Source: Gyromitra esculenta (lineage: Eukaryota > Ascomycota > Pezizomycetes > Pezizales > Discinaceae). Taken from it: DNA of 64,000 nucleotides. A program made the translations under genes and the position numbers. Numbering within the stretch: position 1 is the stretch's first letter; the number at the start of each line of letters is the position of its first letter. The DNA is taken from positions 806,001 through 870,000 of the forward strand of contig JBCAML010000020.1 in assembly GCA_038503075.1 (NCBI GenBank). The letters are read 5' to 3'. Positions 1 to 64,000 of this stretch are shown piece by piece. The notes under the pieces were generated by a model that was not told the origin of the DNA, did not search any database, and saw nothing but the letters and a program-made list of their open reading frames with translations.

Positions 1-612
1 AATCTTGGTTGATTAATAATAAGATTCGGATTGGATGTTTGGTTTCCTTGTGTCATCAATGGCCGACTCTTTCGATCAACACTTCCCTGATTTGCTTATA
101 CGTTGCGTCGCCAGTTAATTCCGACAATCACGCCATAAGATAATGAGAGGGGTAGGAGTGAAGGAAAGTGTTTCAGGGTCTATGGGATTTTTCCATGTTA
201 GTTCATGTTATTACATAGCCTTTGTATTCGACGCTTGACTACTATAAGTAGTCCAGTGTTCTACCGTTGAGAAGGGTCTTCTTCCAGATCATTAGCGACG
301 AAGAACGAGCGCTATATTATATTGTTTTAGCAAAATCACTTAGTGCAATTTCTTTCTTTTCTTGTGAATTACTTTTATCTCGCATTAGCGCGCCGGCGTT
401 CGTTATTAAACGCTTACTTATTGGAAGTTCTTGAAACTTTCTTTCGTCACTACTTTGAATCCTACGGTTATCTTTTAGCGGTTCATAAGAAGCAGTTAGG
501 ACTTGCGCCTGTGTATTGTGTTGCGGATAGCAACCGGGCAGGTTATAGCGTCTAGATTGTTATCTAAAGCTTCTTGGAGATTTCCTGTGCGGTAAGAAGT
601 ACCGGTCTTATA
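1..612 (+). repeat. LTR family A, left end outside window
   Basis: This matches the solo LTR at 25430-26159 from its base 25529 or so onward, and shares its last ~330 bp with the copy at 13660-14607. It ends in GGTCTTATA where the other copies end GGTCTTACA, so the terminal CA has become TA by a C-to-T change. It lies inside an LTR of family B (613-1406), so it is the younger insertion. Its start lies left of the window and no target duplication can be checked. Confidence 0.8.
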
Positions 613-1406
613 GTGGGATGCGTGATTGTTGTGCTGTGTTGTGTTACGTCTGTTATTCGTTGCGTTTCCTTTGGTTTCCATTACAATGAATCATGCGTTT
701 GTCATTAAGGAGATGGATTATAGGTATATAAGCGAAGGGATTTCCCCTCTTGTTGTACTTTTCCTTCTTCTTTCTTTAAGCAACGTCTTCTCACGGTTGA
801 GCCTCGAGTTAAGCCCTTCAGTATCCCTGAAGGTGAGCAGTGTTACTTAATCAAGGGTACAACACGTTCAAAGAGTGCAGCGTTTCTACAAGTTCTACGA
901 AGGTCTATCTCAAGGCGAGATAGGTGCAGCGAGGTAGACAGCGACAGCGAGGGTTCTGAGGTAGAACCGAGATGGTATTTGATAGTTACAGCAGAAGGTA
1001 ACAAGAACGTTGCTTAAAGAAAGAAAAGGAGAAAGAGAACAAGCGAACAAAATCCATCATTTAAATACCCCGCTTTTCCCAACCAGATCCCATAGCCGAA
1101 AGTAACCGAGATACAATAACATTATAACAAAACCTTCGAAACCTATAATAACCATCACACCAAAACCTAACCCTATCCCTTAATCCGTGAAACGTCTTCT
1201 ATTGTATTCTCATTGTACCTCACAATACAACCCTTGATTACACCTCGTAATCTTTCGCTGCTGCTGTCTTCAAGTCATCATAACTTGAACCTTTCATAGA
1301 GCCTGTAGAAACTCCGCACATACTCTCGTTGTTGGTTCCTTGTTCAAGTAGCACTGCTCATCTCGGGGGATACCTGAGAGCTTGATGAGAAACTCACCCC
1401 TTGAGA
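613..1406 (+). repeat. LTR family B, split by a nested LTR
   Basis: The sequence aligns with the complete family B solo LTR at 20723-21131. It shares the TATA-box stretch GTATATAAGCGAAGG near 727, the AAGCAACGTCTTC block near 779, and the 3' end ending CCTTGAGA. It is interrupted at 789-1192 by a family C LTR, and its first bases were separated from it by the family A insertion at 1-612. Without the insertion it would be about 390 bp. Confidence 0.75.
789..1192 (-). repeat. Solo LTR family C nested in LTR B
   Basis: This 404-bp copy starts TCTCACGG and ends CCGTGAAA, and is flanked by the 5-bp duplication CGTCT at 784-788 and 1193-1197. Family C is the LTR type of the Gypsy elements at 12-40 kb (for example 26330-26736), here in the same orientation. 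The internal hairpin CCTTCAG-TATCC-CTGAAGG seen in other copies is present near 807-826. Confidence 0.85.
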
Positions 1407-2363
1407 TATGGTCTGGGTCATGAAGAATAAAATGAGGCAGGCAGTCGTGTTTGAAAATCGGTGGCCACGTATTTTTTTAAGTGACTGATATAACGTACAA
1501 CAAGAAAAATAATCGATAAACCGGGGACTACCGACGAAGCTTTGTAGCCAACCCAACTGCTAGAATCTTCCTCGAGAACCCTGGGGAGCTAACAATAGCC
1601 CCGAGCCCAAAGTATCGCGTTTCTCGATCTTTTTTGCCGTACGCTATAGGTTGATTAGGTTATAGATGCACATATTCTTAGAAATAGATAATAGTATTAC
1701 ATAATTTGGCTGTCAGGCTCGCAAGCCCACAATACTTTATATAATAACACCGACGAACTTGCAGAATAACACACATATCGAGTGGCACAATCTAGATTAA
1801 CACACAATTCAAAATGACACACAAGAAAGAAGTAGAAAAAAGATCTTAGCTTCCGTTTGGCCCCGACCTGGACACTATTCATTTCGCTCTACTAGCTAAA
1901 ACGCAAGTACTAGTACAGGAGGAGAACGACAAATATTCTTTTTATGCTCTGGATGTTTCCATCGACTGCAATGCTACAGTATATGCACAGGAAATCCAAG
2001 GAGAGACATTATCGTGCCTTAAAGTTTCCGAGCTTGCTTGCTGTCAGTATGAGGCTTGCCCCAGGGCATTTGTAGCTAAGGTAGAAGGCATTATGTTGTG
2101 AAAAGAAAGCGTTCAATAATAAGAGCCTGACGAACCCTTTTCATCTTGTAAATATAGATAAAAGTATGATCGCCTGGTAAACCTCTAGATCTCTCTTACG
2201 ATACAACTTTTTCTTTTTTGTGTCATTCTGAAACATGTGTCATCCTGGATACGTGTCACTTGGTATGTATTACTCTGCATGTCAGCTGATATAATATACT
2301 GTTTGGACCCTTAGTTGGGAACGGATATGAAATAGCAGGAAAATGTACTGCGAGTGTCAGGGA
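1407..2363. other. Gene-free stretch
   Basis: AT-rich sequence with only short reading frames and no recognisable domain, repeat copy or RNA gene. I see nothing to annotate here. Confidence 0.5.
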
Positions 2364-2558
2364 AAGTCTGATGACAGGTGGCGGTGAAGCTCTTTTCTTG
2401 GGGGACTCAAGCCTACTTAAACTACTAACTAACTTTATTCAATGTTTAATACATAGCATTCACCACCTCTTACCACTCTTATTAGGTGTCTCGAAGAGTT
2501 GTGAAGTGGGGAGAAAGACTGATAGCTCTTACTTGCACCGCCACCTGTCATCAGACTT
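2364..2558. mobile_element. MITE-like element with 23-bp terminal inverted repeats
   Basis: Bases 2364-2386 and 2536-2558 are exact reverse complements (outer end AAGTCTGATGACAGG). The outer flanks continue as a weaker inverted match (GTACTGC versus the complement of GTAGTAC). The 149-bp interior has no coding potential. The size and structure fit a non-autonomous DNA transposon. No clear target duplication is visible, so the superfamily is unknown. Confidence 0.6.
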
Positions 2559-2597
2559 ACCCTATACCTGTAGTACTGGCCTTGTTGCGTAAATTAC

Positions 2598-2752
2598 ACA
2601 GCCTCTGGTAGAATTATTGTAGAAAAACAAGGGTTAGCGAATGCCCAAGCAACCAATGCCGTAGCCAAAATCTTTCCGATGGACCCGGAAGGCCAATAAA
2701 AGCTTTAGATCCTGAGTTGCCACAATTCAACAATAATTCTACCGGAGGCTGT
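2598..2752. mobile_element. Second MITE-like element, 23-bp TIRs
   Basis: Bases 2598-2620 and 2730-2752 are reverse complements with one mismatch (T/C at the ninth base; outer end ACAGCCTC). The element is 155 bp and non-coding, and begins 40 bp after the preceding MITE. The right end is followed by TATATA, so a TA target is possible but not proven. Confidence 0.55.
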
Positions 2753-4029
2753 ATATATACCTAAATATACTCGGATAAGTCTATAATCATGCAATATCAC
2801 TCGGAAACGGTAAGCGAAGGTGTTGGATTTGCTAGTGCTTTTTGGTCCCACTCGAGCGTGCGCAGTCACGCGCACAGTTAGAACCCTCTATCCTAGGTCC
2901 ACAACATTAGGGGCCCTGGCCTGGTAGTGTTAAGATATTGGGACAGTATAAATGGGGGTTATATGGGACGTGTACAAATCATGACAGTTATCACTACAGC
3001 CTGCTACCTACTACAGAAATTGTTGTAATATGGTATTATTTATGAGTTACTATTTCATTTGGTTTGTAATATTCGATCAATGGTCTTAACCAAATTTTTG
3101 GGCTATATCGTCCTTTGTATGAAGCTGAACACTTCCTCCACTGAAGCCTCTACAACTTCTGTGCTCACACTGCTTCTAGCTCCCTGCTTCCATTCTACTG
3201 CCTTCGTCCATACATGGATCCGTGAGAGTTTCGTACAACGAACGTTATACCATCTGAAAACCATTTGTCGGAGAAGCTTCCTAAAATTGAAGTATGGTTA
3301 TATATAGACTGGAGGTACTGCACGTGAGAGAATACAGTGGCGGTTCCGGGCCCGGGAACCAAAGGGTTTGATTGTTTATAAAAAAGGGAATAAGTCCTGA
3401 AACGCAATAACTAATTCACGCCATTGAGTGGATTCAATATTATTACTAGTAGTCATTGGTCCTACTGTAATCCTTATTTGGGATCTCTTATTAGATCACA
3501 TAAACACTAAACTTCCAGTGGTGGCGATATATGTAATATTTATCGCGAGGTTAGTTCTAAAAGGCGTGCACGTGTGGAAATTCGCTGATGCGCCCATCTC
3601 TCATATGGGTAAGGTGCAAAACGCGCAGAATGGAGCGTCTACAGACGACCTTACTTACGAATTTAAGCTATATGTACTCCTAGGCCTAGCCACTTCCCCA
3701 CACATACAACTTCCCCACACCTTTACTCTATGATTTTCCCACATACACATTTAACATTTCCCTATGTATGATATCATTCTTTTACTGGGTTAAGTTATCT
3801 TCCAGTGATATTTAATTATATGAAGCAGTAATGAAGGCGATACAAACCTAGACCAGGCGAGCTGAATATATGTAGTGTAGGTTTAGCAATGCAAGTACCC
3901 CTTTTGACAAACCATCTGCCTTTGTTTCTTTGGGACTAGGGGAGGCGTTGGTAAAAATATTAATCATTGTGTATACTCTATTACGGGAGTAACTGTATCA
4001 ATCTACACATTGCTCGTACAAATATGGAG
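2753..4029. other. Gene-free stretch
   Basis: Only short, unconvincing reading frames. One at 3428-3733 would be hydrophobic at its start, but it has no ATG in a good context and no recognisable motif. From about 3690 the motif TTCCCAC recurs in a pyrimidine-rich stretch that resembles the flank at 4640-4730. Confidence 0.4.
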
Positions 4030-4640
4030 GGAAAAGGCATCACCTGGTGCCTTTGCAAACGACTTTTCTGGTGTCTTTTTTAAGGTCATTAGAAAAGGTA
4101 TCAAGAGAGGCATCAAGAAAGGCATCAGTAAAGGCATTAGTAAATGGATACTTTAGAAAGTCGTCGGGAAAGGCATCGGTAAATGTGTACTTGGTTGCTT
4201 CTCTGGAATAAGTGGGTGGTCTGAGAGATTTAACTATATGATGAATAGTGTAAGTGATAAAGAACTCAGTAGATATGCTGAATGTGCTAGGCTCAACTCC
4301 TGGACCTGATTACTTTTTGCTTTTGACCCCTTTGAATTAAGGTTTGGAAAATCGTAAGGAAATGTGTATAATTTCACCAATGATGCATTTCCCGATGCCT
4401 TTCCTATACAAAATTTTGCTGTGTTTTCGATGCATTTACCTACACCTTTTCTATAACCTTTATAGACGACTTTACTGATGCCTTTCCCACATAAGTAATG
4501 TATGAGGATTTGATGCATTTACTAACGACTATTCGGATGCCTTTACAGACGACTTTCTCGCGCAAAACACTGGGCGAGAAAATGGTGCATTTACTTCGCT
4601 TGTAGAGATAGCTATCCAAAACGTGCATTTACTGCTACAT
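4030..4640. repeat. Array of inverted AAAGGCATC / GATGCCTTT motifs
   Basis: Between about 4030 and 4180 the motif AAAGGCATCAGTAAA and variants recur in direct orientation. Between about 4370 and 4610 the complement (TTTACTGATGCCTTT, GATGCCTTTACAGACGAC) recurs. The block GAAAGTCGTCGGGAAAGG near 4157 has a partial complement near 4545. The region is therefore a degenerate long inverted repeat built from short tandem units. It may be the ends of a decayed DNA transposon or a foldback element. It has no coding support. Confidence 0.5.
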
Positions 4641-6674
4641 ATCCCTTATTTCCCACCTATAATGAAATTGCTATTCCCATACAAATATAATCTATTCTAC
4701 TATAGGCTTCCCACACAAATTTACCTGAGAGAAAATGAGGTCTTGACCAATGCATTTTTGCGCTTTGTAGAGTGGTTTCTGCTAGCAAAGTTAGACTTTC
4801 ACTTGATATTCAGGCCTAGGAACCGTCCTTCTGCAGCTGTATGTACACACACACATATATATACCTTTCTAAACACACTCTTGTAACTTCCAGTCTCGAT
4901 ATCATCTCACTGGTAGTATGATTATGGCTGATGGTAGATAGCTGTACCATTATATCTAATGGCCTAGTCGTGTATACCTGGGAACTGTTGGACTCCTTAG
5001 AGAAAAAGACCTGCTACGAATCGATGACGTGTTGAGCTCAAGTAACGCGGTGGCACAGTGGTGCTGATATACGATCTCTATCAGGGTTGATTAGGATTCT
5101 TAAACTGCTATTTCTTTGGGTTTGAGAATGTATCTGGCGACTCTGGACAGTTTTTTAACAAGTTTTACTCAGTGAGGTCGAATGAACGAAGCTCCACCAA
5201 AACTGCTGAGCGGCTTAATCAAATCTCGGGGACCCACATGCGGTTAAATCGTCACGCTTAGAAGACTACGAATCATTAGCAAAACTGTACACTATCTGAG
5301 GATTAGAAAGCTACCCGAGAGATATATTTTGTGTGGTTATCGGACAATAAGTGATCTAACCTGTTATAAAGACTTTGCGTGCTTTGGTACTATAAAGAGT
5401 ATGGGTTTGGTGCCAAGAGCTGTCGAATACTTCATAGGTCGATATTATTTTTTCGCTAGCTATAAGTATGTATATACCGCTGGTGCCTTCTTAAAATTTC
5501 TCCCTAGACCACACCATCTTAGCATATCTTTAGTAATGGCAACTCAATCAAAAGATAAGAGCCCTGATAGGTGTAGAAGGGAGAGTTTTGGTACAGGTGC
5601 ATATTGGGTCTGCACATCTATCTCGTATTTATGTGTGTACTCTTGGTAGAATCGGTGATTTCGGCAAGATGAGATGGCTCAAGACTACGGTGAGTGGTGT
5701 ACTTAGGTTGGGAGTAAATTCCCGCACCTGTTTCTGCTGTACTAGGGGAATTCTAGTGGTTATCGAGCAATAGTCTGACTCAACGCCAAGTATACGTGAT
5801 GGATGGATAGATTTATTAAGACGCCCAGGAAACTCTCATTTACCTCTCTGGATAAAAAATTACTTATCTTAGTGTTATCATAGCATATTCTAGGACATGT
5901 AAGTGATAATACGGCCCGGAAATCTAAAATTTCCTCACCACGGTACTGTCAAATACTTAGGACTATTTTGATCTTACTGTGGGAGGATTTTTAAATTTAA
6001 ATTTTAATCTCTGCCAAGTGCAAGGCCTGCAGACGACCACAATGCTAAGGAGAACAAGAGTACACAAAATTCGTACGCTTGCTACTCATCTTATCTATAC
6101 CACTAGATGGAATCAATTCCAAGGTGACCCTATCGTGGGGTAAGCAAAGTATAAGATACATGCTTTGGTCTACTGAGGTGCTTGGTTGATGAATAGGCTT
6201 GCACGTTAACCTACTTTGGACGCTGATTAAGAATAGTCGTGCGTTAAGCTGTATGGTCGTTCGTTGGGTCTTTTGAGCATTTCACTGAAATAGTGTGAGT
6301 CTAGGCAATCCGGGATAGAGATGACGTGACTGAAGTCTTCTTGCGAGAAACACCGTTATTAACAATAATCAAATCTAATGTATTGGGAACTCCGCATGCT
6401 TGAAGCCAGTTATCACCCTTAATTGCGATGAATAGGATCACGGCTGACACAATCGCCTCAACTATTTCTGGTTACCCTTGCTAGTGTAGATGCTAGTAGC
6501 TCCATGTTTTGTGCAGGTTTGTTGATGTTAATAGAGGAACAAATAGCTTGAAAAGTTGCTGTACACCGTAAATTGGCAGCAAAGCATTAGATACGTAGAA
6601 GTGAATAAAAATAAGCCAACAGTGATGAGTTTAGTGATCCCACCACGGCCCACACTTCCCCGAGTTATTCACCA
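4641..6674. other. Gene-free stretch downstream of dynein gene
   Basis: No reading frame here shows a known domain and none has neighbours that suggest exons. I see no repeat copy shared with other parts of the window. The last ~100 bp should contain the 3' UTR and polyadenylation signals of the dynein light intermediate chain gene ending at 6675. Confidence 0.45.
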
Positions 6675-8599
6675 TTAAAGTCCGGATGAACCGGCTTTCG
6701 CGGGCGTCCCCTTCTTCTTCATTAATGAATTGAAAAATGCTGACAAGACCTCGTTCTGGCTTTTCCCGTCTCCTCCAGCTTGGGTATTTGGCGCAGGTTC
6801 TCGGTCAGAGGATCTGCTAGCCTCTCGCTCCTGTTTTGGGTTCGTTGACAAAAATCAGCGGTGTGCTCTGGGGAGAGTTACAGTTAATACATACCTTTAA
6901 TCTCTCCAGCATATTTTCAGCATCTACCTGAATTCCACCGACATTAAATTGCACTGGCCCAACGTGTTCTATAACCCTTTCGCCACCTCCGTTACTTTGA
7001 TTATTCTTATCTTCCTTCCCGCCACGAGCGGACTTCTCCTCAGCGGCTCTGGCTTCCAAAACTTCTAACTGGCCCGCGAGAAATTCCTGGGTGTCAACTG
7101 CTGGAACTTCAATACCTTTCCCTCCGCTTTTGTTGAGTAGTCCGAGCCCTTCGGTATCTCCTCGTTTAGAATCTTTTATCACATCTTCGTATACCTCAAC
7201 CGCCCCCCCTTCACCTTCTGGCTCCGTAGGATGTGGCGAGATGTCGACACTCCAACCGGAGTTTATTCCCTCCACATCAAATCCTTCCCGGAGGACTCGG
7301 ATTTTCCCCCAGGAGTCCCAATGGGGGGGTACAAGCACTTTGTCGCGCTCGATTACGTTGTGTTTAAGTGTTTGTTGCTAAGAATGAGGATTAGTCACTA
7401 TGCTGCTAGGGTTTTACTTTACGACTGCTTACGCGGAGTGGAGATTGTATAGAGAGAAGGGAAAATATTAATGGTCTGATTGGAGATGGCGCCGAGGGAG
7501 TTGTGTAGATCAAAGAAGCACCATCTGCATTTTGTGGTTAGTCGCATGCCTGATTTGCCCTTCTAATAGAGTGCACTGCGGAAATATATTAGTGCATACG
7601 TTTTAGTAAAACTGTTCGTAAGAACTGAAGGACGAAATCAAATTCTTCTTCCTTCCATCCACGCTCTCTTTCCAGCATTTCAATTTTATCAGCCTGCACA
7701 ATGCTCAACTTGAGTCAGTCTTATAGCCTCTGAGATCCGGATTTTGAGAATTTGATAACGCCAACGCACGTACATTCTGACAGACGACGCAGAGTGGCAA
7801 ACCGATAGGTTCATCGAACTCTCCAGGTCCTAGTGGTATTGTTACTTCTCCAATGCCCCCACCACCTGCATCAGTATGCGTGCTTCGTCTTGTTTCCCAA
7901 GCGTGCGTCACTTCATCTAATGTTCTCCTACAATCGTCATCCAAACTAGTGAAAATGCCCCGCACCAATCTGACCCAAGTCTTGATCTCTTGCATCCAAG
8001 CCCAAGGTTTCGACCAATCTAAGAGGATAATTACTAGGGTTTCCGGAAGAGTTGTAGCAGTGAAAAGTGGTCGGAGTAGAGGAATGAATGCCGATGTCGG
8101 TTCAGAAATTAAATACACTCCAAGGCGAGCAAGTACATCTTCATCAATTTGTGATTAGATAATATAATGCTGAACAAGGCATGGTAAGGAATTATACCTT
8201 CGTGGTCAGCATCTAACACGTCTAGGTAAGTATAGCCCAAAGCAAAAGAATTCGCAATAGGCGGTCTTTTGTCTGCTTTCCTATGTCCTCCCCCGGAACC
8301 GGCACCTCCGCTTCCCAGGGACTCCACAAACTCTTTTTGACCTTCGGCTGATCCTCCTATGGATTGCGTTCAAAACGTCAGCCCGCCGTTCCCCCCCTTC
8401 CCCGAGAATTCGAGACCATGAGTTTCCGGAGGGCAAGGTTGTCTGTACCTAAGACCAGGATAGACTTTTGTGGTAACCTCTTGGAGGAAGCAACAGAAGA
8501 TAGCATAGAGGACCACATGTCGTCTTTTTCTGACTCTATTGAAGAGGTAGTCGACATGACGGAACCAGGTCGCTCATCGAATCCGCCGGAGCGGGCCAT
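6675..8599 (-). CDS. Cytoplasmic dynein 1 light intermediate chain
   Basis: This encodes a subunit of cytoplasmic dynein 1, the minus-end microtubule motor; the family links the motor to cargo adaptors. Seven exons on the minus strand (8449-8599, 8198-8356, 7774-8138, 7600-7693, 7433-7524, 6895-7377, 6675-6830) join in frame to 499 aa, and all six introns are GT-AG. Family signatures seen: an N-terminal EKDDMWSSML block; FALGYTYLDV; TLVIILLDWSKPWAW; the IPLGPGEFDEPIG and PLCVVCQN stretches; HGASLIYT; and VPPHWDSWGKIRVLREGFD. The P-loop position reads LGGSAEGQKEF, without a GKT, which is common in fungal members. The C-terminus is the usual variable, charged adaptor-binding region. The start at 8599 is the first ATG before the conserved block. 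The gene looks intact and is divergent from the PROPPIN gene at 9381. Confidence 0.93.
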
Positions 8600-9380
8600 G
8601 ATTTTTGTTTCGTTGAATTCAAGTTTGTGTGATTGGAAAAATAGCTGTGGTATCTGATATCGACCGTGGGCGATAAGGGATTGTTTGCTTGAGGATAGGG
8701 ATAGAGGAATGGGTATCAGACTAAATTAGAAGTAGGACTATCGAGATCATGTAGAAGGGCGAATTTGAGGTTGGTTTTTATTTTATTTTGGGGGGGGGGT
8801 GGTTTGGTGATAGCAGGTGGGAGATAAAAGCAGGAGTACAAGAAATCAGTTGGGTATGTCAGGACTGGCTGTTGTCGATCCCGCAACTACTTCCCACGTG
8901 CCTTTAGGAGCTTGGCTCTATCATGCTGTGGAGTACGCAAACATGAACAGAAATACAGGGCGCCGTTAGCGTGCATTTGGGCTCGGCTCCAGCTGATGCG
9001 TCTTTGGCTGCAACGTGGGAATGACCTGGGAGTGAGGCTAGGCACGAGACAAGGATGAATACCTACCTACATGTTCCTCTCGGTATGATGTGGACCTTGC
9101 CGTCATAGGCAGGCGCTCTAGAGGTGCGGCTGCCTGCCACTAACTGTAGCATTACTTAAGGTTCTCACCACCACAGCTTATTGTTGGTGCGCATATTGCA
9201 GTTGCTCTATTACTCTTGTCCTGTCCCTGGATATTATTATTATACGGTTTCGAAAATTTCCTCCTCATCCTTCTTCTCCCCCCCTCTTCACTAATACCCT
9301 CGTTCCCCCCCCCAAAATAATAGTAATAATACATACTTCTCCCTTGTTTCCTCCCCTCGCCTTTGCATCCCCTTCCAGTT
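8600..9380. promoter_or_regulatory. Shared 5' region of two divergent genes
   Basis: This 781-bp interval separates the starts of the dynein light intermediate chain gene (minus) and the PROPPIN gene (plus), so both promoters should lie here. It contains a G9 run near 8793 and a pyrimidine-rich tract at about 9265-9360 just upstream of the PROPPIN start, a common feature of fungal promoters. No specific factor site can be assigned. Confidence 0.5.
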
Positions 9381-10690
9381 ATGAACACTCGCCCACAGAT
9401 AGCTACCACAAGCCGTTCGCAAGCACTCTCTGTAACCTTCAACCAAGATTATTCTTGCTTCTCTGTCGGTCTCGATAACGGTTTTTGTGGTGCGTTGAGT
9501 TCGAGATCGCCTGTTTTTTTATCTTATAGCGTATCTCGACTAAAGCTTACTTTCTACGCGAATGCAGTGTATAACTCAGACCCATGCGAACTACACATAT
9601 CTCGGGGTATCTGCCTTCTCAGCCTACCCTTTCTCCTTGCTCTGGAAGCTGATACGTGCTTCTGTATTAAGATATTGGTGCGGGCATCGGGATTGCTGCT
9701 ATGCTCAACCGGGCTAATTACCTAGCTCTTGTTGGTGGGGGCCGTGTCCCAAAATTCCCCCAAAACAAAGTTATCATCTGGGACGATATTAAACAAAAGG
9801 CTGTTATCACTCTCGAATTCCGTTCGGAAATACGTGCTGTACGCCTCTCGCGCTCTCGGATAGTTGTTGTCTTGCTCGGTAGTGTCCATATCTATGCCTT
9901 TTCTTCGCCACCACAGCGACAGCATGTTTTTGAAACTCACGATAATCCTCTTGGTCTGGTTGCTCTTTCGCTGAAAACACTTGCATTTCCCGGGAGAACA
10001 CCAGGACATGTTCAGTTGTTCGACTTAGAGAGCGGTAACGTTAGCATAATCCCGGCTCATGGGACGCCTCTGGCTGCCATAACTATTTCACTTCAAGGAG
10101 ATTTATTGGCTACCGCCTCCGAGACTGTAATTTAACATAACTTCCTCTGTATGTCTGGGCCTTGAGTAGTTAACACTTTCCAGGGAACACTAATTCGTGT
10201 GTATTCCACTGCGACATCTCGTTTAATCACAGAGCTCCGGAGAGGTATCGACAAAGCCACGATATTTTCGCTCGCCATTTCCCCAGCCTCTTGTCGTCTC
10301 GCTGTTACAAGTGACAAGGCTACTTTGCATATCTTCGAGCTCCCATCCTTATCATCAATCTCTCAACCCCCGCCCCGCCCTTCCTCGTCGTTATCCTCAC
10401 ACTCAGCAACGGGAACTCCCTCTGGTGATAATAGACGTTGGTCACTGCTAGGTAAATTACCATTACTGCCAAAATATTTTTCAAGTGAATGGAGTGCTGC
10501 ACAAGCAAAATTTGAAGGCGGGGGGCGAGGGGATTTGGGGTGGATCAGTGAGGATTCTCTGGTGGTTATCGGGACAGGTGGTAGAGCTGGCGAAGCAAGG
10601 TGGGAAAAATTCGTTGTTATTGAAGGTGAAGGTGGTGTGGGAATCGAGTGTATACGAGAAGGCTGGAGAAGATATTTGGATAATGACTGA
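9381..10690 (+). CDS. HSV2: PROPPIN / WIPI-family WD40 protein (HSV2/ATG18-like)
   Basis: PROPPINs are seven-bladed beta-propellers that bind PI3P or PI(3,5)P2 on autophagic, endosomal and vacuolar membranes. Four exons (9381-9489, 9568-9606, 9672-10126, 10184-10690) join in frame to 369 aa with GT-AG introns. The diagnostic two-arginine motif is present as LRRG, in TELRRGIDKATIFSLAISP, where the family has F/LRRG. Other family signatures are the N-terminal FNQD.SCFSVGLDNGF, VYNSDPCEL, GIGIAAMLNRANYLALVGGG, PKFPQNKVIIWDD and the blade sequence GHVQLFDL. The loop after the FRRG blade is rich in Ser/Pro. The short propeller without a C-terminal extension fits the HSV2/WIPI3-4 branch better than ATG18 proper, but this is by eye. 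The start is the first ATG before the conserved N-terminus. No damage is seen. Confidence 0.9.
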
Positions 10691-11480
10691 GGTTGATGTT
10701 GATTTACCAAAGTTGAGGAAGGTAGACGGAGTGGTACAAAATCGGTCTTCTCGAGATTGTGGCCATTTTTTGGGTCCTCCCCTGCGATTTTTATATCGGG
10801 CCTCACTCGGGTTTTAGCATTGCGGAACTGGGGATTATCTCTCGTCGTTTTTCAAAATACGTGGAAGTGCTTGTTTGCAAATTCTAGATGCTGCTAAGGT
10901 ACATTGACCCTAAACAGATTACTTGCTATACTTTCTACGTTTCTTGTTCAATTCATTGCAGGCGCAATTTTTTTCAAGATTTTGTTTGGTTTACATAACA
11001 GCCTTTCTTTTGTTGGTGTGACTGGAGTTGGGTTTTAAAGTATGAAAGAGCATTTTCATTTTAGTTCTTCCTATTACTGGCAGAAAAAAATCGCATTTAA
11101 CCAAGACGCAACCGATATAATGACTAACTATATTTCTAATCGTCTTACGAGATGATTGGAGCCGATATCAACGCGGGTAAAATCAATGATATATCGCGTG
11201 GCTCTAAAAAAAAAAAAAAACCGTGTACAAATCCTTGCGTAGAAGCAACACAGAAGAATAAGGAGTATGGAAAGAAGGGAGTATATCCCTTAGACCGTCA
11301 GGCAAGATCCAAACTCAGAGCACAAACTAGATAAGGAAGATATAATATGGCCAACCCTAAAAGTATCCGACTCAGTCATGACGAGCTTTGAGCGATGGGT
11401 TTGGTAAACAAGATAACATGGGCTCAAACCTGTCGTCTGCAGAGTTCCCAAGATCATGAGTTCCATTTACAGTTAGCACC
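10691..11480. other. 3' flank of PROPPIN gene, gene-free
   Basis: AT-rich sequence with an A15 run near 11206-11220 and no supported coding region. It should include the 3' UTR of the PROPPIN gene. Confidence 0.45.
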
Positions 11481-11484
11481 CGGA

Positions 11485-11710
11485 GCCTAACCTCCACAGA
11501 GGTGAAGCACGGAGCATTTCCTCCACAGAGGTGGGGCGCCCAGAGCCTTTCCCCACAGGGGGCGCCCAAAGCATTTCCTCCACAGAGGTCCGAGTCGAGC
11601 GCAAAAAGCTTCTCCCTCGCTGACCTCTGTGGCGTTTTAGGAACTATGTTCGTCCTCGCTGGCCTCGGCAGAGGTGGAGCACCCGGAGCCTCTCCTCTAT
11701 AGAGGTAAAG
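11485..11710. repeat. Short tandem array of CCTC-loop-GAGG hairpin units
   Basis: A unit of about 33-40 bp containing the self-complementary CCTCCACAGAGG recurs (near 11490, 11518, 11577), with degenerate copies such as CCCCACAGGGG near 11550, GACCTCTGTGG near 11620 and CCTCTATAGAGG near 11693. Each unit can form a 4-5 bp hairpin, and the intervening GGAGCATTT or GGAGCCTTT is also repeated. It is probably a decayed minisatellite. No coding role is supported. Confidence 0.5.
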
Positions 11711-11834
11711 CTCTACGTGTAACAGGTCTCTGTACAAGGAGGGACAGGGATATGAAGATGGAACGGTTTGGAGATCCGCTGATCAGCACCGATCAACGAT
11801 GGAACACTTCCAAGTTTTCAAATTATCATATGTA

Positions 11835-11961
11835 CTCGTGTACCAGGGTATGAACCTGAAAACATGGGTGGTGAATTCGTATGGCAAAATATCCGTGCAC
11901 CACTCCGTCGCATACAAAGCCACACACCCCATGTTTTCAGGTTCATACCCTGGTACACGAG
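11835..11961. mobile_element. 127-bp MITE with perfect 34-bp TIRs and TA flanks
   Basis: Bases 11835-11868 and 11928-11961 are exact reverse complements (outer end CTCGTGTACC). Both ends abut TA (11833-11834 and 11962-11963), the target duplication of Tc1/mariner elements. The interior has a further small inverted match, GTGGTG/CACCAC. The perfect TIRs suggest a fairly recent insertion. The superfamily assignment is inference from the TA target alone. Confidence 0.75.
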
Positions 11962-11963
11962 TA

Positions 11964-12473
11964 ACTAAGATCATTAACCATTATAGAAATCGAGTGGGTA
12001 TGCTCCTCCATACTGTGCAACCAACACCTTACCCAATCAAGGACAAATATCCTAATTCAGCTTCACATCAATTTTGAAGTAATACATATTTGTGTTAAAG
12101 ATACAACATATAATATAGTAATAGTATTATATCCTACTGCAACTACTACTATCACATATATCTTTCTAGAGCTTCGAACCTCACTTTCTCCTTCACAATG
12201 TAATGGAAGTAACCATTCACTTTACAACCCCAACAATCAGAAGTCAATATTGAATGCTTTGACATTAACCTTTCAATTGTAAATTGCAAAGTTCAAAAGC
12301 AATTTACTCTATCCGTTCACATTGGCCCCTTCAGAGTGACGTGATAGTTATATTATAAAGCATTTTGCATTTCCCTCACTAATAGGTTTCAGCTGCACAT
12401 TACCTGGAAAGCCTTGCATCTTTACTTTAGGCAATGTAGTCAATAGTGCAGGAGCCATTATTCTATACATGAA
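11964..12473. other. Gene-free stretch left of the 28-kb island
   Basis: AT-rich sequence with no coding support and no copy elsewhere in the window. It is presumably the original host DNA into which the outer Gypsy element inserted. Confidence 0.4.
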
Positions 12474-12478
12474 ACAGG

Positions 12479-12929
12479 TCTCACGGTTTGATCCCTCGTT
12501 AAGCCCTTCAGTATCCCTGAAGGTGAGCAGTACTACTTAAGCGAGAGGCCAAGCGACAAGAGTCACAATGTTTCTAGAGGTCCTACGAGGGTCTAACTCA
12601 AGGTGAGTTAAGTGCAAGGGTGTTCACAGTGACAGCGACTGCGGAGATTCTGAGGTAGAATCGTGGTAGTATTTGAAAGAATACAGTAGAAGTAAAGTAA
12701 GAATGTTGCTTAAGGAAAGAAGAGAAAGAGAAACAAGAGCGACCAAAATCCTTCCTTAAATACCCCGCTTTTCGGTAACACCGACAACAACCCGACAACA
12801 ACCGAAACACAAAGACATTATTCCAACAACCCTAAACATAACTGAACAACAAAGAAATTATACAACCATCCAAACAACGATACAATCGCCAGTCAAACCA
12901 CGATTCATCTTCTAATTCAATCCATGAAA
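12479..12929 (-). repeat. Chimeric LTR C: half from O, half from E1
   Basis: Its left part up to about 12720 matches the LTR of O at 40152-40390, including the GCGAGAGGCCAAGC and AGTTAAGTGCAAGG blocks. The right part matches the E1 5' LTR at 19571-19789 instead. The switch falls in the shared block GTTGCTTAAGGAAAGAAG. This is what homologous recombination between the 3' LTR of O and that of E1 inserted within it would leave. The LTR ends TTTCATGGA on the minus strand, overlapping the stop of E1 pol. Confidence 0.75.
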
Positions 12930-13659
12930 GTAGCTCCTCCCTTCAAGCGTGAGCTCCTGCGAATACTAGGAGTAACCAAGGTCTGGATAGTTAAGAACTC
13001 TTTTAGTGCCAAAGTATCTGCAAGGTCTTCAGCGGGTTCCCAGGTAGGGTGAGCATAGCCGGTCCATTCGACAAGGTATTGTTGTTGTCCACGATGAGTT
13101 CGTTGCTCGAGGATTTTTTCAATGAAATATTCCTCCTGCTGGTTAACGATGATTGGAGGTGGAGGGGGTAGGACTTGCCCTGGAAGAGGATCGTTGGCAG
13201 GGGGCTTAAGAAGTGACACGTGAAAGACAGGGTGGTACTTGACTGAAGAAGGAAGATCAATTTCGTACGCAAAAGGTGAGACTATCTTCTTTACTGGGTA
13301 CGGTCCCATCCATTTCCAGTCGAGTTTTCGTGCGTTACGAACTGTCCTAATGTTCTTCATTGACACGAATACCTGGTCGTCGACTTGATAGGCAGGAGCG
13401 GGAGTTCGATGTTTATTAGTAGAGATCTCCTGGATATCTTGGGCTGTCCGAATTTGTATCTTGAGGTAGTCGTATAGGTTTTGCATTGTTGTTGCGAAGT
13501 TAGAAGAGTCTAGGCTTTGAGCGATGGTGGTTGAGGGAACAATAGAGGTATCAAAGCGGGGATGGTAACCGTAGTTTGCAAAGAAAGGCGAAACTTTAGT
13601 AGTAGCCGATTCCTGGTTATTAGCTGAGAATTCTGCCATGGCTAGCCATTTGCTCCAGT

Positions 13660-14607
13660 TGTTATACCTGTACCTTTTGAAGGAGTTCCTGGCCCAGAAG
13701 TTACCCTATCTTTGGAGTTACCCTACTTTAGCACCTTCCGGATCGGGACTGGAGCCTGTTACCCTGCCTCCAATCCTTCCAGTAGGTATAGTATTTGGAG
13801 AAGGGGGGACAGCACCAGAAAAGACCTGTCCCGGAGGGCAAAAGTAACCCCTAGGCCGTCAAGCAAAACCGTCCGGCGGAATGGGACCCGGAGGGTATGT
13901 AGGGGAAGTGTCTGGCTTCGCTGTGGTTCAAACGGATTGCGAATCGGACCAAAACTGGCGGAGTTACAGACTGACAAAGATAAGGGAACGCAATGCTACG
14001 CGACGATTCGGATAGGCGAAATGATCGTCTCGAAGAGACGAACGCAATGAAGACGAATACGTAACTCCCGTGTTACCGACATGCATACTGCTCGGAGAAT
14101 CGCGGATCGGGGCCAGGGAACTCAATGGGGTATCGGGTATGGAGATAAGGCGAAGTGGTTTCATGTTGTCATAGTAGTTAGCGCCTCTACACCACACTAC
14201 ACCCAAACATAGTAGAGAGGAGGCATTATAAATACTCTCGCAGTGGATGTAAACTCTGAGTCGGATCATTAGCGACGAAGAACGAGCCTTATCAATATTA
14301 TATTGTTTCTAGCAAAATTACTTCCGTGCAATTTACTCTATTACTTGTGAATTACTTTTATCTCGCTTAGCAAGGCTTTGGCCCTTCAGCGTTAGTTATT
14401 AAAACCTTACTATTGGAAGTTCTTCACGGAACTTTGCTCGATCCCTACTATGAACCCTACGGTTATCTTTTAGCGGTTCATAAGAAGCAGTTAGGACTTA
14501 CGCCTGTGTATTGTGTTGCGGATAGCAACCGGGCAGGTTATAGCGTCTAGATTGTTATCTAAAGCTTCTTGGAGATTTCCTGTGCGGTAAGAAGTACCGG
14601 TCTTACA
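13660..14607 (+). repeat. Solo LTR family A in E1 integrase
   Basis: This 948-bp LTR has canonical TG...CA ends (TGTTATACC to GGTCTTACA) and the target duplication CCAGT at 13655-13659 and 14608-14612. Its 3' third is shared with 25430-26159 and 1-612. The 5' part (U3) is different and longer, so it represents a variant of the family. Confidence 0.9.
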
Positions 14608-15727
14608 CCAGTCTCCTTGTTGATAGGACACGTATGAGCGCAGGTATTGTTCCATAACTCCATTTAGTCGTTCCGTCTGTCTATCGGTTTCTGGGTGGAA
14701 TGCCGTAGACATTCGAGCCTGGATTCCTAAGCGTTTGCAGAGCTCCTTCCAGAAGTGGGCTGTAAACTGTGTGCCTCGGTCGGAAGTAACGTACGTAGGT
14801 AGCCCATGGAGTTTCCATACATATTGAAGGTATAAGTCGGCGACGTCTCGAGAGTTGACCGTAGTATTACAAGGGATTAGATGGCGCATTTTGGATAGGC
14901 GATCTATGATGACCAAGATAGCATCATAACCCTCGGATTCTGGGAGGCCTGTAACGAAATCCATCGAGATCTCTTGCCAAGGGCGATTCGGAATAGGCAA
15001 CGGGCGGAGAACTCCTTGGGTGCGTTGGGTAACTGGTTTTGCTTTTTGGCATATATGGCAGTTACGCACATAGCGGCCGATAGATTCCCTCATCTTTGGC
15101 CAGTAAAAACTTCTACTTATTAATTCGAAGGTTTTATCTCGTCCAGGGTGTCCTGCAGCGGGGGCGTCATGATGTCTTCTAATAAGCTCTAGGCGAAGAG
15201 GGTCAAAGTCGGGCACATAGAGTTTCTCCCGATAGTATAGTCGGTTATTTTCCTCCGTACATTCACTTAAAGTGATCTCTTTTGATTGTCGGTCCTTGTT
15301 CTTTAACGCTAAAAGTATTTTTTCTGGGAACTTGTCAGCGATATACCCTTCTAGGAAGAGTTTTTTCAAGGGGGCGTCCAGTTCAGCGGCTTCATTTGAT
15401 AAAGAAGCCGACAACAAATTTATCTTGGGATCAATGTTCTCCTTCTTTAGCACCACCTGGCTCTGGTGTGCTAACCGTTCATCCCCTTCCTTGGGGAGAT
15501 CTCCTGATCTCCTGGTTAACGCATCCGGCTTTCCTCCTTGGCTTCCCAGTCTATAGGTGATCACAAAATCAAAGCGTGATAGGTATTCAGCCCATCTGGC
15601 TTGGCGACGGTTGAGTTGTTTAGTGCTCATAAAATACTCAAGGTTTTTGTGATCGCTGATGACGTCAATTGGGTGTTTTGAGCCTTCCAGTTCCGGACGC
15701 CATTCTTCAAAGACTCGGATGATGGCA

Positions 15728-16142
15728 TTTCACGGATGAAGTGAAATGATGGGTTAGGGTTCGGGAAGTAATGGTTGCAATGGATGATGGTTTCTTTATA
15801 ATGTCTTTGTTGTTCGGCTGTGTTTCGGTTATGAGTCACGAGAGGGATTGCGGGGTATATAAGGGATGGATCTTAGACGGTTGTTACGGTTTTCTTCTCT
15901 TTTCCTTAAGCAACGTTCTCAGTTTACTTCTTCTGTATTGTTTTAATACTATCTCGATTCTACTTCAGAATCCTCGCGGTCGCTGTCGCTGTAAAAACAC
16001 TCTCACACTTAACTCGCCTGGAGTTAGACCCACGTAGGACTTGTAGACAACTTCGTCACTCTTATCGCAACAGTTCTCGTTTAAGTAGCTCTGCTCACCT
16101 TCTGGGATACAGAAGGGCTTAGACTGGGACTGAACCGTGAGA
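15728..16142 (+). repeat. Solo LTR family C in E1 RNase H
   Basis: This 415-bp LTR runs from TTTCACGGA to AACCGTGAGA with target duplication TGGCA at 15723-15727 and 16143-16147. It splits the RNase H sequence between ELLA and IIRVFEEW. Its orientation is opposite to the host element. Confidence 0.9.
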
Positions 16143-17946
16143 TGGCAAGTAGTTCCTTATCGTAGATTTCGTAGTTACATTCCGCAGGTGAGTGCCCCTT
16201 TGAAAAGAAGGCTACGGGATGTAGGATTCCTGCGTCATCGTACTGAGATAAGACTCCGCCTGATACGAAGTCTGAAGCGTCGGTTTCCACAATGATTTTT
16301 TTGTCAGGATCAAAGTGGATCAGGATAGGGGCAGTGGTGAATGCATGTTTTAGATATTCGAAGGCGATATCGGCTTCGACGGTCCATTCGAAGTTAATGC
16401 TTTTTCTTGTAAGGGCAGTAAGAGGTGAAGCGAGTTTCGAGAATCCCAGGATAAATCGGCGGCAGAAATTAGCAAACCCTAAAAATGCTTGCACATCTTT
16501 AACACTCTTTGGAGTTCCCCATTCTCGGACGGCTTTTAATTTCTCTTCGTCCATCTTGATGCCGTCGGGAGTGAGGATTAGGCCTAGATATTTTGTCGTC
16601 TGTACCTCAAACTCACATTTCTCGGGTTTAAGGAGAATGTTATTATCCTTTAGCGTCTGTAGAACCTTTCGAACATGAGTTTGATGTTCGCCGAAGGTAT
16701 CACTGTAGATGAGAATGTCGTCTAGGTATGCGGTACAAAAGATATCTAGGTATTCAGTGAGGCAGTCGTTCACAAAGCATTGGAAGGTGCCGGGAGCGTT
16801 GATTAGTCCAAAGGGCATCACCTGATATTCGTAGAGACCATAGCGGGTTCGGAAAGCGGTTTTCCATTCCTCTCCGTCGGCGATTCGAATTTGATGATAA
16901 CCGTCGCGGAGGTCGAGTTTGGTATACCATTGAGCTTTCGCTAATCGGTCCAGAGTTTCTCGTATAAGGGGGGAAGTGTATCGATCCTTGACTGTAATGG
17001 CGTTTAGGCCTCTATAGTCAACACATAGTCGGAGGGAGCCGTCTGCTTTCTTTACGAACAATACAGGGAAGCCGGCGGGAGAGGAGCTAGCGCGAATGAA
17101 ACCTTTCTCTAGGTTATCTTCGATGTACTTCTTAAGAACAATAAGTTCCTCTCTTGACATCCCATAGAGTGGTCCAAATGGTGCATCTTTTCCTTCCATT
17201 AGTTGTATTTTATGGTCGTAGGGGCGGCGTGGGGGTAGTCCTTGTGCTTTTGCTTTGTCGAACATGTCTAGGAAGTCATGATACTCAGCGGGGATCCTAG
17301 ACTTCCATTCTTCCTTAGTTGTCGTATTGTCTATGAGTTTGTTTATCTCATAGAGGGACATGGCGTAGGCTTGGTGGGTGCGTTTCCTAGTGAGAGTCCT
17401 AAAGCTGGCAGCGCCGATAAAGGACATGTTCAGTCTGGGGGGAGCAGGGATTGATGGGGAGACGACGACAGGGGAGTGAGGGGCGCAGTGGGTGGTGCAG
17501 AGTTTAGAATTAAACTCAATGCGTTTATTGGTGAACTGTAGATGCACATCGTGATGTTTCATCCATGGTATTCCTAAGACCAAGGGGTAGTGACCTAATT
17601 GAGTTACAAAACAGGGCGCTTGTTCTTGGTGGTTTCTAATGGATAAGTGAAGTTTGGCGATGTGGGTGATATCTCCGGAGGCAACAGGGCGTCCATCGAT
17701 AACTTCAAGTTGTCGGGGTGTTTTTAGGGGAGTAAGGGGAAGAGAATGGTGACTCGCGAATTTCTGATCGATAAATGCAAACCCTGAGGCCCCAGTGTCT
17801 AGTAAAGCGTGTGTGTTTATAATTTTATTGCTATGGGAAATCTTGCATGCTACTACAAAGTGTTCCCCATCCAATTGATCCTCCACGCTTATACCGGAAA
17901 CAGAAAACCCCGAAATAGAAAATGCAGATAAAGGTAAGAAATTTGA

Positions 17947-17991
17947 AACCAAGGTTGGGTCACTGATCGACCTTGGTTGAACTAGTTTAAA
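17947..17991 (-). promoter_or_regulatory. -1 ribosomal frameshift signal of E1 gag-pol
   Basis: On the minus strand the gag frame reads GCT TTA AAC TAG. The heptamer TTTAAAC (17985-17991) fits the X XXY YYZ slippery rule and is followed at once by the gag stop. After a 6-nt spacer comes an 8-bp stem (17971-17978 with 17947-17954, AACCAAGG/CCTTGGTT) and a 16-nt loop. A -1 slip enters exactly the pol frame. The same layout is present in E2 (24026-24069) and O (38739-38783). Confidence 0.85.
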
Positions 17992-19272
17992 GCCTCGCTT
18001 GAGGCGTTTGCAGACTCTAGGGCAAAAAATTGAGGCGGGAGAGGTGGCGGTGGTAAGGAAGAGGCCGGGGGTGTACGATTAGCAGGTGGGGCGGTGAGGG
18101 CTCCTCTCATCATAGGTTTTTTGGGAGCAGAGGGGCAATTGGCGTAGGAGTGATCCGGGGCGGCACAGAACATGCACTTTCCAGTGGCGCGGTGCCACTG
18201 TTTCTCTTCCTCCAAGAGTTTTCTTCGTCCGTTAACCATTGTGTATCGTTGGTCTTGAGGAGGGCGAGAAAGGTTGCTAGTACGTCCGAAAGACAGGTCC
18301 ATAGGGGCTAGTCCTCCTGGGGTAAAGGAGGAAGCAGGGGTGAAGGCGGCGGGGGCACTGAATTGGCCCATGTTGTCCCTGGCGTTTCCCCGTTTCTCTG
18401 CCTTACGGGCTCGGATACGGTTATCCAGTCGGGTAAGGGTGAGAATCATCTCCGGGAGGTTAGCAGGGGCGATCAGTGCAAACACCATGGCTTCTTTAAC
18501 TCCTCTGACATGCCGTGTTCCAATGCGTCCATCTTCGAGTCCTCGTCGAAATTCAGCTGGCCCATGATTCTTTGGAAGTCGGCTAAATAGGCCAAGAAAT
18601 CACGCTTTCCTTGGCGGAGCTGATGGAGTTCTCGTCGAGCAGTGCCAGTTGGGTCTGGGTCTCGAAACGCAGTTTCCAAGGCGGTGATAAGTTCTTCTGC
18701 GTTGTTCCAAGTGGTGAGGCCTGAGGGGAGAACCGTGTGACGGACCTGTTCTAGGGCTGCTCCTTCTAGTCGATTGATAGTGTAAAGTATCATAGTGGTT
18801 TCATTGGCGAAGCGGTCTCGGTTGACGGTTAACTTGGAGCGTAATTGGAGAATTAAGCCGGGGAGTTTTGCTCGGGATCCATCGAACTTTTCTGGGTCCG
18901 GCATGTGTTCTGATCGGTGGATATTTGACGGCGGGTGGGGGTAGCTGTAAGGTTGGGTGGAGCGGGGGGCGCTTGGGTGGCGGATCGAGCTTCATTCCGT
19001 TCTTGTCGAAGTTGAGCAATTAGGCTGGCGGCTCCGGTAACCCGTTGGTCTTGTTCCGTCGCATGACGGAGGGCATTATCGGTTTGGATCCTGGCAGTAT
19101 TGAGTTTTACCTCATTTTCCCGTTCGCTTTCCTGGAGGACGTCAATCTGGTCTTCCAGGGCTTGGTTCAGTTCCCTGAGTTCATTGTATAGCTCTGCAGG
19201 GTCGTCTCGGTAGGCCTGAGCGAAGGCTTCTCTAGTGGGAAAGCGTTTCGCGGCGACGGCGGCTCCTTCCAT
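17982..19272 (-). pseudogene. gag: E1 gag, two frameshifts
   Basis: Gag capsid-nucleocapsid precursor of E1. It begins with ATG at 19272, then a coiled-coil-like N-terminal part (ELRELNQALEDQIDVLQESE), a capsid-like region (ILQLRSKLTVNRDRF..., YTINRLEGAALEQV) and a single CCHC zinc knuckle (CMFCAAPDHSYANC) near the end, then a proline-rich tail. The frame changes around 18850-18900 and again around 18480, when compared with the intact 443-aa E2 gag, so no full-length Gag can be made. It ends at the TAG that forms part of the frameshift signal. Confidence 0.85.
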
Positions 19273-19341
19273 GGTGGAAGAGTGTTAGGTGTACTGGAGA
19301 TGGTAGAGTGGTAGAAGGTGTAGATGTTGGAAGCAACGTAA

Positions 19342-19789
19342 TCTCACGGTTGAGTCCCTCGTTAAGCCCTTCAGTATCCCTGAAGGTGAGCAGTGCTACT
19401 TAATGAGGTATCAACGCGTTCAAAGAGTGCAGCGTTTCTACAGGTTCTACGATGGGTCTATCTCAAGGCGAGATAAGTGCAGCGAGGTGAACAGCGACAG
19501 CGAGGATTCTAAGATAGAATCGAGATAGTATTTCCAACAAGTACAGAAGAAGGTAAACGAGAACGTTGCTTAAGGAAAGAAGAGAAAGAGAAACAAGAGC
19601 GACCAAAATCCTTCCTTAAATACCCCGCTTTTCGGTAACACCGACAACAACCCGACAACAACCGAAACACAAAGACATTATTCCAACAACCCTAAACATA
19701 ACTGAACAACAAAGAAATTATACAACCATCCAAACAACGATACAATCGCCAGTCAAACCACGATTCATCTTCTAATTCAATCCATGAAA
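19342..19789 (-). repeat. 5' LTR of E1 (family C)
   Basis: This 448-bp LTR starts at TCTCACGG and ends CCATGAAA on the plus strand. It is followed on the plus strand by a truncated LTR of O that starts at AAGAAGAAGACATAAGCG. The leader between this LTR and the gag start is only about 70 bp. The right half is nearly identical to 12720-12929. Confidence 0.85.
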
Positions 19790-19965
19790 AAGAAGAAGAC
19801 ATAAGCGAAGAAAATCCATCTCTTAAATACCCCGCTTTTCAACCATTATGACTCATAGCCAAGAAATAACCAAAGACAAACGAAACACAAAGACATTGTA
19901 TCCTTAACCGAAACCACAACCCCTTGCAAGATCCTTGACCCGATTATTTCTTTGTATCCGTGAAA
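19790..19965 (-). repeat. Truncated 3' LTR of O
   Basis: These 176 bp match the right half of the O 5' LTR at 40393-40571, including CATAAGCGAAGAAAATCC and the end TTGTATCC[G/A]TGAAA. The missing left half is found at 12479-12720, on the other side of E1. This is the main evidence that E1 inserted into this LTR. Confidence 0.75.
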
Positions 19966-22900
19966 GTAGCCCCCCTCTTTAAGTGTGAGCTCCTGCGAAC
20001 GCGAGGTAATTCCGTAGGAATTATACTGAGAAATGCATCGAGAGCGGCGGTATCTTCAAGATCTTCGGCCGGTTCCCAGGTGGGGTGAGCATAGCCTGTC
20101 CATTCGACGAGGTACTGTTGTTTCCCGCAGTATGTTTGTCGATCCAGGATTTTCTCGATGTAATATTCTTCCTGGTCATTAACAACAACGGGGACGGGTG
20201 GAGGAATTTCTTGGCCAGGAAGAGCATCATGGGCTGCTGGTTTCAGTAAAGAAACATGAAAGACGGGATGGTGTTTAACTGAACTCGGGAGGTCGATCTC
20301 ATCGGCGAAGGGTGACACTATCTTTTTTATCGGGTACGGTCCCATCCATTTCCAGTCCAATTTTCTTGCATTACAAGTTGTTTGGATATTCTTCATCGAT
20401 ATGAAGACCTGATCCTCGACTTGGTAAGCTGGGGCTGGCGTACGATGTTTATTCGTAGCGGTTTCCTGGATATCCTGGGCAACTCTTATCTGCGTTCGTA
20501 AATAGTCGTAGAGTTCTTGCATCGTCCGACTGAACAAGGCGGCGTCCAGACTTTGTGCACTGGCTTTGGTTGGAAGGATCGTGGTATCGAAACAAGGATG
20601 ATACCCATAGTTGGCGAAGAAGGGGGAAACCTTGGTGCTAGCTGAATCCTGGTTATTCGCGGAAAACTCAGCCATTGGCAACCACTTATTCTAATCTCTT
20701 TGTTGATAGGACACATAGGAACTTTCATGGATGGTTGTTAGGTCGCTTAATGGATGGTATGGTTGTTTAATCGCGTTGTTTTGTTATTGTTCGATACGTT
20801 TCCCTTGGTTTCCGTTACAATGAGTCATGCGTTTGTCATCAAAGAGATGGATTATGGGTATATAAGCGAAGGGTTTTCCCCTCTTGTTGTACTTTTCTTT
20901 CTTCTCTCTTTAAGCAACGTCTTCTATCGTACACTCTTGTATTTTACAATACAAACCTCGGTTATACCTCATAACCTTCGCTGTCGCTGTCCTCAAGTCC
21001 TCTATACTTGAACACTTCGTAGAGCCTGTGGAATCTCGCAAAACACTCTCGTCGCTTGGTTTTCCCTTCAAGTAGCACTGCTCATCTCGGGGGATACCTG
21101 AGAGCTTGAAGATAAACCTCGCCCCTTGAGAGGAACGTAGGTATTGTTTCATTACGGCATTCAATTTCTCCGTTTGTCCATCAGTCTCAGGGTGAAAGGC
21201 TGTCAACATTCGAGCTTGGATCCCAAGCCGCTGACAGAGATCCCTCCAGAAGTGGGCAGTAAACTGAGTTCCTCGGTCAGATGTGACAAAACTAGGTAGG
21301 CCGTGGAGTTTCCAGATATGTTGCAAGTAAAGATCAGCCACGTCTCGGGAATTAACAGTGGTATTGCAGGGGATTAGATGCCGCATTTTTGATAGGCAAT
21401 CAACAACCACCATAATAGCATCGTAACCATCTGATTCCGGGAGGCCTGTGACAAAGTCCATTGAGATTTCTTGCCAGGGGCGGTTTGGAATGGGCAGAAG
21501 ACGGAGGACGTTTTGGGTTCGTTGAGTTGTGGGTTTTGCTTTCTGGCAGGTATGACAGTTACGAACATACCTGCCAATTGATTCCCGCATTTTTGGCCAA
21601 TAAAAACTTCTAGAGAGAAGTTCAAAAGTCTTGTCTCGTCCTGAGTGTCCTGCCGCTGGGGTATCGTGATGTCTTCGAATAAGCTCAAGTCTCAGAGGAT
21701 CGAAATCGGGGACATAGAAGCATTCTCGGTAACATAGGAGGCCTTGGTTATTACTGCATTCGCTCAGAGTGATCTCCTTTGACTGTTGTTCTTTATTTTC
21801 CAGTGCTGCGAGTATCTTTTGAGGGAATCTATCAGTACCATAACCTTCTTTAAAGAGTTTTGATAGGGAGGCTTCCAATTCAGCGGCTTCATTTGATAAA
21901 GAAGCCGACAACAAACTTAGCTTTGGATCTATATTTTCCTTTTTTTAGCACCACCTGGCTTTGGTGTGCTAACCGTTCATCTCCTTCCTTGGGGAGATCT
22001 CCTGATCTCCTGGTCAAAGCATCGGGTTTACCTCCTTGGGTCCCTGGTCTATACGCAATTACGAAGTCGAAGCGTGATAGGTATTCAGCCCATCTAGCCT
22101 GTCGGCGGTTAAGTTGCTTGGTACTCATAAAGTACTCAAGGTTCTTGTGGTCGCTGGTGACATCGATGGGGTGCTTTGAGCCTTCTAGTTCCGGTCGCCA
22201 TTCTTCAAACACTCGGATTATGGCCAGTAACTCCTTGTCATAAATCTCATAGTTACACTCTGCAGGGGAGTGTTTTTTTGAGAAAAAGGCTACCGGGTGT
22301 AATACTCCTGCATCATCGTATTGAGATAGCACTCCTCCTGATATGAAATCGGAGGCGTCGGTTTCCACGATGATTTTCTTATCAGGGTTGAAGTGGATGA
22401 GGATTGGAGTGGTGGTGAAGGCATATTTTAGGTTCTCGAAGGCAATGTCCACCTCTATAGTCCATTCGAAAGTAATGCCTTTTTTTGTTAAGGCCGTGAG
22501 AGGTGAGGCGAGTTTGGAAAAACCCAGAATAAAGCGACGGTAGAAATTAGCAAAGCCTAGAAAGGCTTGTACGTCTTTGATACTCTTAGGGGTGCCCCAT
22601 TCCCTTACTGCCTTCAGTTTCTCTTCGTCCATCTTGATGCCGTCAGGGGTAAGGATGAGGCCTAGGTACTTGGTCGTCTGTACCTCGAACTCGCATTTCT
22701 CCAGTTTGAGCAAGATGTCGTTGTCCTTGAGTGTTTGGAGTACCTTTTGTACATGAACCTGATGCTCCGCAAAGGTATCACTATAAATTAGGATATCATC
22801 AAGGTAGGCCGTACAGAAGATATCTAGGTACTCGGTGAGGCAATCATTAACAAATTGTTGGAAGGTCCCAGGGGCGTTGGTCAAACCGAACGGCATGACT

Positions 22901-24023
22901 TGATATTCGTATAAGCCGTAGCGGGTGCGAAAGGCTGTCTTCCACTCATCCCCCTCGGCAACGTGTACTTGGTGATAACCGTCACGGAGGTCTAATTTGG
23001 TATACCATTGTGCCTTGGCTAGCCGGTCTAACGTTTTTCTAATGGGTGGGGAGGTGTAACGATCTTTGACAGTGATTGCTTTCAAGCCTCAGTAATCCAC
23101 ACATAGTCTTAGAGAACCATCAGCTTTCTTGACGAAGAGGACAGGAGATCCGGCGGGGGAAGAACTGGCATGAATAAAGCCTTTTTCCAGATTATCCTCA
23201 ATATATTTTTTCAATACAATGAGTTCCTCTCGTGACATTCCATACAGTGGTCCGAAGGGGGTGTCTTTTCCTTCTATTAATTGTATTTTATGATCATAGG
23301 ATCGACGTGGAGGCAGTCCTTGGGCTTTTCTCTTATCAAACATATCCAAAAAGTCATGATACTCAACGGGGATCCTTTCCTTCCATTCTTCCTTAGTGGT
23401 CTTCTCTGCTAAGATTTGGTTAATTTCATAGAGAGACATGGCATAGGCTTGTAAGGAGCGTTTCCTGGTAAGTGTTCGAAAGCTGGCAGCACCAATAAAT
23501 GACAGGTTCAGCTTGGGAGGAGTAACGATTGAGGGAGTGGAGACCACTGGGGAGTGTGGGGCGCAATGGGTGGTGCAGAGCTTAGAATTAAACTCAATGC
23601 ATTTATCGGCGAAATGAAGATGAACATCGTGATGGTTCATCCAGGGGATTCCAAGCACAAGTGGATAGTGGCCTAGTTGGGTCACGAAGCAGGGGATGCG
23701 TTCTTGATGTTGTTGGATCGACATATTGAGGTTAGCAATATGGGTAATGTCTCCCGAGGCAACAGTACGGCCGTCAATAACTTCGAGTTGTCTAGGTGTT
23801 TTTAAAGGGAAAAGAGGTAAAGAATGGTGACTCGCAAATTCCTTATCGATGAAAGCGAATCCTGAGGCTCCAGTGTCTAACAGTGCGTGGGTTTGAATAT
23901 TTTTTTTATTATGGGAAATGCTACAAGAAATAACAAAATGTTCCCCATCCAATTCTTCCTCCACGCACATGCCTGATACTGAAAACCCTGAGATAGAAAA
24001 CGCAGACAAAGGTAAAGAAAAAG
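19944..24023 (-). pseudogene. pol: E2/O pol polyprotein, several breaks
   Basis: Minus-strand pol in the same order as E1: protease (LLDTGAS), RT with YLDD, RNase H, integrase with HHCC and DDE motifs, and chromodomain (ILDRQTYCG...YLVEWTGY). Breaks: a TGA at 23086-23088 replaces the Arg codon in VDYRGL (CGA to TGA); a +1 A in an A7 run near 21950 shifts the frame after VVLKK; a solo LTR at 20723-21131 splits the integrase; and TGG has become TAG near 20694 in the block YQQ.D.W. The 5' part should belong to E2 and the 3' end to O, because the LTR types at the two ends differ. The crossover lies somewhere between about 21980 and 19966. Confidence 0.85.
20723..21131 (+). repeat. Solo LTR family B in E2 integrase
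   Basis: This 409-bp LTR runs from TTTCATGGATGG to CCTTGAGA with target duplication GGAAC at 20718-20722 and 21132-21136. It has a TATA-like GGGTATATAAGCG near 20855. It is the reference copy for family B in this window. Confidence 0.92.
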
Positions 24024-24025
24024 GA

Positions 24026-24069
24026 ACCGAAGCAGGGTCACTGGTCGACTTCAGTGAAACTAGTTTAAA
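24026..24069 (-). promoter_or_regulatory. -1 ribosomal frameshift signal of E2 gag-pol
   Basis: The slippery TTTAAAC lies at 24063-24069 (minus) and the gag TAG at 24060-24062. A 7-bp stem pairs 24049-24055 (ACTGAAG) with 24026-24032 (CTTCGGT), including one G-U pair, and encloses a 16-nt loop. The stem differs from that of E1 and O at several bases on both sides yet still pairs; the loop keeps the shared core CAGTGACCC. Confidence 0.85.
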
Positions 24070-25391
24070 TTCTCCTCCGGGGCGCCTGGGGCATCAATGG
24101 CGAAAAACTGGGGAGGCAACGGAGGAGGGGGAAGTTGACGAGCTGAGGAGGCGGGGGGATTAGGAGTATTGGCGAGGTTGGTGAGTGCCCCTCTCATGGC
24201 GGGTTTTTTCGGGGCGGAGGGGCAGTTGGCGTAAGAATGGTCGGAAGCGGCGCAAAACATACATTTCCCAGTGGAGCGGCGCCACTGTTTTTCTTCCTCT
24301 GAGAGCTTTCTTCTTCCTTTAACCATCGTGTACCTCTGATCCTGAGGGGGGCAAGAGATGTTACTAGTGCGGCTGAAGGAGAGATCCATGGGGGCTAGTC
24401 CTCCCGGCGTGAAGGAAGAGGTGGGGGTAAAGGTGGCGGGGGCACTAAATTGTCCCATATTGTCGCGGGTGTTGCCTTGTTTCTCTGCCTTGCGGGCTCG
24501 GATACGGTTATCCAATCGAGTAAGGGTCATGATCATTTCTTGGAGGTTGGCTGGGGTGACCAGTGCGAATACCATGGCTTCTTTCAGCTCTTCTGACATA
24601 CTGTGTTCTAGGGCATCCATCTTTGAATTTTCATCAAAGTTGTGTTGTCCCATGATTCTTTGGAAGTCGGCTAGGTATGCTGAGAAGTCGCATTTTCCCT
24701 GTCGGAGTTGATGTAATTCTCGTCGGGCAGTACCAGTGGGGTCGGGGTCTCCGAAAGCAATTTCCAGGGCAGCGATTAGTTGTTCTGCACTGGTCCACGT
24801 AGTTAGACCAGAGGGGAGAACGGTGTGGTGGACTTGCTCCAATGCTGCTCCTTCCAGCCGGTTGATAGTGTATAAAATCATTGTGGTCTCGTTGGCGAAA
24901 CGGTCTCTATTGACCGTGAGTTTGGAGCGCAGTTGGAGTATGAAACCCGGGAGTTTGGCCCAAGACCCGTCGAACTTCTCTGGGTCTGGCATTCGCTCTG
25001 AACGATGGGAATTTGATGGCGGCGGTGGGGTGGTGGTGAGGTTAGGTGGAGCAGGGGGGGCTTGGGTAGCGGACCGAGCTTCATTTCGCTCTTGTCGTAA
25101 TCGGACGATTAGACTAGCGGTCTCGTTGACCCGTTTATCTTGTTCCGCAGCATGACGGAGGGCATTGTCGGTCTGGATTTGTGCTGTGCCGAGTTTTACC
25201 TCGGTTTCTCTTTCGTTCTCTTGGAGGACATCGATTTGGTCTTCCAAGGCTTGGTAGAGGTCCCTGAGGTGATTATACAGCTCGGCGGTGTCTTCTCTCA
25301 GTGCTTGGGCGAAGGCTTCTCTGGTGGGGAACCGCGGGGTGGCGACAGCGGCTTCTTCAGTGGAAGGGCCGGCCGGAGCGGGTGTGCTCAT
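24060..25391 (-). CDS. gag: E2 Gag, intact (443 aa)
   Basis: Structural protein that forms the cytoplasmic virus-like particle of the retrotransposon. The open frame of 443 codons starts with ATG at 25391 (STPAPAGPSTEEAAVATPRF) and contains a predicted coiled coil at about residues 35-65 (LYQALEDQIDVLQENERE), a capsid-like region at about 140-300 and one CCHC knuckle (CMFCAASDHSYANC) near 385, followed by a Pro-rich tail. It is the only gag of the three related elements without a break, and serves as the reference for the others. It terminates at the TAG within the frameshift signal. Confidence 0.9.
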   Translation of the reverse strand: MSTPAPAGPSTEEAAVATPRFPTREAFAQALREDTAELYNHLRDLYQALEDQIDVLQENERETEVKLGTAQIQTDNALRHAAEQDKRVNETASLIVRLRQERNEARSATQAPPAPPNLTTTPPPPSNSHRSERMPDPEKFDGSWAKLPGFILQLRSKLTVNRDRFANETTMILYTINRLEGAALEQVHHTVLPSGLTTWTSAEQLIAALEIAFGDPDPTGTARRELHQLRQGKCDFSAYLADFQRIMGQHNFDENSKMDALEHSMSEELKEAMVFALVTPANLQEMIMTLTRLDNRIRARKAEKQGNTRDNMGQFSAPATFTPTSSFTPGGLAPMDLSFSRTSNISCPPQDQRYTMVKGRRKLSEEEKQWRRSTGKCMFCAASDHSYANCPSAPKKPAMRGALTNLANTPNPPASSARQLPPPPLPPQFFAIDAPGAPEENLN

Positions 25392-25429
25392 GATGTTGGT
25401 GCTGGGCGAGGAAAGGAGTTCTTGGGTAA

Positions 25430-26159
25430 TGTTATACCTATTGGTAGCTTAGTTGGTTACGACTTGAGTTCACTTAAGATGCACACATATGGACTAGCGT
25501 TCAATCCCCGACCATGTCGGTTATTATTAATCTTGGTTGATTATTAATAAGATTCGGATTGGATGTTTGGTTTCCTTGTGTCATCAATGGCCGACTCTTT
25601 CGATCAACACTTCTCCGATTTGCTTATACGTTGCGTCACAGGTTAATTCCGACAAATCACGCCATACGATAATGAGAGGGGTAGGAGTGAAGGAAAGCGT
25701 TCAGGGTCTATGGGATTTCTTCATGTTAGTTCATGTTATTACATAGCCTTTGTATTTGACGCTTGACTACTATAAGTAGTCCAGTGTTCTACCGTTGAGA
25801 AGGGTCTTCTTCCAGATCATTAGCGACGAAGAACGAGCCTTATCAATATTATATTGTTTCTAGCAAAAATCACTTCCGTGCAATTTACTCTTTTACTTGT
25901 GAATTACTTTTATCTCGCTTAGCAAGGCCTTGGCCCTTCAGCGCTAGTTATTAAAACCTTACTATTGGAAGTTCTTCACGGAACTTTGCTCGATCCCTAC
26001 TTTGAACCCTATGGTTATCTATTAGCGGTTCATAAGAAGCAGTTAGGACTTGCGCCTGTGTATTGTGTTGCGGATAGCAACCGGGCAGGTTATAGCGTCT
26101 AGATTGTTATCTAAAGCTTCTTGGAGATTTCCTGTGCGGTAAGAAGTACCGGTCTTACA
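25430..26159 (+). repeat. Solo LTR family A in the E2 leader
   Basis: This 730-bp LTR has TG...CA ends and target duplication GGTAA at 25425-25429 and 26160-26164. The window's first 612 bases are a copy of its inner and 3' part. It separates the E2 gag from its leader. Confidence 0.92.
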
Positions 26160-26329
26160 GGTAAGTACTCCTGATCTAGCCACTCGGGAATAACTTCAAC
26201 CAAAGGTTGTGGTTTTCGCAGCGTTAGGCAAGGAAAGATGCCTAGAATGGATTGGCGAATCCGAGCGATGATTTCCATGCACGGGGTTGTTTTCTGCGGT
26301 AGAAGGTGTAGATGATGGAAGCAACGTAA
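26160..26329 (-). other. E2 5' leader with upstream frame
   Basis: This is the non-LTR leader between the E2 5' LTR and gag. Its minus-strand frame encodes VEVIPEWLDQEYLP, similar to ETFPDWLDETYLL in the leader of element F (near 58970). E1 and O lack this segment: their leaders are only about 45-70 bp. The leader ends next to the LTR in the common block GTAGA...GCAACGTAA. Confidence 0.55.
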
Positions 26330-26736
26330 TCTCACGGTTGGGTCCCTCGCTAAGCCCTTCAGTATCCCTGAAGGTGAGCAGTGCTACTTAGATGAGGTAA
26401 CAACACGTTCAAAGAGTTCGATGTTTCTACAAGTTCTACGAGGGGTCTATCTCAAGGCGAGATAAGAGCAGCGGAGTAAACAGCGACAGCGAAGGCTCTG
26501 AGGTAGAACCCAGGTAGTATTTCGACAATTACAGGAGAAGGTAACGAGAACATTGCTTAAGGAAAGAAGAACAAAAAGAACAAGAACAACCGAACTCCAT
26601 CGCTTAAATACCCCACTTTCCTTAATAAAACTTATAGCCGAGAAACAACCGAACAACAAAGAGATTGTACAACCATCCAGACAACGATACAACCAGCGAC
26701 TCGACCACGATTCATTACCCAAATCAATCCATGAAA
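26330..26736 (-). repeat. 5' LTR of E2 (family C)
   Basis: This 407-bp LTR runs from TCTCACGG to CCATGAAA on the plus strand. Its right half (AACAAAAAGAACAAGAACAACC...) differs from the 3' LTR remnant at 19790-19965, so the two ends of the 19.8-26.7 kb unit are not an original LTR pair. The sequence after it, CCTGA (26737-26741), would be one copy of the E2 target duplication; the partner has been lost. Confidence 0.82.
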
Positions 26737-27097
26737 CCTGATCTTCTGGTCAATGCGTCTGGTTTTCCTCCTTGACTACCTGGGCGATAGGTAATCACAA
26801 AATCAAAGCGGGAAAGATATTCGGCCCATCATGCTTGTCGTCGGTTCAGTTGTTTTGTACTCATGAAGTATTCGAGATTTTTATGGTCACTGATCACATC
26901 GATAGGGTGTTTGGAACCTTCAAGTTCCGGGAGCCATTCTTCAAATACGCTGATGATAGCTAGCAGCTCCTTGTTCTATATCTCGTAATTGCATTCAGCG
27001 GGTGAATGCTTTTTCGAGAAAATGGCGACTGGGTGTAGGATTCCAGCGTCATCATATTGTGAGAGTACTCCTCCGGATAAGAAGTCAGAGGCATCTG
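26737..27097 (-). pseudogene. pol: RNase H fragment of O pol
   Basis: On the minus strand this reads [17 protein letters not shown]...[10 protein letters not shown]...NKELLAI...[34 protein letters not shown], the RNase H region of the same Gypsy family. It has TAG in place of the Tyr or Asp of the EIYDKE block and TGA in place of the Arg after RRQA. The left end abuts the E2 LTR and the right end abuts the Helitron. The missing upstream half of the gene resumes at 37079 with FDPDKKIIEET, so the Helitron split one gene. Confidence 0.85.
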
Positions 27098-27143
27098 TTA
27101 AACATTAAAAAAATTGAGTAGGTGTGTTGATCCTACTGTTTAA
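27098..27143 (+). other. Helitron 5'-terminal palindrome
   Basis: TTAAAC (27098-27103) pairs with GTTTAA (27138-27143), and AGTAGG (27117-27122) pairs with CCTACT (27132-27137) around a 9-nt loop. A 13-nt A/T-rich bulge lies on the left side only. The first two T may belong to the target. Confidence 0.6.
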
Positions 27144-28099
27144 TATAACGCTAAACCAGATTAGACACTTTTTGCCAGATTTGGAAGCACATCGATTTTC
27201 TTGATATTTAGATTTTATATATGATATCGCTATATGTATCAAAACACATGTTATTGTTATAATTACTTTTATAAGGTATCGTGAATAGTACATCATCCAA
27301 ATAGTTTGCTTTACAAATATTCAAATTCACTTTTGAACCTTTTCCCTTCATGTTCTTTCTTCGAGCCAATCCTAACATAAAATTTTAGTGTTTTTGTCTT
27401 CTCACTTCAATACTTCAACGCTAATTATTGCTCGATTCACCATTCTCAACAACATTCAAAAACCCTAACCCTTCGTGATGTCATTCCCCAAACCTTCACA
27501 AATATCATTCATATGCTTGGATACACAATCATACTAAACATTAGATTGTGTTGCTTTTTCAGCCTATGTCACCTACAACTTTGTTGTTGTATGAATAGTG
27601 TTGGACATCGTACATTTTGCACCGGATCGCTTCTTATTCTTTCTTTTTGCTCTGAATCAGCTGATTCACCTCATTCTTAGTTTGAGCTATCAACTCTCAC
27701 CATGTGCCTTTCCGCATTCAATTTCCTATTTTAGCCCGTGGCAAGTTATTTCCTGCTCGATTAAACCTGTTTGGTATGTAGTACGTGTGATCTTAGAGCA
27801 GTTGTTAAGCTCAATTGCACAGACATCTTTGATATCTGTACAGAATTGGCATAATTTTTGGTTTCTCTTGGTTTCGCTTATTGCTTCTCTTTTGGTGTGT
27901 ATGTTATAATTAGTTCCTGTATTATAGCTTTGGACATGACGTGTTAAATACCCCATGATTCCCACCTGGGTTTTCATTCTCCGCTTTCTTCTTCTTCTTT
28001 CAAACATTCGGGGTTCACTTCAGTCACCCTTACCTTTACCAACTCACACTTTTGGATGAACATTTTTCACACAGTATCAATTGTAAGTATTATTTCCAC
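27144..28099. other. Helitron 5' non-coding region
   Basis: About 950 bp of AT-rich sequence before the first coding frame. A CCCTAACCCT near 27462 looks telomere-like but is a single occurrence. No coding domain is recognised. Confidence 0.4.
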
Positions 28100-29347
28100 A
28101 TGCCTATTTATTATTCTTTCGTTGGCAGAATCTCCTCAATTTCTGGTGTGGGTGGATTCAAATCGGCAAAAGTCCTTCATCATGATGCAGATGGTGCATC
28201 CCATGAGGTGTCTGTGAAGTACTACCAAAACACCGACAACACTCTCTATCCTGATCGAGTATACCTATTTTATGGCACTGTTATCTTTTTCGCTGGAAAC
28301 ACTCCAAAGGTTGGCTACCATCTATCATCCTTTTGTATGCCTCATACTTGTTGATTATGCTAATAACACAAGTAGTACTCATTGATCCGTAATGTCGAGC
28401 TTATGAACAACGCACCTGCAGACAAATTTATTTCCAATGATCCCTTCTGTACATCAACTGTCACCATGCTCTCGGATCTTGAAGATATGCCCAATACAAC
28501 GTATTCTCACTTTCAAGGTCAGATGTATTAGTATAATAGTGAGGCTAAAGAAGATGTGCTGGTAATAGCTTAAATTATTCCACCCGTTAAAACAAATTTG
28601 ACAAAGCTAATTCGAATCCTGTAGTGCGCTCTCACCTTTTTGATTGACACCAAAGTCCTATTGTTCGCAAAGTTGGTTAAATATTTGCATTCGGGGAAAG
28701 TACTGGATATAGCTTTCAGGTATATTTATGAGAGTGATATAGATAGAGGTAAGATCACATCAATTACTCAACACCAATTTTTTAGCTCTCAATTTACTAA
28801 ATATTTGACATTATAGCATATGGGATAACTCACGCTATAAATTTCTCACATGATGGTGTTCCCAAAGATGACAAAGCCTCCATATTCCAAACTCCAAAGT
28901 CCAAACGCAAGGTTTTATTGGGCCCAGTCAATACCTCGCCAAGTCCAATGAAGATAATTAAGCCAGATCCAGACAGTGGTCCTGCAACACCTACAAAATC
29001 GGGAGTGTCTTCAAGCACAATACCAGGATCGCCAGGTCAGTTTCTCATATAACAAGTATTGTGGATTTTAATACTCACAACTCCTATTTGTAGGGCCCAT
29101 TCGAGCTAAGCTGAACTTTGGACGAGATGCTGATAGAAGCAATCTGTTCAAACGACCGGAAGCAAGAGCGAGTCGTACTCCTTTTCATAGTCCAGAGCGT
29201 TCCGATGATCAGCCATTACCTATGGAAACTATTGATATGGTTGAGTCTTCTTCGGACGAGGATGAATTGTCTGCTGCAGTGTCCATCCAGTCTTCAAAGT
29301 CTAAACGTGTTGGTAAAGGACAAGGGAAAGGAAAGGATAAAATGTAA
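28100..29347 (+). CDS. Helitron accessory gene, possible RPA/OB-fold-like protein
   Basis: A multi-exon plus-strand gene upstream of the Rep-helicase gene. The first exon reads MPIYYSFVGRISSISGVGG and continues to VKYYQNTDNTLYPDRVYLFYGTVIFF, a beta-strand-rich stretch of the kind seen in OB-fold single-strand-binding proteins. A middle exon encodes ISNDPFCTSTVTMLSDLED. The last two exons encode YGITHAINFSHDG..., basic and Ser/Pro-rich segments (TPKSKRKVLLGPV) and end in a Lys/Gly-rich tail (GKGQGKGKDKM). GT-AG boundaries are evident around 28312, 29035 and 29096; the intermediate exon borders are not settled. Some Helitrons carry RPA-like genes, and the position fits that, but the fold is inference. 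It could instead be an unrelated nuclear protein. Confidence 0.55.
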
Positions 29348-29456
29348 CAATAGAAGGATTGGATACTGTATCTTTTTTTATATTTTTTATATTTTCAATT
29401 TTGTCATGGTGGAATAATATGAGGGCTTTACTGATAGAGAAACTCAGTAAACCAAA

Positions 29457-32400
29457 ATGTCAATTCGCTTTCGCTCATATGTCCCTCATCGTACAACTAG
29501 CAACCAATTAGCAGGTGATATGATGAATATATCACAATCCATTGCATTGACAGCTGTACCATCAGATGATATCCTGATGGAATCTGGTGGCCTGTTTTCT
29601 ACTTTTAGTTTTGTTCAACATAGTAATCAACAATCTCGCCAATACGCAGAGTCTACCAGTAATAGAAGACCACGATTGGACAACATTAGAAAGGAATCCT
29701 CACCAAAAACCAACATCCACAGCTCCATCCAAAGCATCTTTAGCCCTGATGTACCTTTTCAACGACTTCTTTCTAGGTTTCGAACCACTTATGACACATA
29801 TTTCCCTGACTGTCCATGTTCTTTTTGTGGCATATTGATGCTTCCACGTCACGTCAACTGGATTGATAAGGATAATAACAAAATTTATCCTCTTGTAGCT
29901 GTTTTAGGCTTTTCAGTATCCGAGAGAATGAAAAGTGGATCACCACAAATCGCTGTCTGTACTCATTGCAAGACAACTCCCAGGGAACCACCAGCTGCAG
30001 GCCCATGGCCTGACATTCTTATCAGTTTGTCTCAACGCTCTAGGATTTTCCTAAGTCCTGTTTCTCTGCAGACAAGCTTGGGCCGCACACAAAGTCACTC
30101 TCAGACAATTAATCCTTATGCTACCTACCGCACTGTCACTGGTAAGATTTCCATCTCGTGTTCCAAATACATTGAGTGCTGAAATTAGGTAGGGAAGATG
30201 TCATTATTGAATAATGAACGTGCTGTTGCATTGTTTAGTGGCTGTATTGGTGCATTTTTGGAAAGTTCCAATAACTCGGTTGATCAAGGTCATGATATTG
30301 AACATCTGCAACACTGCCGTGACTGGCTATTAGCAAACAATCCACTATATCACAGATATGATGTTCGTACTCACTTGCAACGTCATCCAGTTCCCACTGC
30401 TTCTATCTCATCATTAGCTCCACCAGAAGAGTCACGTCCAATGAATCGTCCAGATCTTGTCCTCCATCCCTTTGACTATACATCAGCAACAGCAAACGAA
30501 GATCATCGTGGATTCAGACTGCCTGTTGGATCTTTACCAGGTCCATCTTCAAGCCCTGAACATCATCATATAGGTCTCACACGATCTGATCCTGCCTTAG
30601 AACATCTTTTGTTTCCTGTTCTCTATCCATGGGGTCAGGGTCACTGGCAGTTGGCTTCACGACAAGAAAGGATCCCTTATCACAACACTCGGTTGGTGGA
30701 CACCAAGACAAAGTTAAACTCCATCGTTTCACATTATCGGGATGACCACTACTGGCCTGCATGGACTTACATGGAAATTGAAGCCTCTCGCATCTTCCAA
30801 AATAATTGCAGATTAATCAAAGGCCAAGCTCAACGATCAGCAGATCAACGATATACTGTTTCTCAACTACTCCAACCCAGTCAATATGGTTCTTGGTCCA
30901 TCCTCAACGAAGAACACACTACCACGATTCCCAAGTTTATTCGAACTGGTGATACCTTTTTTAGTACTGCTGAGGCCAAGATTCGTTGTATGCTTCAAAC
31001 ATTTGGGGTTCCAACACTATTTGTCACAACAACCTTCTCAGAACGTTGGCCAAAGTATCAGCAAATTCTCCTTCAAACTGGCAACCATGATACCTTACCC
31101 TCCAATCGCCCATGGGATGCTATTCAATACTACTATGAACGTTGGCACTGGATCAAAACAACCTATTTTCGTGGATCAACTGTCTCAGGCTTTGGTCAGT
31201 TGCGGGAGCTGGTGGAACGTCATGAATTTCAACTGCGTGGTGCTATTCACACTCATTCACTTCTTTGGACAGAATTTGATCAATCAGAGTTAATTGGCAA
31301 AGCCTTTATCCGTGCAGATATTCCTGATCCAGAAATGGAATCTGAGTTGTATGAGCTGGTCTTGATGCATCAAATACATCACTGCCATATCCATCTTTGT
31401 GGGCGTGATGATACAATGACAGGCCCATGCCGTAAAGGCTTTCCTGCAGAATTGTCACCAATCACGTTCCAAAAGCCAGGAGAAGTCAGATACACATACC
31501 GCAGGCTGACTGAAGCTGATCAGTATGTTGTTCCGTACTGCCCACAACTTCTTCTCCTGTGGCAGGCTCATTGCAATGTCCAGTACTGCACTTCCGGAGG
31601 TCTGGCAAAATACATTTCAAAGTATGTCACAAAAGCTGAACCAAAATCTTTGGTTGATATCAGGAGTGAGAATCATACCACATCACATCTTCTTTCTCGT
31701 AGGATGGGTTCAATGGAGTGCATGGTTTTGTTATTGAGCTTTCCCATCTTTCAAATGTCGAGTGGCTGTTTGTATCTTCCAACCTCTATTCCTGCTGAAC
31801 GAACATCAGTTGTCAAACCTGCTTGGCTTCTCGAACAGCAAGCTGACGATGACACACCCTACTATCCCGATGCATTAGAAAAGTATTTTGCTCGACCAGC
31901 ACATCCCATGTTTGAGAGACTTACATATTTCCACTATCATTCTTATTATAAGCTGGAATGGAGAAAAAGGAGAAGTCAAGGCAATTATTGGCCTGACAAA
32001 AATGGAAACTTTGTATATGCCCGTAAAAAGGTAAAGTTGTGTCAAAGGTTTGCTTGAATATTCGTTAACATGGAATATAGCCTGTCCTGATCCGTACTGT
32101 TCATCGTCGCTTAGCTGATGGTGATTCATTCTTTTTCGTCAAACTTCTTCAACTGAAGCCATGGAGATCTGACGAAGAGATCTTTGGTAACGGCAACTTC
32201 ACTACTTACAAAGATCACATGTTAGCTCAGTTTCCAAATCTCTATCATGATTTGATGTCAACATACCAGTCAGGAATCCATCAACATTCACTTCAGCAAG
32301 CAGATATTTACCTGGAGCTCCTTGATATGATTGTCGATGGTCATTGCGTATCTGTGAAGTCAGTAATTCAAGACCAGTTAATTATGATGCAACGTTCTCC

Positions 32401-33780
32401 ACTCCCAGTCCCCAACTCAATGGCAATATTTGATCTTCGTGGAGATCAATACACGGCATACTGTAACATTACTCAAGCAGTAGCTCAAGCTCGCTTAGGC
32501 AGCCCTGGAGTGAAATTGTTTATTACTGGCCCTGCAGGTACTGGCAAGTCCTATTTGCTTCGTGCCTTACAGCAATGGTTTTCAAGTCAGCGTATGGAGT
32601 TCCTGTTACCTGCACCTACTGGAATAGCTGCCAACAACATAAATGGTCAAACGATTCACTGTGCCCTTCACATTGGTGGTCATGGAGATGGTGGTGGACT
32701 GAAATCGAACATCTTTCAGTCAACGGAAAAGCTTCACCAACTCAAAAAAGTCAGGGTTCTGATTATTGACGAGATATCCATGGTTAACTCTGACCTATTT
32801 GAATTCATATCCTCTCTCTTTGCTCGCCTTCACAACAATATCAAGCCTTTTGGTAACCTCCATGTATTGTGTTTGGGCGATTTGTTGCAATTGCCTCCTG
32901 TCACCGGAAAGAAGATTTTCTTTTCACCAATATGGAGGCTTTTCAGTCCAATATTTCTGCGGGAATCAATGCGTCAACGTGAGGATCCTGCCTTTTTTAA
33001 CCTATTAAACGATCTGCGCTTTGGCAACATCAGTCCTGCCAGCAGTGAAATAATTCAACAAAAAGTTCAAGCCTTTCACGCCCCTGCAAAAACCTACCTA
33101 ACAACTTATTTGGTCTCTTTTCGCCAAACAGCCAACAAAATCAACAATCTTCTTCTTGATACCCTACCTGACACTATGAGACATGTCTTCCATGCAATTG
33201 ATCGAGAGGAAGGACAACTTCTATCAAAGGAATCACATGAACGTACCTTCAAAAAAGGTACCAACTATCCTGTGGAGGTTGTCTGTGTACTTGGAGCAAA
33301 AGTAATGTTTTTAAATCACACATTACTCTCTGTTGGAGTATCCAATGGGACCTGTGGGGTGATTGTTGCCATTCGAGAAGAAGGACTACCGACTGTAGCA
33401 TTCCCTACTATTGAGGGTATACGGGTAAGATGAAAATATGCATCATTTACTAAACAGTCAGTAACTAACATGCAATGTAGATGGTGGAAATACAACTTGA
33501 TACAGTCCACTTTCGCAGTTATGGAATCCTATATTCCAGGACTCAGTTGCCAATTCAAAATGCTTTCGCACTCACGATCCACAAAACACAAGGGCTCTCC
33601 TTGAACAATATTAGCGTTGCATTAGATCAAACCCTTTTTAGTGCTGGTCAGGCGTATACTGCATTAAGTAGGGCCAAACGCTGGGAAGATGTCAGTATCT
33701 CCTGTTTTGATCCATTAGCAGTAAAATTTGACATTGAGGCTGTGAAAGAATATGAGAGATTGGCGGTGTTGGTATCATAA
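29457..33780 (+). CDS. Helitron Rep-helicase transposase
   Basis: This is the replication initiator/helicase that nicks, unwinds and transfers one strand during rolling-circle-like transposition. Four exons (29457-30141, 30193-32030, 32081-33424, 33481-33780) join in frame to 1,388 aa without a stop. The N-terminus has Cys pairs (CPCSFC, CTHC) like the zinc-finger part of Helitron proteins. The Rep domain has the HUH motif as HTH (H581, H583; in RGAIHTHSLLW) and the two-tyrosine motif KYISKYVTK (Y702, Y706). The C-terminal PIF1-like SF1B helicase has Walker A GPAGTGKS (K997), Walker B LIIDEIS (D1071) and the late motifs LTIHKTQGLSL and AYTALSRAKRW. No APE-type endonuclease domain follows. At 1,388 aa it is toward the short end for the family. 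It appears intact and therefore possibly active. Confidence 0.95.
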
Positions 33781-34381
33781 GTCATAGTAGTGTGTTCAGT
33801 GCTGGTGCCAATTGTCGTGAATATTTGATGTCGAAAAAATTAAGAGATCGAGAAGTGGAAAGTAGATGGTTATACTGTAGCTAATTAGTGGTAACAAGGA
33901 AAATAAGGTCAGGAGAGTTTAATAAACTAAGGGGTGATTAGTCTCAAGAGAATGGTAAATTGTTCCGGGACTGTTAAAATGATTGTGGTGGTAACAAGGT
34001 AACAGTCTCAAAGAAAGTAGAAAAACAGTATTTAGTAACGAGGAAGTAAATAGTGGTAGCCAGGATGCTGCATGTGGCAGTTGAAAAATTTGTAGTAAGG
34101 TAAAACCATGCAGATAATGCTGTTTGATGTTCTTGCTAAAACATTGGTAACAGTAATCATAATTATATTAGTAGTAGTAGTTGGAGATATAGAACACTGG
34201 CATAAAAGATATTCATTTTCTTGATCGTTAGTAGAGTAAACCTGTTCGAACAGCATCTAAATATAGAGGGTTAGTACTTACTGCCTAGTGCCATGCAATA
34301 TAACACACAAATGACCTGTTAACATTCCATACCGTAAAGACACTCAACTCGTAAATCACACATGAATACAAAGAAAATCCA
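33781..34381. other. Convergent intergenic region in the Helitron
   Basis: About 600 bp between the 3' ends of the Rep-helicase gene (plus) and the dioxygenase-like gene (minus). AT-rich, no coding support; it should contain both 3' UTRs. Confidence 0.45.
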
Positions 34382-36022
34382 CTAATTATTACATCTTGGC
34401 TTTTCCTGCCTCATACCCTTTTGCCTTTCCCTCTTTGCTTCTCGTAGCTCAGCTCTATGACTCTTTCTATCCTTTTTTTTCTTTGCCAATCCTTTTTCCA
34501 TTCTCTTTTTCCCTTTACTCCTACCATACTTTTGATTTCCTACCTTTTCATTGTATCGATCAAGTTTGTCAAAATTGCCTTTTGCAGTAAAAAGATCAAT
34601 AGAGTTCCTTGTCCCCTCTGTGATCTCTGTCACCTTGTGAGCAATTAGAGTTCCCAAAAACATAAAGCATTCACCAACGCCAACCTGAATCTTCATTTTC
34701 AGTTGCCATAAAACCAAATCTCCACCTTTGAATCCTGTCCCATATGGTGCCATTGCATTAAAACAAGTAGGCAGGTCCATCCAATCCTGATGTGTAGCTG
34801 ATACATCACCTTGCTGCCCTCTATTGATACAAACCCCATGCCAAGCACCTGCAGCAGGTGTTAATGCCTTCCCCGCTTTGGTTTTGTATGTTGCCATATG
34901 TTTAACAACAGGGCCTGTGAACTTCACCCACTGTTCTGGTGCTTGCATTCTCAGTTTGTAGGAGATTGCCTCAAATAGTTCCTGATTTTCCTTCAACCAT
35001 TTATCAGCAATAGGCTGATCCCTTTTTGTCTCTGTTGTCTCCATCATTCTCTTATTGTAATGAGCCCACACACCATAATGCCTTGTGTCGTATACACCCC
35101 GTGCAAGTGGATCTCCACCTCCCCCCTGTTTCCTGTTAGTGCGATCAGGCAGCAATGCATCAGATTCTGTCAAAGTTTGCACCTGTGATTTTGCAAGCTT
35201 GAATCTGTATCCCAATAAAACTCCTTCCTGATCACGGACTTCCAAATCTCCCATGCTAGAAGGGTAGAATGCAAAGGTATGAATGGCTTCTGTGTGCTCT
35301 GTGATGCTTGCCATCAACTTTTGTTCTCCATGATACTTTTCTTTCAAAAGTGTGTAAGAAATTGGAGAGCGAACAACAAAAATATTTTGGATCGCTTTCC
35401 ATGACTGGTAGATGGTAGTAACTTCTGTCTCAACAGTGCTGCCCTTAGGAATTTGATATGGGAAGTTGCTGTATTTGAATGCTTTGCTGTCCATCAAGTG
35501 ACGGATTCTGGATAGTGTATCATTCGAAGCGGAAGCGGAAAGGGATTTGGAAGCGGAGGCGGAGGCGAGAGCGGAAGCGGAAGCTACGGAAGCGGAAAGA
35601 GATTTGGAAGCGGAGGCGGAGGCGAGAGCGGAAGCGGAAGCTACGGAAGCGGAAAGGGATTTGGAAGCGGAGGTTGAGGCGGAGGCGGAAGCGGAGGCGG
35701 AAGCGGAACCTATGGAAGCGGAAGTGGAAGTGGAAGTGGAAGCGGAAGCGGAAGTGGGGGTGGAGGCGGAGGCGGGAGAAGTGGAAGAGGTGGAAGCGGG
35801 GGTGGAGGCAGTAGAAGTGGAGGAAGTTGAAGCAGAGGCTGAGGCGGAAGCGGAAGCAGGAGCAGTGGAAGAGGAAGCGGAGGCGGAAGCGGAGGCGGAG
35901 GTGGAAGCGGAAGCTGTGGAAGCGGGAGCTGTGGAAGCAGGAGCTGTGGAAGCTGGAGCTGTGGACGCGGGAGCTGTGGAAGTGGGAGCTGTGGAAGCGG
36001 AAGCGGAAGCGGAAAAAGGCAT
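34382..36022 (-). CDS. 2-oxoglutarate/Fe(II) dioxygenase-like protein, Helitron cargo
   Basis: An intact 546-aa single-exon frame. Residues 1 to about 170 are low-complexity Ala/Ser/Thr (SASASAS). The C-terminal part contains a double-stranded beta-helix dioxygenase signature: the HxD iron pair H411-Q-D413 in ATHQDWMD, then GTGFKGGDLVLW, the third iron ligand H462 in IAHKV, and R472 in EGTRNSIDLF, the expected 2-oxoglutarate-binding arginine ten residues on. The tail is strongly basic (KKKKDRKSHR). The spacing resembles the TET/JBP-like dioxygenases that are expanded in fungi and linked there with KDZ transposons; family members oxidise modified bases in DNA. Which substrate this protein has is unknown. 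The gene lies convergent to the Rep-helicase gene and upstream of the Helitron 3' end. It could also be an AlkB- or prolyl-hydroxylase-like enzyme. Confidence 0.75.
   Translation of the reverse strand: MPFSASASASTAPTSTAPASTAPASTAPASTAPASTASASTSASASASASSSTAPASASASASASTSSTSTASTPASTSSTSPASASTPTSASASTSTSTSASIGSASASASASASTSASKSLSASVASASALASASASKSLSASVASASALASASASKSLSASASNDTLSRIRHLMDSKAFKYSNFPYQIPKGSTVETEVTTIYQSWKAIQNIFVVRSPISYTLLKEKYHGEQKLMASITEHTEAIHTFAFYPSSMGDLEVRDQEGVLLGYRFKLAKSQVQTLTESDALLPDRTNRKQGGGGDPLARGVYDTRHYGVWAHYNKRMMETTETKRDQPIADKWLKENQELFEAISYKLRMQAPEQWVKFTGPVVKHMATYKTKAGKALTPAAGAWHGVCINRGQQGDVSATHQDWMDLPTCFNAMAPYGTGFKGGDLVLWQLKMKIQVGVGECFMFLGTLIAHKVTEITEGTRNSIDLFTAKGNFDKLDRYNEKVGNQKYGRSKGKKRMEKGLAKKKKDRKSHRAELREAKRERQKGMRQEKPRCNN
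35525..36010. repeat. GGAAGC/GGAGGC hexanucleotide-type tract
   Basis: About 490 bp made of GGAAGC, GGAGGC and GGAAGT units encode the Ala/Ser N-terminus of the dioxygenase-like protein on the minus strand. The plus strand is almost purely purine with scattered C. Within it a stretch of about 63 bp (AGCGGAAAGRGATTTGGAAGC) is tandemly duplicated near 35535-35670, showing expansion by slippage. Length probably varies between copies. Confidence 0.75.
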
Positions 36023-36359
36023 TTTAAATCTATTGGTCTCCTGTCAGCTTAATGCTGATGGTTGAATGCGGTATTGATGAGTAGCGAGTTTTTGCATGTT
36101 TGCCTCCTGCGAGAGGGTTCTTTGCCTTGACCTTGTGCACAGGAATTTTACCCTCTTTATTGAGCAGCGAGAAGTGGGGCCGGGAAGCCTTACACCCAGG
36201 CGGACCGTATTGCCACGCGTCACCGTCAAAAATTGACGTTGTAGTAGCCAGGTCCCTGACCAACAGTACGTATACCATTGGCGCGGTCATAGGAATTCTC
36301 AACTAGCTTGCTACACAAAGAACGCGAATGGAACTAGTACCAAGGCCGAAGCCAAAGCC
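36023..36359. other. 5' flank of the dioxygenase-like gene
   Basis: No supported coding region. A minus-strand frame at 36302-36030 is open for 90 codons but has no recognisable motif. The promoter of the dioxygenase-like gene should lie here. Confidence 0.35.
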
Positions 36360-36875
36360 ATACAGGGACAGGGACAGGGACAGGAAAGAGGTTGCGAGCG
36401 AAGAAACTGACAGGAGAACGTTAAACGAACCTTGAAGTATAATAAAAGCAGTTGGTAGGCAGAGAATAGAAGGCAGGCGGAGCGCGGTAGGCAGGCGGAG
36501 CGTTGTAGGCAGGCAGGCTGAGAGTCGTTTGGTGGGAACTGTGGGGTTAAGGTTTTGGGGTGGGCTGCTCGACCAGAGTGCTTGGGCGGGGGCTGCTTGG
36601 GCGGGGGCTGCTCGGGCGGAGGCTGCTCGGGCGGGGGCTGCTAGGGTGGGGGGAAGCTGGCAGTCGAGAGCTGCTCAGGCGGGGGCTGCTTGGGCGGGGA
36701 GAAGCTGGCAGTCGAGAGCTGCTCGGGCGGGGGCTGCTCGGGCGGGGGCTGCTAGGGCGGGGGCTGCTCGGGCAGGGGCTGCTTGGGCGGGGAGAAGCTG
36801 GCAGTCGAGAGCTGCTCGGGCGGGTGCTGCTTGGGTGGGGGCTGCTTGGGCGGAGGCTGCTCGGGCGGGGGCTGT
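36360..36875. repeat. G-rich minisatellites near the Helitron 3' end
   Basis: Three blocks: GGGACA repeats at about 36363-36388, AGGCAGGCGGAGCG repeats at about 36470-36525, and a 15-bp unit GGGCGGGGGCTGCTC repeated about 18 times at 36585-36870, with three copies of an insert (GGGAAGCTGGCAGTCGAGAG type). The plus strand has many G3-5 runs and could form quadruplexes. Confidence 0.75.
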
Positions 36876-37027
36876 TAGAGAAGAGCTTGAGGCGTAGGAG
36901 AAAAGCTTTGGATCGAGAGTTGATGGGCGGGCATAAGATGTGGTGATGTATAGGCGAGGTGTTGACTTCGTTAGGTGTGGCTGGAGCAAACAGAAAATCG
37001 AAGGACGGGTAACATGCCAAGGATAGT

Positions 37028-37075
37028 TACCCTGCCCTGGCCCAGCGGTCCCACAAATAGGGTATCAAAAACTAG
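37028..37075 (+). other. Helitron 3' terminus: hairpin plus CTAG
   Basis: TACCCT (37028-37033) pairs with AGGGTA (37059-37064) around a 25-nt GC-rich loop, followed after 7 nt by CTAG (37072-37075) and host T. A hairpin about 11 nt before a CTRR end is the standard Helitron terminator. The loop is longer than usual. Confidence 0.65.
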
Positions 37076-37078
37076 TTT

Positions 37079-38772
37079 CCTCAATAATTTTCTTGTCCGG
37101 ATCAAAGTGGATAAGAATGGGAGCAGTGGTAAAGGCATATTTAAGATTTTCGAAGGCTATATCCGCCTCAACGGTCCATTCAAATATGATTCCTTTCTTT
37201 GTGAGTGCTGTGAGGGGAGAGGCTAGCTTGGAGAATCCCAGGATGAACCGACGGTAGAAATTGGCGAAACCTAAGAAGGCTTGGACATCATTTACGCTCT
37301 TTGGTGTTCCCCACTCTCGGACGGCTTTGAGTTTCTCTTCGTCCATTTTAATGCCACCAGGGGTGAGGATGAGCCCTAAGTACTTAGTTGTCTGTACTTC
37401 GAACTCACATTTCTCCGGCTTAAGCAGGATGTTATTGTCCTTGAGTGTCTGGAGTACCTTCCGTACATGAGTCTGGTGTTCCGCAAATGTATCACTGTAA
37501 ATCAGAATATCATCCAGGTAAGCCATACAGAATATATCCAAATATTCAGTAAGACAGTCATTTACGAATCGCTGGAAGGTTCCGGGCGTATTGGTTAAGC
37601 CAAATGGCATGACTTGGTACTCATATAGGCCGTAGCGGGTACGGAAGGCCGTTTTCCACTCATCTCCTTCTGCAATGCGTACTTGATGATAGCCGTCTCG
37701 AAGGTCTAGTTTGGTATACCATTGTGCTTTGGCTAATCGATCTAGTGTTTCTCTGATAAGTGGGGAGGTATATCGATCTTTGACAGTAATTGCATTTAGG
37801 CCCCGATAGTCCACGCAGAGTCTTAAGGAGCCGTCAGCTTTCTTTACAAAGAGGACGGGGGATCCGGCAGGGGAAGAGCTGGCGCGAATGAAGCCCTTCT
37901 CTAAATTATCCTCAATGTACTTTTTGAGGACAATGAGTTCTTCTCGGGACATTCCATAGAGGGGGCCGAACGGCGCGTCTTTCCCTTCCATTAGCTGTAT
38001 TTTGTGATCATACGAGCGTCGTGGAGGTAAGCCTTGAGCTTTGCTTTTATCAAACATATCCAGAAATTCATGGTACTTGGCAGGTATCCTTGCTTTCCAT
38101 TCTTCTTTGCTGGTCTTTTTCTCTAGGATTTTGTTAATCTCGTAGAGGGACATGGCATAGGCTTGAGAAGAGCGTTTTCGGGTGAGAGTCATGAAACTGG
38201 CAGCGCCAATGAATGATAAGTTTAATCTGGGAGGAGTGGGGATCGAGGGTATTGATACGGGGGGTAGGTGAGGGGCACAACGGGTGGTGCAGAGTTTAGA
38301 GTTAAACTCAATGCGTTTATCGGCGAAGTGAAGGTGGACATCATGGTGGTTCATCCAGGGGATTCCTAACACTAGGGGATAGTGTCCAAGTTGTGTAACA
38401 AAGCAGGGGGCTTGTTCTTGATGCTGTTGGATGGACAAGTTAATTTTGGTGATGTGAGTAATGTCTCCTGAGGCAACTGGGCGGCCATCGATTACTTCAA
38501 GTTGTCTGGGTATTTTTAGAGGAGAAAGTGGAAGGGAGTGGTGACTCGCAAAATTCTTGTCGATGAATGCGAATCCAGAGGCTCCAGTGTCTAGTAAAGC
38601 ATGTGTTTTGATGATTTTATTATTATGGGAAATATCGCACGAAACTACAAAATGTTCCCCATTTAACTGATCCTCCAAGCTTATACTAGAGACTGAAAAC
38701 CCGGAAATTGAAAACGCAGACAAAGAAGAAGAAATTGGAACCAAGGCAGGGTCACTGGTCAGCCTTGGTTGA
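37079..38772 (-). pseudogene. pol: O pol: protease and RT, cut by the Helitron
   Basis: The minus-strand frame enters from the frameshift site and stays open to 37079. It contains protease (LLDTGAS), and RT with VDYRGLNAI, FGLTNTPGTF and the catalytic YLDD, ending at FDPDKKIIEET, where the Helitron begins. No stop occurs in this part, unlike the RNase H fragment at 26737-27097. Comparison with E1 shows that about 45 percent of pol is here. Confidence 0.88.
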
Positions 38773-38783
38773 ACTAGTTTAAA
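38739..38783 (-). promoter_or_regulatory. -1 ribosomal frameshift signal of O gag-pol
   Basis: TTTAAAC at 38777-38783, gag TAG at 38774-38776, 6-nt spacer, 8-bp stem (38763-38770 with 38739-38746) and 16-nt loop. The stem sequence equals that of E1 but the loop (CTGACCAGTGACCCTG) is closer to that of E2. Confidence 0.85.
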
Positions 38784-40108
38784 GCCTCAACTGAGGCACT
38801 TGCGGATTCCAAAGCGAAAAACTGAGGGGGAAGAGGTGGTGGTGGTAGAGAGGAGGCCGGCGGTATGCGGCTGGCAGGTGGTGCAGTGAGAGCCCCTCTC
38901 ATTGTGGGTTTCTTTGGGGCGGAAGGGCAGTTGGCGTAGGAATGATCGGGGGCGGCGCAGAACATACATTTGCCTGTGGAACGGCGTTATTGTTTCTCTT
39001 CTTCCGATAGCTTCCTCCTGCCGTTGACCATGGTGTATCTTTGGTCCTGAGGGGGGCGAGAAAGGTTGCTGGTACGTCCGAAGGAGAGATCCATAGGAGC
39101 CAGGCCACCTGGTACGAACGATGAGGCGGGGACAAAAGGGGTCATTGCGTTAGTGGAGGCGTTGAACTGTCCCATGTTCTCTCGACTGTTTCCTCGTTTC
39201 TCTGCCTTGCGGGCTCGGATACGATTGTCCATTCGGGTGAGAACTAGAACCATGTCGTTGAGGGTTGCGGGTGTAGCGGCGGCGAAGACCATGGCTTCCT
39301 TTAGCTCTTCTGACATGCCATGTTCAAGAGCATCCATCTTCGAGTTTTCATCGAAGTTTAATTGTCCCATGATGCGCTGAAAATCTGCCAGGTAGGGAGA
39401 AAAGCCTCGTTTGCCCTGTCGGAGTTGATGTAGCTCTCGGCAGGCCGTGCCGGTGAGATCGGGGTCGCCAAAAGCGGTTTCCAGTGCGGAGATAAGGGCG
39501 GCGGCATTGGTCCAAGTAGTAAGGCCTGACGGAAGGACGGTGTGACGGACTTGTTCTAGAGCAGCTCCCTCCAGGCGATTGATGGTATAGAGAATCATCG
39601 TGTTTTCATCAGCGAATCTATCTCGGTTTACCGCGAGCTTGGAGCGCAGTTGGAGCACAAAACCGGGGAGTTTGCTTTGGGTTCCATCAAATTTCTCCGG
39701 GTCTGGCATACGCTCCGATCGATGAGTAACGGTGGCGGGGGGAGGTGTACTGGTGAGGTTTGGTGGAGCTGGAGGTGCTTGAGTGGCTTCACGAGCTTGA
39801 TTCCGTTCAAGACGTAATCGTTCGATGAGGGTTGAGGCGTCATTGACTCATTGGTCTTGTTGTTGGGCGTGGTGGTTGGCATTGTTTGCCTGGATCTGAG
39901 CGGTGTTGAGCTTTATCTCTAGCTCCTGTGTTCCTTCTTGTAGGACGTCGATCTGATCCTCAAGGGCCTGGTTGAGTTCCCGGAGTCGATTATACAACTC
40001 GACGGGGTCATCTCTATAGGCTTGGGTGAATGCTTCCTTTGTGGGGAAGCGTGGTGTGGCGACAGCGGCTCCTTCAGAGGAGGAGGCAGCGGGGGCGGGG
40101 GAGCTCAT
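38774..40108 (-). pseudogene. gag: O gag, two internal stops
   Basis: One reading frame of 445 codons from ATG at 40108 (SSPAPAASSSEGAAVATPRF) to the TAG at 38774. It has a coiled-coil-like N-terminus, capsid-like region and CCHC knuckle (CMFCAAPDHSYANC in the related copy; here MFCAAPDHSYANC preceded by a Cys). Two stops interrupt it: TGA after QQDQ near 39848, where relatives have Arg (CGA to TGA), and TAA after EEEKQ near 38987, where relatives have Trp. The length equals that of E2 gag, so there is no indel. Confidence 0.85.
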
Positions 40109-40151
40109 TGTTACTTCGTCATAGGAGGTGTAGATGGGAAAAGCAATGTAA

Positions 40152-40571
40152 TCTCACGGTTTGATCCCTCGTTAAGCCCTTCAGTATCCCTGAAGGTGAG
40201 CAGTGCTACTTAAGCGAGAGGCCAAGCAACAAGAGTCACGATGTTTCTACAGGTCCTACGAGGGTCTAACTCAAGGTGAGTTAAGTGCAAGGGTGTTCAC
40301 AGTGACAGCGACCGCGGAGATTCTGAGGTAGAATCGTAGTAGTATTTGAAAGAATACAGTAGAAGTAAAGTAAGAATGTTGCTTAAAGAAAGAAGAAGAA
40401 GAAAACATAAGCGAAGAAAATCCATCTCTTAAATACCCCGCTTTTCAACCATTATGACTCATAGCCAAGAAATAACCAAAGACAAACGAAACACAAAGAC
40501 ATTGTATCCTTAACCGAAACCACAACCCCTTGCAAGATCCTTGACCCGATTATTTCTTTGTATCCATGAAA
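40152..40571 (-). repeat. 5' LTR of O (family C)
   Basis: This 420-bp LTR runs from TCTCACGG to CCATGAAA on the plus strand and is followed by the target duplication ACAGG (40572-40576), whose partner precedes 12479. The internal hairpin block CCCTTCAGTATCCCTGAAGG is near 40178. Confidence 0.85.
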
Positions 40572-40576
40572 ACAGG

Positions 40577-41404
40577 ACATTACTCATATCAGCAAAAACA
40601 ACTCTGAGCGTGGGCGCATGGGCAAGCGTCCAGATGCACTCCTAAAATCTTGCATGTTTATGTGTGTTTAGCAAAGGTCTTGGGGTTGGGCGGGGCGAAA
40701 ATATTGGCCTCTGCCCCGCCCGTCAAGGCAATCATTGGCGGGGCCCCATCAAATAACATATGTTTATTTAGGTTAATGGGGAGGAGAATTTACTTTCACT
40801 GCACCCTGATGGTGTGCACAGACCGCCCCACCCCAATGGGGTGGAGTGGGGCATCAGTAAAAAAACCGATTGTCACTCAGGCTGCCTGATGCATCAGGCG
40901 GCTGAGGTGCTTGGGGCGGAATGCAGTCCACCTGTAAAGAATTATTTCCTTCCTCAGCTCCAGGAGCATCTGAATCATCGGGAGGCATAGGAGACTCCTG
41001 GAGAATATGTGCCTACCTGGAGGAGGGGATGGTTATCCTCATCCACCTGAAGACCCTGGGAGTCCCCAGCACCCTTTCCATAAGTCTCCATGGAGATGTT
41101 AAGGTTCCTCCAGGTGCCTCCATAATGTGCAAGTAATTACTTGATATCCTGGGGAGCTTCATGGAGAGGGTCACAAAGCGTTATATTCAGGTCCGATCTA
41201 GGTCAATCACACTGTCACGTGGCTTATTTGGGATAGTGGATTTTTTTTGTTTCACGAAAATGTTTATTACTAGTCTATATGCTCTATGTACAACGTATAT
41301 AATCTAATCAACCCAATATAGCTCTTCCACTGGATCCTGCCTATCCCACGATTCTGCCTATCCCACGGTCCTCCCCATCTCACGATCGTGGTAGCGCTTG
41401 GGGC
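40577..41404. other. Gene-free, with GC-rich inverted motifs
   Basis: No coding support. Short GC-rich inverted motifs occur (GGGGCGGGGC and GCCCCGCCC at about 40690-40720; CCTCCAGG/CCTGGAGG forms at 40995-41115). These resemble the 44280-44510 stretch, which also has CCTGGAGG and CTCCAGGAGG. They are possibly remnants of the same repeat. Confidence 0.4.
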
Positions 41405-41683
41405 TCAGGGTTTGAGAGCTTTTTATGTAACGCGCTCCTAGGTGAGCGTAGGGGGTAGGGAGGTGTCTCTTCGGCAGTTAGCGAGCTGTTGGTATAGGGG
41501 TTCCTTAATTGAGCTTTAGCGAGGTCAGGAGCTCGTCTATATGGCAGCAGCAAGCAGCCAAAGCAGGAGCTCCCAGGCGTGTTCTAGTTGGGGGTAGGAA
41601 GCTCTAGGGGGTAGGGAGTGCATCTCTTTGGCAGGCAGCAAGCAGTCAAAATAGGAGCTCCCTAGGCAGGCTCTAGGGGGTTG

Positions 41684-42136
41684 TCTCAAGGAGTGAGGTT
41701 TTGTCAAGCCTTTTGGTATCCCCAAAGGTGAGCAGTGCTACTTGAACAATCCCAAGTGAGAAGAAGTATACCGTGATTCCACAGGCTCTACATCTACAAA
41801 GAGTCAAGGTGACTCTGACAAGGGCACTACGTTGATGTAGTGGCGGGATCCGGATGTTATCCAAATCATGACAGCGAAGATGGACTACTGGAATCCAGGC
41901 TTGTATTTGGAGGATACAAGGAGAGTGACAAATAGAAGACGTTGCTTCAAGAGAAGAGAAGGAAAAGTACAACAAGAGAGGAAAACCCTTCGCTTATATA
42001 CCCACATTTCGACTCTTCAATGACAAACATATGACTCATGACAAAACAAGTCAACGGAAACAAAAGGAATATAGGTGAAACACGACAACCATGTATCCAT
42101 GTACCTAACCAACTAACGAAACATCCATCCATGAAA
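41684..42136 (-). repeat. Solo LTR family B in the minisatellite
   Basis: This 453-bp copy starts TCTCAAGG and ends CCATGAAA. The complement of the TATA stretch (CGCTTATATACCC) is near 41992. The flanking pentamers are GGTTG and GGTCA, which differ at two transition positions, so the target duplication is only tentative. Confidence 0.8.
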
Positions 42137-42773
42137 GGTCAGCAGGTGTCTCTTTAGTAGGCAACGAGCTATCGATATAGCAGCTTCCTAGGTAAGCTGT
42201 TGGAGGGTTGGGAGGCGTCTATATAGCAGTCTATAGAGCTCTCTCCTAGGAGCTTGCTAGGGGGAACAGGAGCGCGTTTATATGGCAGTCGGTGAGCAGT
42301 TGATACAGGAGCTCCCTAGGCAAGCACTAGAGGGGTAGGGAGCTCATCTATGTGGCAGGCAGCGAGCTGTCAATGTAGGAGCTCGCTAGGGGGGTTAGGA
42401 GCGCATCTATATGGCAGTCGGCAGGTAGTCACCATAGGAGCTCCCTAGGCAAGCACTAGGGGGTAGGGAGGCATCTATATAGCAGTCAGCGAGCTGTGAA
42501 TATAGGAGCTCCCTAGGTGAGCTATTGGGGAGTAGTGAGTGCGTCTATTTGGCAGGCAGCAATCAGTCAATGTAGGAGCTCACTAGGCAAACTCTCGAGG
42601 GGCAGGGAGCTCGTCTATATGGCTGGCAGCAAGCAGTCAATATAGGAGCCCTAGGAGCTCTCTATAGGGGTAGGGAGCGTGTCTCTTTGGCAGGCAGTGA
42701 GCTGTCCATATAGGAGCTTCTGAGGCGAGCTATAGGAGGGTAGGGAGGCGTCCCTTTGGCAGGCAGCGAGCTG

Positions 42774-43507
42774 TGTAATGGATCTACAATACCGTTACCT
42801 GCAGTGAAGCATAATAGTACCAGGCAAGCAGAGAGGTAGTAAGGATCAGCATGAGTGGTGTAGCTACCACATGTTAGAGGATACCTGCTATCCTGCTGTT
42901 CCGATGGAGTGGAACCAGCGAGAATAATATTAGCAAACAAGCCAATGATATATCTCCGGTGATACCAAACACAGGAAGCTCCTGTGGTGGCGTTCCCAAC
43001 CCATCTGTGCATATACTAACGGCCCAGAGTCACTGGTGCGGCAATAGGGAAACTATTAAGTGCAGGACACCTCACATGCAACAGTAGACTGATCAGCGCC
43101 GATTCCTGCATCCAGCATAGGCATGGCATGCAGCTGGCGGATCTAGAAGGTCTAACTGGACAGAACAACCGAGGAGTGCCTGAGACCACCGAAGTGATCA
43201 TTAGCTGAATCCTGAGGTGCCCTGCTCGCAATAGCTTGGCATGTTCTCAGGGCCTTGACGGGCCCCCAGCAGAGTAGAACAGAAAGAGGACGGCGAATCA
43301 GCAGCACTATAACGATAGTGCATGACCCCGCCACCTGTTGCTCTTCTTCCCAGTCTCATCAGACAGAATACTACTGAGTAGAGCCCTTAAGATTATTGAG
43401 TACTTTGCACGAAAATACTCTTAACATCTCAACCTGATTTAGTATTTGCAACGGCCGTATTCCTATACCTATTCCCACTACAGAGCAGTAGGACTACCCC
43501 CGTTACA
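42774..43507 (+). repeat. Solo LTR family D in the minisatellite
   Basis: This 734-bp LTR begins TGTAATGG and ends CCGTTACA, with target duplication AGCTG at 42769-42773 and 43508-43512. It is the LTR type of element F (58089-58825), in the same orientation. Confidence 0.9.
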
Positions 43508-43849
43508 AGCTGTCGATATAGGAGTTCACCAGGCGGGCTCTAGTGGTGTCAGGAGTTCGTCTATATAGCAGTCAGCAAGCACTGGATACAGGAGCTCCCT
43601 AGGCGAGCTTTAGGGTGATCAGGAGCATGTCTATATGGCAGTCAGCGAGGTCTCTATAGAACTGCCTATATAGAGGCTTCATAGGTGAGCTTTTGGAGGG
43701 GGTTTATATGGCAGCCAATAGAGCAGCTTCCTAGGGGGGTTTCGGGGTGCTGATGGGGACGAGGAAGGAAGAGTTCAGGGGTTGGAGCGAAGGGAGGCAT
43801 GACTAAATGCTCTAACTCCCGTGAGTTAGGGGTCTCTAGCGAGGGAATC

Positions 43850-44258
43850 TCTCACGGTTTCGTCTCTCGTTAAGCCCTTAAGTATCCCTGAAGGTGAGCA
43901 GTGCTACTTAGACGAGGTACTAACACGTTTGAGGAGTGCAATGTTTCTACAAGTTCTACAGTGGGGTCTAACTCAAGGCGAGTAAAGTGTAGTTGCGATG
44001 ACAGTGACAGCGAGGGTTCTGAGGTAGAACTGGGATGATATTATAGCAATACAAAAGAAGTGAAACGAGAATGTTGCTTAAGGAAGAAAGAAGAAGAAGA
44101 TACAAAACGACCGAAATCCATCACTTAAATACCCCGCTTTCCACATACAATGAATAACAACCGAACAGTACCCTAACAACAAAGACATTATATTTCTAAC
44201 TGAGACCATGGCAACCAATACATTATCCTTAACCCATTACTCATTTTAATTCATGAAA
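43850..44258 (-). repeat. Solo LTR family C
   Basis: A 409-bp copy from TCTCACGG to TCATGAAA, with AAATACCCCGC near 44125 as in the other family C copies. The flanks (GAATC and GGTCG) do not match, so it may have lost one side or recombined. Confidence 0.75.
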
Positions 44259-44526
44259 GGTCGCTTAAGTCTTTTTAGGTGGGGGGAACTCTCCTGGAGG
44301 ACGGGGGATGGGATGCTTCCTCAGGGAGGAAAAAGCTGCCACAGAGAGGGTCCATATTCTCTGGGAGGAAAAAGCTTCTGCAGAGAGGTGCCAAATTCTC
44401 CGAGAGGGAGGTTTGCGCTCCCACTTCTCCAGGAGGTCAGGGAGGTCAGGAAGGTCCGGGAGGAAAACGTCTCCTAGGGAGACATGCCTGATCTCCAGGA
44501 GGATTAAATTATTTTTACTGATGTAT
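44259..44526. other. Purine-rich stretch, no gene
   Basis: GGGAGG/GGAGGAAAAAGC motifs recur several times, with CTCCTGGAGG-type palindromes at both ends (about 44290 and 44500). It opens in several frames because of its purine bias. I see no domain. Confidence 0.4.
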
Positions 44527-45062
44527 AGTGCTGCTGACTTGCCGTGCTCTTTCTGTTCTACTCTGCTGGGGGCCCGTCAAGACCCTGAGAACATGCCAAG
44601 ATATTGCGGGCGGGGCACCTCAGGATTCAACTAATGATCATTTTAGCGCTCTCTGGCACTCCTAGGTTATTCTTTCTAGTTAGACCTTCTAGATCCGCCA
44701 GCTGCATGCCATGCCTATGCTGGATGCAGGAATCGGCGCTGATCAGTCTACTGTTGCATGAGAGGTGTCCTGCACTTAATAGATTCCCTATTGCCACGCC
44801 AGTGGCTCTGGGCCGCTGGTACATGCACAGATGGGTTGGGAACGCCACCACAGGAGCTTCCTGTGTTTGGTATCACCGGAGATATATCATTGGCTTGTTA
44901 GCTAATGGTATTCTCACTGGTTCCACTCCATCGGAACAGCAGGGTAGCAGGTATCTTCTAGGATGTGGTAGCTACACCACTCATGCTGATCCTTACCACC
45001 TCTCTGCTTGCCCATTACAATTATGCTTCACTGCAGGTAACAGTTATGTAGGTCCGTTACAG
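44527..45062 (-). repeat. Truncated LTR family D
   Basis: The reverse orientation of 42774-43507. About 200 bp of the LTR 3' end are missing: the copy starts at the TATAGTGCTGCTGAC block. It ends at CCGTTACA near 45062. It reads in frame into the coiled-coil frame that follows, giving a chimeric open frame. Confidence 0.8.
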
Positions 45063-45553
45063 CAAACAGGTAAGGAACCTATGAGAAATGTCATCCAAGC
45101 TTCAGCTTTTGACAAAAAAAAAGCGGAAGAAGAGGTGAAGGCGGAATCTCGGGCTGTAATCACGGCGGAAAAGGAAGCCAAGAAGGCAGTGGAAGAAAAG
45201 GAACAAGCCGAAGTGGAAGCCAAGGCGCAGGAGAAGAAATTGGAGGATGTGAGAGCCGCAGCTGAGGCTGCGAAAGCTGATGAGGAAAAGAAGCGAAGGG
45301 AGAAGAAGGCCGCGGACCTGAAGGAGGAGGAATCTCTGAAAGCGCTTCTAGCAGACCCTGTGCCCAAAGGATTGCCAAGTTGAAGCTGAAAGGAAAATTG
45401 GCTTCTTTGCAGGCGCGGATGGAGGTAGAGGATGGCAAGGCAGAGGGTGATGGAGATTCTGCAGAGGAGGGGGAGGATGTAAGCAGATCTTTGGGCACTA
45501 GTGGCGATTCTATTGGTGGCGATGGTAATGGCGGCGATGGTAACAGTCAGTAG
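45063..45553 (+). pseudogene. Coiled-coil (Glu/Lys/Ala-rich) protein fragment
   Basis: The frame after the LTR encodes a long charged helix (KKKAEEEVKAESRAVITAEK through EKKRREKKAADLKEEES) with heptad-like spacing. At about 45375 the frame ends, but the next frame continues the theme (RIAKLKLKGKLASLQARMEV) to a Gly/Asp-rich end at 45553, so a frameshift or a small intron is likely. Upstream coding sequence has been replaced by the LTR. It lies 80 bp before a SNF2 pseudogene in the same orientation and could be the N-terminal part of the same gene. The function is not known. Confidence 0.5.
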
Positions 45554-45635
45554 AGCTATGAAATTGTGTATATATATTATATATTCAATTGTCCGCTGAC
45601 GCAGACCTCTAGGCGAGAAAAATATCCTGTCTAAA

Positions 45636-47609
45636 GTGATTGATGACATTTTTGAGAAGAAGCCAGACCTGTCATCCAGGTGGCATCGAATCGAGAACCA
45701 AGGAAACCCTATTGAAGACCCTGTTGACGAAGAAGCAGTCTCAACAAAATACAGCAAACTTTCAGACCTTCATGGCTATTGCAGGGACCAGATGAACAAT
45801 GATTTTGAACACCAATGCTTTAATGACACAATGTGGCAGCTTAGGGCCCGTGAATTGGCCCCAGCTGAGGGTGACATCAGCAATCACTTTCTAGAGATAT
45901 CCGGCATACCAGCTGCAAGATTCTTACCACATCAAGTCTGGGGTGCGGCTTTTGTGCTTCAGTGCTTCATGTAGCAGGATGGGCTTGGGCTTATGGGGGC
46001 ACTGATCGCAGATGACATGGGTCTGGGAAAGACATATACAGCTTTGGCTACAGTCCTCCTCATTAAGTGGCTCCTCCGACAAGCTGCCGCTGACAAGCCC
46101 ATCCCATTCTACAAAGAGAAACAGCTTTCCAAACTTGAGTTCAACTGTCCGTTGCTCACTGACGATGAGGACGTCCTTCACAGGCCGATTTTGATTGTAG
46201 TGCCACCAGCTCGCCTGCAGACCGGGAGTTCGACTATCAAGAAAGTTCTGCCAGAAACCGGTTTAACACGGCAGATCATTGTTGGGGACAATAAACCCAC
46301 CGTGGCAGAAATAATTGTTGACTCGGACCACCCAGAGTGTGAAGATATTATTTACCTCATCTCTTACAATACACTTCGCAGCAGGTTCCAAAAGTTGATG
46401 GAGGGCGGTGAATTTGGGATGGAGATATTTGATGAATCACACTGAGTCAAAAACACTAAGACCATGGGCTTTGCAGTTTTGATGGAGATAAACGCACCCT
46501 ACAGGATTCAGCTAATGGGTACCCCAATGCATCATACAGTGGGTGACTGGGTCATTCAAACTCGGTGGCTATTTAGTTCCTGTAAGACCAACAGTCTCAC
46601 AAATCATGGTCCCAATCCGTTAGCAAAGGCCGTCAACATTGCAAAGCGCAAAGAAGGGACCAAAGAAGAGTCATACGAAATGGTCAAGAACTGTGTATGG
46701 CACTGGACCATCTGCCGATGGGTAGAAAGCAAAAGCGCAGATGGCACGGCTCTCGTGAAGGTCCCCAAACTTACTACCACGGAGGTCCGTCTGGAGTTCA
46801 CTCCAAACAAGAGTAGATGGCACAAAGCTTTCGAAGACAAGTTGAAAGATGTGCACAAGGGCAAGCCCCAGACCATGGTCCACGAGTGGCGCTTGGGCTC
46901 GTTTTCCCCAGACCTTATCATATTGGGAGATGTCATCACGGAAAGCACAGTGGACAGTGGCACTGTTTTCTGCTGCAAATGGGATGAGAAAAAGTTTATT
47001 GGAGGACCGATCTTTCACTGGCTAGAATCCACGTTTCTCCCAATCTTGATCAAGTCTACAGCGGATGGCGTGCCAAATAAGGCTGTTGTTTTTGCCCCGC
47101 TGCCGGGAGAAACACACATCCTGACCTGGTGGGTTAGTACCTTCCACCGCGAGGTGAAGCCTTTCCTTTACCACGTGGCTCTTGATCCAAAAGAGCGCAC
47201 CGAGGTTCTTCAAAAATTCGCTGATAGTAACATCCCAAGCATGCTCCTCCTTACTGTAGCTCTCAGAGGTATGGGTCTGAACCTTGTTGCTGCGAATCAC
47301 GTTGTCATAACCCAGGAATTCTGGAACTTGAACGAGCAATGACAAGCAACTGCACGCATCCACCACTTCGGCCAAATGCATAAACCGACTTCATGGACTT
47401 TGCATACTGTTGGAGGGGTTGATGATAGGGCACAGCAGCTTCAAGAGATCCGGAGGAAATTTGAGGCTTGTTTTATGCATAACCTTATCGGGACTGACCT
47501 CTCCTATTCGGACCTGCTAGATGCCACAAATGCCAGGATCAAGCTCCTTGCCGAGCAGAAGAGAGCACTCAATAAAGACGTACCTGCTGATGTAATGGTT
47601 ATCGATTAG
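45636..47609 (+). pseudogene. SNF2-family helicase, three nonsense mutations
   Basis: A single frame of 658 codons is interrupted by stops at 45972-45974 (TAG), 46443-46445 (TGA) and 47340-47342 (TGA). Motifs of the SNF2/SWI2 ATPase are recognisable: I (DDMGLGKT), Ia (ILIVVPPARL), II (DESH), III (QLMGTPMHH), V (GMGLNLVAANHVVI) and VI (QATARIHHFGQ). The two TGA stops stand where the family has Trp (DE.HW.KN and N..W.Q...R), so each is one G-to-A change. The second Arg of motif VI has become His, also a transition. The helicase would have been a chromatin-remodelling or DNA-repair type ATPase. Confidence 0.85.
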
Positions 47610-48555
47610 GTCTGCGTTGGAGTATTGGCAGCGGAGGAAGAAGGTCTGCGGTAACTGAGTTTTAGTGTTTGCGTTTTAATGTTTTTTTTATATATATATA
47701 TTTGTTTTAGGTCTGTAGCTGGTTCGTGGTAGGTCTGCAGTCATGGGTTGGCTAGGTCTGCTGGAATGAGAGTCAGTAGAACCCCTACCCAACGCAAGTT
47801 ATTGAAGACCAACACTAACCAGCACAACAGATTCCCAAGGTTTATTGGGTGTGGGAATATTCAATTGTCACGATAGATTTCTTAGGGTCCACCTTTGGGT
47901 GTTCAGGGTTGGGCTTGGAGATTTGCTTGTAGGTCTGTGTAGACATGCCGAATTAAGTATAGTGTAGCAGGGCAGGTCCTTGAATAGGAATACTGTTCAT
48001 TAAGCATGGTCTATCACTCGGTTTATCAACACCAAACCATAGAAATCAGAGTAGAGAGAAGAGTTAAATGTGGCAATGGTCGCTAATATAACAGACTTTG
48101 ATATATTTGTAGTTTGCTTTCTACAAAATATGCAGCTTCCCATTGCCCGATCTGTGTTCCCCTCAGAAGTATAAAAGTCAACTGAGGAGTGAGCTGTTCA
48201 CAGACATATATAATGTTCCTATCAGGACAGACCTTCCCCTGCTCCATCAAAGATTTCCTTGCTATCAGCATCCATCAACTCCTTCAAACATCAAATTATG
48301 TGTTTCTTAGCTTTCGTCTTTTTTGACTGCTATCTTTGCATCCATATTCGCATTTCTTGCAAAATGCCACACCCGATTAACTTTATCGCTGTATATCTTT
48401 GGGAGACACAGTGGGGCGGGTGTCGAAGAGAATGGGTGCCCCCCCTTTTCTTTGTCCCTCCAATAAACCTCTCTGCTCTCTCCCCTTCACTTTCTCTTCC
48501 CTTTATTTCTCTCCAATACTTCCCTTCACCAAGACCACAAGCCTCCAGACGTCAA
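47610..48555. other. Gene-free stretch
   Basis: AT-rich, with a TATATATATATA run near 47690 and the phrase AGGTCTGC or AGGTCTGTAG recurring several times (47706, 47729, 47753, 47930). That phrase recurs also near 49590 and 53250, so it may belong to a dispersed repeat. No coding support. Confidence 0.4.
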
Positions 48556-49950
48556 AATGAGAGCAAACGAACCACAGGAGAATGGATACCAAACAGAGAG
48601 CTCTAACCAAGCTCGGAGGACCTCAGCCCAACCTCCACCTCCTCGTTCAGTATGCGGCAGGCCTGTTGTGAGTGAAGACGAGGACGAAGACAATGGTGAA
48701 AATGAATGCCATCCATTGATGTATCATTACTAACACCAGATCAGTAGCTAGGGCCCCAACCCAGGGCCACAACTTGCAGGTAAGGCTACAATATACTCCA
48801 AGACAACACATAGAAGAGTCGGAAAAAAACATAGAAAGTGACGTCAATGACGGTGATGAGGAGCCAAGATGTACATGAATATATACCCAGGAATTATTTA
48901 TCTGAGATGGCTGATTTGAAGCAAGAGAATAGCCGGACAATGGGAGAGACGCGCTGGACGCGGACCTCCCAACAGCAGAGCTTCTTTGCTGTACCATAGC
49001 CTAGTAAGTACCCTAGAGCCAGTGTCTGGCAACAAACGAAGCTTGGGAGATGGCTTAAGAGAGCTTGACAAACGCCTTCGTCTGTTTTCACGGGAACAGT
49101 CAGCTTCGAGTGAAATTGATCAAATCAGATATGACTCCACCCCTCGCTTGTCGGTAGCTCCAAGTGAGGACCCTCTCGAAAATGTGCTTGGGGCTGTAGC
49201 TAGGTCCACGCTTGTGCCCCAAAGAAACGGAATAGTGTATAAGTACGCGAAGGTCTTCCTTCAAGTGGACGTGTTTACAGTTCAGCCATGGCCCAACATG
49301 TCCGGACAAGACCGGCTGATAACGAAGGTATGGGGTATGTCAATTGAGTATTGGAAACAAGAGATAGATGAAGAAACAATCCGACACGCAACTGCAAACC
49401 GGTTGACACAGCCCAAATGACACCAGACCTGATATCTCTCAAACTTGTAAGTTCAAACCCCCTTTTTAAAGTAGCTGTTAATGTGTTATAGCTGAAGAAA
49501 AGAATCACATCATATCGATCGTACTTCATATCTGATGCCTGAGATATAATAATCCACGCATATGAGCTGCAGGCGCATAAACCAGAGGTCTGCTGCCAGG
49601 AGGTCTGCCGTTTACTTGACAATGATCAGTTCATCTGCAAGGAGATACCAAGTGTAAGAACCCTAAAGCTGAGGTCTGTTAGCATGCTAACCTTAGGATC
49701 AAATATAGGAAAACAGTACGCTGAAGAGGGCATGGTTTATGCACCCTGTGATCCTAATGCTCCTGGAGCAGCACTTTTTTGCATCCGAATGATCGATAGG
49801 CCGCTGACCATTGACAGCCAGTGAGTTTATGCCAATAAAATGGAAGACAGTCCTGGTGGTCTGTATTGCGCTCCGCTGTGCGTTGATGGACTATGAGGCC
49901 CCAGGAAAGAAATCAAATCCTGTGGTTGGGTTCGAGTGGGAGTGGATGAT
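48556..49950 (+). pseudogene. Degenerate multi-exon gene, unknown (possibly DUF6532-like)
   Basis: An apparent first exon starts at ATG 48556 (RANEPQENGYQTES...) with an acidic stretch (SEDEDEDNGENE). A later frame (48986-49420) encodes RLITKVWGMSIEYWKQEIDE and continues, after a GT-AG intron at about 49450-49491, with KKRITSYRSYFISDA-stop-DIIIHAYEL and VCRLLDNDQF, the stop again being a C-to-T change of an Arg codon. Further segments AEEGMVYAPCDP and FEWEWMIG follow. The helical pattern reminds me of DUF6532 proteins often found near fungal transposons, but that is weak. Confidence 0.35.
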
Positions 49951-50551
49951 AGGTGAGCCTTCTGTTTCAAACTATTATTTCATGTGATTAACAGCAATCC
50001 AGACCACTATATCTGATATAAAAACATTCTGGAGAAGGTTTTTTTTTTTGTTTAAATCATTTGATTGTTGTTTCTAGGTACAAAACCGCTTATGCAACAC
50101 AAAAGTTATGAAGTCAAAAAACCTATCCCCACCAAATAAACACCCTTATCCGCCAGGGTAACAAGAGAGAACACAAAGGAAAAAGCGAACCAAGTACCTC
50201 CAACAGAACAAGACAATGTTCCTGTGATAAACGACTTAACGGTGCAGGGAAAATTGACAACAAATGCCAGTGAGAGTAAAGATACTTGTAAACAACAACC
50301 AAGAAACAATGAGAAACAGTAGAAGTAAGTCTGCAGTAAAGCTGTAATGGAAGTAAAGAGCAGCCAGGAGAAGATTCCTATCAAAGTTGGTTGGGGTTGA
50401 ACAAGTATAAGTGAAATGACCTAAAGGTCCATCTGATCATCTGCTGGGGGGGGGTGCTGGAGCCTTTGAAGGGCGTGATGGGCAGCTGTTCAGGTGTGAC
50501 TCATGGGGTCTGTCGCAGTTAACACACTTGACAAGAGTGTGAGAGCAGGAG

Positions 50552-51288
50552 TGTAACGGGGGTAGTCCTACTGCTCTGTAGTGGGAATAGGTATAGGAAT
50601 ACGGCCGTTGCAAATACTAAATCAGGTTGAGATGTTAAGAGTATTTCGTGCAAGATACTCAATAATCTTAAGGGCTCTACTCGGTAGTATTCTGTCTTTT
50701 TGATGAGACTGGGAAGAAGAGCAACAGGTGGCGGGGTCATGCACTATCGTTATAGTGCTGCTGACTCGCCGTCCTCTTTCTGTTCTACTCTGCTGGGGGC
50801 CCGTCGAGACCTTGAGAACATGCCAAGATATTGTGAGCGGGGCACCTCAGAATTCAGCTAATGATCACTTCGGCGCTCTCCGGCACTCCTCGGTTGTTCT
50901 GTCCAGTTAGACCTTCTAGATCCGCCAGCTGCATGCCATGCCTATGCTGGATGCAGGAATCGGCGCTGATCAGTCTACTGTTGCATGTGAGGTGTCCTGC
51001 ACTTAATAGTTTCCCTATTGCCGCACCAGTGGCTCTGGGCCGCTAGTACATGCACAGATGGACTGGAAACGCCACCACAGGAGCTTCCTGTGTTTGGTAT
51101 CACCGGAGATATATCATTGGCTCGTCAGCTAATGTTATTCTCGCTGGTTCCATTCCATCTGAACAGCAGGGTAGCAGGTATCCTCTAACATGTGGTAGCT
51201 ACACCACTCATGCTGATCCTTACTACCTCTCTGCTTGTCTGGTGCTATTATGCTTCACTGCAGGTAACAGTATTGTAGATCCGTTACA
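50552..51288 (-). repeat. Solo LTR family D in LINE ORF1 (copy 1)
   Basis: A 737-bp LTR with ends TGTAACGG...CCGTTACA. The flanks AGGAG (50547-50551) and AGGGG (51289-51293) match at four of five positions, and LINE ORF1 continues on both sides, so this is a true solo LTR. Its mirror copy at 58089-58825 is the 5' LTR of the complete element F. Confidence 0.88.
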
Positions 51289-52387
51289 AGGGGTGGCTTT
51301 TAGTTGAGCAAGAGAGTGTGGGGCAGCTATGAGCAGCCGTAGGATGGAGTCCCACACACCAGCGACAGCATGGTTGATTGGGGCATTTGTTTGTTTGGTG
51401 TCCAAATTTGTGGCATTGGGAACACTGGGTGGAGGGTCCGAAACAGAGTTTGCGTTCGGATCTGACAGTGGTTGAAAAGGTGGATAAGCGAGTGCAGTTG
51501 GCGATCTCATTGGCTTTGGGGCCAGAGAGTGTGATAACAATTGAGGAAACTGTTTTTCCTCTTCGTTTTTCAGGTAAAGTGAGCCATCTTGGGGGGGATA
51601 TCCATAATCAGGCCAGGGTTGAAATTGCAGAGCTCTTGCTGAATGGCAGAGGGTTCCATAGAGGTGGGGATACCATGTACAACAAGTTGGTGCAATGGTT
51701 CGTCAAGGTGTAGGGAGCGAGCTCCTGGGCTGAGGTAAAGGAATTGGCCAACTTTTCTGTAATGGGTGTTGGCAAACATATTGTTCATGACCGTTAATGA
51801 CACATTCTGGGAATGTGTGTCTATTGCCACAGACTGGATGGTGATGGAACCAATAGCAGAGTTAAGTTTATCTCTGAGTTTGGTGGGCGACCCTTGAGTA
51901 AGGGGAGTGCTGTCGCGTTTGACAATCAAACAACGAGTGCGCATGGTGGGGGATGCTGAGGGAGGGGAGGATGAAGTCTTAGGGGCAGGTGTGTTTGCAG
52001 CCTGTTTGGCCTTTGCTGGTTGGGGTTTTCTCTTGGGTTTGCTGGCGGCCACCTGGGCCCATTGTAAAGGCTTTGGGGCAGGGGGAGCGGGAATTGCAAC
52101 AGCAGGTGCAGGAGGAGGAGGAGCACTAAAAGGTGCAGGTGGTGCTGGGGGTGCTGCTTTCCCTACTGTGAGAAGGTGCACACGCTCTTGTTTGCTCAGA
52201 GTTGGTGACTCTGGAAACATGTTTGGGAGAGGTGCTAGACTCTTAGCAGCCTCATTCAGTAGGGTGACCTCGCTTTGTAGATGCTGGATCATGTTAAGGA
52301 GGGAGGTGAAGTGGATGAGGTTCAGTTCGTCAACCTTTGTTAGGAACTGACTAACTGTCTTTAGGGTCATGGGGGCTGCTGTGATCC

Positions 52388-52829
52388 TTTCATGGACAGG
52401 TATTGTTTGTTGGTTGGTTGGGTTCACAGTTGTGTGGTTGTTTAGCAAGGTCGTTTAAACATGTTTTCTTTGGCTTCCCAAGTACAATGAGTCATATGTT
52501 TGTTATCGAAGAGTTGGCTTATGGGTATATAAGCGAAGGGTCTTTCCCTCTTATTGTACTTTTCCTTCTTCTTTCATTAAGCAACGTCTTCTATTGTCAC
52601 TCTGCTTGTATCCTACAATACAAGCCAGGATTGTCATAAATCCTTCGTCGCCTCAGTGATATTTCTCATCTTATAACTCCACTACATCAAAGTAGTTTCG
52701 CTGTCGGAGTAATCATAACTCCCTTCCATTGTAGAACCTGTGGATTCATAGCCTAAACTGTTGTCGCTAGCTTTCGTTCAAGTAGCACTACTCACCTTTG
52801 GAGATACCAAAGGGCTTGACGAAACCTCG
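52388..52829 (+). repeat. Solo LTR family B in LINE ORF1 (copy 1)
   Basis: This 442-bp LTR runs from TTTCATGG to CCTTGAGA with target duplication GATCC at 52383-52387 and 52830-52834. Confidence 0.92.
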
Positions 52830-53371
52830 CTCCTTGAGAGATCCCGTTGTCCTTATTTTGGATCATAGAAATCCAATTAGTGTGGTGGAAAAAGACAGGT
52901 GGTGATGGAGGAGAGGTGTCAGCTCTCTGCTGTTTTGATGGTGAGGGAGTTTTTGGTTCCGCCATGGCAGTTGCGGAGGAAGCAGGAGTGGTGGAGGCTT
53001 CGTCTCTTTGGAGAGAGGGGAAGAGAGGTGTAAAGATTCTAGCTGTGTCTTCTGAAGACATGCGATCGGAGTGGTGTTGTTAAAACAAGGATCCAACTTG
53101 TTTTTGTGAGCGGGGTAATGAAATGAAGCCAAAGTGCTAAAGACTTTTGGCTGTGTGTAACGCCGTTGCAACGCAAAAGGTGGTGGGTGGTGAGCTTTCA
53201 ATTGAAGAAGTTGTAGCGGGGACAGAGGACGGTTGAACAAGAAGGTCTGCAGTATCTGAGAAGGTCTTCGGTAGGAACGCAGCGATCCACAACCAAGTGT
53301 TTTGGTGCAGAGAGGTCCAGGAAGGTCCACAATCTAAACCCTAAGGTGTAGGAGACATGTGCCAAGGTCGA

Positions 53372-54415
53372 TCAGATATGCTCCCTCCATGGGCAGGGAC
53401 ATAGGAGCGAAAGGTCTATATGGTTGGTAAGGGTCCAGAACATGCCGGGACATATAAACCTGTTTTGCTGATGCGTTGCATGGTCCCTTCTATGGCTATC
53501 ATCCTTCGAATCTGATGGAGGATCGAATATATCGAATGGTGGACGATATTCCACCTCTAGCAGGTGAGGACGACTGCTGGGAGGCGGTGTATTTGGTCTG
53601 CTATCCATCTCCTCTCGGTATAGCTCAATGATACAGGTAATGGGAACGGAGCTGCTGATAACCAACCAGCCCTGGACCTGCTGATTGTCAAATAGCTCAG
53701 TGATATCAATACTGGCAGGTATGCTGTCAGCAGCTCCAGGTGAAGGACAAGCTAAACTGCCGTATAGCATCCTTATGGATCTTCCTGACGGCAGGGCATG
53801 CGCTGCAATAGCATACAGCGAGACAGGGGTGGGATTATCAACATATCCAATGTATGCCCGGTTCGTAGCGTGATTCCAAGCATATGGCACACGAGGAGCT
53901 GTGAGTGGTCCGGCTGGGGTTTAGGCTGTCGGGTCAATGGTAATGAATTGTACTGCCTTTGGAGGGAAAGCTGGGGCTACCGTCAGACCAGCTGCAATGA
54001 CAGGAGCTGCTACGGCTACCGAAGAGGGACCAGCAACATCTAAGATAGAGACAATATTAGTATACGAACAGATGAATGCCTTCCCAGATTATTACTTACT
54101 GATATCTTCTCCCAAATTGTCGCCAAGGGCCTTCAATCCTTCCATGACCTTCTTCATACAATCCTGGACCATAGACTCCAGGGCAGTGTAGAAATTCTTA
54201 TGTGGATAATTCCGCGTATTATTTGTAGCTTGGTATTTTGGCAGCTGAGAAAGGAGATTTGGATGCTGCATGGTGTAATCCAGCAGCTCTTGATATCTGG
54301 AGTTTTTGGTATAGAAAACCCTATTTGCAGTAGCCCAAGCACTGACATACTTCCGAACGACAGCACACTGTATGTCGTCGAGCGAGAGGTGGACCTTCCA
54401 CTCAGAAGTCTTCAT
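53372..54415 (-). pseudogene. Unknown two-exon gene in the inverted-repeat spacer
   Basis: The first exon (54415 to about 54099) encodes KTSEWKVHLSLDDIQ and a helical segment to DNLGEDI. After a GT-AG intron of about 60 bp the second exon encodes VAGPSSVAVAAPVIAAG, a stop (TAA at 53921-53923, a possible CAA to TAA change), and then WNHATNRAYIGYVDNPTPV..., a Pro-rich stretch (PNTPPPSSRP) and a C-terminus near 53372. I do not recognise the protein. Alternatively the TAA is in a second intron. It is single copy in this window, located between the arms. Confidence 0.4.
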
Positions 54416-54990
54416 TATGAGGTTTGTAGGAGCTGTCAGCTAGTTTGATAAGGACGAATTGTGGCAGATTATATGACAATGAGGATGATATGGTACTGCA
54501 AAGCGTATGTTTGATGCAATATAGAGAGCAGAGAATGGAGTATGGAGAGCAGCTCAATTAATATAAATAGTGTCTTTGTATGGTTTCCATGTTGATTAGG
54601 CTAGAACTGAGCTGCCATTGTCCTTCAAAATCTGAGTGAGATCGCGTGAATAGGTGTGGTAGACATCATGCCAAGACGGATGTTACCATGCTGTATCCCG
54701 TTCTTAGCATGTCTCAGCTCATCCCCAACCTCCTCTGTTTCGCCTGATTTCAGCCCGCTTGATTGTTTTAGGCTTATTGTACCAAGCAATGGAGTCATGT
54801 TTCTCCTCATTCAGCTTGAAACACTCTAGCGCCAAACTAATAACAAGATTCAGCCTTGTTCCTGGCCCTGAATGCCAGGCATGGCTTGAAATAGAAACTC
54901 ACCATAATATTCTTCACAACCTAAACAAAAACTACCTCGCAGCCTTAGCAAGGCTTTTTTCAGACGTGTCGCGTCCCTTTTCAACCAAAT

Positions 54991-55308
54991 ATGCCTTCAG
55001 CTTGCCCCCATTGCCATTTGCAGTTCAAGTATGGGGGAGCTCTTCGAAACCACCTTGCAAATATGCATCCAAAACTCTTACAGCCTGCATCCCAATACAT
55101 ATCAGACGGAAAGGATCATTCTGACGACGAAATTCAGCTGCTTTGTATCGATCCTCCGCTTAATCTTCTGAATAGTGACTGGGACTATGAAAGTCTATCA
55201 GAGCTAGGGGCAGATGATGAAGAAGAGGAGGATGAGAATCAGGAAGTGGATAGCCATACTTTCCCTGGTGCAGGGGATCCTATTGGGGCCGTAGAGAGGT
55301 CAGTATAA
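54991..55308 (+). CDS. C2H2 zinc-finger, acidic protein or exon fragment
   Basis: 105 codons starting PSACPHCHLQFKYGGALRNH with a complete C2H2 finger (CPHC-x12-H-x4-H) at residues 5-26, followed by an acidic part (ADDEEEEDENQEVD). An N-terminal C2H2 finger with an acidic region is typical of the first exon of Plavaka-type (KDZ) transposase genes, so this could be a truncated transposase. The frame ends 32 bp before the poly(T) of a LINE insertion at 55340. The link with KDZ is inference. Confidence 0.45.
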   Translation: MPSACPHCHLQFKYGGALRNHLANMHPKLLQPASQYISDGKDHSDDEIQLLCIDPPLNLLNSDWDYESLSELGADDEEEEDENQEVDSHTFPGAGDPIGAVERSV

Positions 55309-55339
55309 GACGAATTGCAGCCATGGTCACCCTTTGATA

Positions 55340-56163
55340 GTTTTTTTTTTTTTTGTTTAAATCATTTGATTATTGTTTCTAGGTACAAAACCACTTATGC
55401 AACACAAAGGTTATGAAGTCAAAACACCTATCCCCAGCAGTAACCATCCACACCCCAGGATAACAAAAGAAAGATACAAAGGAGAATAAATAAACCAAAC
55501 CTATAGGCGTGCCTATAGGGAAGTGACACCAATGATGATCACAATGATCCCGCAGTATATGACTTTCTCAAGTAGGGAGACATAACCATTTTGGTACTAA
55601 AAAAGTAAAGAAAAAGTAGATGAAGAAACGGAAACTGCAGAAGATAGCTGATCCGAGGTTCCAGTGAGTGATAGAGGGTGCCAGTTATTCCACTTAGGTG
55701 GGTAGCCGGTCATGGTGTGGCGAATATAGTTTACGATTGGTTGCAGTTGGGTAGGGTCGTTCCAGATATCTTCAACAGAGATTAGGTCAGGGATGAACTT
55801 CTCTCTGGCTTCTGCCCTAGCTGGGCAGGGAAGAATTCCATGCTCAAGGTCTTCGTCTTCTTCTTGGCATCTGGGGCAGCTTTTGGAGAGGCCCAGGGAG
55901 TGCCAGGACTGGTGGGTGGCAAGGTAGCTTTTGCAGGGACGGAATTGGTGGAGTCTTCCACTCATGAAGTGGTCCAATCTCATGAAGGTTGGTTCAACAG
56001 TGGAGAGAGGAGTGGTGTAATAGGAGGGAGGGGGGCGAAACGTAGACCAAAGAGCCATGCTGAGCTCTTGGACCATAGCTGGTGTGATGGTAGGTGGTTC
56101 AAAGGAGGATTAGAGATTGTTCTGTAGTGCGTTGTTGATTAAGACACACAGTTGATCAATTGG
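55340..56163 (-). mobile_element. 5'-truncated LINE, ORF2 C-terminus and poly(A)
   Basis: On the minus strand a frame from 56076 to 55597 encodes MRLDHFMSGRLHQF...HSLGLSKSCPRCQEEDEDLEHGILPC, the C-terminal CCHC-like segment after the RT/RNase H region in Tad1- or I-type LINE ORF2 proteins. The 3' UTR leads to a poly(A) (T run at 55340-55354 on the plus strand) and its final ~100 bp are shared with LINE copy 1 (50038-50140). The 5' truncation is at the junction with the right arm of the inverted repeat. Confidence 0.75.
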
Positions 56164-56315
56164 CAACCTCTTCAATTGAAAGCTCACCACCCACCACCTT
56201 TTGCGTTGCAACGGCGTTACACACAGCCAAAAGTCTTTAGCACTTTGGCTTCATTTCATTACCCCGCTCACAAAAACAAGTTGGATCCTTGTTTTAACAA
56301 CACCACTCCGATCGC

Positions 56316-58088
56316 ATGTCTTCAGAAGACACAGCTAGAATCTTTACACCTCTCTTCCCCTCTCTCCAAAGAGACGAAGCCTCCACCACTCCTGCTTCCT
56401 CCGCAACTGCCATGGCGGAACCAAAAACTCCCTCACCATCAAAACAGCAGAGAGCTGACACCTCTCCTCCATCACCACCTGTCTTTTTCCACCACACTAA
56501 TTGGATTTCTATGATCCAAAATAAGGACAACGGGATCTCTCAAGGAGCGAGGTTTCGTCAAGCCCTTTGGTATCTCCAAAGGTGAGTAGTGCTACTTGAA
56601 CGAAAGCTAGCGACAACAGTTTAGGCTATGAATCCACAGGTTCTACAATGGAAGGGAGTTATGATTACTCCGACAGCGAAACTACTTTGATGTAGTGGAG
56701 TTATAAGATGAGAAATATCACTGAGGCGACGAAGGATTTATGACAATCCTGGCTTGTATTGTAGGATACAAGCAGAGTGACAATAGAAGACGTTGCTTAA
56801 TGAAAGAAGAAGGAAAAGTACAATAAGAGGGAAAGACCCTTCGCTTATATACCCATAAGCCAACTCTTCGATAACAAACATATGACTCATTGTACTTGGG
56901 AAGCCAAAGAAAACATGTTTAAACGACCTTGCTAAACAACCACACAACTGTGAACCCAACCAACCAACAAACAATACCTGTCCATGAAAGGATCACAGCA
57001 GCCCCCATGACCCTAAAGACAGTTAGTCAGTTCCTAACAAAGGTTGACGAACTGAACCTCATCCACTTCACCTCCCTCCTTAACATGATCCAGCATCTAC
57101 AAAGCGAGGTCACCCTACTGAATGAGGCTGCTAAGAGTCTAGCACCTCTCCCAAACATGTTTCCAGAGTCACCAACTCTGAGCAAACAAGAGCGTGTGCA
57201 CCTTCTCACAGTAGGGAAAGCAGCACCCCCAGCACCACCTGCACCTTTTAGTGCTCCTCCTCCTCCTGCACCTGCTGTTGCAATTCCCGCTCCCCCTGCC
57301 CCAAAGCCTTTACAATGGGCCCAGGTGGCCGCCAGCAAACCCAAGAGAAAACCCCAACCAGCAAAGGCCAAACAGGCTGCAAACACACCTGCCCCTAAGA
57401 CTTCATCCTCCCCTCCCTCAGCATCCCCCACCATGCGCACTCGTTGTTTGATTGTCAAACGCGACAGCACTCCCCTTACTCAAGGGTCGCCCACCAAACT
57501 CAGAGATAAACTTAACTCTGCTATTGGTTCCATCACCATCCAGTCTGTGGCAATAGACACACATTCCCAGAATGTGTCATTAACGGTCATGAACAATATG
57601 TTTGCCAACACCCATTACAGAAAAGTTGGCCAATTCCTTTACCTCAGCCCAGGAGCTCGCTCCCTACACCTTGACGAACCATTGCACCAACTTGTTGTAC
57701 ATGGTATCCCCACCTCTATGGAACCCTCTGCCATTCAGCAAGAGCTCTGCAATTTCAACCCTGGCCTGATTATGGATATCCCCCCCAAGATGGCTCACTT
57801 TACCTGAAAAACGAAGAGGAAAAACAGTTTCCTCAATTGTTATCACACTCTCTGGCCCCAAAGCCAATGAGATCGCCAACTGCACTCGCTTATCCACCTT
57901 TTCAACCACTGTCAGATCCGAACGCAAACTCTGTTTCGGACCCTCCACCCAGTGTTCCCAATGCCACAAATTTGGACACCAAACAAACAAATGCCCCAAT
58001 CAACCATGCTGTCGCTGGTGTGTGGGACTCCATCCTACGGCTGCTCATAGCTGCCCCACACTCTCTTGCTCAACTAAAAGCCACCCCT
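56316..58088 (+). pseudogene. LINE ORF1, copy 2
   Basis: Identical in translation to copy 1: ATG at 56316, solo LTR B at 56548-56989, RRM-like part, C7 frameshift at about 57780-57787 and CCHC knuckle at about 57945-57990. It is cut at 58088 by element F at exactly the same base as LTR D cuts copy 1. The missing zinc-binding C-terminal segment should lie beyond element F, outside the window. Confidence 0.8.
56548..56989 (-). repeat. Solo LTR family B in LINE ORF1 (copy 2)
   Basis: Mirror image of 52388-52829 with target duplication GGATC at 56543-56547 and 56990-56994. Its presence in both arms shows that it inserted before the inverted duplication. Confidence 0.92.
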
Positions 58089-58825
58089 TGTAACGGATCT
58101 ACAATACTGTTACCTGCAGTGAAGCATAATAGCACCAGACAAGCAGAGAGGTAGTAAGGATCAGCATGAGTGGTGTAGCTACCACATGTTAGAGGATACC
58201 TGCTACCCTGCTGTTCAGATGGAATGGAACCAGCGAGAATAACATTAGCTGACGAGCCAATGATATATCTCCGGTGATACCAAACACAGGAAGCTCCTGT
58301 GGTGGCGTTTCCAGTCCATCTGTGCATGTACTAGCGGCCCAGAGCCACTGGTGCGGCAATAGGGAAACTATTAAGTGCAGGACACCTCACATGCAACAGT
58401 AGACTGATCAGCGCCGATTCCTGCATCCAGCATAGGCATGGCATGCAGCTGGCGGATCTAGAAGGTCTAACTGGACAGAACAACCGAGGAGTGCCGGAGA
58501 GCGCCGAAGTGATCATTAGCTGAATTCTGAGGTGCCCCGCTCACAATATCTTGGCATGTTCTCAAGGTCTCGACGGGCCCCCAGCAGAGTAGAACAGAAA
58601 GAGGACGGCGAGTCAGCAGCACTATAACGATAGTGCATGACCCCGCCACCTGTTGCTCTTCTTCCCAGTCTCATCAAAAAGACAGAATACTACCGAGTAG
58701 AGCCCTTAAGATTATTGAGTATCTTGCATGAAATACTCTTAACATCTCAACCTGATTTAGTATTTGCAACGGCCGTATTCCTATACCTATTCCCACTACA
58801 GAGCAGTAGGACTACCCCCGTTACA
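58089..58825 (+). repeat. 5' LTR of element F (family D)
   Basis: 737 bp from TGTAACGG to CCGTTACA. One difference from the mirror solo LTR at 50552-51288 was seen (58729). It is followed directly by the putative primer-binding region GTATAATCTTAAGGC. Confidence 0.9.
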
Positions 58826-58888
58826 GTATAATCTTAAGGCTTCAATCACCTTGAGATTCCTTCCAAAAAAAACCCCGCCTCCCGTCAC

Positions 58889-59125
58889 ATGCCTGGGTCC
58901 TGGGTTTGGGAACTTCTATCCCTTACCTGCTGCAGTATCACCAGAAAATCGCACCAGCCATCTCTCTTAGAAGAGACCTTTCCAGACTGGTTAGACGAAA
59001 CCTACCTTCTACAGAACTGCAGACCAGCACCATCGGTTCCAGAGCGCGCCTATATCCCCTATACACCCTACAATGCCTCCAAAAGCCAGCACCTCATCTA
59101 CACCCGCCATTGCAGCACCCCCTGA
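58889..59125 (+). other. Upstream reading frame in the F leader
   Basis: An ATG-initiated frame of 78 codons that overlaps the gag start by 53 bp in another frame. It contains ETFPDWLDETYLL, similar to VEVIPEWLDQEYLP in the E2 leader. It could be a translated upstream ORF that tunes Gag synthesis, or the remnant of an older N-terminus of Gag. Confidence 0.45.
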
Positions 59126-61212
59126 GGTCCTCGCTATTACCTGGGAACCCAAGGAACTTGCAGTTGGGCAAGATGATCTCTTGCAGCTAATCAAAAACCC
59201 ACGCTCTGCCATTCAGAAGTACATCCCCGAAATCAAGCTACCATGGACAGACAGTACCACAGTTACCATTCTAGAATTCTTTAATACAGTCCAAGATGCG
59301 CTAAAAGAATATGTCGACATAAACGTCAAACAATCATCCTCTATTATCAGTATTCTTGTGGAACGGCAGAAAGTGGAACAATTTGTCTTGGGAGAAGCAA
59401 TGAGATACCTGAACGAAGAAATACTAGGCTGCCAGAGGATCATCCAACAACTTCTGACAGAGAAGACTCAAGTTCTTGACGATCCAATGGACCTAGATAT
59501 CCCAGAAGCAGTCTCTTTCCCCCCTAACTTCTTGCTCCAGATCCAAGAAGCAATTGACAACGGCCAGCTACACATTCAACCACCCCCGCCACCACCAAAG
59601 AAGAAGAAAGGAAAGAGGAGAGAGAGAGCTAACACTTTCTCCCCGGAGGAATTTCCTATAACTATTCAAGCTACACCTCCCCCCCAAGAACCAATGACGC
59701 CAGCAAATCCAAGAGACACTGCCGTCGCTCCTCCTAGGAATTCAACCCCTCTCCCCCCATCGCTGCCGCCTCCCAGATTTGGCAAAGATCTAACAGCATT
59801 TGGACGAGGCCCACCTCCGCCAGGACTCCCGCCCCCATGGGCTAATTCCCCACCAGGAAACAGTGGTGAGGCTAGTGGAAGTGGAAGGATTGGTAAGGAG
59901 GAAGAAACCGGAGGAAAAGGAGGTGAAGGAATAGGTGGCGGTAGTGGAGGAGGAGGATTGACTGGAAAAGGAGGAGGAGGAGACCCGGGAGACGATAGTA
60001 GCAGTGGAAGCTCACTAGGAGGAGAAGGAGATAAAAGGAAGTGGAGGAAGTATTTTCGCAAGAAGGGACGGCAACAAGAGGACAGAATGTTTAGACTTAT
60101 CGAAGCAATGATGTCTGGCAGAACCACATCACCCTCCACCAACAGAGGCAGAGAACCAAAAGCACCTCAGCCCAGCAAGTTTAAGGGTGAAGCCAGCGAT
60201 GTGGACCGATTCCTCCGCCAATGCGAAAATGTCTTCATCATTGAGGCATCCAGTTTCCAGCAAGAATCAATTAAGATCCGCTACACTGGTAACCTCCTAG
60301 AGGGCCAAGCAGCAGTCAACTGGTACGAGGCCTATCACAACCTCATAGACCAAGGCGCCGCCGATAGAGCTGCAGGAAAGCCTGTACAGCTGGACCCCTA
60401 CTGGATGAGCTGGTCAGCTTTCACCAGTTCATTTCGATCCTCATTCGGCGACAGGGTAACGAGAGAAGAAGCAGTGGCCAAGTGGGACAGGCTCACTCAG
60501 ACCGGCGGGATTGACAGTTTCCTAGACCAGATTGTCCAGCTTATGTGGAAGACAGGCTATAACGGCGAGATTGTGGATGATAAAATATCCCAAGGTCTCA
60601 ATGCTGAATTAGCACTGGATTGGGCAAAGGTTGCTAGTAAACCTTCCTCTCTTTTCGAACGAATCCAGATGATCCGCCACATGGGACATATCCTAGAAAG
60701 ACATAGGAAGTCAAGAGCCCCAGAAACCCGCCCAGAGAAGAGGAAGGAAGAGAAGAAAGGAAAAGGAAGGCAGAGAGCCCAGGGTGCAACTGCCAACTCC
60801 AAAAACAAACCCGCTGGTGAGGCAAGACCTCCTAGTGAAAGAAAAGATAAGGCTGTGGAACTTAAAGGTATGTCAAGAGTACATTCCCCCGAAGATCATT
60901 ACCACTAGCTAACTTTTTCCCTCGCCAGGTATCCCAGAGAATATCTTAGAAGAGCGAAAAAAGGCTGAGAAGTGCCTCAGATGTGGGAAAGGAAAGCATG
61001 CTTGGTACAACTGTTGGACTTCTGCGCCAGTAACTGTTAGAGTTGCTGCAACAAGGAAGAGGAAGAGACCAGAGGGTTCTGGAAACCCCGGCGCTTCAGA
61101 TCCAAAGAAGGGAAAAATAGCCACTGTATCTAGTTCAATTCCGCCAAAGGAAGAAGCCCGGGTATCTGTCTTCACCTCAGCAGAAGGTGATAGCGGTCCG
61201 GAAATGTACTAG
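59073..61212 (+). CDS. gag: Element F Gag, one 61-bp intron
   Basis: Exons 59073-60867 and 60929-61212 join in frame to 692 aa. The first exon starts PPKASTSSTPAIAAP, has a helical N-terminus, a KKKKGKRRERANT basic patch, a Pro- then Gly-rich low-complexity middle (about residues 210-320), and a retrotransposon-gag domain (PSKFKGEASDVDRFLRQCEN, WYEAYHNLI, WSAFTSSFRSSFGD, FLDQIVQLMWKTGYN). Without splicing the frame stops at 60908, before the nucleocapsid part. With the GT-AG intron (60868-60928) removed, the CCHC knuckle CLRCGKGKHAWYNC is joined. Splicing therefore appears to decide whether Gag carries its zinc knuckle. The final residues are PEMY. Confidence 0.85.
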
Positions 61213-61394
61213 ATAGCCACAATTTTTTTAAAATAGGGAGTTGATCTCCGAAAATATATTTCATTCTTGTTCACACACTGGCTGAGGATGGGTTGCTATT
61301 ACCCGAAATCGCAGGCGATACCAGTGACTCCTAGTTACACTCTGACACAGATATATTCACTGTCAGTTGATATCCCCCGAAAAAAGCTACAAAG

Positions 61395-64000
61395 ATGTCT
61401 ACAGGCTACACTCCCATGACTAGAGGCGGCATAAGTAAGACCCTGTCCGAGAGGCAAAGGGCAAAACGCAACAGAGAGCATAGCCATGAAGACACCCCGC
61501 CAACAAAAAGAAGAATGGAAGATGTACCTGAAGAGCCGGTACATGGGCAGAGACCTATCTTGCAAGCTGAGTTAAACTGGCGAGTGAAGAACCACATCAG
61601 CAGATGCCATGGGCGCTTCTTGTTTGATACCGGTTGCACTGGACCTATCCTCAGTGAAGAGTTTGTAAAGAAGGAAAAGATACCTGTACATCGGCGTGAA
61701 TCTCCCATTCAGATGTTTGATGCCCAAGGAGATGTCATGATGGGAGCTGGCAAGTACTACACTGCTACCCTAAACATGATCATGGGCAAACATGAGGAGC
61801 TTATCCGCTGGGAAGTTGGCACCATAGAGGGCGGCATATCCGGGTATCTTCCCATATCATGGGCACACAAACACAACCCAGACTTTGACTGGCATACAGG
61901 CCGCGTCAAATGGAGGAGTGACTACTGCAAGAAGCACTGCATTCCCGCTGACGTTCACATTGAGGTCATAGAAGACTGGGAGATGATGGCTGAAGATGCA
62001 GCCAACGTACACCAAATCGGTGCCGCAGTTTGGCATGATGAGCAGGGAGGTGACGTCTCAGTAAGACTCCCTCCAGAGTACAGAGAATGGGCAGATGTCT
62101 TCAGCAATGAGAAGAGCTCAAAGCTGCCGGAACATAGTCAGTTTGATCATCATATCAATCTGCAGCCTGGAACAAAACCCCCCTTCGGCCCACTCTATCC
62201 ATGTTCAGAGTCGGAACTAAAGGCTTTGAGGGAGTTCCTTAACAAGGCTCTACCTTCCGGTAAGATATCTAGGTCCAATTCTCCTGCCGCTGCCCCAATC
62301 CTATTTGTCCCAAAACCCAATGGTACCCTCCGCATTTGCGTTGACTATTGGGGGTTAAACAAGATTACAGTTAAGGACAAATACCCACTGCCGCTCATGA
62401 GTGAACTTAGAGACAGGTTAAGCGCAGCAAAGGTCTTTACCAAGATTGACCTCAAAGATGGTTTCAACCTACTAAGGATTGCAAAAGGAGATGAATGGAA
62501 GACTGCCTTCCGGACGAGATATGGCTTGTATGAATACAATGTCATGCCGTTTGGATTATGCAATGCTCCCTCCTCCTTCCAGGCAATGATCAATGAAGTG
62601 TTGCATGATCTATTGGATCTCGGCGTGATAGTATACCTGGATGATATACTTATCTACACTGAATCAATGGAGGAGCATCAGCATTTAGTCAAACAGGTGT
62701 TGCAGAGACTAAGAGAGTCCAACCTACACGCCCACATAGACAAGACCTTCTTTCACTTGAAGGAAGTAGAATATCTGGGGTACAACATTTCTGAGCATGG
62801 TATCTCCATGTCCAAGGAGAAAGTCAATGCTGTCCGAGAATGGCCAGTACAAAAAACTGTGAAGGATGTGCAGGCATTTCTAGGCTTCGCCAACTTCTAC
62901 AGAAGATTCATAGCTGGGTTCAGCTGGGTTACCAAGCCCTTGACTGACCTACTGATCAAAGAGAAGAAATGGTTCTGGACCGCCGCTTGTGAAAGAGCTT
63001 TTGAAGAACTTAAGCATTTATTCACAAGTGAGCCGATCCTGGTACACTTTCATCCAAGTAGGCGCACAGTAGTTGAGACTGATGCAAGTGATTTCGCAAA
63101 AGGAGCTGTTCTATCCCAGTATGGCGAGGATGGGAAGCTACATCCAGTAGCCTTCTACTCAAAGAAGTTCTCCCCCGCCGAGATAAATTATGATGTTCAT
63201 GACAAGGAAATGGGCGCCATTGTTGCCTCATTCCGAGAATGGGAACACCACCTGAAATCAGTAGATGGAGAGGTCACAGTTTTCACAGATCACAAGAATC
63301 TAGAGTACTTCAATAGTACTAAGGTCTTGACCCGCCGACAGGCCCGCTGGGCAGAAGATCTGGCAGGGTATAACTTCAAGGTGATCTATAGACCCAGTGA
63401 AAAGAATGGCAAGCCTGATGTTCTATCTAGACGATGGGATCATCGCCTAGGAGAGGGAAGTGAACCTTTGCAGACAGAAGCAAAGATGTTTTTCCGCCCA
63501 GGACAACTGGTTTTAAATCCTGCTAAGCTAGCAGCCATGAGAGTACATTCACTCCAATCCACATTCTTGCAAAGACTCCAAGATGCGGCAGCTCAAGATC
63601 CACACTGGCTAGAAATCCGCCAAGCACTAGAAGAGAAGAAAAAGGAACTAGACCCGTCACTGTCTATTGCAGGTGGTTTAGTGTTCTATAAGAACCGATG
63701 GTACATTCCGGCAGCACCAGAGTTGCGCCAGGAAATCTTCACTGAGTGCCATGATAGCAGGACCGCCAGCCAATTTGGACAGTATAAGACAGTTGAGAAG
63801 ATCAAATCCAACTTCTACTGGCCCAATATGGACAAAGACATTGAAGAATATGTCCGGAGCTGTGATACATGCCAGAGGAATAAAACATCCCGTCACAAGA
63901 AGTTTGGTGAGCTGATGCCTCTGGAGATACCCTATCGACCTTGGACATCTATTTCCATGGACTTCATAGTGGGACTGCCTGAATCTGAAGATAATACCAA
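61395..64000 (+). CDS. pol: Element F pol polyprotein, 3' end outside window
   Basis: Open from ATG at 61395 to the window end (868 codons) with no stop. The order is: basic N-terminus (ERQRAKRNREHSHE), aspartic protease (LFDTGCTGP, about residue 80), reverse transcriptase ([26 protein letters not shown] catalytic site at about residue 415), RNase H ([25 protein letters not shown]), integrase zinc finger (CHDSR...CDTCQ) and the first catalytic block (SMDFIVGLPES). VDYWGL replaces the usual VDYRGL, one C-to-T change at a CpG (CGG to TGG), which might weaken RT. It is separated from gag by 182 bp; the way it is translated is not visible. Confidence 0.9.
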   Translation, partial: MSTGYTPMTRGGISKTLSERQRAKRNREHSHEDTPPTKRRMEDVPEEPVHGQRPILQAELNWRVKNHISRCHGRFLFDTGCTGPILSEEFVKKEKIPVHRRESPIQMFDAQGDVMMGAGKYYTATLNMIMGKHEELIRWEVGTIEGGISGYLPISWAHKHNPDFDWHTGRVKWRSDYCKKHCIPADVHIEVIEDWEMMAEDAANVHQIGAAVWHDEQGGDVSVRLPPEYREWADVFSNEKSSKLPEHSQFDHHINLQPGTKPPFGPLYPCSESELKALREFLNKALPSGKISRSNSPAAAPILFVPKPNGTLRICVDYWGLNKITVKDKYPLPLMSELRDRLSAAKVFTKIDLKDGFNLLRIAKGDEWKTAFRTRYGLYEYNVMPFGLCNAPSSFQAMINEVLHDLLDLGVIVYLDDILIYTESMEEHQHLVKQVLQRLRESNLHAHIDKTFFHLKEVEYLGYNISEHGISMSKEKVNAVREWPVQKTVKDVQAFLGFANFYRRFIAGFSWVTKPLTDLLIKEKKWFWTAACERAFEELKHLFTSEPILVHFHPSRRTVVETDASDFAKGAVLSQYGEDGKLHPVAFYSKKFSPAEINYDVHDKEMGAIVASFREWEHHLKSVDGEVTVFTDHKNLEYFNSTKVLTRRQARWAEDLAGYNFKVIYRPSEKNGKPDVLSRRWDHRLGEGSEPLQTEAKMFFRPGQLVLNPAKLAAMRVHSLQSTFLQRLQDAAAQDPHWLEIRQALEEKKKELDPSLSIAGGLVFYKNRWYIPAAPELRQEIFTECHDSRTASQFGQYKTVEKIKSNFYWPNMDKDIEEYVRSCDTCQRNKTSRHKKFGELMPLEIPYRPWTSISMDFIVGLPESEDNT

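Follow-up and report, generated by a model that had tools for sequence, protein, structure and literature searches.

The window, a stretch of 64,000 nucleotides, contains what is probably an autonomous fungal Helitron with a fixed gene for a TET/JBP-family Fe(II)/2-oxoglutarate dioxygenase, an enzyme that would oxidise 5-methylcytosine on the element against silencing. TET-family enzymes of other organisms oxidise methylated DNA. The anatomy of the element, the co-mobility of its genes, the predicted fold and the iron- and 2-oxoglutarate-binding residues of the enzyme, the signs of selection and the CpG-type decay of the copies are the established part of this reading and are set out below, with the principal features collected in Table 1.

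Table 1. Positions in the window of the Helitron, its two genes and the predicted functional residues of the dioxygenase
Feature	Position	Strand	Remarks
Whole Helitron copy, TTAAACATT...AAAAACTAG	27098..37075	+	Same boundaries in copies on further contigs; three related Gypsy elements have the empty site
5' terminal hairpin, TTAAACA...TGTTTAA, inner AGTAGG/CCTACT	27098..27143	+	Inverted repeats within first 120 bases
Rep-helicase gene	29457..33780	+	Exons 29457-30141, 30193-32030, 32081-33424, 33481-33780
TET/JBP-like dioxygenase gene, 546-aa frame	34382..36022	-	Open reading frame, convergent to Rep-helicase
Conserved dioxygenase region, residues 166-546	34385..35527	-	Modelled as double-stranded beta-helix
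A480, place of NgTET1 His297 / TET2 His1904 / CcTET Arg393	34583..34585	-	Ala in 17/17 own copies read
R472, predicted 2OG-binding arginine	34607..34609	-	Invariant 21/21; aligned to NgTET1
H462, predicted distal iron ligand	34637..34639	-	Invariant 21/21
D416, place of NgTET1 Asp234 / TET2 Asn1387 / CMD1 Asp350	34775..34777	-	D 20, N 6, V 1 of 27
H411-Q-D413, predicted iron ligands	34784..34792	-	Aligned to NgTET1
Ser/Ala/Thr repeat tail, residues 1-165	35528..36022	-	Unconserved in relatives
GGGTAAC/GTTACCC hairpin	37007..37032	+	Inverted repeat, ~43 nt before 3' end
Interrupted Gypsy element, reverse transcriptase side	37076..38744	-	Part of other side at 26737-27097

Removal of three GT-AG introns of 50-56 bp yields a spliced Rep-helicase frame of 1,388 aa, and with that proviso the gene is intact, as an earlier note on this DNA had described it. 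The product matches PF14214 (E 8.9e-14) and PF05970 (E 4.8e-31) in Pfam, and carries what we take to be the HUH motif (IHTH), the tyrosines of KYISKY and five PIF1-type helicase motifs. It has the fusion of Rep (HUH, Tyr) to a PIF1-type helicase that marks the Helitron superfamily. Upstream of Rep, inside the Helitron, several open, exon-like stretches (27959-29345) look like those of another element gene.

Eleven copies in regions of nine further contigs (the genome comprises 47.1 Mb in 23 contigs) were compared with the window, which delimited a repeat unit running from 27098 to 37075-37077; the TT directly 3' of the copy can be assigned to the element or to the flank. The host site is a Gypsy element whose two halves form the flanks, and the uninterrupted site is present in related Gypsy copies on contigs C8, C17 and C22, which shows a precise insertion with no long target duplication, where a 2-bp TT duplication may have occurred. 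Since the empty sites in these three relatives read (G/T)G^TTTC, the TCTG preceding the 5' end is target sequence. The clean Helitron ends reported in the earlier note are real, being defined by shared boundaries and empty sites, but the 5' end is TTAAACATT and not the canonical TC. This sequence was found at all eight 5'-ends read, preceded by A in five and by G in three, and departs from the 5' TC and A^T insertion of Helitron1; the 3' end is CTAG followed by TT in 12/12 3'-ends read, in agreement with the CTRR-then-T of Helitron1. Helitron1-like at its 3' end, the element is non-canonical at its 5' end. Compared with the asymmetric terminal inverted repeats of Helitron2/Helentron, it has a single 10-nt inverted match, at 5' position 95. 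The 91-nt stretch containing the GGGTAAC/GTTACCC hairpin folded no better than its shuffles (z -0.16). Flanks differ from copy to copy, except that the 3' flanks are alike in C13 and one C16 copy, and in C10 and C22. GC-rich 15-bp repeats, apparently variable among copies, lie on the 3' side of the Helitron (36560-36870), and an array of degenerate ~70-bp repeats (TAGGAGCTCCCTAGG...) lies to the right of the Gypsy element (41450-43750).

The 546-codon frame convergent to Rep is open throughout, and H411-x-D413, H462 and R472, singled out in the earlier note, are where it placed them and line up with their equivalents in NgTET1. Searching turned up 20 proteins in which residues ~166-546 are conserved (39-55% identity, E 4e-53 to 1e-128), the named ones all from Tuber (Tuber borchii, T. 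aestivum and T. magnatum). Conservation of residues 1-165 is absent in all 20 relatives aligned, and this part may be a variable tail or else untranslated. Seven further proteins, all close relatives, came from a profile search at E 10, which did not reach distant families. A scan of viral contigs for relatives gave 53 pattern matches and no relative. D413, H462 and R472 are invariant in all 21 aligned proteins, while among the 27 proteins covering this place 24 (the query included) have HQD and three have RQD, a 28th (P0027) ending before it; the three RQD relatives (P0012, P0016 and P0017) are therefore probably inactive enzymes. The arrangement of these residues is not due to chance, because a profile made from the query plus 18 relatives (19 sequences; alignment A2, from which P0021 and P0016 were excluded) aligns them with their NgTET1 counterparts (E 0.006). 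Intermedilysin-type matches of this profile concern a 50-residue stretch beyond the catalytic domain and were taken as chance.

The structure model, for which 19 sequences were available (pLDDT was 76 to 60 in the four remaining models of the five), predicts a double-stranded beta-helix, the absence of which would have counted against the earlier note. Structural comparison places it closest to TET enzymes: among the 50 matches listed, 16/16 TET-family entries stand above every AlkB, FTO or PHD entry and align over more residues. The HxD...H...R signature of TET/JBP enzymes is present as well, and these structural neighbours, together with the NgTET1 profile match, bear out the proposed TET/JBP type, so that the protein is, on modelling, a well-supported TET/JBP-like dioxygenase. 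The window protein matched no Pfam family at E 1, and a search of solved structures with the single sequence gave no match at E 5. Scans of the genome itself with Tet_JBP and 2OG-FeII_Oxy_6 produced one match each, both with internal stops, and neither is the Helitron gene: the Tet_JBP match (PF12851, C17:1015945-1016316) has HRD and a GDIIMF sequence and represents a different, more usual TET/JBP type, and the PF20515 (2OG-FeII_Oxy_6) match (C23:13137-13376) lies 13 kb from the contig start and does not match the gene.

Genome-wide, the Helitron has at least 24 5'-ends and at least 19 3'-ends. These form 18 end pairs 9.6-15.7 kb apart, every one of which (18/18) contains a dioxygenase match; the nineteenth 3'-end (C15) finds a partner only across 42 kb and five 5'-ends are unpaired. 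For 16 of these 18 pairs the Rep exon lies 4,168-4,187 bp from the dioxygenase gene; the distance is longer in C14 (4.6 kb) and C19 (10.6 kb). The search between the ends of other copies thus upheld the view that the gene travels with the Helitron, and the contrary pattern named in the earlier note, copies devoid of the gene and the gene in a mobile element of its own, was not what we found. We rejected the gene as a separate mobile element inside the Helitron, the repeat boundaries being the Helitron ends in copies that all hold it when two-ended. Two loci with Rep and no gene were likewise rejected as gene-free copies, the 3' part of the element being missing in both: as far as these places were read, the C6 element breaks off within the gene, leaving 52 bases of it, and the one at C4:1661094-1665370 breaks off before reaching the gene, and the 3'-end search listed none on C6 or C4. 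Three partnerless 5'-ends (the second on C4, C19:547447 and C2:602387) fall outside this reading of gene-free copies.

The pairing extends beyond the recent copies. A diverged relic on C9 has the helicase exon (63-75% identity, three pieces) and, 2 kb on in the opposite orientation, the dioxygenase (48%). Outside the genome, the best relatives of the dioxygenase (55%) and of Rep (74%) both lie on 6,799-base contigs from the same source; one of the 27 dioxygenase contigs equals a Rep contig in size, where a rough estimate gives ~0.04 expected by chance across the two lists, and the pairing probably exists in another species too. Helitron_like_N gave 21 matches in the genome, of which 20 are in the window family or the C9 relic; the other (C21:854637) belongs to a distant Helitron and lies 1.7 kb from a Rep match of 31%, the dioxygenase matches on C21 being at least 0.37 Mb from it.

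We determined the selection acting on the gene from 17 copies (leaving out C14, in two pieces, C15, a 217-base fragment, and the relics) and on Rep from 11 sequences with at least 500 bases each in one alignment. With shuffles that preserve CpG context, and on small numbers, dioxygenase variants found in more than one copy had a pN/pS of 0.35 (15/28 silent against 7.5 expected, P 0.001), single-copy variants 0.94 and all variants 0.67 (P 0.021); the corresponding values for Rep exon 2 were 0.44, 0.75 and 0.61. Variants in more than one copy have mostly been carried through transposition, though some may represent local duplication because three copies lie near one another on C12. The conserved region is open in 10/17 copies and broken in 7/17, and stop codons among the variants of the 17 copies were not significantly depleted (3 seen against 5.2 expected, P 0.20). 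The variant pattern fits a dioxygenase under selection during the spread of the element and drifting afterwards.

The copies also record how they decayed. In alignments of at least 1,000 bases over the first 8,430 bases of the element, C-to-T variants occur at 35% of CpG sites as against 3.5-5.5% of other C sites, and within the gene at 16/30 CpG, 16/122 CpC, 12/149 CpT and 8/187 CpA sites. Such a CpG bias fits deamination of methylated CpG; RIP, which prefers CpA, was rejected as the origin of these variants, CpA showing no enrichment. CpG depletion is 0.50 in the element, no different from the right part of the window, which is rich in repeats (0.51), and it is 0.84 in the left part. C5-cytosine methyltransferase matches were found at four host loci (L041, L042/L044, L043/L046 and L045), one with internal stops; these enzymes would be the silencing that the element meets. 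Matches and decay are in line with the counter-silencing view of the earlier note.

In known TET enzymes the N4 of 5-methylcytosine is held by Asp or Asn (NgTET1 Asp234, TET2 Asn1387, CMD1 Asp350), a Phe or Tyr stacks under the base (NgTET1 Phe295, TET2 Tyr1902, CMD1 Phe416) and N3 (or O2) is contacted by His297 in NgTET1 and His1904 in TET2, where CcTET has Arg393, according to the parts of PMC7854593 and PMC11040006 drawn on here. The NgTET1 profile alignment and equal spacing assign D416, F478 and A480 to these places. F478 is invariant in 21/21 aligned proteins; the place of A480 holds His in 22, Arg in two and Ala in one of 25 proteins, the last being the window protein only, and in the diverged relics it is His in C9 and Tyr in the broken C4. 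As the pocket residues are kept in the family, the conventional 5-methylcytosine pocket appears to be retained, less one contact in the expanded lineage, where the alanine may have altered the affinity for the substrate or the choice of it.

As an alternative, the enzyme might act on DNA other than as a 5-methylcytosine eraser, the A480 form oxidising or hypermodifying another base (thymine, 6mA), or leaving 5hmC as a stable mark. In favour are the fixed alanine in 17/17 copies read against His or Arg in 24/24 database relatives and, from the cited parts of PMC11040006 and PMC7854593, the importance of CcTET Arg393 (R393H drastically reduces activity) and the varied chemistry of the TET family exemplified by CMD1 and CcTET. 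D416 is retained, however, and its counterparts favour 5-methylcytosine and block 6mA in conventional TETs (PMC11040006, PMC7854593, same parts), while Lys481-Gly482, adjoining A480, match NgTET1 and could compensate; we hold this alternative to be unlikely, if worth keeping in view. Action in repair or on RNA or protein by a 2OG dioxygenase from a different family (AlkB, FTO or prolyl hydroxylase type) draws on the common superfamily fold and on the Pfam family 2OG-FeII_Oxy_3, which matches 11/19 proteins of A2 (best E 3.4e-5) and outscores Tet_JBP, but it is opposed by the ranking of TET entries and the NgTET1 profile match described above, and is the least probable explanation that we considered.

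Helitrons are known for gene capture (also in PMC5148889, in the part cited). The gene could be a passenger so acquired and carried unused, and the seven broken copies and near-neutral single-copy variants would agree with this. Against this, the shared variants are under selection comparable to that seen in Rep, and the pairing is found in the C9 relic and probably in another species; a passenger is quite improbable. Several points count against a 5-methylcytosine oxidase borne for counter-defence itself: the loss at A480 of a contact kept as His or Arg in the relatives, the missing Pfam match, a CpG depletion like that of the right part of the window, stops without significant depletion, the proportion of broken copies and a model built on 19 sequences.

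We nevertheless regard counter-defence as plausible, in line with the selection and CpG decay read from the copies. In a host whose repeats would be methylated at CpG, the dioxygenase would oxidise 5-methylcytosine on the element to 5hmC and beyond, whereby Rep-helicase might stay transcribed or new copies escape re-methylation; any protection would be incomplete, because copies still decay at CpG. Transposon-borne demethylases would do in eukaryotes what anti-restriction does in phages. The principle has been published for fungi, Pezizales included (PMC12730594, in the part used here); the present element, which is multi-copy and fairly recent, still has intact copies, shows a naturally altered base pocket and carries a CpG decay readable as methylation history, and so makes the idea testable.

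Neither the combination nor the counter-silencing idea is new, because Kojima 2025 (PMC12730594), as far as the cited part extends, reports both: eleven transposon lineages that carry TET/JBP genes, including Helitron1 families from Puccinia graminis and five Pezizales species and a Helitron2 from Agaricus bisporus, with escape from methylation-based silencing proposed. The statement in the earlier note that no standard Helitron with such cargo was known does not stand beside these Helitrons. Judged on title and abstract start, it was the only paper on TET/JBP genes in Helitrons among the matches listed. Its Pezizales (PE) type likewise joins a Rep-helicase to a TET/JBP-fold enzyme, but is defined by HxE in the part cited, whereas the window protein and its relatives have HxD (HxE in 0/27 proteins), and the window element begins with TT where the Pezizales Helitron1 families have TC. 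The window family may be one of Kojima's; either a separate HxD type went undescribed in that screen or the HxE hallmark is not general. A fourth, undescribed HxD type of transposon TET/JBP, long tied to one Helitron lineage and with an expanded His-to-Ala form acting on another base or oxidation state than 5-methylcytosine, is a tentative possibility on the doubtful side. The conventional TETs (NgTET1, TET2 and CMD1) share the fold, HxD...H...R, the Asp/Asn contact to N4 and the Phe/Tyr stacking, with identities to the window protein of ~15-17%, 10-12% and 8-11%, respectively; NgTET1 His297 and TET2 His1904 are Ala480 in our protein. The AG type of Kyakuja transposons, to which CcTET of Coprinopsis belongs (10-13% identity), sits in a different kind of transposon and has Gly or Ser at position +3 from the Asp ligand (PMC12730594, PMC11040006, parts cited); CcTET Gly331 corresponds to Asp416 here, Asp or Asn being present in 26/27 proteins. 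Helitron-N1_AN of Aspergillus nidulans also carries 2OG-dioxygenase sequence but, in the account used (part of PMC4289320), is non-autonomous and holds a captured gene fragment, which comes from a xanthine 2OG-dioxygenase and so from another family. The non-canonical, Helitron2-like Helitrons of Fusarium resemble the window element in being fungal, autonomous, 5-11 kb long and provided with a 5' hairpin; they differ in their terminal sequences, the window element ending in the Helitron1-like CTAG, and the cited part of PMC5148889 mentions no TET gene.
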